Shown here one piece after another: positions 1 through 64,000 of a DNA stretch of 64,000 bases (the stretch's first letter is position 1; each line of letters starts with the position of its first letter). A program made the translations under genes and the position numbers. This DNA comes from Streptomyces globisporus. GTDB lineage: Bacteria; Actinomycetota; Actinomycetes; Streptomycetales; Streptomycetaceae. The notes under the pieces are model-generated. The model saw only the letters and a list, made by a program, of their open reading frames with translations. It was not told the origin of the DNA and made no database searches. The stretch is from positions 1 through 64,000 of the forward strand of contig BMTG01000019.1 in the NCBI GenBank assembly GCA_014649555.1, written 5' to 3'.

Positions 1-82
1 AACACGGCAGACACTCCGCGGCCTTCGACGCGCTACCGCCAACCATGCACGAGGTCGTAAAGGTTGTTGCAGAACGTCTGGG

Positions 83-728
83 ATGGGGCATTCCTCTTGT
101 ATGGGTGGGGTGTTGCGGGCTGAGCCGTTGTGGGTGGAGACGTTCACCGGGTTGCGGATGGGCCGGTTCGAGAAGTTGGTGCAGGCGGTACGGGAGCGGG
201 GAGGAAACGGTCCCGGTGGAGGGCGCCCGTGGTGCCTGCCGCTGGCGGACCGGGCCCTGCTGGTGGCCGTCTACTACCGCACCAACCTCACGATGCGGCA
301 GCTCGCCCCGCTCTTCGGGATCTCCCCGGCCACCGTCTGCCGGGTCATCCAGCGCCTGCGGCCGCTCCTGGCGATCGAGCCGGCGCCGCGGCCCGTCGCG
401 GACGTCGAACGGCTGTGGATCGTGGACGGAACCCTCGTCCCGGTCCGCGACCGTACGGTCGCCGCGTCCTCCCGCAACTACCGGTTCTCGGCGAATGTAC
501 AGGTCATCATCGATGCGGACAGCCGCCTGGTGATCGCCTCCGCCCGCCCCGTCCCCGGGAACAAGGCCGACGCCCACGCTTGGCGGGAATCGGACCTGCC
601 CGCCATCGCGGCCGGGACCACGGTCATCGCCGACGGCGCCTACCTGGGAACCGGGCTGATCGTCCCGCACCGCAAGAGATCCGGACGCCCACTCCGCGAC
701 CATGCACAACTTCGCCATGACCCGCTGA
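83..728 (+). pseudogene. IS5-like DDE transposase remnant
   Basis: The reading frame from 83 has the N-terminal helix-turn-helix of IS5-type transposases (LFGISPATVCRVIQRLRP) followed by the first two catalytic aspartates in the contexts IVDGTLVP and VIADGAYLG. Homology stops near GRPLRD (about 690). The usual C-terminal ending, here MHNFAMTR and stop at 702-728, appears in another frame, so roughly the last third with the catalytic Glu is deleted and the ends are joined out of frame. It should be inactive. The true start may be the GTG near 107. No terminal inverted repeats were recognised. Confidence 0.8.
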
Positions 729-1272
729 ACCACCAGGTCAAACACCACATCGACCTGCCCACACCCACCCTTCTGCAACAACCTCCAGTAGTACCCGGCA
801 GCCCCATGGGTCCAGGGCGGCCCGCCGGGGCCCTGAGGAGCCGCTGAACGGCCTGCCCGCCCCACCTCGGGGCGCGGCGGCCACCGGCCGACGCGATCCC
901 CAACAGCCAGCGCAGCGCCCCGTCGGCTTCCGATGACCGCCACCGCCCCCCACCCGGCCACTCCCCCACCACCAGGACCAAGGGCAGCAGAAGAGGAAGT
1001 CCGGGCACTCACCACAGGGAAAGCAGCCCTGAGCTGGACTGAACTAAGGGTCAGCCGAGAACGAGCGCAACCCTTTTTGCGCCGCTCTCCGCGCTCTTCT
1101 GCGCAACCTGCTCCGTGCGCGCGAGGCGGTGAACGTCGTGCCCGGTCGTTCTGGTGTCCGGGTCGGGCGTTCTGTCACCGGCGCCAGACGCCAGTCGCCC
1201 GCCCCAGCCCCGGGCGGCCTCCCACGCCCAGCACCAACACCCCCAAGCCACGCCGTCTCTCACCCCACTGTC
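729..1272. other. No supported gene
   Basis: This stretch lies between two decayed genes. The open frames here on both strands look like GC-rich shadows without recognisable domains. It is probably degenerate accessory DNA. Confidence 0.5.
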
Positions 1273-1407
1273 ACAAACCCGAGAGATCGCAAGCTGGCCA
1301 ACGGGACGGTCGTGAGGCTCGGAGTGTGGCTCTCGAACATGTGAACCCGCCGAGCCACCCTCACCGACGAACAACTCCAGCGGCTGGCCGGGGTGGGACT
1401 GGAATGA
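1273..1407 (+). pseudogene. Helicase-associated domain remnant
   Basis: The frame reads KLANGTVVRLGVWLSNM, stop, then TRRATLTDEQLQRLAGVGLE, stop. This is the repeat unit of the helicase-associated domain of large Streptomyces helicases (pattern DGTxVxLGxWLSNxRxRRxxLTxEQxxxLAxLGLxW). The in-frame TGA at 1342-1344 and the missing Trp after GLE show that it is a decayed C-terminal fragment. Such helicases are common near linear replicon ends and in mobile DNA. The match is from memory of the family. Confidence 0.65.
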
Positions 1408-1676
1408 GTCGGCGCGTAGGAGGTCAGCCACAACTGCCTGCGGATACGCCGCTCAGCGCAGCGGCCGTCCAGCTGACGGGGTCTCGATGGCGACGATAGT
1501 GTCGCGCCGGATCGAGACCCCACACCTCAGCAAGTACGCACGCAATCAGCGGACTTGGTCCTTCGGACAGTGAGGGTCATTGTGCTGATTCTGTACGTAC
1601 TGCTCTCCCGGTGCGTGTGGTTGAGTGGCTTCGGGACACCGCTGGGTGCCTGCACGCGACACCGACCGGAGGAACC
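1408..1676. other. Intergenic, promoter region of the secreted protein
   Basis: No gene is seen. The ribosome binding site ggaggaa at 1668-1674 belongs to the GTG start at 1677. No clear -35/-10 pair was recognised. Confidence 0.4.
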
Positions 1677-2783
1677 GTGATCCCCTCGCGAAGATCCCCC
1701 AAGGCCCTCGCCGCACTCGTCCTCGCCGCGGCTGCCGTTTTCGGCGCCGTGCCCGGGGCATCAGCCGACGATCATCCCGGTCCGGGCGTCCAGGTCGTGG
1801 CGGAGGCGCCTTCGGTGTCATACCTGTGGGCCGGTTCGCACAGCTTCGATTTCAGCCTCGACGGTGGGGCGACCACGCAGGCCGGCTTCTACCAGAACAT
1901 TGAACCTCCACTTTCCAGTGCGAAGCCGAGCGATCTGTCAAGCGGTGCGGACGTGCGAAGCAGCGTGGTGAACCAGGGCGATGTCACCATCGTTTCCCAG
2001 GTCCACCGGTCCAGTGGGGACGCGACCCGGTTCGCGCTGCCCAAGGGGCAAACCTTCCGCGCTGCCAGCGGGTGGAGTGTCCTGGCGGGCGGGAACAGCG
2101 GCGGGGGCCAGCTGCGCGTGTGGCGTGCCTCTGCCCTGCTGCCGGTCGAGAACGCCATCGGGGGGCGGGTGGTGGCGGGAATACCTTCGGGGGCCACCGT
2201 GTACCTGGTCCGGCCGGGCGGCTCCGTGCGGTATGCGGCCGTTGCCTACAGGTATCAGGGCGTGGCGACGGCAGGGCTCGTCGACCTTGCCACTTACTCC
2301 TTCTCCCCGTATGCCACCGGGCTGTCGGCCAGCGCCCAGATCTTCTACAACGACCGGTGGTTCGCTACCGACGAGGGACCGAATCACACACTGAGTGTGG
2401 TGCGCGTCGGCTCCGCCCCGGGTGCCGAGCCTTCCGCACTCGGTGACGTCGGCCCCTACCGGCTGCGCGCCGTTGTTGAGGACCACCTCGTGCTGGGCGA
2501 CCCGGAGCCGGCTTCCGGTGCGCCTGCGCGGGTGGAAGCGGTGTCTGCCGTCGACGGGTCCAGGCGGACCGTGTTCGATGCCGCACAGAGCGGGGTGGCC
2601 TTTGCCCAGGATGGCGCTGCCCTCGCCACCGCCCCTGACGGGACTGGGCTGTGGCGCGTGTACCACCTTCTCCCGGGCGGCAACACCGGGATCCAGGCGT
2701 GGCCCTCCTGGATCATCGCCAGCACGGAAGCAGCAGGGCGAAAGTCGTGGGGCCTAGGCCCCCGGACCGCCTCTGGTCTGTAG
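1677..2783 (+). CDS. Secreted protein of unknown function
   Basis: The GTG at 1677 was chosen because ggaggaa lies two bases upstream and because it puts a Sec signal at the N-terminus: a basic start (IPSRRSPK), a hydrophobic Ala/Val/Leu stretch and a likely cleavage after ASA before DDHPG. The mature part, about 330 residues, has repeated VSAVDGS-type and DGTGLW-type segments that suggest a beta-rich, possibly propeller-like fold, but I do not recognise the family. The ending (SWGLGPRTASGL) is low in complexity and directly abuts an opposite-strand gene fragment. The 3' end may therefore be a recombination junction and the protein truncated or frameshifted there. Confidence 0.65.
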   Translation: MIPSRRSPKALAALVLAAAAVFGAVPGASADDHPGPGVQVVAEAPSVSYLWAGSHSFDFSLDGGATTQAGFYQNIEPPLSSAKPSDLSSGADVRSSVVNQGDVTIVSQVHRSSGDATRFALPKGQTFRAASGWSVLAGGNSGGGQLRVWRASALLPVENAIGGRVVAGIPSGATVYLVRPGGSVRYAAVAYRYQGVATAGLVDLATYSFSPYATGLSASAQIFYNDRWFATDEGPNHTLSVVRVGSAPGAEPSALGDVGPYRLRAVVEDHLVLGDPEPASGAPARVEAVSAVDGSRRTVFDAAQSGVAFAQDGAALATAPDGTGLWRVYHLLPGGNTGIQAWPSWIIASTEAAGRKSWGLGPRTASGL

Positions 2784-2840
2784 TTACACGGCGAAGCCGA
2801 CGCCGGTGCAGTAGTCGTACACTCCGTACCAGGATCCCGC
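2784..2840 (-). pseudogene. C-terminal fragment of an opposite-strand gene
   Basis: Read on the minus strand this short stretch gives SWYGVYDYCTGVGFAV and a stop, an aromatic/Gly-rich ending typical of secreted Streptomyces proteins. A stop lies just upstream in the same frame, so only the last codons remain. It touches the stop of the preceding plus-strand gene, which fits a deletion junction. Confidence 0.3.
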
Positions 2841-2869
2841 GACGGAGGGGTCTCATCCGGGCCGCCCTT

Positions 2870-3259
2870 CTAGGAGCGGGCGGACACTATCTCCCCCGAA
2901 GCCTGTGAACGAGGGGTCTTGGCTCCGACCTTTCCCGCCGCGACGGTTCGGGGGTCGACGGCTTCCAGGGGGGAGCCCACCCGGTAGGGGCACTCGGGGT
3001 CATCGGGCTGGTTGGGGCGGTCGTGCGGCAGCAGGTAGAACGTACGGCGCGCGAAGAGGCCGCTGTCGGGGCTGCGTGGCGCGGTGGGCGTCAGGTTGGT
3101 GTAGCCGATCATCCGTCCGTCGCGCTCGTACCGGGGTTTGCCTTTCCGGGTGCCGACCTTGTCCAGGGCTTGGCGGACGTAGTCGAGGTCTTCGGTGTCC
3201 TCCAGCCAGACGACCTCAGCTTCCTGGACGAGATCGCCTTCCTGCGGAATCGCGCTCAT
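2870..3259 (-). CDS. Small conserved protein of replication module A
   Basis: A 129-residue protein; the ATG at 3259 follows aggagg at good spacing. It is soluble, charged and rich in short motifs: VVWLEDTEDLDYVRQALDK, KPRYERDGRMIGY, YLLPHDR, EAVDPRT and KTPRSQ. All recur in the product of 11840-12226, so the two are paralogues. Each lies directly downstream of its D5-type helicase on the same strand, which points to a role in replication or copy control of that replicon. I do not recognise the family and infer no biochemical activity. Confidence 0.8.
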   Translation of the reverse strand: MSAIPQEGDLVQEAEVVWLEDTEDLDYVRQALDKVGTRKGKPRYERDGRMIGYTNLTPTAPRSPDSGLFARRTFYLLPHDRPNQPDDPECPYRVGSPLEAVDPRTVAAGKVGAKTPRSQASGEIVSARS

Positions 3260-3407
3260 CAGGCCTCCTGGGTCTTGGCGGCCGGGCACCGGCCTGGGGT
3301 TAGGGCTTTCGTGCTGTTCTTCTTGCCGGCTGGCGGAACGATGTGGGACGGCCGGCACTGTCCATCGTACGGTCGGGGCGCGCACCCCTCCCGGGTGCGG
3401 AAGGTCC

Positions 3408-4970
3408 TCATGGCGTCCCGCTCGGGCCGTCGGAGTTTCCGTTGTGGAGCAGGGCGATGCCGGGGTAGAGCTTCTTGACGTTGTTTTTGATCATTTCTGC
3501 GGGTGAGGACAGGCCAAGTTCCTGGCGGATGCGGCTGGCGAAGGCGCGGCTGGTGGAGGGGCGGATGCCTTCCTCCGAGCACCACCGGCCGTAGGTCTCG
3601 TACAGCAGTTTCTGTTCGACGCGCAGTTCCGGGTTGGGGCGTCCTCCCTCGCCCTTGGTGCAGCACTCGGTGATGAAGCGGCCCACGTGGTCTTCGGTGG
3701 TCTCGTAGGCGGCGGTCGCCAGCCGCACGGAGGCCGGTCCGGTGAGCGGATCTCGGGTCGTCAGGTAGCGTCCGGCTCCCTCGATCAGCCAGTGGAGGAT
3801 GCCCGGGCCCTCGTCGCGGACGAGTTCGGCGGCCAGGTTGTCGATCTTCCGTTCGTCGGGGACGCTCCGCTCGAAGGGGATGATCCTCATGCGGCGCCAG
3901 AAGGCGTAGCCGCCGGTGCCGACTTCGGGGCGGTGGTTGCCCAGCAGCCACAGCTTGTGCGTGGGGGTGAAGGTGAAGAAGTTCTGTCGCATCCGGCGGG
4001 CGGTGATGGTGTCGCCGCCGGTGAGCAGCTTGACGCGGGATTCGTTGAACCTGTCGTTGGGCTTGAGCTCGCTGCACACCACGATGCGCCGGCCGTGGAG
4101 TTCGGTCAGTTCGGTGGAGTGCTCGGTGAACTTGCCCTTCTCCATGAGGAAGCCGGGCGGTGCCGCGTTGGCGTAGTCGCCCAGGATCTGCATCATCACC
4201 TCCAGCAGTACGGACTTGCCGTTGGCTCCGGAGCCGTAAAGGAAGGGCAGGACCTGGGCCCCGACGTCGCCGGTGATGGAATAGCCGAGGAGGAGGTGCA
4301 GGAAGTGGGTGGTTTCCCTGCCTTTGGTGTCGTCGCCGAAGGTGTCGCGCAGGAAGCTGTCCCAGCGCGGAATGGGCATGTGATGTGGTGCCACGAAGGT
4401 GGCCCGCGAGTGCATGTCCGTGAGCGGGTCGGACTTGCGCAGCGTTCCGCTTCTCAGGTCGACGACACCGGCTGGGGTGCACAGGGCGTAGATGTCGCCG
4501 TCCAGAACGTCGGGGTCCAGGCGTAGCCCGGGGGCGGCCTGCGCCTGATAGAGCAGGGCCTTGAGTCCTGAGGTGGATTCGGAGTGCCGCCGGTGCGCGG
4601 CCAACTCGCGGGGGGTGAATCTTCCCCGCGGGTCGTTTTCGGCGATCTGCTCGGCCATCTCCCCGGCGGCCCAGACGGCTGCCTCGTCGCCGCCGGTCAG
4701 TTTCCACCGGTACTCGTCCCAGGAGTGCCACCCCATGCCGATCACGTAGCGGAACTGGTCGCGGTAAAGGCGGGCGAACAGTTTGGCGTTTCCCCGGTCC
4801 GTCAACGAATCGGGCAGCAGTCCGTCCGGCTCGGGGGCGGGCTGTTGGCGAGCCTCGGTCTGCTGTGCGGGCAAGTTCGCGTGCGACTCGGGCGGATCCC
4901 AGGCAAAGGTCTGCTGCTGGATCTGCGCTGCGGCCCTTTGCGCGTCGAAGCGTGTCGACTCGGCGCTCAT
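3408..4970 (-). CDS. D5-type primase/SF3-like helicase (replication module A)
   Basis: A 520-residue phage/plasmid P4-type primase-helicase. Residues about 70-200 resemble the D5 N-terminal region (YALCTPAGVVDLRSG). The ATPase core carries a Walker A GSGANGKSV near residue 250, followed by VVCSELKPNDRFNE, GGDTITARRM and LWLLGNHRPEV, the usual SF3 order. A C-terminal winged-helix-like part follows. It should unwind DNA at the replicon's origin. Its start overlaps the stop of the upstream primase-polymerase by ATGA, so the two are translationally coupled. The paralogue at 12430-13959 shares long identical blocks, for example HLLLGYSITGDVGAQVLPFL. Confidence 0.92.
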   Translation of the reverse strand: MSAESTRFDAQRAAAQIQQQTFAWDPPESHANLPAQQTEARQQPAPEPDGLLPDSLTDRGNAKLFARLYRDQFRYVIGMGWHSWDEYRWKLTGGDEAAVWAAGEMAEQIAENDPRGRFTPRELAAHRRHSESTSGLKALLYQAQAAPGLRLDPDVLDGDIYALCTPAGVVDLRSGTLRKSDPLTDMHSRATFVAPHHMPIPRWDSFLRDTFGDDTKGRETTHFLHLLLGYSITGDVGAQVLPFLYGSGANGKSVLLEVMMQILGDYANAAPPGFLMEKGKFTEHSTELTELHGRRIVVCSELKPNDRFNESRVKLLTGGDTITARRMRQNFFTFTPTHKLWLLGNHRPEVGTGGYAFWRRMRIIPFERSVPDERKIDNLAAELVRDEGPGILHWLIEGAGRYLTTRDPLTGPASVRLATAAYETTEDHVGRFITECCTKGEGGRPNPELRVEQKLLYETYGRWCSEEGIRPSTSRAFASRIRQELGLSSPAEMIKNNVKKLYPGIALLHNGNSDGPSGTP

Positions 4971-6061
4971 GAACGTCCTCGGGGGTGGAGTGGGCGCTGG
5001 GCACCCGCAGACAGAGCTGTCTCGATGATCGTGAGGTTACGGCTCTCCTGGGCGGGACGGGCGGTGCGCGCCGCCTCCAGGAGCAGGATGCGAGCTTCTT
5101 CCTCGGGGAGGTGGCCTCCTTGGACGAGTCCCCCGGCGGTGTAGGCTGCGCGGTTGAGTTTCTCGGTGAAACTCGCCCCTTGCGGAGTCGCCGCGCATGC
5201 GGACACCTCGTCCAGGAGCGGGGTCAGGAGGCGTTCGGCTCCTCTTGCCGAGCGGCGCCGGCGGCGGCGGTCCGCGGTGGGACGGGGGATGGCGGTTCGC
5301 ACGTGGTGGGTGCGTACGAGTTCCGCTGCCAGCCATGGGGGCAGCGGCGCCGGCATGCGGGTTGTTCCCAGCGGCTGGTAGCTGCCGGCGGTGGTCGTGG
5401 TCGCGGGGGCGACGATGTAGCCGTTGTCGGAGCGCACATCGACCTGCCAGGCCAGTGCTGTTCTCGGGCTGGAGCCCGTCGAGGACCGGAAGCGGGTCTC
5501 GGGGTGGGGGTTTCGGTACCAGATGTGCAGTCCCCCGGAGGGGGTCCGCACCCGCAGCGTGCTGGTGTCCGTGGCAGGACTCGGCTTGCCACGGAGTGCG
5601 GCGAGGAGGGCCAGGGTGTCGAAGCCTGTGGCAAGGCCGGAGAGGTTGACCTGGGGAGCGATGGGGATCCCCGGCAGGAGGCGGGAGCGGTCGGGTACGT
5701 GTGCCGCGTGGGCGTCCACGTCGAGAACGACCAGGTCCGCGGGACCGCAGGAGACCCCGACCCCGAAGCGGGAGCCGGCGTGCCACCAGGCATCGATGAG
5801 CTCAGGGTCGGTGGTCGCGGCGTGAAAGCCGTGGCACCAGCGTCCTGCCTGTTTGCAGGGGCAGAGCGCGGGCGGGTGCCGGTCCTCCTTGCATGCCTGA
5901 CAGTTCGCCGGCGGAACCTTCTGCTGCGGGGCGAGGGGGTGGACCGGCCAGCCTGCCCGTGCGCACCACCGGGCGATCGCATGTGCGTGCACGGACTCGC
6001 CCGGACGATCCAGTGGAGTCGGGGGGTGGCGGGTCAACGCATCGTCCTTGTCGCGGTTCAT
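4967..6061 (-). CDS. Bifunctional DNA primase/polymerase (prim-pol)
   Basis: An AEP-superfamily primase-polymerase of about 364 residues. A Cys-rich segment (CQACK, CPCK, then C) in the N-terminal 80 residues looks like a zinc site. The acidic metal-binding motif is VVLDVDAH, and SGGLHIWYR fits the later His motif. It would prime and extend DNA for the coupled D5-type helicase. The ATG at 6061 has gggga upstream and is preferred to an in-frame ATG at 6082. The repeat array lies directly upstream, so origin and initiator genes are adjacent. The C-terminus (IIETALSAGAQRPLH) is echoed by the remnant in module B. Confidence 0.85.
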   Translation of the reverse strand: MNRDKDDALTRHPPTPLDRPGESVHAHAIARWCARAGWPVHPLAPQQKVPPANCQACKEDRHPPALCPCKQAGRWCHGFHAATTDPELIDAWWHAGSRFGVGVSCGPADLVVLDVDAHAAHVPDRSRLLPGIPIAPQVNLSGLATGFDTLALLAALRGKPSPATDTSTLRVRTPSGGLHIWYRNPHPETRFRSSTGSSPRTALAWQVDVRSDNGYIVAPATTTTAGSYQPLGTTRMPAPLPPWLAAELVRTHHVRTAIPRPTADRRRRRRSARGAERLLTPLLDEVSACAATPQGASFTEKLNRAAYTAGGLVQGGHLPEEEARILLLEAARTARPAQESRNLTIIETALSAGAQRPLHPRGRS

Positions 6062-6086
6062 GCCGTTCCCCGGCAGAACCAACGGG

Positions 6087-6480
6087 TCTGACGGGACTGA
6101 AGCATCGGGTTTGCGAGACGAGCGTAGCCCACGGGATCACAGCGGCAGGGAAGCCCCGGAACGTGTCGGTGGATCAGGGTCCCGTCAGTCCCGCAGACAG
6201 CGGGTTGCCCGGCGCCCACGGTCCCGCGGAGGCTGGAGCGTTTTCGATCCCGCACGGTAAAAGGCAAGGTCAGAGATGCTTCCTCCAGGACAACGGGACT
6301 GACGGGACCCGACTGGACAGTTATCAGCTGCTCACGACTACCGCTTCTTCCTCATGCGCGCGCGTGTTGAAAGCGCCTGGTGCGGTGATAACTGCCGTGT
6401 CGGGTCCCGTCAGTCCCGTACTTACAGTGGAGAACCCGCCTGACCAGCGTTTTCTCTCGCGGGACTGAAAACGGGACCAA
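6087..6480. repeat. Iteron-like repeat array, candidate origin of module A
   Basis: Three perfect copies of the 17-mer GGGTCCCGTCAGTCCCG lie at 6178-6194 (plus), 6294-6310 (inverted) and 6402-6418 (plus), about 110 bp apart. Diverged copies lie near 6087-6105 and 6460-6478. The array fills the gap between the prim-pol start and the next gene. The core GGGACTGACGGGACC matches repeats upstream of the second helicase gene. The placement is typical of initiator binding sites; origin function is inferred. Confidence 0.75.
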
Positions 6481-6508
6481 GGACTTGCGGGACGGAGGCT
6501 CCGTCCTT

Positions 6509-7738
6509 TCACCCGGTGGAGCGGGAGCCGGACGACGAAAGCAGCTGCTGCAGTTCAGCGGTGCACATCATGTAGCCGTCGGGGGACGGCAGGTGTTCGA
6601 GGTAGTGGTCCAGGTCCGACGCCAACGAGAAGACCCGTACAGGTGTCCCTGCGGCCCGGGCGGATTCCACGACGTGGCGTACGCCGTCCAGGACGGCGGG
6701 ATGGCGGGTGCTGTAGGAATCAGCGACCAGGTGGTTGCCCCGGTCGGCTGCCAGATAGAACTGCACCAGGTCCTTGAGTCCGACGAACAGTTCGCTGGCT
6801 CCGGCGGCACACAGCGCGGTGGTGGCGTGGACGGCGGAGGGCGTCTCGACGAAGGCGGACAAGGGGGTGCCGTCGGGCAACCCGAGATGGTTCCTGAGTT
6901 GGGCGAACTCCCTTTCATCGCTGACGAAAGGCACTGAGAGCCCCACCCGGGCGGCCTCGTCGCCGAGGCGTTTGCGCAGGGTCGCCAGTACGGCGTGCAG
7001 GGCTTCCCGGTATCCGACGGAGCCCAGGAGCCAGCGGGCTCCGTGCATGCCCATCTCAGGGTTCGGCTCGACGGCGACGGGGGCGGTCTCGGTGACGTCA
7101 GCCGCGTGATCGGAGCGCAGATCGAGCATGCGCAGGACCAGCCGCTGCCCGGGCAGGAGCGCCTCGACGAAGCAGCAGAGCCGCTCTCCGATGGCTTGTC
7201 CGTAGGCGGTGATGTCGGCGGCGTCGCCGGCCATCGCGTCGAGCGGACTCAGCCCCAGAGCGAGGCAGAGGAACTCCTCCCGGATGAAGAAGGATCCGAC
7301 GCGGGCAGCGTCTGGCCCGCAGGAGTTGATCGTCGTGATGTCCTGCAGGTCCGCGATGACCGCGCACGCCGAACCGATGGCGTCCAGCGCGTTCTTGCCG
7401 GGGTGGGGCGGGCTGGGGAGGGCGTCGACGACGATGGACGCGCTCTCCAGGTAGAGCGTCACCTCGCCGACGAGGTCGGCGAGGTCCGCCTCCTCGACGC
7501 GCAGTACAGGGATCCCTCTGCCGCGGCACAGGGACTGCATGTGGCCGGTGAGTCCCCCGGAGCCGCACACCACGGCCCGTGCGGCCACGATGGCGTCGTA
7601 CAGCCCGGCTTCGAGGGCAGGGGCGATGAGGATGGTCCCCTCGCGCGGACTTCGTGTTCGGTTGCAGGTGCCCCGAAGCACACTCTCGGTACCGCCAGCC
7701 AGGAGAGATCCCAGGATCCGTCGCCCGTTCCCGTTCAA
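6509..7738 (-). CDS. PEP-utilising enzyme, PTS enzyme I-like, lacking the ATP-grasp part
   Basis: A 409-residue protein. Residues about 35-85 form a phosphohistidine swivel domain (GSGGLTGHMQSLCRGRGIPV, His in the TGH position). The rest matches the PEP-binding TIM barrel of enzyme I and PEP synthase: RMLDLRSD, then EPNPEMGMHGARWLL, and a C-terminal LVQFYLAADRGNH. No ATP-grasp domain is present. The Cys of the usual GMCGE motif is not seen; the corresponding stretch reads RVFSLAS. The start is TTG 7738, coupled to the upstream stop (tagttg) with ggagga in front. A functional link to the FAD protein is likely; the substrate is unknown. Confidence 0.75.
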   Translation of the reverse strand: MNGNGRRILGSLLAGGTESVLRGTCNRTRSPREGTILIAPALEAGLYDAIVAARAVVCGSGGLTGHMQSLCRGRGIPVLRVEEADLADLVGEVTLYLESASIVVDALPSPPHPGKNALDAIGSACAVIADLQDITTINSCGPDAARVGSFFIREEFLCLALGLSPLDAMAGDAADITAYGQAIGERLCCFVEALLPGQRLVLRMLDLRSDHAADVTETAPVAVEPNPEMGMHGARWLLGSVGYREALHAVLATLRKRLGDEAARVGLSVPFVSDEREFAQLRNHLGLPDGTPLSAFVETPSAVHATTALCAAGASELFVGLKDLVQFYLAADRGNHLVADSYSTRHPAVLDGVRHVVESARAAGTPVRVFSLASDLDHYLEHLPSPDGYMMCTAELQQLLSSSGSRSTG

Positions 7739-9640
7739 CTATTCCTCCGGATGTTCGGCGTTCTCCAACCCCAGTTGTCGACGCAGCTGCCGTGGTGTCA
7801 CGGAGACGTCGTTGAGCCGTTCCACGGCGACCCGATTGACGACCGCCCTGATCAGGCGGTCGTCGCGGGGGACACCCGCCGGAAGTACGGGGAGGCTGCC
7901 CATGGAGCGAATGCGGGCGTTCAGCCGGGATTCGAGCGCTTCCCTGTTCCTTCGTTCCCGGGAGGCCAGTCTCCGTACTTCCAGTACCACAGACTGCTCC
8001 AGTGCGTCTCGAACCGCTTCCTCCGGGTTGCTGACATAGCTCCGGTAATGGGGGTGCCGTGCGGCAAGGTCGTCGAAGCCGTCCTGTCGCAGTTCGAGCT
8101 GTTCGACGACGTGGGCGGCGACGGAGACGGAGTGGTTCTTGATGGCTGCGAGGTTGAACGCGAACGCGCCGGTCCGGCCGTGCCGGACGATCTCGTCCCC
8201 CTCTCTGGGAACGCCGACGGTGGAGATCGGTCCGGCCGGTGTCCCGTCGGAACCCAGCAACGTTCCGCATTCGTCGACCTCCACGCCGCGTCCCGTGCGC
8301 TCGTGGGGGACCGCGACGCCTTTGCGGAGAAGGTTGCGCCAGAGGGGCTGCTCGACCTTGGCGTAGTCGAACTCCCTGCCGAAGTTGGACACCACGAGGT
8401 CGGCTTCGAGGCTGTGTCGCTCGTGCTGCGCGACGACGGACACCGTCAGCCGACCGGACTCCGCGGGGGATATCTCCTGCACCCGGCCGACGACCAGTTC
8501 CACCCGGCCGTCCTGGGGGCGCATAGCCCGTTCGATGATCGCCATCGTGTACTCCACGGCCCCGACGCGCAGGGCTGCGAGGCCGGTGGCGAACTCGTCC
8601 AGCAGCCGGCGCAGGTCCTCGCTCGGGATGCGGTCGATGACCTCCGGAATGTAGGGCTCCCAGGCTTTGGCGACCCGTTCGGAGATGATCACGGGGTCGA
8701 TCTCGGGATGCTGGTCCCTGACAATCGCGCAGGCGGCCTGCCAGGCGGTCCGAACACGGGCGAGGAACTCCTCGCGGTCGCGGTAGGGCTGCATCAGGGT
8801 GTCGGGGCGGGGCAGCTGCAGCACTCCGTGTTCGTGGGTGCCGGGGTAGGTGCGGAAGATCGTCCCTGACCTGGAGATCAGGTGGATACGGCCGACGTGC
8901 CCGTTGCGCAGCAGCAGGCCCGCCGAGTCGTACGCGCTGAGAACCGATCCGACGATGGCCACAGAGGCGTCGGGCGGAAGCTGAGCGAGTTTGCGGATCC
9001 CGGGTGCGGAGTAGGGGTTACGGACGAAGGAGGGGTGTCCGGCGACGCCGGCGGCGAAAGGCGGTTCCTTGAGTTCGAGGCCGGTGGCGAGGACGACGTG
9101 GTCCGCGTCGAGGATCTGCGTGTCGGGGAGCGGCCCAGGGCGCAGCCCCTCGGTCAGGTACGGGGTAAGGCCCCTGACGGTCACCTCGAAGCAGCGGTCG
9201 TGGGGCCGGGCGTCGAGCGCCTCCCCGTCCGCTTCCACGAGGACGACGCCGGGACAGGACTCCCGTGCGGCCTCGACCAGCCGGGTGTCGAGGTAGTCCT
9301 GGAAGATGCGGCGGGGGGCGGGGCCCTGCTCGGTGAACTTCCACGAGGCCCAGCGCCGGGGCCAGTCGCGCCGGTCAGCCTCCTGGTTGGCCCAGTTGAT
9401 GAAGTCGAGCACGTCTTCGCGGAACACCGACATCCGGCCGGCCTGGATATTGAAGACGTGGTCCCAGGGGTTGCCGTCACGGTGATAGGCGACGCCGGCC
9501 GAGCGGTAGGCGGCGCGCCGCTCCAGGAGGACGACTTCCAGCGGCCTTCTCGCGAAATGGAGCAGCCGTATCGCGGTCGCCGTTCCTGCCAGGCCCGCCC
9601 CTACGACCAGCACCCTGGGGCGCACACCCGTCATGCCCAT
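7739..9640 (-). CDS. FAD/NAD(P)-binding protein
   Basis: A 633-residue flavoprotein with an N-terminal Rossmann motif VVGAGLAGTATAIRLL and the layout of the FAD-NAD(P)-binding family of uncharacterised actinobacterial oxidoreductases. VAIVGSVLSAYDSAGLLL around residue 220 is a second dinucleotide-type fold, and LVVSNFGREFDYAKVE follows later. The start was set at ATG 9640 because ggggagg precedes it; an upstream in-frame ATG at 9718 has no ribosome site. It is the first gene of a two-gene operon with the enzyme I-like protein. The substrate cannot be inferred. Confidence 0.75.
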   Translation of the reverse strand: MGMTGVRPRVLVVGAGLAGTATAIRLLHFARRPLEVVLLERRAAYRSAGVAYHRDGNPWDHVFNIQAGRMSVFREDVLDFINWANQEADRRDWPRRWASWKFTEQGPAPRRIFQDYLDTRLVEAARESCPGVVLVEADGEALDARPHDRCFEVTVRGLTPYLTEGLRPGPLPDTQILDADHVVLATGLELKEPPFAAGVAGHPSFVRNPYSAPGIRKLAQLPPDASVAIVGSVLSAYDSAGLLLRNGHVGRIHLISRSGTIFRTYPGTHEHGVLQLPRPDTLMQPYRDREEFLARVRTAWQAACAIVRDQHPEIDPVIISERVAKAWEPYIPEVIDRIPSEDLRRLLDEFATGLAALRVGAVEYTMAIIERAMRPQDGRVELVVGRVQEISPAESGRLTVSVVAQHERHSLEADLVVSNFGREFDYAKVEQPLWRNLLRKGVAVPHERTGRGVEVDECGTLLGSDGTPAGPISTVGVPREGDEIVRHGRTGAFAFNLAAIKNHSVSVAAHVVEQLELRQDGFDDLAARHPHYRSYVSNPEEAVRDALEQSVVLEVRRLASRERRNREALESRLNARIRSMGSLPVLPAGVPRDDRLIRAVVNRVAVERLNDVSVTPRQLRRQLGLENAEHPEE

Positions 9641-9819
9641 GAAGCCTCCCCGCTGACTCAGGGGCGCCGCGTCGTGCGCTCCCGTCGGTGTCCTCGATGA
9701 CTGGAAGTTCCCTGACATGGCATCAACTTCGCTGACCCGTAAGGGGATCGTGGGAGTTGATACAAGACAGGTCGTGCACGATCGTGGCGCTGACGATACC
9801 CGAAGGCACCGGACGACGA

Positions 9820-9875
9820 CGCCCCTGCCGGTGACCCGCCCCGGGCTCGAGGGGACGGGCCGCCGACAGGGGCGG
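9820..9875 (-). terminator. Hairpin downstream of the AhpD-like gene
   Basis: Imperfect GC-rich inverted repeat with arms at about 9820-9838 and 9857-9875 (stem beginning CGCCCCTG). It lies just past the stop of the minus-strand gene at 9921. Confidence 0.55.
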
Positions 9876-9920
9876 CCGCGTGATCAGCCGGAGCCTGTCC
9901 GGGGGCGTGCGTACGGGGCG

Positions 9921-10469
9921 TCAGCTGTCGATGTCGGGGACGCTGGGGACGTCGATCTCGGTGCGAGCGTAGTGGTTGAAGTAGTTGGTGTAGAGGTTCA
10001 CGGCCACGTGGACGAAGACCTCGGCGAGCTCGGTGTCCGTCCATCCCTGTGCCACGGCCGCGTTCCACGAGGCGTCAGACGCCTCGCCCACTTCGCCGGC
10101 GATTTCCCTGGCCACCTGGACCAGTGCTTCGAGCTTCACGTCGTCGCCGGGCGTCCCCCGGCGAATCGCCACGGTTTCCTCCAGCGTGAAACCCGCGACC
10201 TTCGCCGACACCGTGTGCGCCGCCTGGCAGTACGCGCACGCGTCGACCGCGCCCACGGCGAGGGCGATCGCCTCGCGCGTGCGGGCGTCGAACGTTCCGT
10301 GTTCGGCAACGGCTCCGGTGATCGCGGCGTAGGTCTCCAGGACCACGGGGGAATGGGCCATTCCCCCGTGGATGTTGAGCACGCGCCCGAACCGCTTCTC
10401 CAGTCGGCGCAGAATATCTCCGCCGGCTGCGGGTGCGGTGTCGATGGTGTGGACGGGAATCCGCGGCAT
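9921..10469 (-). CDS. Carboxymuconolactone decarboxylase/AhpD-like protein
   Basis: A 182-residue single-domain protein with the AhpD-type redox motif CAYCQAAHT near residue 85, which gives peroxidase-like or alkylhydroperoxidase-linked reductase activity in this family. The ATG at 10469 has aggagagg upstream. It stands as a single-gene unit between two hairpins. It could act in thiol or peroxide defence; nothing ties it to the enediyne pathway except distance. Confidence 0.85.
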   Translation of the reverse strand: MPRIPVHTIDTAPAAGGDILRRLEKRFGRVLNIHGGMAHSPVVLETYAAITGAVAEHGTFDARTREAIALAVGAVDACAYCQAAHTVSAKVAGFTLEETVAIRRGTPGDDVKLEALVQVAREIAGEVGEASDASWNAAVAQGWTDTELAEVFVHVAVNLYTNYFNHYARTEIDVPSVPDIDS

Positions 10470-10578
10470 GGGAATGCCTCTCCTCGTAGTGATGGGAGTT
10501 CCTCGTCCCTCCAGTCTGCCCAAGCACCTGCCCCGGTGAGCTCTCCCGGCCGCCCTCCGGCCCCTTCTAGGCAGGTCG

Positions 10579-10622
10579 CCCGGTGGTGCGGCCCCGGGAC
10601 GTCACCGCGCCGCACCACCGGG
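10579..10622 (-). terminator. Hairpin terminator after the MetE-like gene
   Basis: Perfect 14-bp arms (10579-10592 and 10609-10622, CCCGGTGGTGCGGC and complement) directly downstream of the stop at 10640. Confidence 0.75.
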
Positions 10623-10639
10623 AGCCCCGAGGGGCGACG

Positions 10640-11704
10640 TCAGAGGCCGAGCGCCTCCTCGGCCAGGGCGGTGCCCCGTACACGGGCCTCGATCTTGGCA
10701 AAGGCCAGGTCGCGTGTGGTGGAGGCATCGTCGGCGAACGGGGAGAAGCCGCAGTCGTCGCAGGTTCCCAGCTGCTCGACGGGGATGTAGCGGGCGGCGA
10801 GCAGGATGCGGTCGCGTACCTGCTCGGGGGTCTCGACCACAGGGTCGATCGGGTCGGTCACCCCGACGAAGACGCGGGCGGCGGGGGGCAGGTGGTCGCG
10901 GACGATGCCCAGGACCCGCTCGGGGTCAGCTTCGCCGGCCAGTTCGAGATAGAAGTTGCCCGCCTTGAGCTGGAAGAGCTTGGGCAGCAGTTCGGCGTAG
11001 TCGATGTCGAGACTGTGCGTGGAGTCCTGGTCGCCACCGGGGCAGGTGTGTACGCCGATGCGGGCGGTTTCCTCGGCGCTGAAGCGTCCCAGGACTTCGT
11101 TGTTGAGGGCGATGAAGTCGTCGAGGACGCCGCCGCTGGGGTCGAGCTTGAGGGACAGCCGTCCCTCGGTGAAGTCGAGCTGGACGACGTGTGCCCCCGC
11201 GTCCAGGCAGCCTCGGATGTCGGCCTCGGCCTCGTCGGCGAGGTCGCGCAGGAACTCCTCCCGCGGGTAGCCCTCGATGGGGGTGGCGGGGTAGAGGAGG
11301 CTGAGAGCGGAGGGTGCGATGACCGCCTGCTTCAGGGGACGGTCCGTGAGCTGCCGTGCGGCGTGCAGATAGGTTTCGGCCCGCACCTGGTAGCGGAAGG
11401 GCCCTTGCGTGATGCTGGGGAGCTGTCGGGTGTGCCCGTCGGCGAAGGGGATGACGGCACCGTCGGGCGAGAGGGTGTCGAGGCCGGTCACGGGGTAGGT
11501 GGCGAAGCTCGGCTTGGACTGTTCACCGTCCACGAGTACGGGGCTGCCGACTCGTTCCAGTCGGGCCAGGGTGTCCGCGACGGCCTGTTCTTGCTGTTTG
11601 GCCAGTTCCGTGGCGTCCAGGGTTCCCTGGGCATGCGCGGCAAGGGCGTGCAGGAGTGTCGCGGACCGCGGAAGGCTGCCGATCGGCTCAGTGGCAATGG
11701 TCAT
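10640..11704 (-). CDS. Cobalamin-independent methionine synthase family protein (MetE C-terminal type)
   Basis: A 354-residue stand-alone version of the MetE catalytic barrel. Zinc-ligand contexts are visible as HTCPGGDQDS near residue 215 and CDDCGFSPF near residue 320, with QLDFTEGRLSLK between. Full MetE is about 750 residues, so this is the short form that uses simple methyl donors or acts in natural-product methyl transfer. It is a single-gene unit ending in a hairpin. It might supply methionine for the three methylations of the cluster, but this is inference. Confidence 0.85.
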   Translation of the reverse strand: MTIATEPIGSLPRSATLLHALAAHAQGTLDATELAKQQEQAVADTLARLERVGSPVLVDGEQSKPSFATYPVTGLDTLSPDGAVIPFADGHTRQLPSITQGPFRYQVRAETYLHAARQLTDRPLKQAVIAPSALSLLYPATPIEGYPREEFLRDLADEAEADIRGCLDAGAHVVQLDFTEGRLSLKLDPSGGVLDDFIALNNEVLGRFSAEETARIGVHTCPGGDQDSTHSLDIDYAELLPKLFQLKAGNFYLELAGEADPERVLGIVRDHLPPAARVFVGVTDPIDPVVETPEQVRDRILLAARYIPVEQLGTCDDCGFSPFADDASTTRDLAFAKIEARVRGTALAEEALGL

Positions 11705-11839
11705 GGCCGAAGAGTAGGGAAGAGGCTGGGTACCGAACCACCGGAAAGCTCTGATTGCCTCTCATGCAGGGGAAGTTGATGCGAAATCGCCGAGCGGCGG
11801 AATGTGCTGGTGTATTGGGCGAGAGGACCAGGCGGGATT

Positions 11840-12226
11840 CTAGGAGCCGGTCGTGGCCACCGTTGAGGAGGTGCCCAGCTGGGAGCGGGGGGTCTTTTCG
11901 CCGACGCGGTTGGGCTCGATGGTGCGGGGGTCGACGGCCTCTCCGGGGGCACCTTGCCGGTAGACGCCTTCGGGGTCGGAGTCCCGGTCATGGGGGAGCA
12001 GGAAGAAGACCCGGCGCCGGTACAGACCGCTGTCCGGGTCCGCTTCGGCGTCGGCCCCGAGTTCGATGTAGCCGATCATGCGGCCGTCGCGGGCGTAGCG
12101 CGGCTTGTTCTTGCGTCGGGGTGTCTTGTCCAGGGCCTGGCGGACGTAGTCGAGGCCCTCGGGATCTTCGAGCCACACGACCTTGACCTCGTGGACGAGA
12201 TCGCTGTCGGTCAGTAGCGAGCTCAT
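11840..12226 (-). CDS. Small conserved protein of replication module B
   Basis: A 128-residue paralogue of the module A protein at 2870-3259, sharing VVWLED, LDYVRQALDK, KPRYARDGRMIGY, LLPHDRD, EAVDPRT and KTPRSQ. The ATG at 12226 has ggagagg upstream. Keeping both helicase and this protein in both copies while the primase is lost in one suggests that the pair is the functional unit. The family is unknown to me. Confidence 0.8.
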   Translation of the reverse strand: MSSLLTDSDLVHEVKVVWLEDPEGLDYVRQALDKTPRRKNKPRYARDGRMIGYIELGADAEADPDSGLYRRRVFFLLPHDRDSDPEGVYRQGAPGEAVDPRTIEPNRVGEKTPRSQLGTSSTVATTGS

Positions 12227-12429
12227 GGCGGCGACCTCTCCTTCGTCGGCGTGCACCGGGTGGGGAGCGGTGCCTGCGTGATGTGTGTTCTTCTGCGGCG
12301 GTGGGCCGCAGTGGTGCGGACCGCCCGTGGTGCCGGTTCTCGACAAAAGCGCGGGCAGGTATGTCCTGGGGCACTCACATCGTAGATGGGGTCCGCTTCC
12401 GCAGGGCAGTGCCTACGGTCGGGGGACGT

Positions 12430-13959
12430 TCATTCGTCGGCTGCCAGAGCGAGGTTGGGGTAGAACTTCCGGCCGTTGGACTTGATCATGTCGGCAGGTG
12501 AGGCGAGACCCACTTCCTGGCGGACCCGGGTGGCGAAGGCACGGGCGGTCCCGGGGCGGATGCCTTCACTGTGCGCGCACCAGGTGCTGTAGGAGGTGTA
12601 GAGAAGGCCCTGTTCGACCCGTAGCTCGCTGTTCTCGGGGTCGTGGAGGCAGCACTCGGCGAGGAAGCGGCCGATGTGGTCTTCGGTGTTCGCGTACGCG
12701 CTGGTGGCGATGCGGACCCGGTCGGGGCCCGCGAGTGTGTCGCGGGTGGCGAGGTAGCGGCGGGCCCCTTCGGCGAGCCAGTGCAGGATCCCGGGGCCCT
12801 CGTCCTGGACCAGTTCGACAGCCAGGTTGTCGATCTTACGTTCGTCGGGGACGATCCGTTCGAAGGGCAGGAGACGGATGCGGCGCCAGAAGGCGAAGCC
12901 GCCGGTGGAGACCTCGGGGCGGTGGTTGCCCAGCAGCCACAGCTTGTGCGTGGGGGTGAAGGAGAAGTAGTCCTGCCGCATGCGGCGGGCCTTGATCTTG
13001 TCACCGCCGGTCAGCAGGCGGACGCGGGCCTCGTCGAAGCGGTCGTTGGGCTTGAGCTCGCTGCACACGATGAGGCGGCGGCCGTGGAGTTCGGTGAGCT
13101 CGGTGGAGTGCTCGGAGTACGCGCCACGGTCCATGAGGAAACCCGGCGGCGCTGCGTCGGCGTAGTCGCCGAGGATCTGGATCATCACGTCGAGGAGAAC
13201 GGATTTGCCGTTCTTTCCCTGCCCGTGGAGAAAAGGCAGCACCTGGGCCCCGACGTCACCGGTGATGGAGTAGCCGAGAAGGAGGTGCAGGAAGTCGATC
13301 ATCTCCCGCCCTTCGGCGTCACTGCCGAAGGTGTCTTCGAGAAAACGGTGCCACCGGGGGGTGGGGATGTCCTGGGGGGAGGCACTGGTGGCACGGGAGT
13401 GGAAGTCCCGGGTGGGGTCGGGCTTGCGCATACGGCCGTTGCGGAGGTCGACCACTCCGTCAGGGGTGCACAGGGCGTAGGGGTCGCCGTCGAGGGTGTC
13501 GGGGTCGAGGGAGAGGTCGGGAGAGGCCTTTGCCTGGGTGAGGAGCGCCTTCATACCGGTCGTCGACAGGGTGCGGCGTTTGTGGTGGTGCAGTTCCCGG
13601 TCGGTGAACAGCCCGCGGGGATCGGTGTCGGGCATCTCCTCCGCCATCTCTCCGGCAGCCCACAGGGCAGCTTTCTCGCCTCCGGCCCGCTTCCACCGGT
13701 AGCCGTCCCAGGAGTACCAGCCCAGGCCCTCCACGTGCCGGAACTGGTCACGGTAGAGGCGGACGAAGAGCTTGGCGTTGCCGCGGTCGGTCAGGCTGGC
13801 GGGGATCTCGCCCGCCTCCCAGGCGGTCGCGGCGACGGGGGCCTCGGGAGCGGCCTGGACAGGGAAGAGCGGCGCTGGGGCCGGGGTGTTCTCGAGGGCC
13901 AGCATCTGCTGAGCGGCGGCAGTTGCGTCAAAGCGAGGGCCCTCGGCGCTGCTGCTCAT
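12430..13959 (-). CDS. D5-type primase/SF3-like helicase (replication module B)
   Basis: A 509-residue paralogue of the helicase at 3408-4970. Its Walker A is GQGKNGKSV, followed by IVCSELKPNDRFDE, GGDKIKARRMRQ and LWLLGNHRPEV. The two proteins are clearly homologous over the whole length except for the proline-rich N-terminal 50 residues. The start overlaps by ATGA the stop of a remnant that ends like the module A primase-polymerase, so the same gene order once existed here. Whether it works with the module A primase or alone is not shown. Confidence 0.92.
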   Translation of the reverse strand: MSSSAEGPRFDATAAAQQMLALENTPAPAPLFPVQAAPEAPVAATAWEAGEIPASLTDRGNAKLFVRLYRDQFRHVEGLGWYSWDGYRWKRAGGEKAALWAAGEMAEEMPDTDPRGLFTDRELHHHKRRTLSTTGMKALLTQAKASPDLSLDPDTLDGDPYALCTPDGVVDLRNGRMRKPDPTRDFHSRATSASPQDIPTPRWHRFLEDTFGSDAEGREMIDFLHLLLGYSITGDVGAQVLPFLHGQGKNGKSVLLDVMIQILGDYADAAPPGFLMDRGAYSEHSTELTELHGRRLIVCSELKPNDRFDEARVRLLTGGDKIKARRMRQDYFSFTPTHKLWLLGNHRPEVSTGGFAFWRRIRLLPFERIVPDERKIDNLAVELVQDEGPGILHWLAEGARRYLATRDTLAGPDRVRIATSAYANTEDHIGRFLAECCLHDPENSELRVEQGLLYTSYSTWCAHSEGIRPGTARAFATRVRQEVGLASPADMIKSNGRKFYPNLALAADE

Positions 13960-14273
13960 GGACTTCCTTCGAGATGGAGCGGTCGGGCGTTCCCCGCTGC
14001 GGGAACGGCATGAATGATCTTCCCGGTGCGGACAGAGTGCCAGGGGCGGCGCATGTGCGGGGGGACAACGGCCCGTTTCGGACGAGGGCCGGCCGGCGGG
14101 GGGGAGCAGGGGCCCGCTGCCGGGGAGCGGGGCGGCGTGAGCGAGGGCACGAGCGGCCCGGTACGGGCGGAAGGGCTCGTCTCTCCGTGGGGCGGCACGT
14201 TGTGGTCCTCGTCCGTCAGCTTGCGTCTGGCTTCAGCCTCCTGACCCCCAATAAGGCGAAAGCTGCTGGTCAA
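13956..14273 (-). pseudogene. Remnant of the module B primase-polymerase C-terminus
   Basis: The open frame ends KIIHAVPAAGNARPLHLEGSP with its stop in ATGA overlap with the helicase start. The intact prim-pol ends IIETALSAGAQRPLHPRGRS with the same overlap. Eight of fifteen positions match in the aligned segment IIHAVPAAGNARPLH. Only this tail is homologous; the upstream Pro/Arg-rich frame shows no primase motif, so its start is arbitrary. I read it as a deletion that removed the primase gene. Confidence 0.55.
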
Positions 14274-14296
14274 GCATCTTTCGTGACACTCGGCGA

Positions 14297-14311
14297 GGGA
14301 CTGAAGGGACT
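14297..14311 (+). repeat. Iteron-like unit GGGACTGAAGGGACT
   Basis: A copy of the core shared with module A (GGGACTGANGGGACY). Identical 15-mers lie at 14587-14601 and, inverted, at 14699-14713 inside the large inverted repeat. Confidence 0.65.
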
Positions 14312-14387
14312 GTCTTTCGGAATGAGTGTAGGGGGTTGTCGAGTGGGGACCGAGCCTCGACTCCCCGGCGGAGGGGATCTGTTCGGT

Positions 14388-14435
14388 CGGTCCCTTGGGT
14401 CCCTCCCCGGATCGCGGTAGGGACCCAAGGGACCG
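14388..14435. repeat. Perfect 17-bp inverted repeat
   Basis: Arms CGGTCCCTTGGGTCCCT (14388-14404) and its complement (14419-14435) around a 14-base loop. It sits between the short repeats and the large inverted repeat, so it is more likely part of the origin or a protein site than a gene terminator. Confidence 0.7.
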
Positions 14436-14525
14436 GTGCGGCGGGCGGTCGGTGAGGGGCCCCGGTGGAGGGACTGAGGGTCTGGAAGGAGCGACAAGAG
14501 GGCCTGAAGGGGTGGAGAGAGATTT

Positions 14526-14774
14526 GGTCCCTGCGTTGAGTCCCTGGTCATCACCGCAGGTCAGAGGAGGTTTGAGGGGTGAAAAAGGGACTGAAGGGAC
14601 TCAACTTCCCCATTATGAGCTGAGTAGAAGAAAGCGGTATGACCATATGCGCGCCTACATACACGCGCGTACGTAGTGAGCTTATAATGCGGAAGTTGAG
14701 TCCCTTCAGTCCCTTTTCATGGGGTCGTATCCCCTCTGACCTGCGGTGATGACCAGGGACTCAACGCAGGGACC
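14526..14774. repeat. 96-bp imperfect inverted repeat with 57-bp centre, candidate origin of module B
   Basis: The left arm (14526-14621) and the complement of the right arm (14679-14774) agree over their outer 42 bases and again over about 33 inner bases, interrupted by a diverged block. Each arm contains GGGACTGAAGGGACT. The AT-richer centre includes CTACATAC and GTACGTAG as a smaller dyad. No coding sequence is present. It could form a large cruciform; replication or resolution functions are inferred. Confidence 0.8.
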
Positions 14775-15089
14775 GAAGAGGGACCAAGTCCCTGCGCAGG
14801 GCGGGCGACGGTGATCGTGCTGTGCCCCTCCCCCGTTTCCCAAGCGAGTCGTCGCTCCCCTGCGAGGCCGGAGAGGGTCCTGAAACCCCCTCAGGGGCCG
14901 TTCTGTGGCCCTCTGGGGCTCCTCCTGGTAATTCCCCCCCATGGGGGCGCTTGGGGGCGTCAGGAGGCTTGTGAGGGCTCTGCCGGGAAGTGGCGGATTG
15001 CGCATGGCAGGAGATGCCCCGACAGCGGCCGGGAATCGACGATGTCCCCGACCCCTATCCAGCGTCCGCTGATCCTCAGGAGGCAGACC

Positions 15090-16466
15090 TTGCAGGCTCC
15101 AGAAGCGAAGAACGGCCGGTCCCCGGAGCAGCCGCAGGAAGAGCGGATCGTCCTGGACGTATGGCTGGCGAACTACCCGTTCCCCACCTATGACGGGCGT
15201 GACTTCCTCGCTCCCCTGCGCGAGCGGGCGGCAGAGTTCGAGCGCGCCCACCCCCGATACCGGGTCGACATCAGCGGCCACGACTTCTGGACCATCCCCG
15301 AGAAGGTGGCGCGCGCCGCCGCGGAGGGCAGGCCCCCGCACATCGCGGGCTACTACGCCACCGACAGCCAGTTGGCGCGGGACGCGCGCAGGCCCGACGG
15401 GACGCCGGTCTTCACCTCGGTAGAGGCCGCGTTGGCCGGACGGACGGAGATACTGGGACACCCGGTGGTGGTGGAGGACCTCGACCCCGTGGTGCGCGAC
15501 TCCTACTCGTTCGGGGGCGAGTTGGTGTCGCTGCCGCTGACGGTCACCACCATGCTCTGTTACGCCAACTCCACTCTCCTCGGGCGGGCCGGTGTCCCGG
15601 AGTTGCCCCGTACCTGGGACGAGATCGAAGCAGCCTGCGAGGGGGTGGCCGGCGTCGACGGTGGCCCCGGTCACGGGATCACCTGGGCCAACGACGGCTG
15701 GGTGTTCCAGCAGGTCGTCGCCCTTCAGAACGGGCTGCTGACCGATCAGGACAACGGCCGCTCCGGCTCCGCCACGACGGTAAACGTCACATCGGACGAG
15801 ATGCTGGACTGGGTCCGCTGGTGGACGCACCTCCACGAGCGCGGCCATTATCTCTACACGGGCGGGCCCTCGGACTGGGGTGGGGCGTTCGAGGCTTTCG
15901 TCCAGCAGAAGGTCGCTTTCACCTTCGACTCGTCCAAGGCCGCCCGGGAACTCATCCAGGCCGGTGCCCAGGCCGGTTTCGAGGTCGCGGTGTTCCCGTT
16001 GCCCAGGAACGCGAAGGCCCCGGTCGCGGGTCAGCCCGTCTCGGGAGACTCCCTGTGGCTGGCCGCGGGACTCGACGAGACCACGCAGGACGGTCTGCTT
16101 GCCCTCACCCAGTACCTGATCAGCCCGGCCAACGCCGCGGACTGGCACCGCACCAACGGTTTCGTACCGGTGACCGGCGCGGCCGGGGAACTGCTGGAAG
16201 CGACAGGCTGGTTCGACCGTCGGCCGCAGCAACGGGTGGCCGGGGAGCAGTTGAAGGCGTCCGACCGTTCACCGGCGGCGCTCGGCGCGCTGCTCGGCGA
16301 CTTCGCGGCCGTCAACGAGGTCATCACCGCAGCGATGGACGAGGTCCTGCGCAGTGGAGCGGACCCCGGGAAGGCCTTCGCCGAAGCCGGCGTGGCCGCC
16401 CAGCAACTGCTCGATGCCTACAACGCCCGGAACCGGTCCGGATCCGGGACCCCCTCCGCCGTCTGA
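15090..16466 (+). CDS. Orphan extracellular solute-binding protein-like, no signal peptide
   Basis: A 458-residue protein of the sugar ABC-transporter binding-protein fold: EERIVLDVWLANYPFPTYDG at the start, then SLPLTVTTMLCYANSTLL, LPRTWDEIEAACEG and ISPANAADWHRTNGFVPVTG, typical of family 1. The TTG start at 15090 follows aggagg with six bases between. From that start there is no signal peptide and no lipobox Cys; the ATG at 15042 adds only a basic tail. No permease or ATPase gene is adjacent. It may bind a ligand in the cytoplasm, for example an enediyne intermediate, but this is speculation. Confidence 0.8.
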   Translation: MQAPEAKNGRSPEQPQEERIVLDVWLANYPFPTYDGRDFLAPLRERAAEFERAHPRYRVDISGHDFWTIPEKVARAAAEGRPPHIAGYYATDSQLARDARRPDGTPVFTSVEAALAGRTEILGHPVVVEDLDPVVRDSYSFGGELVSLPLTVTTMLCYANSTLLGRAGVPELPRTWDEIEAACEGVAGVDGGPGHGITWANDGWVFQQVVALQNGLLTDQDNGRSGSATTVNVTSDEMLDWVRWWTHLHERGHYLYTGGPSDWGGAFEAFVQQKVAFTFDSSKAARELIQAGAQAGFEVAVFPLPRNAKAPVAGQPVSGDSLWLAAGLDETTQDGLLALTQYLISPANAADWHRTNGFVPVTGAAGELLEATGWFDRRPQQRVAGEQLKASDRSPAALGALLGDFAAVNEVITAAMDEVLRSGADPGKAFAEAGVAAQQLLDAYNARNRSGSGTPSAV

Positions 16467-16520
16467 GATCCGGGACCGGGGCACAGGGGCGCCGCCGCCC
16501 CGTTCTCCCTGGCAGGGCGG

Positions 16521-16562
16521 CTGGGGGGGGCGGGAGAGCACATGCTCTCCCGCCCCCCCCAG
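16521..16562. terminator. Bidirectional terminator
   Basis: Perfect 20-bp arms (16521-16540 and 16543-16562) with a two-base loop, between the convergent solute-binding and UvrA-like genes. Confidence 0.85.
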
Positions 16563-16574
16563 CAGGACGTACGG

Positions 16575-18902
16575 TCAACCCGCCTGCGCCTTCAGGTGGC
16601 GGCGCAGATAGTCCCCGGTCAGGGAGGAATCCGCGGCGAGCAGGTCCTTCGGTGTGCCGGTGAAGACGATCTCGCCGCCCTCCCGTCCTCCGTCGGGACC
16701 CAGGTCGATGATCCAGTCGGCCTGCTGCACCACATCGAGGTTGTGCTCGATGACCACGACGGTGTTGCCGGCCTCGACGAGACCGTCCAGGAGTTTCAGC
16801 AGGGTGTCCACGTCCGACATGTGCAGCCCGGTGGTGGGCTCGTCCAGGACATAGACCGTGCCCGTGCGGTGCAGCTGGTCGGCAAGTTTGATCCGCTGCA
16901 GTTCACCGCCGGAGAGGCTGGAGAGCGGCTGGCCCAGGCTGAGGTACCCAAGACCGACGTCGACGAGAGCGCGCAGTTTCGGCAGCAGGGCTTTCTCGGA
17001 GAAGAACTCGACGGCCTCGTCGGCGGGCAGCTCCAGGACGTCCGCGATCGACTTGCCGCGAAGCTGGTGCTCCAGGACCTCGGGCTTGAAGCGGCGTCCC
17101 TCACAGACACCGCAGTGCGTGGTCACCGGGTCCATGAAGGCCAGCTCGGTGATGATGACCCCGCGGCCCTGGCACTCCTCGCACGACCCCTTGGAGTTGA
17201 AGCTGAACAGCGAGGCGTTCGCGCCGGTCTCCTTCGCGAACAGCTTGCGCAGCGGGTCCATCAGGCCGAGGTAGGAGACCGGTGTGGAGCGCGACGAGGC
17301 GGCGATCGCGGACTGGTCGACGAAGACGGCGTCGGGGTGCGCCTCCATGAATGCCCCGGAGATCAGGCTGCTCTTGCCGGAACCCGCCACCCCGGTCACC
17401 GCGGTCAGCACACCGGTGGGCACGGCCACGGAGACCTGCTTCAGGTTGTGGAGATCCGCGTTCTCCACGGTCAGCTCCCCCGTGGGCGGGCGGACCTCCT
17501 CCTTCACGCGGGCCCCCCGCCGCAGAGCCTCCCCGGTCCTGGTCTTCGCCTTCCGCAGCTTCGCGAAGGACCCCTCGAACACGATCTCGCCCCCGTGCAC
17601 TCCTGCCCCGGGGCCGACATCGACGATGTGGTCGGCGATCTCGATCACATCGGGGTCGTGCTCGACGACCAGCACGGTGTTCCCCTTGTCGCGCAGCGCC
17701 CGCAGCAGGTCGTTGAGCCGCCCCACGTCGCGCGGGTGCAGGCCGATGCTGGGCTCGTCGAAGATGTACGTGAGCCCGGCCAGACCACTGCCGAGGTGGC
17801 GCACCATCTTCAGCCGCTGCCCCTCGCCCCCGGAGAGGTCGGCCGTGGGCCTGTCCAGGGTCAGGTAGCCGAGCCCGATGGACACGATCCGCTCCAGGGC
17901 CGTGCGCGCGGCTTTCGCGAGAGGCGCAGCGGCCGGCTCGGTGACGTCGGCGAGCACCTCCGTGAGGTCGCGGACCTCCATGCTCGAGTAGTCGGCGATG
18001 TTCTTGCCGTCGATCCGGACGTCGAGCGCGGCGGCGTTGAGCCGCGCGCCCCGGCAGGAGGGACAGACTCCGTCGGTGACGAAACGTTCGATGACCTCGC
18101 GCTTGCGGTCGCTCAGCGCGCTGAGGTCGCGCTTGAGGTTGAGCCGCTCGAACCGGTCGGCCAGCCCCTCGTAGTTCGTCTGGAACTCGGTGCTCTTGGT
18201 CTTCAGCGTCACCTTCCCGCCGGTGCCGCGCAGCAGCGTGTCCAGCTCCTCGGCGCTGTACTCGGCGATCGGCTTGGCCGGATCCAGACGGCCGGACTTC
18301 GCCCAGATCTGCCAGTCCGGGCTACCCACCTTGTACTCGGGGAAAAGGACCGCCCCGTCGTCCAGGGACTTCGAGCGGTCCAGCATCTTGTCCAGGTCGA
18401 GGGCGATGCTCTGGCCGAGACCGTCGCAGTCCGGGCACATGCCCTGGGGGTCGTTGAACGAGAACGCGGAGACGCCGAGCGAGGACGGCCCGTCGTCCTT
18501 CGTCGTGCCGAACCGTGCGAACAGGGCCCGGATCATCGGCTGTACGTCCGTCATGGTCCCGACCGTGGACCGGGCGTTGCCCCCCACGGGCTTCTGGTCG
18601 ACGATCACCGGGGTGGTGAGGTTCTCGATCGCCTCGGCCTGAGGACGTTCGTACTTCGGAAGCTGGTTGCGGATGTACCAGCTGAAGGTGGAGTTCAGCT
18701 GCCGCTGGGCCTCCACGGCCACCGTGTCGAAGACGATCGACGACTTGCCCGAACCCGAGACCCCCGTGAAGACCGTGATCTGGTTGCGGGGAATCGTCAG
18801 GGAGACATCTTTGAGGTTGTGGATCCGCGCGCCCGCGATGCGGATGCCGTCTCCCGGGCCGGATGTTTTTCCCGCGCCGGCGGTGGGGTCGGTGACGCTC
18901 AC
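16575..18902 (-). CDS. UvrA-like ABC protein, drug-resistance (DrrC) type
   Basis: A 775-residue twin-ATPase protein. It has two Walker A motifs (GVSGSGKSSIVF and GVAGSGKSSLISG), two signature motifs (LSGGEGQRLKM and LSGGELQRIKL) and zinc-type Cys pairs CPDCDG, CPSCRG, CEECQG and CGVCEG. It is shorter than repair UvrA (about 950), as in the UvrA2/DrrC group linked to producer resistance against DNA-damaging drugs. It probably clears enediyne or its lesions from DNA. The GTG at 18902 has aggagg upstream. C-1027 has UvrA-like resistance genes of the sgcB series, but I do not recall the exact name. Confidence 0.93.
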   Translation of the reverse strand: MSVTDPTAGAGKTSGPGDGIRIAGARIHNLKDVSLTIPRNQITVFTGVSGSGKSSIVFDTVAVEAQRQLNSTFSWYIRNQLPKYERPQAEAIENLTTPVIVDQKPVGGNARSTVGTMTDVQPMIRALFARFGTTKDDGPSSLGVSAFSFNDPQGMCPDCDGLGQSIALDLDKMLDRSKSLDDGAVLFPEYKVGSPDWQIWAKSGRLDPAKPIAEYSAEELDTLLRGTGGKVTLKTKSTEFQTNYEGLADRFERLNLKRDLSALSDRKREVIERFVTDGVCPSCRGARLNAAALDVRIDGKNIADYSSMEVRDLTEVLADVTEPAAAPLAKAARTALERIVSIGLGYLTLDRPTADLSGGEGQRLKMVRHLGSGLAGLTYIFDEPSIGLHPRDVGRLNDLLRALRDKGNTVLVVEHDPDVIEIADHIVDVGPGAGVHGGEIVFEGSFAKLRKAKTRTGEALRRGARVKEEVRPPTGELTVENADLHNLKQVSVAVPTGVLTAVTGVAGSGKSSLISGAFMEAHPDAVFVDQSAIAASSRSTPVSYLGLMDPLRKLFAKETGANASLFSFNSKGSCEECQGRGVIITELAFMDPVTTHCGVCEGRRFKPEVLEHQLRGKSIADVLELPADEAVEFFSEKALLPKLRALVDVGLGYLSLGQPLSSLSGGELQRIKLADQLHRTGTVYVLDEPTTGLHMSDVDTLLKLLDGLVEAGNTVVVIEHNLDVVQQADWIIDLGPDGGREGGEIVFTGTPKDLLAADSSLTGDYLRRHLKAQAG

Positions 18903-18933
18903 AGAAATTTCCTCCTGGCTTCCGTACATGATT

Positions 18934-18966
18934 TACCGTTCCGCCGGGCAAACCGGCGGAACGGTA
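18934..18966 (-). terminator. Hairpin between antiporter and UvrA-like gene
   Basis: Perfect 14-bp arms (TACCGTTCCGCCGG at 18934-18947, complement 18953-18966) with a five-base loop. It probably ends or attenuates the halogenase-antiporter transcript before the UvrA-like gene. Confidence 0.7.
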
Positions 18967-18982
18967 ACCACCTAGCTTGTAC

Positions 18983-20365
18983 TCAGGAGGTGTCCGCGGT
19001 CTTCTCCTCCCGTGCTGACTTGGGGGCCGGCCCGCCGGACAGGGCCGGCTCCGTGTTCCACCCCGCCAGCCGCTCCCCCCGCTCCGTCTCGTCCTCCTCG
19101 AGAACGATCCGGCTGCTCGCCCAGCGCAGGATCGGCGGCGCCGTCACCGAGGTGATGAGGGCGACCAGCACGATGATCGTGAAGGTCACGGTGTCCAGTA
19201 CGCCGATACGCAGGCCGACCAGGGCGATCACCACCTCGATCATTCCACGCGAGTTCATCCCCGCCCCGAGCGCCAGCCCCTCGTAGCGGCTCATCCCGCC
19301 ACTACGGGCGGCGACGTACGCACCGGCGAACTTGCCGAAAGTGGCCACGAACAGCACCACGAGGCCGGTGAGCAGCACCGACGGCTCCGCGAGTGCGGTC
19401 AGGTCCATGCGAAGCCCCACACTGCCCAGGAACACCGGTGCGAACACGGCCATGACCAGCGTGCGCAGCGGGGCGAGCCGTACCGGGGCGATGTGCCTCA
19501 GCAGGGTCGCACCGGCCACGAACGCCCCGAACAACGCCTCCATCCCGGCCGCCGCGGTCAGCGCCCCGTACAGGACGACCACGGCCACGCCGACGGTGAC
19601 CGCCGATACGGGGACCCGGCTGTCCCCCGTACGGGACAGCCGCCTGCCGATCGGGCCGCCCACCGCACACGCCGCGGCGACGAAGACGGCCGTCCAGGCC
19701 ATCGTGGTCAGGACCACGGGCCCCCCGGCCGCACCGCTCGCCAGCGCCGTCACCAGAGCGAGCAGCAGCCAGCCCACCGCGTCGTCGAACACCGCTGCCG
19801 CGATGAGCAGCTGGCCGACGTTGCGGTGCGTCAGATTCAGGTCGGCGAGCGTCTTGGCGATCACCGGGAGGGCTGTGACACACATCGCGACCCCGAGGAA
19901 CAGCGCGAAGACGCCCCGCTCTCCGGAGTCCGCGAGCAGCGAGGCGGGCACCAGGTAGCCGGTTGCGATGCCCAGCCCCAGAGGAATCAGAAGACCAGCC
20001 AGGCTGACCCGGGCGGCCAGACCCCCGCGCTTGCGCAGGATCAGGGGGTCGAACTGGGCCCCTGCGATGGCCACCAGCAGAAGGATGCCGAACTGGCAGA
20101 ACGCGTCGAGCAGGTGCGTCTGCGAGATGTCCTCGGGAAACAGCCTGCCGGAGAGTCCCGGCGCGACCTGCCCCAGCAGGGTCGGCCCGAGCAGTACCCC
20201 CGCGGTCAGCTCCCCCACCAGCGGCGGCAGACCGATCCGGGTCCCCAGCCGTCCCAGACCGTAGGCACAGACGAGCAGTACGCCGACCTGGAGCAGGAAG
20301 ACCGTCAGCGGCTCCCCGCCCAGCGGCGACGTGGCTGCGAGCACAGCCACGTCAGGACCGCGCAC
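18983..20365 (-). CDS. Cation:proton antiporter (CPA2 family)
   Basis: A 460-residue membrane protein with about twelve hydrophobic segments and a soluble charged tail (EEDETERGERLAGW). The core motifs are typical of CPA2: GLPPLVGELTAGVLLGP near residue 45, VFDDAVGW near residue 190 with the transport Asp pair, and GMNSRGMIEVVIA. Its ATG overlaps the halogenase 3' end by 14 bases, so both are co-translated. Clusters of C-1027 type include such a transporter among the resistance genes; export of the chromophore or ion homeostasis are both possible. Confidence 0.9.
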   Translation of the reverse strand: MRGPDVAVLAATSPLGGEPLTVFLLQVGVLLVCAYGLGRLGTRIGLPPLVGELTAGVLLGPTLLGQVAPGLSGRLFPEDISQTHLLDAFCQFGILLLVAIAGAQFDPLILRKRGGLAARVSLAGLLIPLGLGIATGYLVPASLLADSGERGVFALFLGVAMCVTALPVIAKTLADLNLTHRNVGQLLIAAAVFDDAVGWLLLALVTALASGAAGGPVVLTTMAWTAVFVAAACAVGGPIGRRLSRTGDSRVPVSAVTVGVAVVVLYGALTAAAGMEALFGAFVAGATLLRHIAPVRLAPLRTLVMAVFAPVFLGSVGLRMDLTALAEPSVLLTGLVVLFVATFGKFAGAYVAARSGGMSRYEGLALGAGMNSRGMIEVVIALVGLRIGVLDTVTFTIIVLVALITSVTAPPILRWASSRIVLEEDETERGERLAGWNTEPALSGGPAPKSAREEKTADTS

Positions 20366-21836
20366 CGGGAACCCAGCCCAGCCCGTCCGTCGACGCGGCC
20401 AGACCCCCCTGCCTCACCGGTCGCTCGGCCCCCGCCTCATCCCCCAGAAGAGCCCGTGCCTGCAGTGCGGCGCTCTGCTCCATGAGGCGGCCCACCACCT
20501 TTCCCGGCACGGCGCCGTGCGGCCCGTCGGCGTCGCCCGCGGCGGTGTGTGTCATGCCGGCCATCTCGTCGGACGCCTCGGAGAACCGCTGCCTGGCCCG
20601 GGCCGCGTCGGCGAACTCGTCGGAGGAGACTCCGCCGATCAGTTCGACGAAGGACTGCAGGTCGGAGTCCGCGGTGTTGGAGATCTTCCGGGCCTGCCAG
20701 AAATAGGAGTCCTCCGAATGGTGCATGTCGTAGAAGCCGACCAGGAACTCGTAGAAGCGGCTGTACTCCAGCCGGTAGCGGGCCTCGAACTCCTCGAACG
20801 CGCTGGTCTCGTCGACCGTCCCGTCCAGGCAGGAGTTGAGCGAGCGCGCTGCCAGCAGTCCGCTGTAGGTGGCGAGGTGCACCCCGGAGGAGAACACCGG
20901 GTCGACGAAGCACGCGGCATCCCCGACCAGGGCCATGCCCGGCGCCCAGAACTTCGTGTTGCTGTACGACCAGTCCTTGCGGACCCGGAGCTCGCCGTAG
21001 GGGCCCTCGGTCACCCGGGTGGCCTCGGAGAGCTTCTCCGCGATCAGCGGGCAGGCCGCGATGAACGACTCCATCGCCTTCTCGGGGTCGCCCTGCACCA
21101 GGCTCGCCGAGTCCCGGTTCACCACGGCGCCGACACTCGTCAGCTCGGGAGACAGGGGTATGTACCAGAACCACCCGTGCTCGAAGGTGCAGGTGAAGAT
21201 GTTTCCGGAGTTCGGCTTCGGAAGCCGCTTGCCGCCGTTGAAGTAGCCGAACAGGGCCAGGTTGCGGAAGAAGGGCGAGTACTCGCGCTTGGCGCCCGAC
21301 TTCTTGTACAGCCCACCGGTGTTGCCGGAGGCGTCCACGACGAAGCGCGAGCCCACCTCGTGCTCGCGCCCCTCGGAGTCCCGGTAGCGCACGCCCCGCA
21401 CCCGGCCGTCCTCGGCCTTGAGCACGTCGAGGACATCGCTGTTCTCCCGCACCTCGACACCGTGCCTGCGAGCGTTGTCGAGCAGGATCTGGTCGAACTT
21501 CATGCGCTCGACCTGGTAGGCGTACCCCGTCGCCCCCGGCATCCGGCGCGAGACGGCGAAGTCGAACGTCCAGGGTTCGGGGTTGGCACCCCACTTGAAC
21601 GTCCCGCCGTGCTTGATCGTGAAGGCCGCCTTCTTCAGCTCGTCGGAGACACCGAGGAGGTGCGCGATGCCGTGGACGGTGGAGGGGAGGAGCGACTCAC
21701 CGATCTGGTAGCGCGGGAAGGTCTCCTTCTCCAGCTGGAGTACGCGATGGCCCCGCTTGCGGACCAGCGTGGAGACGGTCGAGCCCGCCGGACCTCCGCC
21801 GACCACGATGACGTCGTACTGCGCTGACACGTCCAC
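20352..21836 (-). CDS. sgcC3: FAD-dependent halogenase (beta-tyrosine 3-chlorination)
   Basis: A flavin-dependent halogenase of about 494 residues with GGGPAGS in the N-terminal FAD motif and the halogenase signature WFWYIPL near residue 220. In C-1027, SgcC3 chlorinates (S)-beta-tyrosine bound to the carrier SgcC2 and needs FADH2 from a separate reductase, not found here. The GTG at 21836 has aaggaga upstream; an in-frame ATG at 21908 has no good ribosome site. It shares an intergenic region with divergent sgcA1. Confidence 0.93.
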   Translation of the reverse strand: MDVSAQYDVIVVGGGPAGSTVSTLVRKRGHRVLQLEKETFPRYQIGESLLPSTVHGIAHLLGVSDELKKAAFTIKHGGTFKWGANPEPWTFDFAVSRRMPGATGYAYQVERMKFDQILLDNARRHGVEVRENSDVLDVLKAEDGRVRGVRYRDSEGREHEVGSRFVVDASGNTGGLYKKSGAKREYSPFFRNLALFGYFNGGKRLPKPNSGNIFTCTFEHGWFWYIPLSPELTSVGAVVNRDSASLVQGDPEKAMESFIAACPLIAEKLSEATRVTEGPYGELRVRKDWSYSNTKFWAPGMALVGDAACFVDPVFSSGVHLATYSGLLAARSLNSCLDGTVDETSAFEEFEARYRLEYSRFYEFLVGFYDMHHSEDSYFWQARKISNTADSDLQSFVELIGGVSSDEFADAARARQRFSEASDEMAGMTHTAAGDADGPHGAVPGKVVGRLMEQSAALQARALLGDEAGAERPVRQGGLAASTDGLGWVPGARS

Positions 21837-22012
21837 GGACTCTCCTTCTCGCGCATCGGGCTTCTCATATTCCCAGGAATCCTCTGGCCCGCCCAGGTGC
21901 TGCCGCATCTTCGGTATTGCGAAGTCGTGGGCATTCTGCGAGAAGCATGAACCGCGCGGTCCGGTCTACAGTGGCGTGGAATTTCAGTGATTGCGCTGAA
22001 GGGCGGCACACG

Positions 22013-23080
22013 ATGAAGGCACTTGTACTGTCGGGTGGTTCGGGGACCCGCCTGCGCCCGATCAGTTACGCCATGCCGAAGCAGCTCGTTCCGATCGCCG
22101 GGAAGCCAGTCCTTGAATATGTTCTGGATAATATCCGGAACCTCGATATCAAAGAGGTCGCCATTGTCGTCGGTGACTGGGCTGAGGAAATTATTGATGC
22201 GATGGGTGACGGCAGCCGTTTCGGTCTGCGCCTCACCTACATACGCCAGGAGCAACCTCTGGGCATCGCGCACTGCGTGAAACTGGCCCGAGATTTCCTC
22301 GACGAGGACGACTTCGTCCTCTACCTCGGCGACATCATGCTGGACGGAGACCTGTCCGCGCAGGCGGGGCACTTCCTCCACACCCGCCCCGCCGCGCGGA
22401 TCGTCGTGCGCCAGGTGCCCGACCCCCGGGCCTTCGGGGTGATCGAGCTGGACGGCGAAGGTCGTGTGCTGCGCCTGGTCGAGAAACCCCGTGAACCGCG
22501 CAGCGACCTCGCGGCGGTCGGCGTGTACTTCTTCACCGCGGACGTGCACCGCGCCGTCGACGCGATCAGCCCGAGCCAACGGGGGGAGCTGGAGATCACC
22601 GACGCGATCCAGTGGCTGCTGGAGCAGGGCCTGCCGGTCGAGGCCGGCCGCTACACGGACTACTGGAAGGACACCGGCCGGGTCGAGGACGTCGTGGAGT
22701 GCAACCGGCGGATGCTCGGTCGTCTGGCGCTCCAGGTGTCGGGTGAGGTGGACCAGGAGAGCGAACTGGTGGGTGCGGTGGTCGTCGAGGAGGGCGCCCG
22801 GGTGACGCGTTCGCGGGTCGTGGGACCAGTGGTGATCGGCGCGGGCACGGTCGTCGAGGACAGCCAGATCGGACCGTACGCCTCCATCGGCCGGCACTGC
22901 ACCGTGCGGGCGTCCCGGCTCTCCGACTCCATCGTCCTTGACGACGCCTCGATCCTCGCGGTGAGCGGACTGCACGGCTCGCTGATCGGAAGGGGCGCGC
23001 GGATCGCGCCCGGGGCCCGGGGCGAGGCCCGGCACCGGATGGTCGTCGGCGACCATGTGCAGATCGAGATCGCGGCCTGA
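22013..23080 (+). CDS. sgcA1: Glucose-1-phosphate thymidylyltransferase
   Basis: A 355-residue nucleotidyltransferase with the signature LSGGSGTRLRPISYAMPKQL at residues 5-24. It is the long StrD-like type: the C-terminal third has left-handed beta-helix repeats (VIGAGTVVEDSQIGPYASIG). It makes dTDP-glucose, the first step to the deoxyaminosugar. The ATG at 22013 follows gaaggg. It is the only plus-strand gene among minus-strand neighbours and ends at a strong hairpin facing cagA. Confidence 0.96.
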   Translation: MKALVLSGGSGTRLRPISYAMPKQLVPIAGKPVLEYVLDNIRNLDIKEVAIVVGDWAEEIIDAMGDGSRFGLRLTYIRQEQPLGIAHCVKLARDFLDEDDFVLYLGDIMLDGDLSAQAGHFLHTRPAARIVVRQVPDPRAFGVIELDGEGRVLRLVEKPREPRSDLAAVGVYFFTADVHRAVDAISPSQRGELEITDAIQWLLEQGLPVEAGRYTDYWKDTGRVEDVVECNRRMLGRLALQVSGEVDQESELVGAVVVEEGARVTRSRVVGPVVIGAGTVVEDSQIGPYASIGRHCTVRASRLSDSIVLDDASILAVSGLHGSLIGRGARIAPGARGEARHRMVVGDHVQIEIAA

Positions 23081-23133
23081 CGCGCCCACCGGAGCACCGG
23101 GGGAGGCTTGGCAGGGGCGTCAGGCCGTAAGAA

Positions 23134-23170
23134 GGGCTGCCGGGGCGGGAGCGACCCGCCCCGGCAGCCC
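23134..23170. terminator. Bidirectional terminator between sgcA1 and cagA
   Basis: Perfect 16-bp arms (GGGCTGCCGGGGCGGG at 23134-23149, complement 23155-23170), loop AGCGA. Confidence 0.85.
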
Positions 23171-23210
23171 ACAGGTCCCCGGTCCGCGGAGTTGGGGGAC
23201 CCAGGTTCGA

Positions 23211-23642
23211 TCAGCCGAAGGTCAGAGCCACGTGGCCGAGGTCGAGCCCGGAGTTGCCGGCGCCGAGGTTACAGGCGTCCGTGGCGCAGTCGACGCTGCC
23301 GACCGGCGTGCCTTCGGGCGTGGAGCCCGCGTACGACTTGCGCACGACGAAGCTGAACGACGCCGCTCCGGACGCGTCCGTGGTGAAGGACGTCGCGGTC
23401 GCCGGGTTGCACGCGTCCTGGCCACCGACCGGAGCGCACTGGGCGATGTAGTAGGTCTCGCCGGCGGCGGCGCCGCTGACCGACACCGAGACGCTCTGTC
23501 CGTCACTCAGACCCGAGGCGGGGCTGACGGAGAAGGCGGGCGCGGCGAAGGCGACGGACTGTGCGGCGGCGGCCAGGCCGATGGATGCGACGGCCACGAC
23601 GCCGAACCTGGAAGCACGGCGGGACATGTGACGTAACGACAT
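23211..23642 (-). CDS. cagA: Enediyne chromoprotein apoprotein (C-1027 type)
   Basis: A 143-residue precursor. The first 33 residues are a signal peptide (twin-Arg-containing start, then VVAVASIGLAAAAQSVAFA) and the mature protein of 110 residues begins APAFSVSP. It has the neocarzinostatin-family beta-sandwich with four Cys for two disulfides (CAPVGGQDAC and CATDAC). It binds and stabilises the labile enediyne outside the cell. From memory it is near identical to the C-1027 apoprotein, which identifies the cluster. It lies 46 bp downstream of sgcA4 on the same strand; separate transcription is possible. Confidence 0.98.
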   Translation of the reverse strand: MSLRHMSRRASRFGVVAVASIGLAAAAQSVAFAAPAFSVSPASGLSDGQSVSVSVSGAAAGETYYIAQCAPVGGQDACNPATATSFTTDASGAASFSFVVRKSYAGSTPEGTPVGSVDCATDACNLGAGNSGLDLGHVALTFG

Positions 23643-23688
23643 GCGTAGGCTCCGATTCGAGGAGGGGGTTGATCACTCCATGAAAGGA

Positions 23689-24921
23689 TCACCTCGCTGG
23701 ACGGCTGCCTGCATCTCCCTCTGTGCTCTCGTGGATTTCCGGCACGGCACTCCCGTCGACGGCCGCTCGCAGGATGCGGCAGACCCCCCGCACCTCCTCC
23801 GGCCCCACCGCCGTGCCGGTGGGCAGTGACAGCACCCGCTCGGTGAGCGCCTCCACCTTCGGGAGCGGATCGGGCGCGTGGCGCGCGAGGTCGGACCGGT
23901 AGGGCTCGCAGCTGTGGCAGCCGGGGCTGAAGTAGGCGCGGGCCAGTACGTTGTGCCGTTGGAGTACCGCCTGGAGTTCGTCGCGGTGCAGCCCGGCGCG
24001 GACGGCGTCCACCTCGATGACGACGTACTGGCAGTTCGACAGCTCGTTTGGATCCTGCGGGCGGACCCGGACGCCGGGCAGTCCGTCGAGGTACTGCTCG
24101 TACAGACGGTAGTTGCGCCGGTTGATCGCGGTGAAGTGATCGGCGGACTCCAGGGAGGTGAGGCCCATGGCCGCGCTGATCTCGTGCATCCGCGCGACCG
24201 TTCCGCTCCCGGTGATCTCATGCGCGGCGTTGAGCCCCTGGTGGCGCATGGCCCGGAGCCGGTCGGCCAGGGCGTCGTCGTCGGTGACGATCGCCCCGCC
24301 CTCGAAGCTGTTCACGAACTTCGTCGCCTGGAAGCTGAAGATCTCCGCCGTGCCGAACCCGCCGATCGGCTTCGACCGGTAGGTGCAGCCGAAGGCGTGG
24401 GCGGCATCGAAGAGCAGGTGCAGCCCGTGCGCGGCGGCCAGCTTGGTCAGCTCGTCGATCCGGGCCGGTCTGCCGAAGACGTGCACGTCCAGGATGGCGC
24501 GGGTACGCGGGCCGATGAGCCGCTCCACGTGTGCCACGTCCGCTGTTCCGGTCTCCTCGTCCAGTTCGCAGAAGACGGGCACCGCACCGATCCAGTCCAG
24601 TGCGTGGGCGGTGGCGACCCAGGTGAAGGAGGGCACGATCACCTCGTCCCCAGGGCCGATGCCCAGGGCCTTCGCGGCGACCTGGATGCCGGTGGTGGCG
24701 TTCGATACGGCGACGCAGTGCCTGACCTGGGTGAGCTCGGCCACACGGGCCTCGAACTCCCGGACCAGGGGGCCGTCGTTGGTGAACCACAGGCGCTCCA
24801 GCGCCCCGTCGATCCGTTCCATCAAACGGTCGCGGGAGCCCACGTTGGGGCGCCCCACGTGCAGCGGTTCGCTGAAGTAGGGCGTGGGTAGGGAGTCGAG
24901 ACGCACCGGGCCGCCGCTCAT
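23689..24921 (-). CDS. sgcA4: DegT/DnrJ/EryC1 sugar aminotransferase
   Basis: A 410-residue PLP enzyme of the sugar-aminotransferase family. The PLP lysine is in SFQATKFVNSFEGGAI, and the N-terminal region has VSNATTGIQVAAKALGI. It installs the amino group on the dTDP-4-keto-6-deoxysugar. Its start overlaps the stop of sgcA5 by ATGA. The A3-A5-A4 order is one translationally coupled block for sugar tailoring. Confidence 0.95.
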   Translation of the reverse strand: MSGGPVRLDSLPTPYFSEPLHVGRPNVGSRDRLMERIDGALERLWFTNDGPLVREFEARVAELTQVRHCVAVSNATTGIQVAAKALGIGPGDEVIVPSFTWVATAHALDWIGAVPVFCELDEETGTADVAHVERLIGPRTRAILDVHVFGRPARIDELTKLAAAHGLHLLFDAAHAFGCTYRSKPIGGFGTAEIFSFQATKFVNSFEGGAIVTDDDALADRLRAMRHQGLNAAHEITGSGTVARMHEISAAMGLTSLESADHFTAINRRNYRLYEQYLDGLPGVRVRPQDPNELSNCQYVVIEVDAVRAGLHRDELQAVLQRHNVLARAYFSPGCHSCEPYRSDLARHAPDPLPKVEALTERVLSLPTGTAVGPEEVRGVCRILRAAVDGSAVPEIHESTEGDAGSRPAR

Positions 24922-25652
24922 GCCGTGCGCACGCCGATGAAGAGGCCGGGGCTGTTGGGCCGGCCGTCGGCCAGCCGGAAGCCGGGCACGAACCGCACCG
25001 AGAGCCCCACCGATTCGAAGGCGTCGGCGTACTGCTCGCGGGTGAAGAGGCTGGAGGTCAGGACCTCGGAGAACTCGCTGAAGCCGGAGGCGTCCGCGAC
25101 CCGGAACCGGACCTCCAGACGTGACTTGTCGCCCTGGCGCACGGAGTGCGTCATCCGCGTGATGACACGGCCCTCCTCCTGGTGCAGATGGCCGCCGACA
25201 TGCCCGTCGAGGAAGTTCTCGGGGAAGTACCAGGGTTCGGCGACGAGGACCCCCCCGGGGTTCAGGTGGTGGGCCATGGCCGACACCGCGGCCTTGAGCT
25301 CGGTGACGGACCCCATCTCGCCGAGCGCGTTGCCCATGCAGGTGATCGCGTCGAAGGTGCGGCCCAGGTCGAACGAACGCATGTCACCGGCGTGCAGCGG
25401 GACGCCGGGAAGCCGGCCCGCCGCCTGCTCCAGCATCGCGGGCGCGTACTCGAGGCCCTCCACATGGCCGAAGAGCGTGGCGAGCGTCTCCAGATGGGCT
25501 CCGGTGCCGCAGGCGACGTCCAGGAGCGACACGGCGTCGGGGCGGGCGGCGAGGATCAGCTCGGTGAGCCCGCGGGCCTCCAGGTCGAAGTCCTTGCCGC
25601 GGCTGCGGAACACGAGGTCGTAGAACTTCGCGTGCTCGGGGCCGTACTCCAT
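24918..25652 (-). CDS. sgcA5: SAM-dependent N-methyltransferase (aminosugar)
   Basis: A 244-residue class I methyltransferase with motif I LLDVACGTGAHLE near residue 45 and GDMRSFDLGRTFDAITCM following. It resembles the DesVI/TylM1 N,N-dimethyltransferases and would methylate the amino group made by SgcA4. The ATG shares one base with the stop of sgcA3, and the stop overlaps the sgcA4 start. Confidence 0.94.
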   Translation of the reverse strand: MEYGPEHAKFYDLVFRSRGKDFDLEARGLTELILAARPDAVSLLDVACGTGAHLETLATLFGHVEGLEYAPAMLEQAAGRLPGVPLHAGDMRSFDLGRTFDAITCMGNALGEMGSVTELKAAVSAMAHHLNPGGVLVAEPWYFPENFLDGHVGGHLHQEEGRVITRMTHSVRQGDKSRLEVRFRVADASGFSEFSEVLTSSLFTREQYADAFESVGLSVRFVPGFRLADGRPNSPGLFIGVRTA

Positions 25653-26923
25653 CAGACGAGCTCCTTCGCAGACTGGGCGGAGATGATTCTGGGCTCCGGG
25701 ATGGGAACGATGAACTTCCCTCCCGCCTCCAGGAAGCGGCGCTCCTTGCGGACGACCTCGTCGGTGTAGTTCCAGGCGAGGAGGAGGTAGTAGTCCGGCT
25801 CGGTGGCGGCGACCTCCTCCGGAGGAAGGACCGGGATGCGGTTCCCCGGCAGCAGTTTGCCGTGCTTGAGGCTGGTGGTGTCGCCGCAGACGGTGATGTC
25901 CTGATCCGTCAGACCGCAGGCCATCAGCAACTGGGTCCCCTTGGACGGCGCTCCGTAGCCGGCCACGCGGTGGCCGTCCGCGGCCAGACCGCGAACGAGC
26001 GTACGGATCGCTTCGGTCACGCGCGTCACCCGCTCGGCGAACGCCCGGTAGGGGGCATCCGTCAGCAGTCCGCGCTCCTCCTCCAGGCCGAGCAGCGCCG
26101 CGACCGAGGGCTCCGGGGCCCGTGCGGCCGACTCGCGCGCGGCGACGACCGCGATCGAGCCGCCGTGCACGGCGACCCGCTCCACGTCGATGATCCGCAG
26201 GCCGTGCGCGCCGAAGAGGTGGCGCAGTGTGTGCAGGGAGAAGTACGACAGGTGCTCGTGGTAGATCGTGTCGAACTGGTTCTCGTCGAGCAGGTTCAGC
26301 AGGTACGGCACCTCGATGACCAGGACGCCGTCGTCGTCGAGCACTGCGTCGACGCCGTCCAGGATGCGGTGCACGTCGTCGATGTGCGCGAAGCACTGGC
26401 GGCCGATGACGGCCTTGGCCCTGCCCTGCTCAAGGGCGATGCGGCCCGCGGGCTCCGGGCCGAAGAAGTCCGGGTCCGTGGGGATCCCCCGGGCGTTGGC
26501 GATCTCGGCGAGGTTGGCCGCCGGGTCGACCCCGGCCACCCGCATGCCCGCCGCCCTGAACATCGCGAGCTGGGTGCCGACGTTGCTGCCCAGCTCCACG
26601 ACCAGGTCGCCGGAGGCGAGGCTCGCCCGGCGGGTCGCCAGCCCGACGATGTGCGCCATGTGCTCGCGGATCTGGTCGGAGTCGGAGGAGACGTAGACGT
26701 AGTGCTTGAACAGTGTCCCGGGGTCGACGACATGGCGAAGCGTCATCAGCCGGCACGACCGGCACACGATGACGTCGAGCGGGAAGACGTCCTGCGCCTC
26801 ATCGGCGTCGGCCGGATCGACGAAACCGTTGGCCAGCGGCAGCGAACCGAAGGAGATCACCTCGGTCCAGTCGTCCGCACCGCATACACGGCACGTCTCG
26901 TCCCGCCTGCATTTCTCCAGCAT
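25652..26923 (-). CDS. sgcA3: Sugar C-methyltransferase
   Basis: A 423-residue three-domain enzyme of the TylC3/NovU type. It has an N-terminal zinc domain (CRVCGADDW and CRSCRLMTL), a central SAM fold (VVELGSNVGTQLAMF) and a C-terminal C-methyltransferase domain (VAGYGAPSKGTQLLMACGL). It adds the branching C-methyl group of the C-1027 sugar. The ATG at 26923 has aggaga upstream; a 5' extension to 26980 lacks a ribosome site. Overlap with sgcA5 implies coupled translation. Confidence 0.95.
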   Translation of the reverse strand: MLEKCRRDETCRVCGADDWTEVISFGSLPLANGFVDPADADEAQDVFPLDVIVCRSCRLMTLRHVVDPGTLFKHYVYVSSDSDQIREHMAHIVGLATRRASLASGDLVVELGSNVGTQLAMFRAAGMRVAGVDPAANLAEIANARGIPTDPDFFGPEPAGRIALEQGRAKAVIGRQCFAHIDDVHRILDGVDAVLDDDGVLVIEVPYLLNLLDENQFDTIYHEHLSYFSLHTLRHLFGAHGLRIIDVERVAVHGGSIAVVAARESAARAPEPSVAALLGLEEERGLLTDAPYRAFAERVTRVTEAIRTLVRGLAADGHRVAGYGAPSKGTQLLMACGLTDQDITVCGDTTSLKHGKLLPGNRIPVLPPEEVAATEPDYYLLLAWNYTDEVVRKERRFLEAGGKFIVPIPEPRIISAQSAKELV

Positions 26924-27029
26924 GAAGTCTCCTGACGGCGAATGCCGACGCATCGGGCCCGTCGGTCCGGGGACGGTCAATCTAGGGTTCCGGCCGACGG
27001 GCGCTCCACTTCGTATGTGCCCTACTGGT

Positions 27030-28187
27030 TCAGCGGAGCGGACGGGTGAACGCCCGTACGTCCTCGATGAGGAGCTGCGGCTGCTCCATGGCCGCGAAGT
27101 GCCCGCCGCGGTCGAACTCGGTCCACCGCGTCAGGGTCGGCAGGATGCCCTCGGCGAACGCCCGGATCGGCCGGGTGGCGTCGTCCGGGAACACCGCGAC
27201 GCCGACGGGGGCCGTCAGCGGCCAGGGCCCGCCCCAGGTGCGGGCGAAGTCCGCCATGCCGCGAGCCGACTCGTAGTACAACTGAGCGCTGGAACCGGCC
27301 GTCGCGGTCAGCCAGTAGATCATCACGTGGGTGAGCAGCCGGTCCCGGGAGATGGCCTCCTCCACGTTCTTGCCGCCGCTCCACTCCTGGAACTTGTCGA
27401 GAATCCAGGCGAGCTGGCCGACCGGGGAGTCGGTGAGGCCGTAGGCCAGGGTCTGCGGGCGGGTGGCCTGGATGCGCTGCCAGCCGATGCCGGTGTCGGC
27501 GAACTCCCCGCTGTGCGCCAGCTTGCCCAGGTCGCTCTCGTCCAGGCGCCCGATGGCCTCCGGGTCGTCCTGGGGCGGGAAGGTCACCAGCATGTTCAGG
27601 TGGACGCCGGCCACGTGCTCGGGGTCGGCCAGCCCCAGCTCCAGCGAGACGACCTTTCCCCAGTCGCCGCCCTGGGCGACGTAACGCTCGTAGCCGAGGC
27701 GGTTCATCAGCTCCGCCCAGGCGCGTGCGATCCGCCGCACGTCCCAGCCCGGCTCGGCCGTCGGGCCGGAGAAGCCGTAGCCCGGCATGGAGGGGACGAC
27801 GACGTGGAAGGCGTCCGCCGGGTCGCCGCCGTGCGCGCGCGGGTCGCTCAGCGGCCCGATGACGTCGAGGAACTCGGCGACCGAGCCCGGCCAGCCGTGG
27901 GTGAGGATCAGCGGGATCGCGTCCGGCTCGGGCGAACGCACGTGCAGGAAGTGCACGTCGGCGCCGTCGATCGTGGTGACGAACTGGGGGAACGCGTTCA
28001 GCTCGGCCTCCGCGGCACGCCAGTCGTAGCCGTGGCGCCAGTGGTCGGTGAGCTCCTTGAGGTAGGACAGCGGCACTCCGCGGTCCCATCCGGATCCGGG
28101 TATCTCCGACGGCCACCGGGTCGCGTCGATCCGGCGGTTCAGGTCGTCGATGTCGGACTGGTCGATCTCGATACGGAAGGGACGCAC
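27030..28187 (-). CDS. sgcF: Epoxide hydrolase (enediyne core)
   Basis: A 385-residue alpha/beta-hydrolase with the epoxide-hydrolase N-terminal domain. [10 protein letters not shown] gives the oxyanion region, GGDWGKVVS the nucleophile Asp, and [11 protein letters not shown] the catalytic His; the [10 protein letters not shown] segment carries a lid Tyr. SgcF opens the core epoxide to a vicinal diol, giving the hydroxyl groups that carry the sugar and benzoxazolinate or beta-tyrosine. The start is GTG 28187 after gagggtgg. Confidence 0.95.
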
Positions 28188-28260
28188 AGTGAATCCACCC
28201 TCGTGATTGTGGGAGCGGGGCGGCGCGAGGCGGCCGCCCCGAGGTGATCGGGGACCGTGC

Positions 28261-28923
28261 TCAGGCCGCTTCGGCCGGCGCGGCCGCGCCGGCCGAAGCG
28301 GTGAAGGACCGCACGGAAGACAGGAAGTTGCGGATCATCGGCATGCCGTGTTCGGTCCGGAAGCTCTCCGGATGGAACTGGACGGACTCCACCGGCAGCG
28401 AACGGTGGCGCAGGCCCATCACGTAGCCGTCGTCCGTGGAGCGCGCGGTGACCTCGAGGGACGGCGGGACCGTGCCCTCCGGCACGATCAGTGAGTGGTA
28501 GCGGGTCGCTGAGAACCCCGCGGGCAGCCCGGTGAACACTCCGCGCCCGTCGTGCGTGATCCGGCTCGTCTTCCCGTGCATGAGATGCCGGGCGGGGACG
28601 GTGGCGGCGCCGTAGGCGCGGGCGACGGCCTGATGCCCCAGACAGACCCCGAGCAGCGGGACCCGGCCGGCGAAGGCCTGGACGATCTCGACGTGCCCGG
28701 AGGTGTCGGGGTGGCCGGGGCCCGGCCCGAGTAGGACTGCGTCCGGCCGCATCAGCCCCATCTCGTCCGGGGTCATGAGGTGCGACCGCACCATGACAGG
28801 CTCCGCGCCGGCGGACATCAGATACTGGCGCAGGATGTCGACGAAGCTGTCGAACGCGTCGACCACCAGGACCCGCGGGGCCTCGGTGCCTGCGCCGGAT
28901 CCGTCGGGAGACCACAAGCTCAC
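28261..28923 (-). CDS. sgcD1: Glutamine amidotransferase subunit of ADIC synthase
   Basis: A 220-residue class I amidotransferase of the TrpG type. The nucleophile is in [12 protein letters not shown] and the partner His-Glu in VQFHPES. It supplies ammonia from glutamine to SgcD for 2-amino-2-deoxyisochorismate. The GTG at 28923 overlaps the sgcD stop (GTGA), so the two subunits are coupled and likely made in equal amounts. Confidence 0.93.
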
Positions 28924-30401
28924 AGCAACTCCTCTCCGGTGACCGCCCAGTGAGTGGCGCTCATCTTGGCCAGCGTCTCCGTCCACTCCGCCCCCGGTTC
29001 GGAATCGGCGACGATTCCGGCCGAGGCCCGGGTGCGGTAGACGCCCTCGTGGTGGAAAAGGGTCCGGATGCACAGCGCGAGGTTGGTGTACCCGCCCACG
29101 TCGAGGAGGCCGAGCGCCCCCGCGTACAGGCCGCGGCGGCTGCGCTCGACGGACTCGATGATCTCCATGGCGCGGATCTTCGGCGCGCCCGTCATGGTGC
29201 CGGCGGGGAACAGGGCGGCGATGCTGTCGAAGGCGTCGGTGTCCACCCGCGCCCGGCCGACCACCGTGGAGACCAGGTGCAGCACGTGGGAGTAGCCCTC
29301 CACGTCCAGCTGGTCGGGTACGTCGAGCGTGTTCGGCCGGGCGATCCGTCCGATGTCGTTGCGGCAGAGGTCCACCAGCATGGTGTGCTCGGCGATCTCC
29401 TTGGGATCCGACCTCAGCCGGACTCCCGCGGCGATGCCGCCGTCCGCACCGGATCGCGGCACCGTGCCCGCGATCGGCCGCATCGTGACCTCGCCGTCCT
29501 CGATGCGTACGAACAGCTCGGGGCTGGCGCCGATCAGACGGTGCCCGTCGATGCCCGCCAGATACATGTACGGGGAGGCGTTCCGCCCGCGCAGCCGCTG
29601 GTAGACGTCCGCGGGGTCGGCCGTCGAGCGGATGGAGAGCTCGTGACCGATCTGCACCTGGTAGATGTCGCCGACGGCGATGTGCTTCAGACACCGCTCG
29701 ACGTCGTTCGCGAACACCTCGGGGGCGCTGTCGTCGGTGACCGCCGAGGCGGGGAAGCCGTCGGCGGACGGATCGGGCCAGGCCCGCTCCGCGTCGGCCA
29801 GGAGCCCGGTGACGGTCTCCGGCGCGAGGCCGGGCCAGTACGGGGACTCGTGGAGCAGCAGTTCGCATCGGCCGGTGGCGAGATCGGTGACCACGCTGCC
29901 CCGGTGCAGGACCATGCGGACGTCGGGCAGGCCCGGCCGGTCCTCGATGAGGTGGGGCAGGTCCTCGATGTAGCGGGCCGTGTCGTACCCGAAGAAGCCG
30001 AGGAACCCGAAGCGGAAGCCGGACGCGGACCCCTCGGCGTCGAACATGTCCCGCATGGCCCGCAGCAGCGGCCACAACCCGCCCGCGGTACGCAGCCGCA
30101 GCCCCTGGGGGCCGTCCTCCAGGAGCGCGCCGGCCCGCTCCAGGAGCAGGCCCCGCAGGGCGGGTACGCCCTCGACGCGCACCACCCGGTCGGTGACCGA
30201 GAGCGAGAGCAGCGCGCCGAAGCCGACGAACTGGTGCCTGCGGTCGCGGGCCGGGCCGGCCGCGGACTCCAGGAGGTAGACCTCGTCGGGGCCGAAGTGC
30301 TCGGCCAGCGCGCGGTAGGCGGGCAGGGCGCCCGTCTCCTTCACATCGAGGCGTCGTGTCCGAACCCGCACCGGGGCCGAGACCACGCACTGGTCGGTCA
30401 T
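28920..30401 (-). CDS. sgcD: ADIC synthase, anthranilate synthase component I-like
   Basis: A 493-residue chorismate-binding enzyme with the TrpE-type core: VGDIYQVQIGHELSIR, MRPIAGTVPR, DPKEIAEHTMLVDLCRNDIG and TMTGAPKIRAMEII. In C-1027 SgcD converts chorismate only to 2-amino-2-deoxyisochorismate and does not eliminate pyruvate, so this is the committed step to the benzoxazolinate. The ATG at 30401 follows gggagg. The gene order D-D1-F is coupled on the minus strand. Confidence 0.95.
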   Translation of the reverse strand: MTDQCVVSAPVRVRTRRLDVKETGALPAYRALAEHFGPDEVYLLESAAGPARDRRHQFVGFGALLSLSVTDRVVRVEGVPALRGLLLERAGALLEDGPQGLRLRTAGGLWPLLRAMRDMFDAEGSASGFRFGFLGFFGYDTARYIEDLPHLIEDRPGLPDVRMVLHRGSVVTDLATGRCELLLHESPYWPGLAPETVTGLLADAERAWPDPSADGFPASAVTDDSAPEVFANDVERCLKHIAVGDIYQVQIGHELSIRSTADPADVYQRLRGRNASPYMYLAGIDGHRLIGASPELFVRIEDGEVTMRPIAGTVPRSGADGGIAAGVRLRSDPKEIAEHTMLVDLCRNDIGRIARPNTLDVPDQLDVEGYSHVLHLVSTVVGRARVDTDAFDSIAALFPAGTMTGAPKIRAMEIIESVERSRRGLYAGALGLLDVGGYTNLALCIRTLFHHEGVYRTRASAGIVADSEPGAEWTETLAKMSATHWAVTGEELL

Positions 30402-30418
30402 CCTGGGGTCCTCCCGGA

Positions 30419-31873
30419 TCACGTGGTGATGGCGTAGCGGTGTGCCACCTGACGGGCGGTCAGCACCGCCCGGTCGGGGCCGGAGCGGTTGTCGACGACG
30501 CGCGCGGCCTTCCAGCTGACGAAGGAGCCGGTGTGGGTCACGGGGTCGAGGTCGGTGTCCACGACGATGCCGGCGTGCGCGCCGGTCCGCTCCCTGAGCC
30601 GGGCGGCGACGGCCTCGCCGATGCCCTGCCGTTCCCCCTCGGCGCCGGCCAGCAGGTCCATGCGCACGGTGACGGCGTCGCTGCCGTCGTCCTGCCGGTC
30701 GATGACGACCTGGTAGCCGAGGCAGCCGCCGACCCCGTCGAGGATCGCGGCCTCCAGCTCGGCGGGCTGGAGGGTCACGTCGCCCAGGGGGATGCGGTCC
30801 GCGACCCGGCCGATGACCTGGATCCGCGGTCCCGGCAGCGGGTCCCCGGGGCCCGCCGGAAGGATGCGGACCAGGTCCCCGGTGCGGTAGCGGATCAGTG
30901 GTTTGATGCCGTCCACCAGCATGGTGAGGACGAGTTCGCCCTCTCCCGTGTCGCCGACCACGGCGCCGGTGTCCGGTTCGACGAGTTCGGTCAAGTAGTT
31001 GGGCTGGGCGAGGTGGAGCGCTCCGGTGTCCGCTCCGGTGGCGATGCACAGGGCTTCCTGGGAGCCGTAGAGCGTGGGCCGCACCACGGCTTGCGGCCAG
31101 AGGGTCGCCACGTTGTCGGCGAACTGCGGGGTGCAGATCTCCCCCAGCGTGAGGAAGAGCTTCACGGGAAGCCGGGCCAGGTCGTAGCCGTAGTGCAGGG
31201 CCGCCTTGGCAAGGCTCAGGCACAGCGCCGGAGCACAGACGACGACCTCGACCTCCAGCTCCTCGATCAGCCGCAGCGCCTTGCGGAACCCCACCCTGGG
31301 GGACTCGGGCCAGATCTTGACGTGGCAGGCCCCCAGCTCCGCCGCCACCGCGGTGAACACGTCCCCGAACGCGTACAGCTCCGACGGCCCCATCAGGCCC
31401 ACGACGGGCATCCGCCCCCCGAACCGGGCTTCCAGCATGCGGCGCCAGGACTCCCGGACGGCGATGTTGCTGGTCGCGATGTCCTTCTCGCCGCGCGGGC
31501 ACGGGGTGGCCGCCCCGGTGGTCCCGGTGGTCTCGTAGTAGATGCGCGCTTCGTGCAGCGGGCCCGACAGGACGTCGTGCATCTCCCGCCGCAGGTCGTC
31601 CTTGGTGGTGAAGGGCAGGTCCGCCAGGTTCGCGGGGGTGACGGCCTCGACGTCCATGCCTGCCAGGTGGCGGCGGTAGAACGGCGAGCGGCGGGTGACG
31701 TGGCGCAGTACGGCCGTCAGCCGTTCGCCCTCCCAGCGCTCGCGGTCGGCGGCGGTGAGTTCGCCGCGGTAGAACGCGTCGCTCACCTGCCCGTAGGCGG
31801 ACCAGAACCCGCTGTCCGCGTCGGGGCCCAGCGGCCCGGTCCCGCCGGGACCGGGCCGCCGGCCGTCTCTCAC
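30419..31873 (-). CDS. Phenylacetate-CoA ligase/coenzyme F390 synthetase-like adenylating enzyme
   Basis: A 484-residue AMP-forming enzyme. The phosphate loop is [20 protein letters not shown], the adenylate region [15 protein letters not shown], and [13 protein letters not shown] carries the ribose Asp. It probably activates an aryl acid of the benzoxazolinate route as the CoA ester or adenylate. The GTG at 31873 overlaps the sgcG stop, so it is co-expressed with the dehydrogenase. A second ligase at 40275-41585 has the same fold; which one acts on which acid is not visible. It is likely a member of the sgcD series. Confidence 0.88.
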
Positions 31874-32541
31874 GGCTGTGCCTGGAGTTCGTTGAGCGCG
31901 AGGCCGACCCGCTCGTTGACCTCGCTGGAGGCCAGCACGTCCGAACGGCCGGTGAGCCGACGGTGTTCGTCGAGCAGTTCGATCATGTCCGTCATCCTTT
32001 CGACCAGGCGCGAGACGTTGGTGAGGCCCTCCTCGTCCTTGAGCGCGTCGCCCCGGTGCAGCGCGTGCACCGTCGCCGGGAAGCCGCTGCCCACCAGGAT
32101 CATCCGGTTGAGCAGGGCATTGACGGTCAGCTGAGCCCATACCTCGCCGGCGCTGTAGCGGCGGGCGACCGAGATGATCCCCGCGACCTTGTTGCTCAGC
32201 GGCCGGTCGAAGCGCAGATATCCGACTCCGGCACGCTCGATGAAGGTCTGCATGAGGCTGGCCGTGCCGAATCCGTGCACGGGCGCCGCGAAGATGATCC
32301 CGTCCGCCGCGACCATCTTCGCCACGACCTCGGGCACCCCGTCGGCCAGGGTGCAGGCCACCGGCCTGTCGTTGCAGTCCCCGCAGGGCCCGCACCGCTC
32401 CATCCTGATCGAGCGCAGGTCGACGGCCTCGAAGTCGACGCCGCGGTTCTCGGCTACGCGTGCCGCGTGCCGCAGTACGTCGGCGGTGTTGCCGTCACGT
32501 TCCGAACCGTTGATCGCGAGGATCTTGAGTTGTGCGCTCAC
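31870..32541 (-). CDS. sgcG: FMN-dependent ADIC dehydrogenase
   Basis: A 223-residue flavodoxin-fold NADPH-FMN reductase-type protein ([17 protein letters not shown]) with the Cys-rich loop [14 protein letters not shown]. In C-1027, SgcG oxidises ADIC to 3-enolpyruvoylanthranilate and so keeps the enolpyruvyl carbons for the benzoxazine ring. The GTG at 32541 has aaggagg upstream. It is coupled to the downstream ligase by a GTGA overlap. Confidence 0.93.
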
Positions 32542-32560
32542 GAGGGGCCTCCTTGGTGAG

Positions 32561-33883
32561 TCAGGTGCGCTCGGCGGTCGGCTCGGGGGAACTGTCTGGC
32601 CGCCGCTGGTCCGGGAGCCGCAGGGCCGGCTCGGCGGGGGCGGGAGGAAGACCGCCCCGCGGCGGGCCGCCGCGCTCGCCGAACCGGATGAGGGGCTTCT
32701 CGACGAGATAGAAGCTGATGGTCGCCAGCACGACGCTGATCGAGATCGTGAAGAGGAACAGTTCCCAGAACCCCATGTCACCCCGGAATTCCGGCGTTGG
32801 CACGGGAGACTTGCCGAAGATGCTGCCGTTCCTGAGCCAGAGGTTGATCACGATCTCGTGCCAGAGGTAGACGCCGAGGGAGATCTGGCCGAGGAAGAGG
32901 ATCGGCTTGCTGGTGAAGAGCGCGTCCGAGAACCGGGACTCGGCGCCGGGGACCGTCATCGGTGCCAGGAGCAGCAGCGTGAAGGAGGTCAGGATGAAGT
33001 GGTCGACGAGCTCCTGGGCCAGGGCCGCGTTGTCGCCCATACCCGGGATGCCGATGGGCTTGGTGGCGTAGAGGAGGTACAGCGGGATGAGCGGGACCCA
33101 GCAGATCAGCGGGCGCCGGATCACGAACCGGTAGAAGCCCGGGGTCCCGGGCGTCGCCTCGGCGTACGCGGAGTAGATGGCCAGTGCCATGCCCGCGGCG
33201 AAGCAGCCGGCGTAGTAGGGCGGCCAGTACCACTGCATCGTCGCACCGGTGGAGGGGAGGTTGGTGTACGTGACCCAGCCGATGGCCATGACTTCCAGCG
33301 CGGCCAGCGGCAGCAGGAGGCGGCGTGCCTTCTGCCCGGGAGTGCTGCCGCCCCGCGCGAGCCGGTGGCCGATCCAGGCGATCAGCGGCAGGGCGAGGTA
33401 GAACGTGAACTCGGCGGGGACCGTCCAGGTGGGCTCGATGCCGTGCATCGGCTGGCCCTCGGGCAGGTAGAAGTGCATGAGCAGCACGGGCCGCAGGACA
33501 TCGCTGACGCTGTCGATCTCGAACCAGTTGTAGCCGGGGATCGCGAACACGAGCAGCAAGTAGTAGGCGGGCAGGATGCGCAGGGCCCGGCGTTTGAGGA
33601 ACCGTCCGGTGGCGGGCCGCTTCGTCCCGCTGATGGTGACGCGGGCGTAGGGCTTGTACAGCATCATTCCGGACAGAGCGAAGAAGGGGGGAAGGCATAC
33701 CCCCAGACCGTCCGCGAGGACGCCCCAGAACGGTTTGCCCGGCTCACCGACGAAGCTGCCCACTCCGGCCTGGAAGGCGACGTGGTAGACGACCACACCC
33801 AGCGCGAGGACACCTCGCAGTCCCTCGAACTTCGGTATTCGCTTGCTTTTTGCGCCACCTGTGTCGCGAAGGACGTCCCCCAT
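32561..33883 (-). CDS. Membrane acyltransferase, acyltransferase-3 family
   Basis: A 440-residue integral membrane protein with about ten hydrophobic segments. It begins with [19 protein letters not shown], the acyltransferase-3 motif with the conserved His, and ends in a Pro-rich cytosolic tail. The family transfers acyl groups from CoA or lipid donors. In this position it is a candidate for attaching the benzoxazolinate to the enediyne core (the acyltransferase of the sgcD series), which would put that step at the membrane. The ATG at 33883 follows aagggga; a longer frame to 34021 runs into the next gene. Confidence 0.88.
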
Positions 33884-33981
33884 GGAACAGTCCCCTTTCC
33901 CTTGGCACTTGCTCGTTGACTTCCCGAAATAGTCGGGTCTGCGGAGTGTGAGCCGCATCTCCAATCGTGCTGTTCCGGTGC

Positions 33982-34560
33982 TCAGGACGACTTGTTTCGG
34001 CCTGAGTGGGAAGGCAGCCACCCCCGCCGCCCCGCCTCAGCCAGGCCGGGGGCCGAGGAGTCCCGTTCCGAGAGGATCGGAGTGATCTCCGGCGGCCAGG
34101 CGATGCCCACCTCCGGATCCAGCGGATTCAAGCCATGTTCGAGCCGGGGGTCGTAGGCCGCCGAGCACAGGTAGACGATCACCGCCTCGTCGCTCAGCGT
34201 GAGGAATCCGAAGCCCAGCCCCGCGGAGACGTACAGCGCCCGTCCGTTCTCCTCGCCGAGCTCCACGGTCCGCCAGCCCCCGAAGGTGGGCGACCCCACC
34301 CGGATGTCGACCACGGCGCCGAGCACGCTGCCGCGCAGGCAGCTGAAGTACTTGGCCTGGCCGGGTACGCCCCCGGCGAAGTGGATGCCCCGCAGCACCC
34401 CGTGGGAGGAGATGGCGCAGTTCGCCTGCCGCAGGTCGAAGGAGTGGCCTACGGTGCGGCGGAAGGGCTCGCCCTGGAACCACTCGCGAAACGAGCCCCG
34501 TTCGTCACGGAAGACCTGCTTCTCCTCCGTCCACGCTCCCGAGATCCCGATCGGCTTCAT
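33982..34560 (-). CDS. sgcA2: dTDP-4-keto-6-deoxyglucose 3,5-epimerase family protein
   Basis: A 192-residue RmlC-like cupin: VFRDERGSFREWFQG at the start, GVLRGIHFAGGVPGQAKYF with the catalytic His region, and GLGFGFLTLSDEAVIVYLCS. It epimerises the 4-keto sugar after SgcA. The ATG at 34560 has aagggg upstream. It is the first gene of the long minus-strand run that ends near cagA. Confidence 0.93.
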   Translation of the reverse strand: MKPIGISGAWTEEKQVFRDERGSFREWFQGEPFRRTVGHSFDLRQANCAISSHGVLRGIHFAGGVPGQAKYFSCLRGSVLGAVVDIRVGSPTFGGWRTVELGEENGRALYVSAGLGFGFLTLSDEAVIVYLCSAAYDPRLEHGLNPLDPEVGIAWPPEITPILSERDSSAPGLAEAGRRGWLPSHSGRNKSS

Positions 34561-34810
34561 CGCTGGCCCCTTCTCTCGACTTCTCTCGACGACTCGCGGG
34601 AGGCGGCCGAGGGGTCCGCCGGGCCCGTGGGAACGCCGCAGTCTAGATGCGGCGGCACCGGGGGCAGGGGGGTGCGGACGACGTCCGCCCCACCTCAGCA
34701 CACCGGGAGATGCAGGTCGGTGACGGGCGACGTGACGATGCAACGGTCCGAGGCCCGGTTGCCCGGACGACGGCCCACAGAGCCATCGGAGCAACGGAGG
34801 CGGACCGCAG
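34561..34810. promoter_or_regulatory. Divergent promoter region of the two central operons
   Basis: A 250-bp gap between the minus-strand sugar/benzoxazolinate run and the plus-strand run to SgcC. No convincing -35/-10 pairs or operator repeats were picked out by eye, but both runs must start here or close by. Confidence 0.5.
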
Positions 34811-36166
34811 ATGACCAAGCACGCCCGTGACCGCGCGGTAGTCCTCGGCGCAGGGATGGCGGGGCTGCTCGCCGCGCGCGTCCTGTCCGAGACGTACAAG
34901 GAAGTGCTGGTGATCGACCGGGACCGGTTGGGCGGCACGGAGCAGCGCCGCGGTGTCCCGCACGGACGCCACGCCCACGCGCTGCTGGCCAAGGGACAGC
35001 AGATCCTCAACGAACTCTTCCCCGGACTCGACACCGAACTCACCTCGGCCGGAATCCCCGCCGGGGACATCGCCGGGAACCTGCGGTGGTACTTCAACGG
35101 CCGCCGGCTCCAGCCCTTCGACACCGGTCTGATCAGCGTCTCGGCGACGAGGCCCGAGCTGGAGTCCCACGTGCGCGCACGGGTCGCCGCGCTGCCACAG
35201 GTGAAGATCATGGACGGGTGCGTGATCCGGGGCCTGACCGCCTCGGCCGACCGCAGCCGCGTCACCGGTGTCGAGGTGGTCGACGAGTCGGGTACGGACA
35301 CCCCGACGCGCCTGGAGGCCGACCTCGTCGTCGACGTCACGGGGCGCGGCTCGCGGACTCCCGCCTGGCTGGAGGAGTTCGGATACGAGCGGCCCGCGGA
35401 GGACCGCTTCAAGATCGATCTGGCGTACACCACGCGCCACTTCAAGCTCAAGGAAGACCCCTACGGCACGGACCTGTCGATCAACCCGGTGGCATCGCCG
35501 AGCAACCCGCGCGGCGCGTTCTTCCCCCGGCTCGCGGACGGCAGCTCCCAGCTCTCCCTCACCGGAATCCTCGGCGACCACCCGCCCACCGACGACGAGG
35601 GCTTCCTGGCGTTCGCCAAGTCGCTTGCCGCGCCGGAGATCTACCGGGCCGTCCGCGATGCCGAACCTCTCGACGAACCGGTCACCTTCCGCTTCCCGGC
35701 GAGCGTCCGCCGCCGTTACGAGAGGCTGCGCCGTTTCCCCGGCGGGTTCCTCGTCATGGGCGACGGCGTGTGCAGCTTCAACCCCGTCTACGGCCAGGGC
35801 ATGACGGTCGCCGCCCTGGAGGCCGTGGCGCTGCGGGACCACTTGCGCGACGCCCCGGACCCCGACGCCCTGCGCTTCTTCCGGCGTATCTCCACGGTCA
35901 TCGACGTTCCGTGGGACATCGCCGCCGGAGCGGATCTGAACTTCCCCGGGGTGGAGGGCCCCCGGACCATGAAGGTGAAGATGGCCAACGCCTACATGGC
36001 CCGCCTGCACGCAGCGGCTGCCGTCGACGGTGCGGTGACCGGGGCGTTCTTCCGGGTGGCCGGGCTGGTGGACCCCCCGCAGGCCCTGATGCGCCCCTCC
36101 CTCGCCCTGCGGGTCATGCGCAACTCCTCGGCGAAGCCGTCGGTCCCTTCGGGCGCCGCCGTATGA
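34811..36166 (+). CDS. FAD-dependent monooxygenase
   Basis: A 451-residue flavoprotein hydroxylase with the N-terminal FAD motif VLGAGMAGLLAARVL, the GD motif region LVMGDGVCSFNPVYGQGMTV, and a PHGRHAHALLAKGQQIL segment typical of this subgroup. It probably hydroxylates the benzoxazolinate precursor before ring closure; it could also act on the core. The ATG at 34811 has ggagg upstream. It heads a plus-strand operon with the glycosyltransferase and SgcA. C-1027 has a monooxygenase in the sgcD series, which this may be. Confidence 0.9.
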   Translation: MTKHARDRAVVLGAGMAGLLAARVLSETYKEVLVIDRDRLGGTEQRRGVPHGRHAHALLAKGQQILNELFPGLDTELTSAGIPAGDIAGNLRWYFNGRRLQPFDTGLISVSATRPELESHVRARVAALPQVKIMDGCVIRGLTASADRSRVTGVEVVDESGTDTPTRLEADLVVDVTGRGSRTPAWLEEFGYERPAEDRFKIDLAYTTRHFKLKEDPYGTDLSINPVASPSNPRGAFFPRLADGSSQLSLTGILGDHPPTDDEGFLAFAKSLAAPEIYRAVRDAEPLDEPVTFRFPASVRRRYERLRRFPGGFLVMGDGVCSFNPVYGQGMTVAALEAVALRDHLRDAPDPDALRFFRRISTVIDVPWDIAAGADLNFPGVEGPRTMKVKMANAYMARLHAAAAVDGAVTGAFFRVAGLVDPPQALMRPSLALRVMRNSSAKPSVPSGAAV

Positions 36167-36209
36167 CCGCGCGGCCCGTCCGGGGCGGCTGCCGGGGCCA
36201 GGAGCCGAC

Positions 36210-37589
36210 ATGCGGGTGATGATCACGGTGTTCCCGGCACGGGCGCACTTCCTGCCCCTGGTGCCCTATGCCTGGGCCCTGCAGAGCGCGGGCCACGAGG
36301 TATGCGTCGTGGCGCCCCCGGGCTACCCCACCGGGGTGGCCGACCCCGACTTCCACGAGGCCGTCACCGCGGCCGGCCTGAAGTCGGTGACCTGCGGGCA
36401 GCCGCAGCCGCTGGCGGTCCACGACCGCGACGACCCCGGCTACGCGGCGATGCTGCCGACCGCCGCGGAGTCGGAGCGCTACGTGCGGGCCCTCGGGATC
36501 AGCGAGAAGGAGCGCCCCACCTGGGACGTCTTCTACCACTTCACCTTGCTGGCGATCCGCGACTACCACCCGCCGCGGCCGCGGCAGGACGTGGACCAGG
36601 TGATCGAGTTCGCCCGGATCTGGCAGCCCGATCTGGTGCTGTGGGACGCCTGGTTCCCCTCCGGCGCGATCGCGGCGCGGGTCAGCGGCGCCGCGCACGC
36701 GCGGGTCCTCGTCGCCCCCGACTACACCGGCTGGGTCACCGAGCGGTTCGCCGCCGCGGGCCCCGCGGCGGGGGCCGACCTCCTTGCCGAGACGATGCGG
36801 CCGCTGGCCGAGCGGTACGGCGTGGAGGTCGACGACGATCTCCTGCTCGGGCAGTGGACGGTCAATCCGTTCCCGGCGCCGATGAACCCGCCGACCCGGC
36901 TCACGAACGTTCCGGTGCGCTACGTGCCCTACACCGGCGCCAGCGTCATGCCCACGTGGCTGTACGCGCCGCCGTCGCGGCCGCGGGTGGCGCTGTCGCT
37001 CGGAGTGTCCGCGCGGGCGTTCCTCAAAGGTGACTGGGGGCGTACCGCCAAACTGCTGGAAGCGGTCGCGGAGCTGGACATCGAGGTGATCGCCACACTC
37101 AACGACAACCAACTGGCCGAGAGCGGGCCGCTGCCGGACAACGTCCACACACTCGACTACGTACCGCTCGACCAGTTGCTACCCACCTGCTCGGCCGTCA
37201 TCCACCACGGATCGACGGGCACCTTCGCCGCGGCGAGCGCGGCCGGGCTGCCCCAGGTGGTCTGCGACACCGACGAGCCGCTCCTGCTCTTCGGCGAGGA
37301 CACCCCCGACGGCATCGCGTGGGACTTCACCTGCCAGAAGCAGCTCACCGCGACGCTCACCTCCCGCGTGGTCACCGACTACGGCGCGGGGGTGCGCATC
37401 GACCACCAGAAGCAGACCGCCGGACAGATCCGCGAGCAACTACGCAGGGTGCTCACCGAACCTTCCTTCCGCGAGGGCGCGCGACGAATCCGGGAAGACC
37501 GGAATTCCGCCCCCAGCCCGGTCGAACTCGTATCGCTCCTGGTAGAACTGACGAAGCGTCATCGCCGTGACAGGGAGGCGGACCGATGA
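36210..37589 (+). CDS. sgcA6: Glycosyltransferase (activator-independent GT1 type)
   Basis: A 459-residue macrolide-type GT1 glycosyltransferase: MITVFPARAHFLPLVPYAWAL at the N-terminus and IHHGSTGTFAAASAAGLPQV in the C-terminal donor site. It transfers the dimethylamino deoxysugar to the enediyne core. Its stop overlaps the sgcA start by ATGA. Confidence 0.95.
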   Translation: MRVMITVFPARAHFLPLVPYAWALQSAGHEVCVVAPPGYPTGVADPDFHEAVTAAGLKSVTCGQPQPLAVHDRDDPGYAAMLPTAAESERYVRALGISEKERPTWDVFYHFTLLAIRDYHPPRPRQDVDQVIEFARIWQPDLVLWDAWFPSGAIAARVSGAAHARVLVAPDYTGWVTERFAAAGPAAGADLLAETMRPLAERYGVEVDDDLLLGQWTVNPFPAPMNPPTRLTNVPVRYVPYTGASVMPTWLYAPPSRPRVALSLGVSARAFLKGDWGRTAKLLEAVAELDIEVIATLNDNQLAESGPLPDNVHTLDYVPLDQLLPTCSAVIHHGSTGTFAAASAAGLPQVVCDTDEPLLLFGEDTPDGIAWDFTCQKQLTATLTSRVVTDYGAGVRIDHQKQTAGQIREQLRRVLTEPSFREGARRIREDRNSAPSPVELVSLLVELTKRHRRDREADR

Positions 37590-38584
37590 GGATGCTGGTG
37601 ACGGGCGGAGCCGGTTTCATCGGCTCGCAGTTCGTGCGGGCCACACTGCACGGCGAGCTGCCGGGTTCCGAGGACGCCCGGGTGACGGTCCTGGACAAGC
37701 TGACGTACTCCGGCAACCCGGCCAACCTCACCGCCGTCGCGGCCCATCCGCGGTACACCTTCGTCCAGGGCGACACCGTCGACCCGCGCGTCGTCGACGA
37801 GGTGGTCGCCGGCCACGACGTCATCGTCCACTTCGCGGCGGAGTCGCACGTGGACCGCTCGATCGACACCGCCACCCGGTTCGTCACGACCAACGTGCTC
37901 GGGACCCAGACGTTGCTGGAAGCGGCTCTCCGGCACGGGGTCGGCCGGTTCGTGCACGTGTCGACCGACGAGGTCTACGGTTCGATCGCCTCCGGCTCAT
38001 GGACCGAGGACACCCCGCTCGCCCCCAACGTCCCCTACGCGGCGTCGAAGGCGGGTTCGGACCTGATGGCGCTTGCCTGGCACCGTACCCGGGGCCTGGA
38101 CGTCGTCGTCACCCGGTGCACCAACAACTACGGCCCCTACCAGTACCCCGAGAAGGTGATCCCGCTCTTCGTCACCAACATCCTCGACGGCTTGCGGGTG
38201 CCCCTGTACGGGGACGGCGCCCACCGCCGGGACTGGCTGCACGTGTCCGACCACTGCCGGGCCATCCAGATGGTCATGAACTCCGGCCGGGCCGGGGAGG
38301 TCTACCACATCGGCGGCGGCACCGAACTCTCCAACGAGGAACTCACCGGCCTGTTGCTCACGGCGTGCGGCACCGACTGGTCCTGCGTGGACCGGGTGGC
38401 CGACCGGCAGGGGCACGACCGCCGCTACTCGCTCGACATCACGAAGATCCAACAGGAACTGGGCTACGAGCCCCTGGTCGCCTTCGAGGACGGCCTGGCC
38501 GCGACGGTGAAGTGGTACCACGAGAACCGTTCGTGGTGGCAGCCGCTGAAGGAAGCGGCCGGCCTCCTGGACGCCGTCGGCTGA
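37586..38584 (+). CDS. sgcA: dTDP-glucose 4,6-dehydratase
   Basis: A 332-residue extended SDR with the NAD motif GGAGFIGSQFV, the catalytic YAASK and HVSTDEVYGS with the active-site Thr-Asp-Glu. It converts dTDP-glucose to the 4-keto-6-deoxy sugar. It is translationally coupled to sgcA6. From memory this is one of the first C-1027 genes described, next to sgcB as here. Confidence 0.97.
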   Translation: MRMLVTGGAGFIGSQFVRATLHGELPGSEDARVTVLDKLTYSGNPANLTAVAAHPRYTFVQGDTVDPRVVDEVVAGHDVIVHFAAESHVDRSIDTATRFVTTNVLGTQTLLEAALRHGVGRFVHVSTDEVYGSIASGSWTEDTPLAPNVPYAASKAGSDLMALAWHRTRGLDVVVTRCTNNYGPYQYPEKVIPLFVTNILDGLRVPLYGDGAHRRDWLHVSDHCRAIQMVMNSGRAGEVYHIGGGTELSNEELTGLLLTACGTDWSCVDRVADRQGHDRRYSLDITKIQQELGYEPLVAFEDGLAATVKWYHENRSWWQPLKEAAGLLDAVG

Positions 38585-38626
38585 CGGCACCTACCGCTCG
38601 GACACCCCAGGAAAGGAGCCACCTCC

Positions 38627-40192
38627 GTGACAGCAGTCAAGGAGCCGACGTCCCGCGCAGGACGGCGGGAGTGGATCGCTCTCGTCGTCCTCTCCTTGCC
38701 CACGATGCTGTTGATGCTGGACATCAACGTCCTCATGCTGGCCTTGCCGCAGTTGAGCGAGGATCTCGGCGCGAGCAGCACGCAACAGCTGTGGATCACC
38801 GACATCTACGGATTCGCGATCGCCGGCTTCCTGGTGACCATGGGCACCCTCGGCGACCGGATCGGCCGCCGCAGGCTGCTGCTCGGGGGCGCGGCCGTCT
38901 TCGCGGTCGTGTCCGTCGTCGCCGCGTTCTCCGACAGCGCGGCGATGCTCGTCGTCAGCCGCGCCGTGCTCGGCGTCGCCGGGGCCACGGTGATGCCCTC
39001 GACGCTCGCGCTCATCAGCAACATGTTCGAGGACCCCAAGGAGCGGGGCACCGCCATCGCCATGTGGGCGAGCGCCATGATGGCCGGGGTCGCCCTCGGG
39101 CCCGCCGTCGGCGGCCTGGTCCTCGCCGCGTTCTGGTGGGGATCGGTGTTCCTCATCGCCGTGCCGGTGATGCTGCTGGTGGTGGTCACCGGCCCCGTGC
39201 TGCTCACCGAGTCCCGCGACCCGGACGCCGGACGGCTGGACCTGCTGAGCGCGGGGCTCTCCCTCGCGACCGTGCTGCCGGTGATCTACGGACTGAAGGA
39301 GCTCGCCCGGAGCGGGTGGGACCCGCTCGCCGCCGGCGCGGTGATCCTCGGCGTGATCTTCGGCGCGCTGTTCGTCCAGCGTCAGCGGCGTTTGGCCGAC
39401 CCCATGCTGGACCTCGGCCTCTTCGCCGATCGCACCCTGCGGGCGGGCCTGACGGTCAGTCTGGTCAACGCCGTCATCATGGGGGGGACCGGACTGATGG
39501 TCGCCCTGTACCTCCAGACGATCGCCGGTCACTCCCCGCTGGCCGCCGGGCTGTGGCTGCTGATCCCGGCCTGCATGCTCGTCGTGGGCGTACAGCTGTC
39601 GAACCTGCTGGCCCAGCGGATGCCCCCTTCCCGGGTGCTGCTGGGCGGACTGCTGATCGCGGCCGTCGGACAGCTCCTGATCACCCAGGTGGACACCGAG
39701 GACACCGCCCTCCTCATCGCGGCCACCACCCTGATCTACTTCGGCGCCTCACCGGTGGGGCCGATCACCACGGGCGCGATCATGGGAGCCGCGCCCCCGG
39801 AGAAGGCGGGTGCCGCCTCGTCGCTGTCCGCCACCGGCGGCGAGTTCGGAGTGGCGCTCGGCATCGCGGGCCTGGGGAGTCTGGGCACCGTCGTGTACAG
39901 CGCCGGAGTCGAGGTGCCGGACGCGGCCGGGCCCGCCGACGCCGACGCCGCGCAGGAGAGCATCGCCGGCGCCCTGCACACGGCCGGTCAGCTGGCACCG
40001 GGCAGCGCCGACGCCCTGCTGGACTCCGCGCGCGCGGCCTTCACCAGCGGCGTGCAGTCCGTCGCCGCCGTCTGCGCCGTGTTCTCCCTGGCGCTCGCCG
40101 TCCTCATCGGCACCCGGCTGCGGGACATCTCCGCGATGGACCACGGGCACGGCGAGGAACCGGCCGAGAACGACGCTCAACCGGCCACATGA
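38627..40192 (+). CDS. sgcB: MFS drug efflux protein, 14-TM DHA2 family
   Basis: A 521-residue exporter with fourteen predicted membrane segments. It has LDINVLMLALPQLSEDLG in TM1 and LGDRIGRRRLL in the first loop, the motifs of the DHA2 drug:proton antiporters. It probably exports the C-1027 chromophore or a shunt product and gives resistance. It starts at GTG 38627 after aaaggag, 42 bp downstream of sgcA. Confidence 0.95.
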   Translation: MTAVKEPTSRAGRREWIALVVLSLPTMLLMLDINVLMLALPQLSEDLGASSTQQLWITDIYGFAIAGFLVTMGTLGDRIGRRRLLLGGAAVFAVVSVVAAFSDSAAMLVVSRAVLGVAGATVMPSTLALISNMFEDPKERGTAIAMWASAMMAGVALGPAVGGLVLAAFWWGSVFLIAVPVMLLVVVTGPVLLTESRDPDAGRLDLLSAGLSLATVLPVIYGLKELARSGWDPLAAGAVILGVIFGALFVQRQRRLADPMLDLGLFADRTLRAGLTVSLVNAVIMGGTGLMVALYLQTIAGHSPLAAGLWLLIPACMLVVGVQLSNLLAQRMPPSRVLLGGLLIAAVGQLLITQVDTEDTALLIAATTLIYFGASPVGPITTGAIMGAAPPEKAGAASSLSATGGEFGVALGIAGLGSLGTVVYSAGVEVPDAAGPADADAAQESIAGALHTAGQLAPGSADALLDSARAAFTSGVQSVAAVCAVFSLALAVLIGTRLRDISAMDHGHGEEPAENDAQPAT

Positions 40193-40274
40193 GCGCACTT
40201 CCGGAGATGCAACGGCCGCCGTCGAGGTATGAGGATCACCTTCCGGGGTGCACCTGCACGGCAACGGAGGCGTA

Positions 40275-41585
40275 GTGGAGTACTGGAACAGCACGGCGGA
40301 GACCATGCCCCGCCAGGAACTCGAACAGTGGAAGTGGCGCAGGCTCCAGGCCGCCATGGACCACGCCAGAAGGCTTTCGCCCTTCTGGCGGGAACGACTC
40401 CCCGAGAACATCACCTCCATGGCGGACTACGCGGCGCGGGTGCCTCTCCTGCGCAAGGCCGACCTCCTCGCCGCGGAAGCCGCGTCTCCCCCCTACGGCA
40501 CCTGGCCCTCGCTGGATCCGGCGCTCGGAGTGCGCCATCACCAGACCAGCGGCACCAGCGGTAACCCCCCCATCCGGACGTTCGACACCGAACGCGACTG
40601 GGCCTGGTGCGTGGACACGTTCTGCACGGCGCTCCACAGCATGGGCGTGCGCCCGCACCACAAGGGTCTGGTGGCGTTCGGCTACGGGCTGTTCGCCGGA
40701 TTCTGGGGCATGCACTACGGCCTCGAGCGCATGGGCGCCACGGTCATCCCGGCCGGCGGCCTCGACTCCCGCTCCCGGGTACGGCTGCTGGTCGACTACC
40801 AGATCGAGGTGCTCGGCCTCACACCGAGCTATGCGATGCGGCTGATCGAGACGGCCCGCGAGATGGGCATCGACCTCGCCCGCGAGGCCAACGTCCAGAT
40901 CATCCTGGCCGGGGCGGAGCCGCGCTCCGCGTTCACCACCCGCACCATCGAGGAGGCCTTCGGTGCCCGGGTCTTCAACGCCGCGGGCACCACTGAGTTC
41001 GGGGGGGTGTTCATGTTCGAGTGCACCGCCCGGCGCGAGGCCTGCCACATCATCGAACCCTCGTGCATCGAGGAGGTGCTCGACCCGGTGACGGAACAGC
41101 CCGTCGGCTACGGCGAGGAGGGCGTCCGAGTCACCACCGGGCTGAACCGTGAGGGGATGCAGCTCTTCCGGCACTGGACCGAGGACGTCGTGGTCAAGCG
41201 GCCCCACAGCGAGTGCGGCTGCGGCCGGACGTGGGACTTCTACGACGGCGGCATCCTTCGGCGCGTGGACGACATGCGCAAGATACGCGGGGTCTCGATC
41301 ACCCCGGTGATGATCGAGGATGTGCTGCGCGGCTTCGACGAGGTGAACGAGTTCCACTCGTCCATCCGGACCGTCCGCGGACTCGACACGATCCACGTCA
41401 AGGTCGAGGCGGGAGACATCTCGGGTGAGGCGGCCGAGAGACTGTGCGGCCGCATCACCGAGGAGTTCAAGCGTGAGATAGGCATACGGCCCCAGGTGGA
41501 GCTGACCCCCGCGGGCAGCCTCCCCCGATCGAAGTGGAAGGCGGCACGACTTCATGACGAGCGCGAACTCGCCCCTCAGGCCTGA
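40275..41585 (+). CDS. Second phenylacetate-CoA ligase/F390 synthetase-like enzyme
   Basis: A 436-residue AMP-forming ligase: [18 protein letters not shown] is the phosphate loop, [16 protein letters not shown] the adenylate region and [11 protein letters not shown] the ribose Asp region. CGCGRTWDF looks like a metal-binding Cys cluster of this subfamily. It probably activates the benzoxazolinate as the CoA thioester for the acyltransferase; SgcD5 has that role in C-1027, but I am not sure this is it. The GTG at 40275 follows ggagg; a 5' extension to 40248 is less likely. Confidence 0.88.
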
Positions 41586-41763
41586 GCAGGTGGAGCAGCT
41601 CCTGGGGAGCTACCGGAGCCTGGGCCTGCTGGAGCAGAGCTGCGCGGTCCCGGCCGTGCTCGCCGCGGTCAGGGCCGCCCGTGCGGAACTCCGTATCGCC
41701 CTGGACGGCCAGGGCGTGGAGTTCGAGTACTACCGGGGGCACGACGACAGCCTCGTGGCCTGA
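41554..41763 (+). CDS. Small protein of unknown function between ligase and sgcC
   Basis: A 69-residue open frame that starts 32 bases inside the end of the ligase gene and ends 40 bases before sgcC. It has normal amino-acid composition, an amphipathic central helix ([17 protein letters not shown]) and an acidic/aromatic end ([10 protein letters not shown]), so it looks coding rather than like a shadow. No signal peptide or known motif is seen. It may be a small helper of SgcC or of the ligase. Confidence 0.55.
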
Positions 41764-41803
41764 ACCCACCCCCGGTTCGCCGGGTCAGACGAAAGGGAGA
41801 CCG

Positions 41804-43387
41804 GTGCCCCACGGTGCAGAGCGCGAAGCGAGCCCGGCCGAGGAGAGCGCCGGCACCCGGCCGCTGACCGGCGAGGAGTATCTGGAGAGCCTGCGGGACG
41901 CGCGGGAGGTGTACCTCGACGGCAGCCGCGTCAAGGACGTCACCGCGCATCCCGCGTTCCACAACCCGGCCCGGATGACGGCCCGGCTGTACGACAGCCT
42001 GCACGACCCCGCCCAGAAAGGGGTCCTGACGGCGCCCACCGATGCCGGTGACGGTTTCACCCACCGCTTCTTCACCGCACCGCGCAGCGTCGACGACCTG
42101 GTCAAGGACCAGGCCGCCATCGCATCCTGGGCGCGCAAGAGCTACGGCTGGATGGGGCGCAGCCCCGACTACAAGGCGTCGTTCCTCGGCACGCTGGGGG
42201 CCAACGCCGACTTCTACGAGCCCTTCGCGGACAACGCCCGGCGCTGGTACCGGGAGTCGCAGGAGAAGGTGCTGTACTGGAACCACGCCTTCCTTCACCC
42301 GCCGGTCGACCGGTCGCTGCCCGCCGACGAGGTGGGCGACGTCTTCATCCACGTCGAGCGGGAGACCGACGCGGGCCTGGTGGTGAGCGGGGCCAAGGTC
42401 GTCGCGACCGGATCGGCCCTCACCCACGCGGCGTTCATCTCGCACTGGGGACTTCCCATCAAGGACCGGAAGTTCGCCCTGGTGGCCACCGTGCCGATGG
42501 ACGCGGACGGCCTCAAGGTGATCTGCCGTCCCTCCTACTCCGCAAACGCGGCGACCACGGGCAGCCCGTTCGACAACCCGCTGTCCTCACGGCTGGACGA
42601 GAACGACGCCATCCTCGTACTCGACCAGGTGCTGATCCCCTGGGAGAACGTGTTCGTCTACGGCAACCTGGGCAAGGTACACCTCCTCGCCGGACAGTCC
42701 GGGATGATCGAACGCGCCACCTTCCACGGGTGCACCCGGCTCGCCGTGAAGCTGGAGTTCATCGCCGGGCTGCTGGCCAAGGCGCTGGACATCACCGGGG
42801 CGAAGGACTTCCGCGGCGTGCAGACCCGGCTCGGAGAAGTCCTGGCCTGGCGCAACCTCTTCTGGTCGCTGTCGGACGCGGCGGCCCGCAACCCCGTCCC
42901 CTGGAAGAACGGCACGCTCCTGCCCAACCCTCAGGCGGGTATGGCCTACCGCTGGTTCATGCAGATCGGCTACCCGCGGGTCCTGGAGATCGTCCAACAG
43001 GACGTGGCCAGCGGCCTCATGTACGTCAACTCCTCCACGGAGGACTTCCGCAACCCCGAGACCGGCCCCTACTTGGAGAAGTACCTCCGGGGCAGCGACG
43101 GCGCAGGCGCCGTCGAGCGTGTCAAGGTGATGAAGCTGCTGTGGGACGCGGTGGGATCCGACTTCGGCGGCCGGCACGAACTCTACGAGCGGAACTACTC
43201 CGGGAACCACGAGAACACCCGGATCGAGTTGCTGCTGTCGCAGACGGCGAGCGGCAAACTGGACTCGTACATGGACTTCGCCCAGGCATGCATGGACGAG
43301 TACGACCTGGACGGCTGGACCGCTCCCGACCTGGAGTCGTTTCACGCGATGCGTTCCGCTTCCCGCGACCTTCTCGGAGGGCTGTAG
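41804..43387 (+). CDS. sgcC: FADH2-dependent 3-monooxygenase of carrier-bound beta-tyrosine
   Basis: A 527-residue protein of the 4-hydroxyphenylacetate 3-hydroxylase (HpaB) family. It has the acyl-CoA-dehydrogenase-like core, [15 protein letters not shown] in the flavin region and [19 protein letters not shown]. SgcC hydroxylates 3-chloro-beta-tyrosine at C-5 while it is on SgcC2; it needs a flavin reductase (SgcE6 in C-1027) that is not in this window. The start is GTG 41804 after aaaggga. Confidence 0.95.
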
Positions 43388-43389
43388 TT

Positions 43390-43450
43390 CCCCGACGGTG
43401 TACTGCGGCCCCCGGACGCGATGTCCGGGGGCCGCAGTACACCGTCGGGG
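43390..43450. terminator. Perfect 28-bp bidirectional hairpin
   Basis: Arms 43390-43417 and 43423-43450, loop GCGAT, starting three bases after the sgcC stop and facing a convergent gene. Confidence 0.9.
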
Positions 43451-43460
43451 CGGCTGGTGC

Positions 43461-44297
43461 TCAGCCGCGCAGGAATCCGATGAGCTCGGGGGCGAGCTTC
43501 TTGGGCGCCATGGCGACGGCACCGTGGTTGAGCCCGTTCAGGGTGCGGTGGCTCGCGTCGGGGAGGACTCCGGTGAGTTCCTTCGCGGCACGCTGGAAAC
43601 CGTCGGGGCTCTTGGAACCGGTCAGCACCAGGGTCGGGGCCGACGCCGCCGACCACGGCTCGGCGGGGAGCGGCTTGCCCTGCTGGGTGTCGCCCATCAC
43701 CGCGATGTCGTAGGGAAGCGTGTTGGCCAGGCCCTTGAGGTTGGACCAGACACCGGGCATCAGGCGCATGGCACCGACCATGAAGGAGGGCATGCCCTGC
43801 GCCTTGACCATGAAGGCCTTGACCGCGTCGCTGCGTCGGTCCTCCGCCAGAAGGCTGTCGATCTGACCGCCGAAGCCGGCGGGCGGGCCGAAGCCGTCCG
43901 AGGTGACGGAGAACGGCGGCTCGTAGACCGCGAGCTTGTTCACCTTCAGGCCGGCGGCGGCGGCTCGCAGGGCGAGCACCGCGCCGGAAGAGCTGCCGAA
44001 CAGGGAGGCTGAACCGCCGACCTGGTCGATCAGCGCCGCGATGTCCTCGATCTCGCGCTCGACCGCGTACGCCGGACCGTCGGCGCTGGCGCCGCGGCCC
44101 CGACGGTCGTAGTTGACGACCGTGAAGTGCTCGGCGAGGAGACCGGCGAGCTTCTTGGCGTCGGAGCGGTCGGCCAAGGCGGAGGCCACCAGGATCACCG
44201 CCGGCCCCTCGCCCGACTTGTCGAAGGCGATCGTGGTGCCGTCGGCCGATACCGTCGTCGATTCCACCTTGGCTGCTTTCTCACGGGTTGAAGACAT
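43461..44297 (-). CDS. Alpha/beta-hydrolase
   Basis: A 278-residue hydrolase with the nucleophile elbow GSSSGAVL near residue 100, VNYDRRGRGAS upstream and a C-terminal His in LNGLNHGAVAM. Its role is unknown; it could act on an ester of the chromophore or be an accessory gene. The ATG at 44297 follows gaggga. It forms a short minus-strand pair with the downstream end of the sgcJ-like gene's unit. Confidence 0.82.
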   Translation of the reverse strand: MSSTREKAAKVESTTVSADGTTIAFDKSGEGPAVILVASALADRSDAKKLAGLLAEHFTVVNYDRRGRGASADGPAYAVEREIEDIAALIDQVGGSASLFGSSSGAVLALRAAAAGLKVNKLAVYEPPFSVTSDGFGPPAGFGGQIDSLLAEDRRSDAVKAFMVKAQGMPSFMVGAMRLMPGVWSNLKGLANTLPYDIAVMGDTQQGKPLPAEPWSAASAPTLVLTGSKSPDGFQRAAKELTGVLPDASHRTLNGLNHGAVAMAPKKLAPELIGFLRG

Positions 44298-44518
44298 AGC
44301 TTCCCTCAGATCACATTGTGGGGCGTGCTGCCGACAGTGGAGACCGGCGTCCGGAGGAAAAGTAATCGGTCCTGCCGGAATTGGGGTTCCGGAGGGCACG
44401 CCGACCGTTGCACGACGGCGCGCCCCGACCTTCCGGACATTGTCGTGCCCTCAGGTGCGTTTCGCATCTTCAGGAGTGCTCAGTGATCCGTGAGGTGAGA
44501 TAGCGGACGGTGGTCCGG

Positions 44519-44941
44519 TCAGTCGTTGCCGCGCGGGCTGTTCTGGTAAGCGGCCAGACGCCACTGCCCGTCCTGTTCGACGGCCAGCCAGGAGGCCCGG
44601 ACGGCGCCGTCGCCGCTCGCCTCGGTCTCCCCCGGGGCGAGGATGCCGCCCTCGGTGATGAGCAGGGCGATGCCGTCGCCGAGCAGGCGCGCGTCGATGG
44701 GGCTGCCGATGACACGGGTGCCCTTGTACGGGCCCGCGAAGGCGGCCGCCATGTGGGTGCGGATGTTCTCGCGGCCCTTGCGGAAGAGGCCGGGGAGGAT
44801 CATCGTCCCGTCCTCGGCGAAGACGTCGGCGAACCGGTCGGCGTCGTGGTCGGCCCAGGCGGCCACGATGCGCGCCGGCAGAGCGGCTACCGCTGCCAGG
44901 GCGGCGTCGGGAGCGGAGGTGGTCGAGTCGGTGCTGGTCAT
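44519..44941 (-). CDS. sgcJ: NTF2-like protein, SgcJ/EcaC family
   Basis: A 140-residue cone-shaped NTF2-like protein (AAWADHDADRFADVFAEDG and WLAVEQDGQWRLAAYQNSP). SgcJ of C-1027 has this fold and is needed for production, but its reaction is not settled. The name is given from family and context. It starts at ATG 44941 and is divergent from the MFS gene. Confidence 0.85.
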   Translation of the reverse strand: MTSTDSTTSAPDAALAAVAALPARIVAAWADHDADRFADVFAEDGTMILPGLFRKGRENIRTHMAAAFAGPYKGTRVIGSPIDARLLGDGIALLITEGGILAPGETEASGDGAVRASWLAVEQDGQWRLAAYQNSPRGND

Positions 44942-45167
44942 ATCGCGGTTCCCGTCCGTTGGTTGGCGGTTTCGGCACGGCCCGCAGCCCTGCCCGAGCC
45001 CGACGCTGGCAGGCGGCCCCGTCATCAGGCATCTCCTGCGTTGCGCCCCACGCCAGTCACTTCACGGCCAGAACAAGTCGCGCATTCTGGAAGAAGCTGA
45101 GGCCCGCGACCCGGTGCGACGATCTGCGGTGTCACGGAGTTCGCACACGTTTACGCACGGAGGCTCG

Positions 45168-46493
45168 ATGCCCGCTGTCAATGGATCGGTGCAGTCAGGC
45201 CAGTCGCACCGACGCTCCGTCGTGGCGACGGTGGTGGGCAACTTCGTGGAGTCGTTCGACTGGCTCGCCTACGGGCTCTTCGCTCCTCTCTTCGCGGCTC
45301 AGTTCTTTCCCTCGTCCAACCAGTTCACCTCCCTGCTCGGCGCGTTCGCGGTCTTCGGCACGGGCATGCTCTTCCGGCCGATCGGCGGGGTCCTGCTGGG
45401 CCGCCTCGCCGACCGGCGCGGCCGGCGCCCCGCCCTGATGCTGGCGATCGGACTGATGACCGGCGGCTCGACCCTGATCGCCGTCGTCCCCACCTACGAG
45501 CACATCGGGATCCTCGCCCCGCTGCTTCTGCTGCTCGCCCGGCTCGCCCAGGGAGTCTCCTCGGGCGGGGAATGGACAGCGGCGGCCACCTACCTGATGG
45601 AGATCGCGCCGAAGAACCGCCGGTGCCTCTACAGCAGCCTCTTCTCCGTGACGACCATGGCGGGCCCCTTCGTCGCATCGCTGCTGGGCGCGGGCCTCGG
45701 CGTGTGGCTGGGAACCGCGACGATGGAGGCCTGGGGCTGGCGGGTGCCGTTCCTCCTCGGCGGCGTCTTCGGCGTGATCCTGCTGTTCCTGCGCCGTCGG
45801 CTCACCGAGACCGAGGTCTTCCGCCGGGAGGTGCGGCCCCGGGCCCGGCGCGGCTCACTGGGCCAGCTGATCGGAGCCCACCGCCCCCAGGTGCTGCTGG
45901 CCGTGATGTTGGTGGCCGGACTGGGCGTCATCGGCGGAACGTGGTCGACCGCGGTCCCGGCGATGGGCCACCGTCTGATCGGCTCGCAGACGATGTTCTG
46001 GGTGGTGGTCTGTGTGACCGGCTCGGTCATCCTGCTGCAGGTACCCATAGGGCTGCTCGCCGACCGGGTGGAACCGGGCAGGTTCCTGATCGTCTCCAGC
46101 GTCGTCTTCGCCGCTGTGGGCTCGTACGCCTACCTCACCGTCCAGGACTCCTTCGCGAGCCTGGCGTTCACGTACAGCACCGGAGTGATCTTCCTCGGCT
46201 GCGTCACCATGGTGCTGCCCAAGATGCTCTCCAGAATCTTCCCTCCGCAGATACGCGGCCTGGGCATCGGGCTGCCGCACGCCTCGACCACCGCACTCCT
46301 CGGCGGGGCGGGGCCACTGCTGGCCGCCTACTCCGACGAGCGAGGCGCCTCGGGCTGGTTCATCGCCGCCGTGATGGCCGCGGTCCTGCTCGCCTGGCCG
46401 GCCGCCCTGTGGGAGCGGCGGCTGTTCCGCGCCCGGACGGCCCCGGGAAGCGAGCCGGTTCCCGAATCCGCCGTCGCCCGCCCCGTCGGGTGA
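45168..46493 (+). CDS. MFS transporter, metabolite:H+ symporter (MHS) type
   Basis: A 441-residue twelve-TM transporter that begins FVESFDWLAYGLFAPLFAAQFF and has the loop LLGRLADRRGRRPALM, typical of the MHS subfamily (alpha-ketoglutarate/shikimate permeases). These normally import organic acids; here it could import a precursor or export a product. The ATG at 45168 has ggagg upstream. Confidence 0.85.
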   Translation: MPAVNGSVQSGQSHRRSVVATVVGNFVESFDWLAYGLFAPLFAAQFFPSSNQFTSLLGAFAVFGTGMLFRPIGGVLLGRLADRRGRRPALMLAIGLMTGGSTLIAVVPTYEHIGILAPLLLLLARLAQGVSSGGEWTAAATYLMEIAPKNRRCLYSSLFSVTTMAGPFVASLLGAGLGVWLGTATMEAWGWRVPFLLGGVFGVILLFLRRRLTETEVFRREVRPRARRGSLGQLIGAHRPQVLLAVMLVAGLGVIGGTWSTAVPAMGHRLIGSQTMFWVVVCVTGSVILLQVPIGLLADRVEPGRFLIVSSVVFAAVGSYAYLTVQDSFASLAFTYSTGVIFLGCVTMVLPKMLSRIFPPQIRGLGIGLPHASTTALLGGAGPLLAAYSDERGASGWFIAAVMAAVLLAWPAALWERRLFRARTAPGSEPVPESAVARPVG

Positions 46494-46561
46494 CCGTCCG
46501 CACTTCCGCATCCCGTCCGGCACCGAGCGCCGGCGACCTTCCCGACTGAGAGGTTGACATC

Positions 46562-47941
46562 ATGACGACGTCCGACACCACCGACCGGTCCCAGGACGGC
46601 GTGCCGCCGCTCTCCTTCCACCAGGAGTTCCTGTGCATGTTCGACAGCGGGAACGACGGCGCCGACGTGGGGCCGTTCGGCCCCATGTACCACATCGTCG
46701 GAGCCTGGCGGCTGACCGGCGGGATCGACGAGGAGACCCTGCGCGAGGCGCTGGGTGACGTCGTCGTGCGCCACGAGGCCCTGCGCACATCGCTGGTCCG
46801 CGAAGGTGGCACGCACCGGCCGGAGATCCTGCCTGCGGGGCCCGCCGCGCTGGAGGTCCGTGATCTCGGCGACGTCGACGAGTCGGAGCGTGTGCGGCGC
46901 GGTGAGGAACTGCTCAACGAGGTGGAGTCGACCGGTCTGAGCGTGCGGGAGCTGCCCCTGCTGCGGGCCGTGCTCGGACGCTTCGACCAGAAGGACGCGG
47001 TGCTGGTCCTCATCGCCCACCACACCGCCGCGGACGCCTGGGCCATGCACGTCATCGCCCGCGATCTGCTCAATCTGTACGCCGCCAGGCGCGGGAACCC
47101 GGTTCCCCCGCTCCCCGAGCCGACCCAGCATGCCGAGTTCGCCCGCTGGGAGCGCGAGGCTGCCGAGGCACCGCGGGTCGCGGTCTCGAAGGAATTCTGG
47201 CGCAAGCGCCTCCAGGGCGCGCGGATCATCGGGCTGGAGACGGACATACCGCGCTCGGCGGGGCTGCCCAAGGGCACCGCGTGGCAGCGCTTCGCCGTAC
47301 GCGGGGAACTGGCCGACGCCGTGGTGGAGTTCTCACGGGCCGCCAAGTGCTCCCCGTTCATGACCATGTTCGCCGCCTACCAGGTGCTGCTGCACCGCAG
47401 GACGGGCGAGCTGGACATTACCGTGCCGACCTTCTCCGGGGGGCGCAACAACTCGCGGTTCGAGGACACCGTGGGTTCCTTCATCAACTTCCTGCCGCTG
47501 CGTACCGACCTCTCCGGATGCGCATCCTTCCGCGAGGTCGTGCTGCGCACCCGCACCACCTGCGGAGAGGCGTTCACCCACGAGCTGCCCTTCTCCCGAC
47601 TGATCCCGGAGGTGCCGGAGCTGATGGCGTCGGCGGCCTCCGACAACCACCAGATCTCCGTCTTCCAGGCCGTGCACGCGCCCGCGTCCGAGGGGCCCGA
47701 GCAGGCCGGGGACCTGACGTACTCGAAGATCTGGGAGCGGCAGCTGTCGCAGGCGGAGGGCTCCGACATCCCCGACGGGGTGCTGTGGTCGATCCACATC
47801 GACCCCTCGGGCTCCATGGCCGGCAGCCTCGGGTACAACACCAACCGCTTCAAGGACGAGACGATGGCTGCCTTCCTGGCCGACTACCTCGACGTGCTCG
47901 AGAACGCGGTGGCCCGGCCGGACGCCCCCTTCACCTCCTGA
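46562..47941 (+). CDS. sgcC5: Free-standing condensation enzyme (beta-tyrosyl ester formation)
   Basis: A 459-residue NRPS condensation domain that stands alone. SgcC5 joins the SgcC2-tethered chloro-hydroxy-beta-tyrosine to a hydroxyl of the enediyne core as an ester. The catalytic motif reads HHTAADAW, so the second His and Asp are kept while the usual Gly after Asp is Ala. TVPTFSGGRNNSRFEDTVG and SFINFLPLRTDLSG are other core motifs. It is followed after 44 bp by its carrier sgcC2. Confidence 0.95.
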   Translation: MTTSDTTDRSQDGVPPLSFHQEFLCMFDSGNDGADVGPFGPMYHIVGAWRLTGGIDEETLREALGDVVVRHEALRTSLVREGGTHRPEILPAGPAALEVRDLGDVDESERVRRGEELLNEVESTGLSVRELPLLRAVLGRFDQKDAVLVLIAHHTAADAWAMHVIARDLLNLYAARRGNPVPPLPEPTQHAEFARWEREAAEAPRVAVSKEFWRKRLQGARIIGLETDIPRSAGLPKGTAWQRFAVRGELADAVVEFSRAAKCSPFMTMFAAYQVLLHRRTGELDITVPTFSGGRNNSRFEDTVGSFINFLPLRTDLSGCASFREVVLRTRTTCGEAFTHELPFSRLIPEVPELMASAASDNHQISVFQAVHAPASEGPEQAGDLTYSKIWERQLSQAEGSDIPDGVLWSIHIDPSGSMAGSLGYNTNRFKDETMAAFLADYLDVLENAVARPDAPFTS

Positions 47942-47985
47942 GACAGTTCCGGCGGCGGCGAACCCGCCCGAAGAAAGGAAAGCCA

Positions 47986-48267
47986 GTGTCCACCGTTTCC
48001 GACACAGCGGCCGGCTCCTCCCTGGAGGAGAAGGTCACCCGGATCTGGACGGGTGTTCTCGGCACGTCCGGTGAGGAAGGCGCGACGTTCATCGAGCTCG
48101 GGGGGCAGTCGGTCTCGGCCGTGCGCATCGCCACGCGTATCCAGGAGGAGCTCGACATCTGGGTCGACATCGGCGTCCTCTTCGACGACCCGGATCTGCC
48201 GACCTTCATCGCGGCGGTCGTCCGGACGGCCGCCGCCGCGGGCGGCGAGGGCTCCGGAACGCAGTGA
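47986..48267 (+). CDS. sgcC2: Peptidyl carrier protein
   Basis: A 93-residue discrete carrier with the phosphopantetheine Ser in ELGGQSVSAVRIA near residue 45. It carries beta-tyrosine during chlorination and hydroxylation and delivers it to SgcC5. The GTG at 47986 has aaaggaaa upstream. It ends before a 34-bp-arm palindrome. Confidence 0.95.
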   Translation: MSTVSDTAAGSSLEEKVTRIWTGVLGTSGEEGATFIELGGQSVSAVRIATRIQEELDIWVDIGVLFDDPDLPTFIAAVVRTAAAAGGEGSGTQ

Positions 48268-48296
48268 GACTCGCCGGGCGCCGTCTCCCCGCGGCG

Positions 48297-48364
48297 CCCG
48301 GTTTCACATGGCTGAGGCGGTTCACCCGGTACCGGGTGAACCGCCTCAGCCATGTGAAACCGGG
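48297..48364. terminator. Perfect 34-bp-arm palindrome between sgcC2 and sgcC4
   Basis: A 68-bp perfect palindrome without loop (arms 48297-48330 and 48331-48364; centre ACCCGGTACCGGGT). It ends five bases before the convergent sgcC4 stop and most likely terminates both transcripts. Confidence 0.9.
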
Positions 48365-48369
48365 CCTGG

Positions 48370-49989
48370 TCAGCGCAGCTGGATGTCCGTCTCCCGGGCG
48401 ATCGCCCGGAGGAACTCGCCGCGGGACAGCGCGTCGGCGACCAGCTCGATGTCGTCGGCCATGTACCGGTCGACGCCCAGCGTCGGAACCAGCCGGCGCA
48501 CCGCTTCGTACGTGGCCTTCGCCGCCGGGCTCAAGCCGTCGAACCGGCCGGAGATGTCGACCGCCTGGGCGGCGGCCAGGTACTCCACCGCGAGGATCTT
48601 GTTGTTGTTCGACAGGACCCGGCGGGCGTTGCGGGCCGAGATCAGGCCCATGCTCACCACGTCCTGGTTGTCGCCGTTGGACGGGACGCTCTGGGTGCTG
48701 GCCGGGCCGATCGTCCGGTTCTCGGCCACCAGTGCGGTGGCCGGGTACTGGGCGCCGGCGAATCCGCTGTGCAGCCCCGGGTCCCCGGAGACGAGGAACT
48801 CCGGGAGGCCGTAGCTGAGGTGCCGGTTCAGGACCCGGTTGATCTGCCGCTCTGCCAGGACGCCGAGCTGGGTGAGCGCGATGGTCACGAAGTCCATCGC
48901 GAACGCGATCGGCTGACCGTGGAAGTTCGCCCCGTGGAAGATCTCCTTGCCCTCGAAGAAGAGCGGGTTGTCGTTGGCCGAGTTGAGCTCGATGCGCAGC
49001 TTGTGCCGCGCGTGGTACAAGGTGTCGCGCACCGCCCCGACGACCTGGGGGATGGCCCGCAGCGAGTAGGCCTTCTGCAGGTAGATCTCCGAGCGCTGGA
49101 CGTCCTTGCCGGCCTCCTTGTCCTTCTGGAGTTCTCGGCGCAGGTCGGCGTGCTCGACCGTCAGTCCGCTGCCCCGCATCAGGGCCCGCATGTTGGCGGC
49201 GGTGTCGATCTGGCCCTCGTGCGGGCGGGCTATGTCGTGCCCCTCCGCGAGGAAGGGGCTGGTCGATCCGCGTACCGCCTCGATGAGCAGAGCCGTCACG
49301 ATCTCGGCCTGCTGGGCCTGCTCCAGGGCCCGTCCGACGACCAGGGAGCCCAGACCGGTCATCCCGGACGTGCCGTTGATCAGTGCGAGGCCCTCCTTGA
49401 AGCGCAGTTCGAGCGGCTCGATGCCCCGCTCGGCCAGCACCTGGGCGGTCTCCACCGGCCGTCCGTCGCGCAGGACGTAGCCCTCTCCGATGAGGGTGCT
49501 CGCGACGTGGGAGAGGGGAGCCAGGTCGCCGCTCGCCCCGAGTGACCCGATCTCGGGTATGGCCGGGGTGATGCCCTCGTTCAGGTACTGCGCGAGGCGT
49601 TCGAGGATGATGGGGCGTACCGCGGAGTGGCCCTTGGCGAGGGTGTTCAGCCGGGCGGCGACGATCGCCCGCGCCTCGTCCTCGGCGAACAGCGGACCGA
49701 CTCCCGCGCTGTGGCTACGGACGAGATTGGTCTGCAGTTCGACTTCCTTCGACTTGTCGACCTGCATGTAGATCATCTCGCCGTACCCGGTGGTCACCCC
49801 GTAGATGGGGATGTTCTGTTCGGCGATCCCCTCGAAGATCTCCCGGCTCTTCTGGGCCTTCGCGATGGATTCGGCCGGTACGTCGACCGCCGCGCGTTCC
49901 TCCGCGACGCGGCGTACGGCTTCGACGGTCAGGGTCTCGCCGTCGACGGAAACCGGGACGATCTCGGTCTCGACTTGAGTCAATGCCAT
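48370..49989 (-). CDS. sgcC4: L-tyrosine 2,3-aminomutase, MIO enzyme
   Basis: A 539-residue member of the ammonia-lyase family. The MIO cofactor forms from Ala-Ser-Gly in IGSLGASGDLAPLSH, and the N-terminal Tyr loop is IYGVTTGYGE. It makes (S)-beta-tyrosine from L-tyrosine, the first step of the beta-amino-acid branch. The length equals that of C-1027 SgcC4 as I remember it. The ATG at 49989 has a weak ribosome site (ggag at short distance); a GTG one codon upstream is possible. Confidence 0.97.
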   Translation of the reverse strand: MALTQVETEIVPVSVDGETLTVEAVRRVAEERAAVDVPAESIAKAQKSREIFEGIAEQNIPIYGVTTGYGEMIYMQVDKSKEVELQTNLVRSHSAGVGPLFAEDEARAIVAARLNTLAKGHSAVRPIILERLAQYLNEGITPAIPEIGSLGASGDLAPLSHVASTLIGEGYVLRDGRPVETAQVLAERGIEPLELRFKEGLALINGTSGMTGLGSLVVGRALEQAQQAEIVTALLIEAVRGSTSPFLAEGHDIARPHEGQIDTAANMRALMRGSGLTVEHADLRRELQKDKEAGKDVQRSEIYLQKAYSLRAIPQVVGAVRDTLYHARHKLRIELNSANDNPLFFEGKEIFHGANFHGQPIAFAMDFVTIALTQLGVLAERQINRVLNRHLSYGLPEFLVSGDPGLHSGFAGAQYPATALVAENRTIGPASTQSVPSNGDNQDVVSMGLISARNARRVLSNNNKILAVEYLAAAQAVDISGRFDGLSPAAKATYEAVRRLVPTLGVDRYMADDIELVADALSRGEFLRAIARETDIQLR

Positions 49990-50054
49990 CACTCCATGGG
50001 TAGCGGCCGAGGCCGGTGTACGACAGGTCAGGGGGTGGGTTCGTGAGGCGCGGC

Positions 50055-52688
50055 TCAGCGGGTGAGCCGGGAGCGGTCCACCTTCCCCGCGGCGTTGCGC
50101 GGCAGGCGTGAAGTCAGGCGGGTGAAGACGGCGGGCAGTGCGAGGGGGCCGAACTGGCCGCGCAGATGGGAACGCCACGCCCGGATGTCCGCGCGCACGT
50201 CCTCCCGGCCCTCTCCTTGTGGCACCACGTACACGGCGAGGCGGGTCACCAGGCCCTGGCCGTTGACGTGGGGGAGGACCGCGCACTCCAGGACCGAGGG
50301 GTCACGGTTCAGCGCGGCCTCGATCTCGGTGAGTTCCAAGCGGTTCCCGAACAGCTTGACCTGGAAGTCCTTGCGGCCCCGGAATTCCAGGGCTCCGTCG
50401 AACCGTACCCGCGCCAGATCCCCGGTCCGGTACCACCGGTCACCGTCCGGGGCGAGGCCGGCGAGGGGCGCGAACAGCGCGCTGTGGTCCGGGCCGCCCT
50501 CGACGGCGAGGTATCCCGGCGTCACGTACGGGGAGCGGATCACCAGTTCGCCGGTGACGCCGGCGGGGCTCGGCCGGTCGTCCGCGTCCACGACGAGTAC
50601 CTGGCGGCCGGGGAGCGGGTACCCGATCGGGGCCGGGCCCGTGACCGGCCCGGTGATCTCGTGCCAGGTCGCGGCGATCGTCTCGGTGGGCCCGTAGAGG
50701 TTGATCAGGCGGGTCCGGGGCAGGGCCGCGCGCAGTCCGTCCACGAGTTCGCCGGGCAGCGCCTCGCCCATCAGGAGCAGGTGGCTCAGGGTGCCGGGCC
50801 GATCGCCCGGGTCGGAGGCGGTGATCACTCCCAGGAGGTCCCGGGCGAAGCTGGGCACGGTCTGGAGATGAGTGATCCGCTCCTGGACGAGCCACGGCAC
50901 CAGCTTGTCGGGGTTCACCCTGACGCGCTCCGGCACCGGACACAGCGTCCCGCCGGCCACGAGCGTCGCGAAGACCTCGGCCAGCGCCGGGTCGTGCTCC
51001 GGGGAGACCCACTGCGCCACCCGCGCGCCCGGCCCCATCGCGAACCGTTCGCCCATCCAGCCCGCGAACTGGCCCAGCGCGGCATGCGACTGGGCGATCC
51101 CCTTGGGCCGCCCGGTCGAACCCGAGGTGAACGCCACGTAGGCCAGGTCTGCCAGGCCCGGCCCAGCCGCGGTCGTCGCGTCCGGACCGGCGGCGGGTCG
51201 AGGGCCGAGCACCGAGGAGGCGTCCAGCAGGGTGGCGCCCGGTTCACCGGCGTACCAGAGCGCCAGCGGATCCTCCTGCGGATCGCCGTCGAGGACCAGG
51301 CACGCCGGGCGCAGATCGCTGAGCATCGACCGGTGTCGTTCGCCCGCGCCGTCCGGAGCGAACCACGCCAGGTGGGCGCCCGCCTCCAGGACTCCCAGCA
51401 GCACCGCGATCCGGCGGGCGCCCGGCTGCATCCGCACCGCCACCGGCGAGCCGTGCCCCGCGCCGGCCGCGGTGAGGGCCGAGGCGACGCGGGCCGCGTC
51501 CGCGGTCAGTTCGGCGTAGCTTGTGCGCGTGCCGCCGAACGAGACGGCGACACCGTCGTGTTCCGCGTGGCGGCGGACCGAGGCGTGCACCGGCCGCGTC
51601 ATGTGCCCGCCGGACGCCCGGCGGTCCGAAGCGCGCAGGGCGTGGTCCCGGTGGCGGTCGTCGTCCAGCGGCAGAGCGCCCACGGGTGTGTCCGGATCCG
51701 TGGTCGCGGCGGTCAGGAGGACGGCCAGCTGATCCAGCATCCGCCGGGCCGAAGCGGGCTCGAACAGAGCTTCGCGGTACTCCAGGTAGCCGGTGACCGA
51801 GGGTGCGGTGTCCTGCAGCACCAGGGTCAGGTCGGCGGCGGCAGTGCCGTTGTGCACGGACAGCCGCCTTACCTCGGCGCCCGGTATCCGCAGGCCCGGC
51901 CGCCCCTCGTGGACGAACACGGCGTCGGCCCCCTCGATCCGGCACGGCCCGGGGGCCGGGGCCGGCGTCGTGTGCAGCAGCTCCCGGAAGGCGGTGGCCG
52001 GCGGGCCGTCGTCCTGTCCGGCGTAGCGGTGGACCAGGGCTCGGAATCCGGCCAGCACCACGGCCGCGGCGGTGACCCCTTCCGCTTCGGCGAGCCGGGC
52101 CGTACGGAAGCCGAGGTCCGGACTCCAGCCGAAGGCGACGGTGCTCCCCGCGTGCGAGGGCAGGTGCGGGCGGTTCCGGTCGGCGGGCAGGACCTGTCCG
52201 GAGGCGGTCGCCGAAGGCTCCTCGCTCCCGGGCGCCCGGGGCGTTTGCGGCGCGGGCGCAGTGGGAGGCCGGCCGCCGGTGGTGACGGCGAGGTACGCGT
52301 TCGACAACGCGGCCGGCAGGGGCCCGGACGGCCCGTCCCAGGCTCCGGCGTGCGAGGCCACCAGGAGAAGCAGGTGTGCGCGTGGGCCTCTGCGGGCGAT
52401 GTGGAGCCGTGCGGGCGCGTCACCCTCGGCGAAGGGACGGGCCGCCCAGCGAGCGCAGAGTTCCTCCTCCCCGCACTCCTCGTCGGCACTCGGCCCGTCC
52501 ACGGCGGCCCCGTCTCCGGCGGCGGCCCGCCAGGCCGTCCGCAGGGCCTCCAGGTCGAGTCCGCCGCTCACGTGGTAGGCCGCGTACCGGTGCAACACCG
52601 CAGATCCGGAGGCCGGCAAAGGCCCCCGGTCCGGCTCGGTCACAGTCACGTCATTCGCCACGACGCCCATCTTGGGGCGGCGGCGCAC
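50055..52688 (-). CDS. sgcC1: NRPS adenylation enzyme for (S)-beta-tyrosine with N-terminal degenerate condensation-like region
   Basis: An 877-residue protein. Residues about 370-870 are an adenylation domain: YVAFTSGSTGRPKG, YGPTETIAATW, WYRTGDLARV, RKDFQVKLFGNRLELTEIE and LPRNAAGKVDRS. The preceding 360 residues resemble a condensation domain, but its motif reads ASHAGAWDGPS, with the first His replaced by Ser, so it is probably inactive. SgcC1 activates (S)-beta-tyrosine and loads SgcC2. The GTG at 52688 has aaggagaa seven bases upstream; ATG 52670 is the alternative. Confidence 0.92.
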   Translation of the reverse strand: MRRRPKMGVVANDVTVTEPDRGPLPASGSAVLHRYAAYHVSGGLDLEALRTAWRAAAGDGAAVDGPSADEECGEEELCARWAARPFAEGDAPARLHIARRGPRAHLLLLVASHAGAWDGPSGPLPAALSNAYLAVTTGGRPPTAPAPQTPRAPGSEEPSATASGQVLPADRNRPHLPSHAGSTVAFGWSPDLGFRTARLAEAEGVTAAAVVLAGFRALVHRYAGQDDGPPATAFRELLHTTPAPAPGPCRIEGADAVFVHEGRPGLRIPGAEVRRLSVHNGTAAADLTLVLQDTAPSVTGYLEYREALFEPASARRMLDQLAVLLTAATTDPDTPVGALPLDDDRHRDHALRASDRRASGGHMTRPVHASVRRHAEHDGVAVSFGGTRTSYAELTADAARVASALTAAGAGHGSPVAVRMQPGARRIAVLLGVLEAGAHLAWFAPDGAGERHRSMLSDLRPACLVLDGDPQEDPLALWYAGEPGATLLDASSVLGPRPAAGPDATTAAGPGLADLAYVAFTSGSTGRPKGIAQSHAALGQFAGWMGERFAMGPGARVAQWVSPEHDPALAEVFATLVAGGTLCPVPERVRVNPDKLVPWLVQERITHLQTVPSFARDLLGVITASDPGDRPGTLSHLLLMGEALPGELVDGLRAALPRTRLINLYGPTETIAATWHEITGPVTGPAPIGYPLPGRQVLVVDADDRPSPAGVTGELVIRSPYVTPGYLAVEGGPDHSALFAPLAGLAPDGDRWYRTGDLARVRFDGALEFRGRKDFQVKLFGNRLELTEIEAALNRDPSVLECAVLPHVNGQGLVTRLAVYVVPQGEGREDVRADIRAWRSHLRGQFGPLALPAVFTRLTSRLPRNAAGKVDRSRLTR

Positions 52689-52738
52689 AGGACGCTTCTC
52701 CTTGAGTGCGGAGCTCCGCGTACGGCGCCGAAGCGTTC

Positions 52739-52757
52739 GGTCAAACCTTGTTCGACC
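52739..52757. promoter_or_regulatory. Imperfect palindrome in the sgcC1/MMPL divergent region
   Basis: GGTCAAACCTTGTTCGACC is a 7+5+7 dyad with one mismatch, between the divergent sgcC1 and exporter genes. It could be a repressor or activator site; no matching copies were noticed elsewhere. Confidence 0.3.
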
Positions 52758-52905
52758 AACTGCGCAATCTGGAAGTTGACGTCTTCCAGGTGGAGTTGGG
52801 AACGATGGAGGCCCCCGTCGGCCGCGTCGGAACGGCCGTGCAGTGCGGCCCTCTCCAACACTCCCGGCCATCGCGGAATCCGAGACGTGCACGAAGGAGC
52901 CCCCC

Positions 52906-55014
52906 TTGCAAGCCTGGTTCAAGCGCACCAGTGGTGTGCCCGGTGACAGACGTGGAAAGTGGCTGGTCCTGGCCGCCTGGCTCATCATCGCGATGGCGCT
53001 GGGCCCGCTGGCGGGGAAGCTCGCCGACGTCCAGGACTCCAGCGCCAACGCCTTCCTTCCGCGCAGCTCGGAGTCCGCGAAGCTGAACAAGGAACTGGAG
53101 AAGTTCCGCGCCGACGAGCTGATGCCGGCCGTGGTGGTCTACAGCGCCGACGGCTCGCTGCCCGCCGAGGGGCGGGCCAAGGCCGAGAAGGACATAGCCG
53201 CCTTCCAGGAGCTGGCCGCCGAGGGCGAGAAGGTCGAAGCGCCCCTGGAGTCGGAGGACGGCCAGGCGCTCATGGTCGTCGTTCCGCTGATCAGCGACGC
53301 CGACATCGTCGCCACGACGAAGAAGGTCCGCGATGTCGCGGACGCCAACGCCCCCCCGGGCGTCGCCATCGAGGTGGGCGGGCCCGCCGGGTCGACGACC
53401 GACGCCGCCGGCGCTTTCGAGTCCCTCGACTCCATGCTGATGATGGTCACCGGCCTGGTGGTCGCCATCCTGCTGCTGATCACCTACCGCTCCCCCATCC
53501 TGTGGCTGCTGCCCCTGCTCTCCGTCGGCTTCGCCTCCGTGCTGACCCAGGTCGGCACCTACATGCTCGCCAAGTACGCCGGGCTGCCGGTCGACCCGCA
53601 GAGCTCCGGCGTCCTGATGGTCCTCGTGTTCGGTGTCGGCACCGACTACGCCCTGCTGCTCATCGCCCGCTACCGTGAGGAACTGCGCCGCGAGCAGGAC
53701 CGGCACGTGGCCATGAAGACCGCGTTGCGACGGTCGGGCCCGGCCATCCTGGCCTCGGCCGGCACCATCGCCATCGGCCTCGTCTGCCTGGTCCTCGCGG
53801 ACGTCAACTCCTCCCGCTCCATGGGCCTGGTCGGCGCGATCGGCGTGGTCTGCGCCTTCCTCGCCATGGTCACGATCCTGCCCGCGCTGCTGGTCATCCT
53901 GGGCCGCTGGGTGTTCTGGCCCTTCGTTCCCCGCTGGACGCCGGAGTCGGCCGCGGCCCCCGAGGCACCGGCGTCCCACAGCCGCTGGGAGCGCATCGGC
54001 TCCGTCACGGCCGCCCGGCCGCGCCGCGCCTGGGTGCTGTCCTTGGCCGCGACGGGGCTTCTCGCCCTCAGTTCCCTCGGCCTCGACATGGGACTCACCC
54101 AGAGCGAACTGCTCCAGACGAAGCCCGAGTCCGTCGTCGCCCAGGAGCGGATCTCCGCCCACTACCCGTCCGGCTCCTCCGACCCCGCCACCGTCGTCGC
54201 ACCCAGCGCGGACGTGGCCGAGGTCCGCCGGGCCGCCGAGGGGACCGACGGAGTGGTCTCCGTCCAGGACGGCCCCACCACTCCCGACGGAGAGCTGACC
54301 ATGCTGTCCGTGGTGCTGAAGGACGTTCCCGACAGCAGTGGGGCCAAGGACACCATCGATGCACTGCGGGACAACACGGACGCTCTCGTGGGGGGTACGA
54401 CGGCCCAGAGCCTGGACACCCAGCGCGCCTCGGTCCGTGACCTCTGGGTCACCGTCCCCGCGGTCCTGCTGGTGGTCCTGCTCGTCCTGATCTGGCTGCT
54501 GCGCTCGGTCACCGGACCGCTGATCATGCTCGGCACCGTGGTCGTGTCGTTCTTCGCGGCCCTGGGGGCGTCCAACCTGCTCTTCGAGTACGTGATGGGG
54601 CACGCCGGCGTCGACTGGTCGGTGCCGCTTCTCGGGTTCGTGTACCTGGTCGCCCTCGGAATCGACTACAACATCTTCCTCATGCACCGGGTGAAGGAGG
54701 AGGTCGCTCTGCACGGCCATGCCAAGGGCGTGCTCACCGGCCTGACCACCACCGGGGGCGTCATCACCAGTGCCGGCGTGGTCCTGGCCGCGACGTTCGC
54801 CGTCATCGCCACACTGCCGCTGGTCCCGATGGCCCAGATGGGTGTCGTGGTCGGCCTGGGCATTCTGCTGGACACCTTCCTCGTCCGGACGATTCTTCTG
54901 CCGGCCCTGGCGCTCGATCTGGGCCCCCGGTTCTGGTGGCCGGGCGCGCTGTCGAAGACGTCCGGGGGACCGGCCCCCGTCCGCGAGGACCGCACGTCCC
55001 AGCCCGTGGGCTGA
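52906..55014 (+). CDS. MMPL/RND-type exporter
   Basis: A 702-residue transporter of the actinomycete MMPL family. It has one TM helix, an extracellular domain (ADELMPAVVVYSADGSLPAEG), a five-helix block with VFGVGTDYALLLIARYREE, a second extracellular domain, and a second block with VALGIDYNIFLMHRVKEE. The GTDYALLL and GIDYNIFL segments carry the proton-relay Asp. It probably exports the chromophore or an intermediate. The TTG at 52906 has aaggag six bases upstream; in-frame extension to 52843 lacks a site. Confidence 0.9.
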   Translation: MQAWFKRTSGVPGDRRGKWLVLAAWLIIAMALGPLAGKLADVQDSSANAFLPRSSESAKLNKELEKFRADELMPAVVVYSADGSLPAEGRAKAEKDIAAFQELAAEGEKVEAPLESEDGQALMVVVPLISDADIVATTKKVRDVADANAPPGVAIEVGGPAGSTTDAAGAFESLDSMLMMVTGLVVAILLLITYRSPILWLLPLLSVGFASVLTQVGTYMLAKYAGLPVDPQSSGVLMVLVFGVGTDYALLLIARYREELRREQDRHVAMKTALRRSGPAILASAGTIAIGLVCLVLADVNSSRSMGLVGAIGVVCAFLAMVTILPALLVILGRWVFWPFVPRWTPESAAAPEAPASHSRWERIGSVTAARPRRAWVLSLAATGLLALSSLGLDMGLTQSELLQTKPESVVAQERISAHYPSGSSDPATVVAPSADVAEVRRAAEGTDGVVSVQDGPTTPDGELTMLSVVLKDVPDSSGAKDTIDALRDNTDALVGGTTAQSLDTQRASVRDLWVTVPAVLLVVLLVLIWLLRSVTGPLIMLGTVVVSFFAALGASNLLFEYVMGHAGVDWSVPLLGFVYLVALGIDYNIFLMHRVKEEVALHGHAKGVLTGLTTTGGVITSAGVVLAATFAVIATLPLVPMAQMGVVVGLGILLDTFLVRTILLPALALDLGPRFWWPGALSKTSGGPAPVREDRTSQPVG

Positions 55015-55033
55015 GACCCGTCCCGACGAGACC

Positions 55034-55075
55034 CGTACGGCGGGCGGCCGGTTCCCCCGGGCCGCCCGCCGTACG
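55034..55075 (+). terminator. Hairpin after the MMPL gene
   Basis: Perfect 16-bp arms (CGTACGGCGGGCGGCC at 55034-55049, complement 55060-55075) between two plus-strand genes. It may reduce read-through into the O-methyltransferase gene. Confidence 0.75.
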
Positions 55076-55164
55076 ACTGAGCAACCCAGAAGATGGGCCG
55101 CCCGCGACCAGGCGTCACGATGGTGGCCCACCGGCCGCAGGCCGATCTCCCGGAAGGAAGCGCC

Positions 55165-56169
55165 GTGTTGGGCGATGAGGACGGCAAGGCCGCCGAGCTG
55201 TGGTCGATGGCGAACCTGGGTACTCCGATGGCCGTGCGCGTCGCGGCGACCCTGCGCATCGCCGACCACATCACGGCCGGAGCGCACACCGCCGGCGAAC
55301 TCGCCGAAGCGGCCGCCGTGCACGAGGAATCCCTCGACCGGCTGCTGCGCTACCTCACCGTCCGGGGCCTGCTGGACCGTGACGGGCTCGGCCGGTACAC
55401 GCTGACCCCCCTGGGCCGGCCGCTGTGCGAGGACCATCCCGCCGGCGTCCGGGCCTGGTTCGACATGGAGGGAGCGGGGCGGGGCGAGCTGTCGTTCGTC
55501 GACCTGCTGCACAGCGTACGGACCGGGAAGGCCGCCTTCCCCCTGCGCTACGGCCGCCCCTTCTGGGAGGACCTGGCGGAGGACCCCCGCCGCGCGGAGT
55601 CCTTCAACCGGCTGCTCGGCCAGGACGTCGCCACTCGCGCCCCGGCCGTGGTGGCCGGCTTCGACTGGGCGAGCACCGGTCATGTCATCGACCTCGGAGG
55701 CGGCGACGGCTCCCTGCTGACCGCACTGCTGACCGCCTGTCCGTCACTGCGCGGCACGGTCCTGGACCTGCCCGAAGCGGTGCAGCGTGCCAAGGAGTCG
55801 TTCGCCGTGTCCGGACTGGACGACCGGGCGAACGCGGTCGCGGGCAGCTTCTTCGACGCCCTCCCCGCCGGCGCGGGCGCCTACGTCCTGTCCCTGGTCC
55901 TGCACGACTGGGACGACGAGGCGTCCGTCGCGATCCTGCGGCGCTGCGCCGAGGCGGCGGGGCAGACGGGATCGGTGTTCGTCATCGAGTCGACCGGCTC
56001 GGCGGGGGACGCCCCGCACACAGGTATGGACCTGCGCATGCTGTGCGTCTACGGAGCCAAGGAGCGCCGCGTGGAGGAGTTCGAGGAACTCGCCGGCCGG
56101 GCCGGGCTCCGGGTCGTCGCCGTCCACCCCGCGGGCCCTTCCGCGATCATCCAGATGTCCGCGGTCTGA
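55165..56169 (+). CDS. sgcD4: O-methyltransferase (benzoxazolinate)
   Basis: A 334-residue SAM enzyme of the plant-type O-methyltransferase 2 family, with an N-terminal dimerisation helix-turn-helix (HTAGELAEAAAVHEESLDRL) and the SAM motif VIDLGGGDGSLLTALL, then LHDWDDEASVAILRR with the catalytic His. It should methylate the hydroxyl made by the adjacent P450 to give the methoxy group of the benzoxazolinate. The GTG at 55165 follows ggaagg; ATG 55093 in frame is possible but has no clear site. Confidence 0.9.
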   Translation: MLGDEDGKAAELWSMANLGTPMAVRVAATLRIADHITAGAHTAGELAEAAAVHEESLDRLLRYLTVRGLLDRDGLGRYTLTPLGRPLCEDHPAGVRAWFDMEGAGRGELSFVDLLHSVRTGKAAFPLRYGRPFWEDLAEDPRRAESFNRLLGQDVATRAPAVVAGFDWASTGHVIDLGGGDGSLLTALLTACPSLRGTVLDLPEAVQRAKESFAVSGLDDRANAVAGSFFDALPAGAGAYVLSLVLHDWDDEASVAILRRCAEAAGQTGSVFVIESTGSAGDAPHTGMDLRMLCVYGAKERRVEEFEELAGRAGLRVVAVHPAGPSAIIQMSAV

Positions 56170-56225
56170 CCGCCCGGAGCCCCGGCCCATCGCGGCGCGG
56201 GCCACGGCAGACAAGGAGAGAGCGT

Positions 56226-57482
56226 ATGGCCGGCCTGGTCATGTCGCCGGTGGAGGCGCTCGACGCGCTGGGCACGGTGCAGGGGCGTCAGGACCCCTAT
56301 CCCTTCTACGAGGCGATCCGCGCGCACGGGCAGGCGGTCCCCACGAAGCCCGGCCGCTTCGTGGTGGTCGGCCACGACGCGTGCGACCGGGTGCTGCGGG
56401 AACCGGCCCTGCGCGTCCAGGACGCCAGGAGCTACGACGTCGTCTTCCCCTCGTGGCGGTCGCACTCCTCGGTCCGGGGGTTCACCAGCTCCATGCTCTA
56501 CAGCAACCCACCCGATCACGGCCGGTTGCGCCAGGTGGTGAGCTTCGCGTTCACCCCGCCCAAGGTGCGCCGGATGCACGGGGTGATCGAGGACATGACC
56601 GACCGGCTCCTCGACCGGATGGCCCGGCTCGGCTCCGGCGGCTCCCCGGTCGACCTCATAGCCGAGTTCGCCGCCCGGCTGCCCGTCGCGGTGATCAGCG
56701 AGATGATCGGCTTTCCGGCGAAGGACCAGGTGTGGTTCCGCGACATGGCCTCCCGGGTCGCCGTGGCGACGGACGGTTTCACCGACCCCGGCGCGCTCAC
56801 GGGGGCCGACGCCGCCATGGACGAGATGAGCGCCTACTTCGACGACCTCCTGGACCGTCGCCGCCGCACCCCGGCCGACGACCTGGTCACCCTGCTCGCC
56901 GAGGCCCACGACGGCTCCCCCGGGCGACTGGACCACGACGAACTGATGGGCACCATGATGGTGCTGCTCACAGCCGGGTTCGAGACAACGAGCTTTCTGA
57001 TCGGCCACGGGGCGATGATCGCCCTCGAACAACGGGCGCACGCGGCCCGGCTGCGTGCCGAACCCGACTTCGCCGACGGCTACGTCGAGGAGATCCTCAG
57101 GTTCGAGCCGCCGGTCCACGTCACCAGCCGGTGGGCTGCCGAGGACCTCGACCTGCTGGGCCTGTCCGTACCGGCGGGCTCCAAGCTGGTCCTGATCCTG
57201 GCCGCCGCGAATCGCGATCCCGGCCGATACCCCGAGCCCGGCCGCTTCGACCCCGACCGCTACGCGCCCCGGCCGGGCGGGCCGGAGGCCACCAGACCGC
57301 TGAGCTTCGGCGCGGGCGGCCACTTCTGCCTCGGCGCCCCGCTGGCGCGGCTGGAAGCCCGGATCGCGCTGCCGCGTCTGCTGCGCCGCTTCCCGGACCT
57401 GGCCGTGTCCGAGCCGCCCGTCTACCGCGACCGCTGGGTCGTCCGCGGCCTCGAAACCTTCCCCGTGACCCTCGGGTCCTGA
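56226..57482 (+). CDS. sgcD3: Cytochrome P450 hydroxylase (benzoxazolinate)
   Basis: A 418-residue bacterial P450. The I helix has LLTAGFETTSFLIG, the ExxR is EEILRF, and the heme Cys lies in FGAGGHFCLGAPLARLEAR. It needs ferredoxin partners not encoded nearby. Placed right after the O-methyltransferase gene, it is the likely ring hydroxylase of the benzoxazolinate branch. The ATG at 56226 has ggaga upstream. Confidence 0.93.
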   Translation: MAGLVMSPVEALDALGTVQGRQDPYPFYEAIRAHGQAVPTKPGRFVVVGHDACDRVLREPALRVQDARSYDVVFPSWRSHSSVRGFTSSMLYSNPPDHGRLRQVVSFAFTPPKVRRMHGVIEDMTDRLLDRMARLGSGGSPVDLIAEFAARLPVAVISEMIGFPAKDQVWFRDMASRVAVATDGFTDPGALTGADAAMDEMSAYFDDLLDRRRRTPADDLVTLLAEAHDGSPGRLDHDELMGTMMVLLTAGFETTSFLIGHGAMIALEQRAHAARLRAEPDFADGYVEEILRFEPPVHVTSRWAAEDLDLLGLSVPAGSKLVLILAAANRDPGRYPEPGRFDPDRYAPRPGGPEATRPLSFGAGGHFCLGAPLARLEARIALPRLLRRFPDLAVSEPPVYRDRWVVRGLETFPVTLGS

Positions 57483-57526
57483 GCACCCGCCGGCCGGAAC
57501 ACGTGACCGTCCCGGCCGGCGGGTGC
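57483..57526. terminator. Bidirectional hairpin after the P450 gene
   Basis: Perfect 15-bp arms (GCACCCGCCGGCCGG at 57483-57497, complement 57512-57526), starting right after the P450 stop and facing a convergent gene. Confidence 0.85.
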
Positions 57527-57534
57527 GCGCCCTC

Positions 57535-58716
57535 TCAGACGTACAGGGTGTTGGGCCCCTGACCACACAGCACCCGGCCGTACAGCTCCAGGTTGGTGCT
57601 CGGGTTCATGAGCGCGTGCAGCGTGATGCTCTGGGCATCGCGCTGCACGCGCTGGATCGGGACGTCGTTGTAGATCGAGGACCCGCCGCTCGCCTGGGCG
57701 AGGATGTCCACCGACTCCTTGCCCAGTCGGCACGCCCGCCCCAGCAGGCCGCGGCACAGCACCCGCTCCTCCAGCGTCCAGGCCTCGCCCGAAGCCCCCT
57801 TGGAGTCGACGAGGTCGGCCAGCCGATGGGCGTGGAACCGTGCCTCGTCGGCCAGCAGGGTCGCCTCGCCGAGCTGCAGGTGGGTGATCGGCGCCGAGCC
57901 CTGCTCCTCGTACTCGGTGTAGGTGATCTTGCGGCCGGGCAGCCTCCCGCGGAAGACGTCCTGGGCGGCCGCGGCCAGTCCGGTCATGGTGCCGACCGAC
58001 GAGGCCGAGGCCACGGCCAGCATCGGCGCCCGGAACATCGGCGATCCGGCGTTGAGTTCGGAGGCGTACTGCTGCTGGAGCACCGCGCCCAGCGGAAGGA
58101 CGCGCTCCTGGGGAACGAAGACGTCCGAGGCGATGGTGCTGACGCTTCCCGAGCCCCGGAGACCCGAGGTGTGCCAGTCGTCGACGATCTGCAGCTGGTC
58201 GGTCGGCACCAGGGCCATCACGGGCTGCATGCCGCCGTCGGGGGTCGGTGAGACGGCGATCAGAACCTGCCAGTGACTGTGCCAGGCACCGCTGATGAAG
58301 CCCCACTTGCCGTTCACTACGACACCGCCGTCGACCGGGGCCGCCATGCCGCCGGGACTGAGGGTGCCGGAGACCCGGACATCCGGCCGGGAGAACACCT
58401 CGTCCTGCACGTGGTCGGGGAAGAGGCCCGCCATCCAGGTGGGTATCCACCACACCGAGGCCGTCCAGGCGGCCGATCCGTCGCCGCGCGCCAGCTCGGC
58501 GGCCACGTCCACCAGGGTGCGGGCGTCGGACTCGAAGCCGCCGTAACGGGCCGGCACGCGCATGCGGAAGATCCCGGCTTCGGCCATCGCCTCGACCGAC
58601 TCCTCGTGCAGCCGCCGGTTCTCCTCGGTCCAGGCCGCGTGGGACTGGAGCAGCGGCCTCAGCTTCGAGGCCCGTTCCACCAGTTCGGTACGGGCGGGCG
58701 TAGACGTCTGGTCCAC
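57535..58716 (-). CDS. Acyl-CoA dehydrogenase-fold flavin monooxygenase (group D)
   Basis: A 393-residue flavoprotein with the acyl-CoA dehydrogenase layout: MRVPARYGGFESDARTLVDV at the N-terminal domain, VVVNGKWGFISGAWHSHW in the middle and a C-terminal four-helix bundle (LGRACRLGKESVDILAQASG). The catalytic Glu of true dehydrogenases is not evident, as in flavin hydroxylases of this fold. It may hydroxylate an aromatic intermediate or tailor the core. It starts at GTG 58716 with ctggagg upstream and is the last obvious biosynthetic gene before region 6. Confidence 0.85.
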   Translation of the reverse strand: MDQTSTPARTELVERASKLRPLLQSHAAWTEENRRLHEESVEAMAEAGIFRMRVPARYGGFESDARTLVDVAAELARGDGSAAWTASVWWIPTWMAGLFPDHVQDEVFSRPDVRVSGTLSPGGMAAPVDGGVVVNGKWGFISGAWHSHWQVLIAVSPTPDGGMQPVMALVPTDQLQIVDDWHTSGLRGSGSVSTIASDVFVPQERVLPLGAVLQQQYASELNAGSPMFRAPMLAVASASSVGTMTGLAAAAQDVFRGRLPGRKITYTEYEEQGSAPITHLQLGEATLLADEARFHAHRLADLVDSKGASGEAWTLEERVLCRGLLGRACRLGKESVDILAQASGGSSIYNDVPIQRVQRDAQSITLHALMNPSTNLELYGRVLCGQGPNTLYV

Positions 58717-59018
58717 TCGATCCTCCAGGAATCATGAGACGCCCTGTCCGCGGTATGCGGAAGCAGGCGTCTGCGCGCATCGGTCAGGACGGCGTCGCCC
58801 TGCTCCCGCATGGTTCACCGAGTCCCGCGGACGTCGCATCTCCTTGATTGCCGGTCACCTACCCGATGCCGATCGGGCTCGTGCGACAGCGCATCCCACG
58901 AGAAGTCCACGAACGGTCCGGGAAGCCAGAATGTGCTTCTCGGCCGGAGCCACGGCCGGCGCCGGCGCCCGTCGCCGGTCACGCCGGACCGCGCCCGGAC
59001 CGGTCATGGAGGCAGCCC
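58717..59018. other. Divergent intergenic region at the cluster edge
   Basis: About 300 bp between divergent genes. No gene is supported. No copy of the TTGCCA promoter pattern found further right was recognised here. Confidence 0.4.
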
Positions 59019-59354
59019 ATGAGTGACAACGACAGCCCGTCCCGGGCGCCGGCCGCGGTGGCACCCGCCACCGCGAAACCGTCGGCCGGCACGGTCCTCG
59101 GCGCCGCGGTGGCTTCGCCCGCCGCCTACACCGCGGCGACCGCCCAGGAAGCGGCGACCGCGCTGGTCCGCATGCTGATGGAACAGATGGTGCTCGGTCC
59201 CGGCGCGGTCGGTCCCGAGACCCGCGCGGACGGCCCGGCGCGGCGGATCGGCTCCGACGACGGCCCGGCGCCGCAGCCCGGACCGGACGCGCCGGGCGAA
59301 CCCCCGCCCACGTGGGCGCCGAACCTCGACGACGGGAAGGTAGGAGGACGATGA
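59019..59354 (+). CDS. Ala/Pro-rich small protein coupled to the AhpD-like gene
   Basis: A 111-residue protein. Residues 5-55 are Ala/Thr-rich and helical (AAYTAATAQEAATALVRMLM), while the rest is Pro/Gly/Asp-rich and looks disordered. The ATG at 59019 has ggagg upstream and the stop overlaps the next start by ATGA. I do not recognise a family. The tight coupling suggests a partner, carrier or substrate of the AhpD-like protein that follows. Confidence 0.65.
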   Translation: MSDNDSPSRAPAAVAPATAKPSAGTVLGAAVASPAAYTAATAQEAATALVRMLMEQMVLGPGAVGPETRADGPARRIGSDDGPAPQPGPDAPGEPPPTWAPNLDDGKVGGR

Positions 59355-60391
59355 GGCCGCTCGTTCGGGCAGTGCTGCGGGGTTCCCTGCGGCAGGTGAG
59401 GTACGTGGACGTGGTCTCCCCGCGCCGGGCGCGCTCCCTGGTGGCGCGGGTGTACCGGGAGACGGAGGAGCAGTTCGGCGTGCTCGCGCCCCCTCTGGCC
59501 CTCCACTCGCCCGCCGCGGCGTCGTTGGCCGCGACGTGGCTCATGCTGCGGGAGACACTGCTGGTCGACGGGCGGGTGAGCCGGGCGGTGAAGGAGACGG
59601 TCGCCACCGAGGTCTCCCGTGCCAACGACTGTCCGTACTGCGTCCAGGTCCATCAGGCGGTACTCGGGACACTGCCTCCGGACGGCGGCCAGGCCGGGCT
59701 CCTGCGGTGGGTCCGGGAGGCAGGCCGACGGCCCGGCGGCGGTGCGGCGGGCGGCGGGCGGTCGCTTCCGTTCAGCGGTGAACAGGCGCCGGAACTGTGC
59801 GGCGTCGTGGTCACGTTCCACTACATCAACCGCATGGTCTCCCTCTTCCTCGACGACTCCCCCATGCCGGCCCGGACGCCGACACCGTTGCGCGGGCCCA
59901 TCATGAGGACCACCGCACTGGCCATGCGCCCCGTCGGCCCGGGGCCGCTGACACCGGGCGCATCGCTCGACCTGCTGCCTCCGGCTCCCCTGCCGCCCGG
60001 ACTGGAGTGGGCCGAGGGCAACCCTTTCGTGGCCCAGGCGCTGGGGCGTGCCGTCGCCGCCGTGGACCAGGGAGCGCACTGGGTGCCCGAACCGGTCCGG
60101 GAGCGGCTGCGCACACGTCTGGACACCTGGGACGGATCGGCGCCGGGCCTCGGCCGGGGATGGCTCGACGAGGCCGTGTCCGGCCTGCCGCCCCAGGACG
60201 TGCCCGCGGCACGGCTGGCGCTGCTGACGGCCTTCGCCCCCTACCAGGTGCTCCCGGACGACGTCGAGGAGTTCAGACAGCGTCGGCCCACCGACCGCGA
60301 ACTCGTCGAGCTCACGTCCTACGCCGCGCTGACCACGGCCGTCCGTGTCGGTCGCACGCTCGTCGTGCCCGACGCCGCCGGGCCGGGATGA
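59351..60391 (+). CDS. Long AhpD/carboxymuconolactone decarboxylase-like protein
   Basis: A 346-residue protein with the AhpD redox motif NDCPYCVQVHQ near residue 95. It is twice the usual AhpD length. The second half (LEWAEGNPFVAQALGRAVAAV and LLTAFAPYQVL) reads like a second, degenerate AhpD half without a CxxC. It may be a thiol peroxidase-like or carboxylic-acid-processing enzyme. Coupled by ATGA to the Ala/Pro-rich gene. A shorter related protein lies at 61305-61856. Confidence 0.78.
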   Translation: MRPLVRAVLRGSLRQVRYVDVVSPRRARSLVARVYRETEEQFGVLAPPLALHSPAAASLAATWLMLRETLLVDGRVSRAVKETVATEVSRANDCPYCVQVHQAVLGTLPPDGGQAGLLRWVREAGRRPGGGAAGGGRSLPFSGEQAPELCGVVVTFHYINRMVSLFLDDSPMPARTPTPLRGPIMRTTALAMRPVGPGPLTPGASLDLLPPAPLPPGLEWAEGNPFVAQALGRAVAAVDQGAHWVPEPVRERLRTRLDTWDGSAPGLGRGWLDEAVSGLPPQDVPAARLALLTAFAPYQVLPDDVEEFRQRRPTDRELVELTSYAALTTAVRVGRTLVVPDAAGPG

Positions 60392-60421
60392 ACGGCCCCG
60401 CAACGGCTCGGGAAGGCTGTC

Positions 60422-61280
60422 TCACGGCCGGAGGCGTACGCCGGTGAGGTGCTCGGACTCCTCCCAGAGGCGGCGCCGGGCCCCGGGGTCGACGGCCGCT
60501 CCGCCGGGGCGCACGAGCCCGGGTGCGCCCCGCCCGCAGACCGGGCAGCATCCCCGCCGCGGCGGGCTGCAGGAACAACGGGGCGAGCGGGGAGCCGAGC
60601 CTGCGCACGGGCGCGGGAAAGTCCCGGCCCAGACCGGTCGCGGTCAGCCCGGGATGAGCGGCGAGCGAGGCCAGCTCCGCGCCGGACTCCGCCAGTCTGT
60701 GATGGAGTTCCAGCGCGAACATGAGGTTGGCCAGCTTGGACTGGTTGTAGGCCCGGTACCGGCTGTAGCGGCGTTCGCCGTGAAGGTCGCGGAAGTCGAT
60801 GCGCCCCAGCCGGTGCAGATAGCTGCTGATCGTCACGACCCGCGCGCCCGGCGCGGCCCGCAGGCTGTCCAGGAGCAGGCCGGTGAGGGCGAAGTGCCCC
60901 AGGTGGTTCGTGGCGAACTGGAGTTCGTGACCGTCCGGGGTGCGGGCCCGGTCGGTCCACATCACGCCCGCGTTGTTGACCAGCAGGTGGATGCGCGGGA
61001 AGCGGTCGCGCAGTTCCTCGGCGCCGGCACGCACCGACGCGAGACGGGAAAGATCCAGCCGTCTGACCGTCAGTTGCGCCGACGGCACCCGGCTTTGGAT
61101 GCGGGCCGCCGCGGCGACCCCGCGGTCCGGATCGCGCACGGCCAGCACCACGTGGGCGCCGTGCCGGGCGAGCTCCTGCGCCAGGTGCAGTCCGATGCCG
61201 GAGCTGGCACCGGTGACCACCGCGGTGGTTCCGGTACGGTCCGGGACATCGGCGGCGCTCCAGCGTCGCCGCGTTCTCAT
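60422..61280 (-). pseudogene. Frameshifted short-chain dehydrogenase
   Basis: The N-terminal 250 residues are a good SDR of the retinol-dehydrogenase-like type: VVTGASSGIGLHLA, LLVNNAGVMW and YNQSKLANLM. After AAAGMLPGLRA (about 60540) the frame becomes Arg-rich antisense of the neighbouring gene and would run to 60312, overlapping that gene by 80 bases. The expected SDR ending is present in another frame (RRRLWEESEHLTGVRLRP, stop at 60422). Together they show a frameshift, probably with loss of about 20 residues. It may be a sequencing error or a real decay. Confidence 0.7.
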
Positions 61281-61304
61281 CGGTCGTCCCTCCCGGGGGA
61301 TGCG

Positions 61305-61856
61305 TCAGCCGGCCTGGGCCATCGCGGCCCGGTAGCCGTTGGCGACGATCTGCCGGGCGGAGTGCTCGTAGTACTCGTCGTCCTTCGGCAGCTCCGTGGC
61401 GAGACCGCTGACGTACCGGTTGAACATGCAGAACGCGGCGGCGATCAGAACGGTGTCGTGCAGAGCGGTGTCGTCCGCTCCCTCGGCCCGCGCCGAGGCG
61501 ATCGCCCCTGCGGAGACCGGGCGCGCCGCGCTCTGGACCTCGGCGGCGACGGCCAGCAGCGCGCGCGTCCTGCCGTCGATGGGCGCGGTGGCGGGGTCGG
61601 CGAGGACGGCCTCGACGAGCTGCCGGCCTCCCGGCAGCTGCGCGGCGGCGAAGGCCCCGTGGGAGGCGGCGCAGAACTCGGTGGAGTTGAGATGCGAGAC
61701 GTACGCCGCGATGAGCTCGCGTTGCCCCGGTTCCAGCGAGGACGGCGCCCGCAGCAGGGCGTTCGCGAGATCGCCCAGCGGTGCTGCGGTGCCGGGGTGG
61801 TGAGCCATCAGACCACTGATGCCGGGGAGGTCGTTGTCGAGTGCTATGTGGGGCAC
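61305..61856 (-). CDS. AhpD/carboxymuconolactone decarboxylase-like protein
   Basis: A 183-residue single-domain protein of the peroxidase-related AhpD group. Instead of CxxC the motif reads NSTEFCAASHGAFAA near residue 60, with a single Cys followed by the conserved His, so it would not form the usual intramolecular disulfide. The GTG at 61856 follows ggaagga. It is downstream of the 55-residue peptide gene by 41 bp and upstream of the SDR, so all three are probably one transcript. Confidence 0.8.
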   Translation of the reverse strand: MPHIALDNDLPGISGLMAHHPGTAAPLGDLANALLRAPSSLEPGQRELIAAYVSHLNSTEFCAASHGAFAAAQLPGGRQLVEAVLADPATAPIDGRTRALLAVAAEVQSAARPVSAGAIASARAEGADDTALHDTVLIAAAFCMFNRYVSGLATELPKDDEYYEHSARQIVANGYRAAMAQAG

Positions 61857-61897
61857 GGCTCTTCCTTCCGGGTGGACGAGGGGCGGACGGCGGCGGA

Positions 61898-62065
61898 TCA
61901 GGGCCATTCGACTTCGTCGTCGGCGGCCGCGCAGATGCGGGTGAAGGGCCATTCCACGTCTTCCCCTCCCGTTGCGGAGTGGGCGGAGGCCGTGGTGAAG
62001 AGGGTGACGAGTCCGAACGTGCCGAAGAGGAGGGACAGTCGGGCAACGTGAAGTGCGGTACCCAT
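61898..62065 (-). CDS. 55-residue exported peptide with duplicated VEWP motif
   Basis: The ATG at 62065 has aggag five bases upstream. Residues 8-28 are hydrophobic (RLSLLFGTFGLVTLFTTASA), a signal-peptide-like segment with a possible cleavage after ASA. The rest is acidic and contains VEWP twice, in GEDVEWPFTRI and at the very C-terminus in DDEVEWP. It has one Cys. It does not look like a shadow: start, ribosome site, signal and promoter line up. It is a candidate signalling peptide, modified peptide precursor or small exported protein. It opens the operon with the AhpD-like and SDR genes. Confidence 0.65.
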   Translation of the reverse strand: MGTALHVARLSLLFGTFGLVTLFTTASAHSATGGEDVEWPFTRICAAADDEVEWP

Positions 62066-62122
62066 GCGAGCTCCTAGCGAGGGCGGCGTGACCGCGGGAC
62101 GGTGAGACCTCGTGATGCCAGG

Positions 62123-62172
62123 AAGCTAGCGAATCGGACTGAGGGTGGCAACGATATGCCAGACTTTGGCAA
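62123..62172 (-). promoter_or_regulatory. Promoter of the peptide operon with TTGCCA pair
   Basis: On the minus strand, TTGCCA at 62151-62146 serves as -35 and TAGCTT at 62128-62123 as -10, with a 17-bp spacer. The -10 is about 57 bases before the peptide start. A second TTGCCA lies 21 bp upstream (62172-62167), so an activator could bind both copies on one DNA face. Inverted half-copies (ATGCCA 62156, TTGCC 62174) lie between and above. Confidence 0.6.
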
Positions 62173-62184
62173 CTTGCCTGGGTA

Positions 62185-62802
62185 TCAGCCGGACTGTCGG
62201 CCGCTGGTGAAGACGGAACGGCGAGATCCCGCGACCGCGTCGCTGAGCAGCAGGGTCTGCTCACCCAGCGTCGGGGCGGCCAGCATGTCGCGTACCGGGA
62301 GCGTGACGCCCAGCTCGCGGTTGATCCTGCGGACCAGCCGGGTGATGAGCAGGGAGTCGCCGCCGTGGGCGAAGAAATCAGCACCTTCGGAGGGGTCCGG
62401 GAAGCCGAGCAGGTCACCCCAGCCGCGCACCAGTACCTGGCGGATGTCGCCGGTGGTGACGACCGTGCGCCGGGAGCCCCGACGTGCCGAGCGCAGCCGC
62501 GTGGCATGCACCAGCGCCACCTGGTCGCCGAGGTTGCGCCGCGACAGCTCGCGCAGCGACACCGTGACGCCGAACCTCTCGGTGATCCTGCGGACCAGCC
62601 GCGTGATCAGCAGCGTGTCCCCGCCGCGCGCGAAGAAGTCCGAATGCTCGGTGAGGTCGGAGCGGCCGAGGAGCTCGCTCCACGCGCCGACCATGAACTC
62701 CCCCACGTCACCGAGCCGGTGCTCGTTGCCGTCGGGGCCCTTCGACGCGCCGGATCCCGCGGAACGGTTCCGGCCGGAGACGGCAGAGCGGTCACTGGTC
62801 AC
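62185..62802 (-). CDS. Tandem carrier protein (two PCP/ACP-like domains)
   Basis: A 205-residue protein made of two carrier domains. The upstream one has FFARGGDTLLITRLVRRI and the downstream one FFAHGGDSLLITRLVRRI. The second has the phosphopantetheine Ser of the GGDS motif; in the first the Ser is replaced by Thr, so it is probably not modified. Such discrete double carriers are unusual. The GTG at 62802 has ggagg eight bases upstream; ATG 62817 is possible. No ketosynthase, adenylation or condensation gene is adjacent, so its partner is unknown. It could serve the enediyne pathway or an unknown product. Confidence 0.85.
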   Translation of the reverse strand: MTSDRSAVSGRNRSAGSGASKGPDGNEHRLGDVGEFMVGAWSELLGRSDLTEHSDFFARGGDTLLITRLVRRITERFGVTVSLRELSRRNLGDQVALVHATRLRSARRGSRRTVVTTGDIRQVLVRGWGDLLGFPDPSEGADFFAHGGDSLLITRLVRRINRELGVTLPVRDMLAAPTLGEQTLLLSDAVAGSRRSVFTSGRQSG

Positions 62803-62848
62803 TTTCGCCACCTCCATGGGCATGTGTCGGCTGCATCGGCTTCCCGCC

Positions 62849-62899
62849 ACGGTACGGGAGCACATGTTGCATGGCAATACCTTTCCAAGTCGGTGGCAA
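62849..62899 (-). promoter_or_regulatory. Promoter of the tandem carrier gene with TTGCCA pair
   Basis: On the minus strand, TTGCCA (62877-62872) is -35 and TACCGT (62854-62849) is -10, spacer 17 bp. A second TTGCCA lies 22 bp upstream (62899-62894). An inverted copy, TTGCCA on the plus strand, is at 62906-62911. The layout repeats that of the peptide operon. Confidence 0.6.
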
Positions 62900-62961
62900 C
62901 CCTCCTTGCCATCCACCCGCCGCAGTTGGGCGAGATGTGTAGGCAGTCGAGGTCGGCAGGT

Positions 62962-62991
62962 TTGCCAAGCCGCGCGCGACCGGCATACTCT
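62962..62991 (+). promoter_or_regulatory. Promoter of the XRE-TPR gene
   Basis: TTGCCA at 62962-62967 and TACTCT at 62986-62991 with an 18-bp spacer, about 92 bases before the GTG start. The same -35 word as in the two neighbouring promoters suggests autoregulation; a second upstream copy is not clear here. Confidence 0.5.
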
Positions 62992-63082
62992 CTGGCACAA
63001 CTGGAATGAGTAGCGTGGCAGGCCACGGGGACCGGGCCGGGCCAGGAACCTTCGTCCTCCATCTATTCGCTGGGGCGTGCAC

Positions 63083-64000
63083 GTGTTGGAGCAGCCATCT
63101 TTCGGCCGTCGCCTGAGGCAGCTGAGGACCGAGCGGGGTCTTTCCCAGGCCGCGCTTGCGGGGGACGGCATGTCTACGGGCTATCTCTCGCGCCTGGAGT
63201 CGGGCGCCCGGCAGCCCTCCGATCGCGCCGTCGCCCACCTGGCCGGACAACTCGGCATCAGCCCGTCGGAGTTCGAAGGCTCCCGGGCCACCTCGCTCGC
63301 CCAGATCCTCTCCCTCTCCACTTCCCTGGAGTCCGACGAGACCAGTGAGCTTCTCGCCGAGGCGGTACGTTCCGCGCATGGCCAGGATCCGATGCTCCGC
63401 TGGCAGGCCCTGTGGCTGCTGGGACAGTGGAAGCGCCGGCACGGCGACTCGGCCGGCGAGCACGGCTACCTCCAGCGTCTGGTGACGCTGAGTGAGGAGA
63501 TCGGCCTGGCCGAGTTGCGCGCACGGGCCCTGACCCAGTTCGCCCGGTCGCTGCGGGTACTGGGCGAGATCGTTCCGGCGGTGGAGGCCGCCGCCGCCGC
63601 CCACCGGCTCGCGGTGGACCATGCGCTGTCCAGCCAGGACAGGGCCGCTTCGCTGCTGGTTCTGGTGTCGGTGGAGGCCGAGGCGGGACGGATGCCCGAT
63701 GCCCGGCGCCACGCCGACGAACTGACCGTCCTGGTGAGGGGACGGTCCGACACTCTGTGGGCCGAGGCGTTGTGGACGGCGGGCGCGTTGAAGGTGCGGC
63801 AGGGCGAGTTCGCCGCGGCCGAGGTCCTTTTCCAGGAGGCTCTGGACGGGTTCGACAGCCGGGAGAACCTGACGATCTGGCTGCGGCTGCGCATCGCGAT
63901 GGCCGAACTCCACCTGCAGAAACTTCCCCCCGAGCCCGACGCCGCGCAGCTCTGCATCGAGGCGGCGGAGGCGGCCCTTCCCTTCGCCCGCACATCCGCT
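63083..64000 (+). CDS. XRE-family regulator with TPR-like C-terminal region (partial)
   Basis: The frame is open from GTG 63083 to the window end, 306 codons. Residues 6-60 form an XRE helix-turn-helix (FGRRLRQLRTERGLSQAAL, then STGYLSRLESGARQPSDRA). The rest is helical in TPR-like pairs (RWQALWLLGQWKRRHGDSAG, LRARALTQFARSLRVLGEI, LWTAGALKVRQGEFAAAEVL). This architecture resembles RRNPP peptide receptors of Firmicutes and several Streptomyces pathway regulators. It is divergent from the tandem carrier gene and shares its TTGCCA promoter word. The ribosome site is weak, so the start is uncertain. Confidence 0.85.
   Translation, partial: MLEQPSFGRRLRQLRTERGLSQAALAGDGMSTGYLSRLESGARQPSDRAVAHLAGQLGISPSEFEGSRATSLAQILSLSTSLESDETSELLAEAVRSAHGQDPMLRWQALWLLGQWKRRHGDSAGEHGYLQRLVTLSEEIGLAELRARALTQFARSLRVLGEIVPAVEAAAAAHRLAVDHALSSQDRAASLLVLVSVEAEAGRMPDARRHADELTVLVRGRSDTLWAEALWTAGALKVRQGEFAAAEVLFQEALDGFDSRENLTIWLRLRIAMAELHLQKLPPEPDAAQLCIEAAEAALPFARTSA

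Follow-up and report, generated by a model that had tools for sequence, protein, structure and literature searches.

Peptide signalling via cytosolic TPR receptors is regarded as a speciality of Bacillota. The DNA-binding members of the RRNPP family (PlcR-PapR, NprR-NprX, Rgg-SHP, ComR-XIP, PrgX, and AimR-AimP) combine an XRE-type helix-turn-helix (HTH) domain with a TPR superhelix, are encoded next to a small precursor gene whose product carries a short C-terminal core, and have an operator at the peptide gene's own promoter. Phr peptides are exported precursors with short cores, some of them in several copies, and act with Rap proteins, which to our knowledge lack a DNA-binding domain. In gamma-butyrolactone/ArpA-type systems, the signal is a small molecule and the receptor is of the TetR type, and SARP activators, which contain a BTAD domain, are associated with repeats overlapping the −35 element. 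The pair described here, a small peptide with a W-P core and an XRE-TPR regulator, resembles the RRNPP members in its domain layout, in the small precursor gene beside the regulator, in the short C-terminal core, and in a putative operator at the peptide gene's own promoter. Like some Phr precursors, the peptide would be exported and carries its core in more than one copy. It differs from the RRNPP members in belonging to Actinomycetota, in a sequence similarity essentially limited to the HTH, and in that its family is embedded in varied biosynthetic clusters; we know of no RRNPP peptide with an acidic W-P core like that of this family. With gamma-butyrolactone/ArpA-type signalling, for which the passages retrieved describe cell-cell control of antibiotic clusters, it would share this role, but with a ribosomal peptide and a putative XRE-TPR receptor.

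A survey of RRNPP systems covered Firmicutes and viruses alone, and the passages retrieved from it call actinobacterial signals typically small molecules (PMC10075063). In the corresponding passages of a 2026 review, gamma-butyrolactones are the sole signal named for Streptomyces (PMC13220807), and those of a 2016 review state that actinobacterial signalling generally relies on peptides, cyclic or modified, as well as gamma-butyrolactones, and name no system of the present kind (PMC4748050). The titles and passages of the open-licence PMC literature contained no description of a W-P peptide/XRE-TPR system, and an earlier description elsewhere is possible. The core strings occurred in that literature in unrelated contexts only. 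Among the matches listed, PapR in some Streptomyces literature denotes unrelated pristinamycin regulators.

The window, i.e., the whole analysed stretch of 64,000 nucleotides, lies in the C-1027 enediyne region of Streptomyces globisporus, and the features of the locus are listed in the table. The 55-residue peptide has the sequence MGTALHVARLSLLFGTFGLVTLFTTASAHSATGGEDVEWPFTRICAAADDEVEWP, and an identical copy is encoded on the S. globisporus plasmid SGLP1. The gene was present in 3 of 295 genomes of the genus, its own genome counted. The public annotation starts the tandem carrier and the regulator at the equivalents of 62802 and 63083, respectively. Opp-type binding proteins, as judged by predicted function, are encoded in the same genome.

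Table. Features of the peptide, carrier, and regulator genes and their promoters, with positions in the window
Feature	Position	Strand	Basis
Second CMD/AhpD-like protein	59312..60391	+	Pfam; near regulator in several relatives
Short-chain dehydrogenase, after CMD/AhpD-like gene, same strand	60312..61280	-	Pfam PF00106
CMD/AhpD-like protein, directly after peptide gene	61305..61853	-	Pfam PF02627
Pro-peptide gene, 55 aa	61898..62065	-	ORF; WP_158514079.1 'hypothetical protein' in C-1027 plasmid record
Second core copy, C-terminal, EVEWP	61901..61915	-	Sequence; motif family in relatives
First core copy, DVEWP	61946..61960	-	Sequence; motif family in relatives
N-terminal hydrophobic predicted export segment, ~residues 1-31	61973..62065	-	Sequence; end judged by eye
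-10 TAGCTT, peptide promoter	62123..62128	-	TAGCTT in 7/9 aligned promoters, window included
TTGCCA at -35, peptide promoter, spacer 17	62146..62151	-	TTGCCA in 9/9 aligned promoters
Upstream TTGCCA half-site, peptide promoter, 21 bp from first	62167..62172	-	Sequence
Tandem carrier, two PP-binding domains	62185..62823	-	Pfam PF00550, 2 stretches
-10 TACCGT, carrier promoter	62849..62854	-	Promoter pattern scan
TTGCCA at -35, carrier promoter, spacer 17	62872..62877	-	Promoter pattern scan
Upstream TTGCCA half-site, carrier promoter, 22 bp away	62894..62899	-	Sequence
Inverted repeat TGGCAA-N6-TTGCCA	62894..62911	.	Genome's only TGGCAA-N4..17-TTGCCA place
TTGCCA at -35, regulator promoter, spacer 18	62962..62967	+	Promoter pattern scan
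-10 TACTCT, regulator promoter	62986..62991	+	Promoter pattern scan
XRE-TPR regulator, 413 aa	63077..64000, runs past window to C19:64318	+	HTH + TPR domains; structure model

An earlier note on this DNA had likened the layout of the regulator to that of RRNPP receptors, and its full sequence and predicted structure bear this out. The domain search assigned an XRE-type HTH to the N-terminus (HTH_31 and HTH_3 Pfam matches), followed by TPR, and found no BTAD domain; the regulator is cluster-situated like the SARP activators, but differs from them in this respect as well as in its TTGCCA half-site and its putative peptide partner. A profile search with the regulator family matched ComR, Rgg, and PlcR through the HTH, and the similarity to known RRNPP members was confined to the HTH or just past it (residues up to ~101, profile A1). 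The structure model (pLDDT 90.7) has, towards the C-terminus, a predicted TPR superhelix of peptide-binding type and resembles Rap, PlcR, and NprR. Its best match was Rap-CSF, although the putative window receptor differs from Rap in having an XRE HTH. In the fold searches, eukaryotic TPR proteins reached scores as good as those of Rap, and the superhelix by itself is therefore not specific. Phage records contained no regulator relative at E 1e-10.

We consider it likely that the locus encodes a cluster-situated peptide-pheromone circuit that resembles RRNPP systems and belongs to actinomycete biosynthetic clusters. Computation shows the genes, the two copies of the core, the layout of the promoters and the fact that it is conserved, the co-occurrence of regulators and W-P peptides throughout the family, and the fold. 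For the window pair, we infer that the peptide is exported, processed, and imported, and that the regulator binds both the peptide and DNA. The 55-residue precursor would be secreted and release an acidic W-P core (DVEWP or EVEWP, perhaps together with some neighbouring residues), which would return to the cells via an oligopeptide permease and dock in the groove on the concave side of the TPR superhelix, near the conserved residues R150, R157, R160, W233, W268, R270, and R272. The regulator, probably as a dimer, would occupy TTGCCA half-sites, of which the promoter-proximal one would also serve as the −35 element. Peptide binding would then switch the peptide operon, the carrier gene, the regulator gene itself, and probably a proline-dehydrogenase-like gene, which would provide feedback. 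The analysis supports the earlier reading, in which the XRE-TPR regulator recognizes pairs of TTGCCA and responds to the exported peptide, whole or as its processed end.

The three TTGCCA promoters noted earlier, with spacers of 17, 17, and 18 bp, were found at the peptide, carrier, and regulator genes, as were the second TTGCCA words upstream of the first two (at 62167 and 62894), and they were the only three instances of TTGCCA-N16-19-TANNNT in the window. The proposal that TTGCCA pairs form the operator is supported by the conservation of the pairs in relatives, but inverted half-sites over the −35 element would also belong to it. An inverted TGGCA sits between the two TTGCCA words of the peptide promoter, and the operator would therefore be an alternating set of half-sites, not merely a direct pair. 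TTGCCA was not over-represented across the whole window (12 vs 13.6 expected); six of the 12 lay within 822 bp, where about 0.15 would be expected if they were evenly spread, by after-the-fact arithmetic. The 8.25-Mb genome contained three direct pairs TTGCCA-N9..30-TTGCCA, two of them at the window promoters, vs five for the backwards control, and the window promoters were the one place with TGGCAA-N4..17-TTGCCA vs four for the backwards control pattern. TTGCCA pairs are about as rare genome-wide as expected by chance, and their special feature is the placement at these promoters. An additional TTGCCA/TGGCAA set was located outside the window, before the proline-dehydrogenase-like gene (L002:4461, 4483, and 4636).

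Conservation of the TTGCCA pairs in relatives had been set beforehand as a check, and it was observed. TTGCCA was the top enriched hexamer upstream of the regulator at 79 loci of relatives, and it occurred in 73 of the 79 400-bp upstream stretches vs 5.3% of stretches at distances above 3 kb. TANNNT was found 17–18 bp from TTGCCA at 54 of 204 sites (45 at spacer 18 and 9 at spacer 17), and at every other spacer from 5 to 39 at 0–4 of the 204 sites each. The peptide promoter was also conserved (nine aligned, window included). A frequent arrangement was TGGCAA-N4/5-TTGCCA centred near −40, often with a further half-site about two turns upstream.

The peptide-bound form of the regulator would rather activate than repress transcription, a direction that we hold with some reserve. 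An inverted repeat near −40 with upstream half-sites is the geometry of class II activation, and activation is favoured because the palindrome overlaps the −35 element in this geometry, although a repressor would fit too. The same circuit with a regulator that represses over the −35 element until the peptide or another ligand releases it appears unlikely, if conceivable: the overlap of TTGCCA with the −35 element at the 54 sites would suit it, but the inverted repeat with its extra upstream half-sites fits class II activation, and TTGACA, the better −35, was never present at that place near the regulator (0 in the scan of relatives' loci).

Peptide and regulator genes occur together far beyond this genome. 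The export signal and the VEWP end ascribed to the peptide earlier agree with its predicted hydrophobic segment and its C-terminus, but the core is not only C-terminal and occurs twice. Judged from its sequence, the signal is most likely this pentapeptide-like core. Peptide genes adjoined XRE-TPR genes in other genomes: short peptides with [ILV][DEG]WP were found at 55 of 79 named loci holding regulator relatives, mostly divergent from the regulator, and a small peptide gene lay beside the regulator in 14 of 20 distant stretches. L047, L075, and L114, which are among the 55 loci, look like chance matches, and the W-P peptides of L105, L107, and L112 came from further searches outside this set. 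Across actinomycetes, a common W-P core, either C-terminal or repeated, ties the peptide to the regulator.

Against the proposed circuit, no W-P peptide was detected at 24 of the 79 loci, and some of the 24 have short flanks; these included 13 Streptomyces, five of six Nonomuraea-type, two of three Micromonospora, and both Catenulispora loci. At 19 of the 24, however, the 400 bp before the regulator contained TTGCCA. A search of the loci then without a W-P peptide, 24 in number, for an alternative short divergent ORF revealed no common pattern. For the comparison of regulators with peptide types, 54 rows were labelled by hand, and L107 and L112 were kept among 'none' (26 of 80 rows). The sister regulators L058/L059 go with IGWP or IDWP, which may point to a loose specificity. 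Some columns of the regulator covary with the third residue of the core, but they are inseparable from shared descent and were not counted as evidence.

Among precursors with 2–4 core copies, the dipeptide before WP was identical in 73 of 73 within-precursor copy pairs vs 34% between precursors. The pattern missed one degenerate core copy each in L099 and L066, and the copies of G057 differ (DVEWP and DVYWP). A scan of the strand opposite to that of the regulator gave a set of 64 peptides, which keeps two likely chance frames without a hydrophobic segment (L092 at 359 and L051 at 6211) and leaves out the L047 and L075 rows, one L064 frame, and one L108 frame; 28 of the 64 end exactly in WP. 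For the peptide, six pairwise comparisons gave synonymous:non-synonymous codon differences of 2:9, 5:5, 11:9, 2:9, 6:12, and 10:5. The peptide changes fast outside the cores, and with few codon substitutions purifying selection is not clear.

These peptides might instead be ligands of the XRE-TPR regulator that act inside the producing cell, as a timer or expression-level sensor, with the hydrophobic segment incidental or an anchor. This would suit the 25 of 64 peptides without such a segment, some just 16–35 residues long, and the eight loci where a leaderless peptide accompanies one of the exported type. However, the segment was present in all 34 multi-copy precursors, a loose AxA-like stretch preceded the first core in all 39 peptides that have the segment by hydropathy alone, and the core repeats suggest a precursor that is cut up. 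The 39 include the nearest relatives of the window peptide, and the close relatives L038 and L039 have mean hydropathies of 2.24 and 2.16, respectively, over 14 residues. The window peptide itself appears to belong to the exported kind, and we regard a purely intracellular role as improbable.

An exported signal for the regulator is also preferred over a ribosomal natural product precursor or structural secreted peptide, with a regulator that senses another thing and the two genes being neighbours via a shared cluster type. The CMD-like and SDR enzyme genes that come after the VEWP peptide on the same strand would suit such a precursor. When ORFs of at least 70 residues in 8-kb flanks of the 79 loci were clustered into neighbour families, however, the regulator was found at 75 loci and the next family, NRPS-type AMP-binding proteins, at only 34. 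The CMD gene was present in just 7 of 12 loci of the window's own clade, two of which are the same S. bambusae locus. Cluster types around the regulator differed between loci. A natural product precursor or structural peptide is considered very unlikely. SARP-like genes lay within the fetched flanks of 18 of the 79 loci. The enediyne cluster named in the earlier note agrees with the C-1027 region, but the system is not special to such clusters.

The pattern [IVM][DEG]WP-TGA occurred four times in the genome vs three for the control; the matches on C28 and C16, the end of a membrane protein and a 12-residue chance frame, respectively, were rejected, and neither has the regulator nearby. A spurious ORF with promoter-like words can be dismissed for practical purposes: many ORFs arise in high-G+C DNA and TTGCCA is not enriched over the whole window, but the spaced −10, the peptide motif, and the synteny are conserved across 79 loci, and, of the three remaining [IVM][DEG]WP-stop words in the genome, the two inspected had no such regulator alongside.

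Beyond the window, we lean towards an entire language of peptide pheromones among antibiotic-producing actinomycetes, in which many W-P signals, each with an XRE-TPR receptor and TTGCCA operators of its own, would switch many types of biosynthetic cluster. Some lineages would pair an exported multi-copy pheromone with a leaderless single-copy peptide by the receptor, which might act as a competitor inside the cell or as a self-tuning ligand. If the reading proposed for the locus is right, the classic C-1027 region would be one case of a peptide-controlled cluster, and many silent biosynthetic clusters would be controlled by receptors for which the genome sequence directly gives the ligands, and these could be produced as short synthetic peptides. 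The natural on-switch of such clusters, a long-standing question, would thereby become directly testable.

All elements named in the earlier note, which had proposed a peptide-receptor regulon with TTGCCA promoters, were confirmed in the window sequence and by ORF checks. The tandem PP-binding carrier gene sits upstream of the 55-aa peptide ORF, and a CMD-like protein, followed by a short-chain dehydrogenase, is encoded 3′ of this ORF on the same strand. The regulator, traced beyond the window edge, is a 413-aa protein with an XRE HTH and TPR repeats. The three TTGCCA promoters have spacers of 17, 17, and 18 bp, and TTGCCA-N16-19-TANNNT occurs in the window at these three promoters only. TTGCCA was not enriched in the window overall; the special feature is its arrangement, not its frequency. 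Close direct TTGCCA pairs occur three times in the genome, two of them at this locus, which also has the genome's sole close TGGCAA/TTGCCA inverted pair. Backwards control patterns were equally common genome-wide (five direct and four inverted pairs), and thus the rarity of the TTGCCA pairs alone is no proof. The dehydrogenase is flanked by two CMD/AhpD-like proteins.

Positions of features at and beside the peptide-regulator locus
Feature	Position	Strand	Remarks
CMD/AhpD-like protein, larger	59312-60391		long C-terminal part without Pfam match
CMD/AhpD-like protein, smaller	61305-61853
55-aa peptide ORF	61898-62065	-	hydrophobic N-terminus; core twice, DVEWP and EVEWP
Proline-dehydrogenase-like gene	L002 (fetched locus):4714-5820 = contig C19 64713-65819		beyond the window; PF01619 just below cut-off

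The window is identified by sequence as the C-1027 enediyne region, because regulator, gene order, and peptide match those of plasmid SGLP1 of Streptomyces globisporus C-1027. The SGLP1 regulator is 99.8% identical, the gene order is the same, including the SgcE6-annotated reductase and the type I PKS, and the identical peptide is annotated as hypothetical. Four more S. globisporus plasmids also bear the 99.8% identical regulator, and 37 plasmid records contain a regulator relative (35 Streptomyces, one Kitasatospora, and one Embleya). The published regulators of the C-1027 cluster include sgcR1-R3, and the available part of that account of cluster regulation mentions neither the XRE-TPR regulator nor the peptide (PMC2657911).

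Regulator relatives at E 1e-20 or better were found in 51 of 295 genus genomes, and the peptide gene in three of the 295, source genome counted. A scan of a single genome from each species yielded 113 confirmed places; the best 80 were retained and represent 79 distinct loci, mostly from Streptomyces, but also from Nonomuraea, Micromonospora, Actinoplanes, Winogradskya, Catenulispora, and others. Among these 79 loci from the best 80 of 113 places, 55 show, within 2.6 kb of the regulator, a frame with [ILV][DEG]WP (the W-P core) at or near its end. Such frames numbered 61 in 487 kb near the regulator, 55 of them upstream on the opposite strand, versus 14 in 749 kb beyond 2.6 kb, six of which are evidently multi-copy precursors and lie close to TTGCCA sites. 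Three of the 55 W-P loci look like chance frames. The filtered list for the opposite strand holds 64 peptides in 55 loci. Next to regulators 32–45% identical to that of the window, a W-P peptide was present in 14 of 20 stretches; 12 of these 14 distant peptides lie on the regulator's strand just upstream, and all 14 end exactly in WP. No W-P peptide was detected in 24 of the 79 loci (13 Streptomyces), which counts against the circuit reading. Locus L122 (genome G193) has two oppositely oriented family regulators, separated by about 2.3 kb; the matched stretch of one of them contains an in-frame stop.

Within 400 bp upstream of the regulator in the 79 loci, TTGCCA was the top hexamer by excess among all hexamers, with a density of 6.1 per kb versus 0.32 elsewhere in the loci, and was present in 73 of the 79 upstream stretches versus 5.3% of distant stretches. 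Preferred pair distances in the upstream stretches were 10, 12, 21–22, and 31 bp. TANNNT stood 18 bp from TTGCCA at 45 of 204 sites and 17 bp from it at nine. The 79 loci contain 65 TTGCCA-N17/18-TANNNT promoters, 54 of them at the regulator, spread over 39 loci; in 28 of the 65, GGCAA starts 9 bp upstream, placing TGGCAA-N4-TTGCCA or nearly this over the -35. Among 80 regulators, the HTH recognition region (helix 34-42) hardly varies, consistent with one shared operator.

In nine members of the window's own clade, the peptide promoter consists of GGCAAGTTGCCAAAGTCTGGCA or a near match, then TTGCCA, then the -10; the promoter-proximal TTGCCA is kept in all nine and TAGCTT in seven. The proline-dehydrogenase-like gene, which stands beside a peptide ending in Pro, comes after the regulator in L102 and in all nine named clade loci (L038-L046); in the source genome it is preceded by TTGCCA/TGGCAA sites. 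In genus genome G057 (matching S. finlayi plasmid NZ_CP045703.1), the regulator beside the peptide is reduced to its C-terminal part. About 26 kb off stands a complete regulator, accompanied by an ELDWP peptide and TTGCCA promoters of its own. In this genome (loci L140 and L006), the ELDWP module is thus a second, complete one on the same plasmid as the VEWP peptide with its remnant regulator, and adjoins pieces related to enediyne-cluster genes.

Several features of the peptides hint at a signal that is processed. A hydrophobic N-terminal segment was present in all 34 multi-copy precursors (2–4 copies). The 25 peptides without this segment are all single-copy, and such leaderless peptides count against the circuit reading. 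The dipeptide before WP agreed in 73 of 73 pairs within precursors versus 1199 of 3497 between precursors, a count that omits pattern-missed copies (L066 and L099) and DVEWP/DVYWP of G057. By a loose test without control, a small-x-small stretch precedes the first core in 39 of 39 peptides with a hydrophobic segment. Peptide types, with "none" as a type, tracked the regulator tree, changing 22 times along it versus 44.7 in shuffles. Both peptide kinds occur in eight loci (L051, L057, L059, L060, L071, L080, L110, and L105), which pair a leaderless single-copy DDDI[GD]WP peptide with a multi-copy W-P precursor bearing the hydrophobic segment; in L057, L059, L060, L071, L080, and L105, the latter lies close to TTGCCA clusters at a distance of 4–7 kb from the regulator. 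L092 also came up as a two-peptide locus, through what looks like a chance frame, and is not among the eight.

These sequence data support an RRNPP-like circuit with predicted peptide sensing by the XRE-TPR regulator. The W-P core would be exported and then sensed by the regulator, which would act on the peptide, carrier, and regulator genes through their TTGCCA operators. The likeness to RRNPP systems lies in the way of working; membership by descent is not claimed, because the similarity of known members to the regulator is limited to the HTH and peptide binding is only predicted. The neighboring cargo differs by locus (NRPS-type genes, SARP-type regulators, ATP-grasp, PhyH, and other families), and the regulator-peptide pair thus resembles a portable module for the control of biosynthetic clusters.
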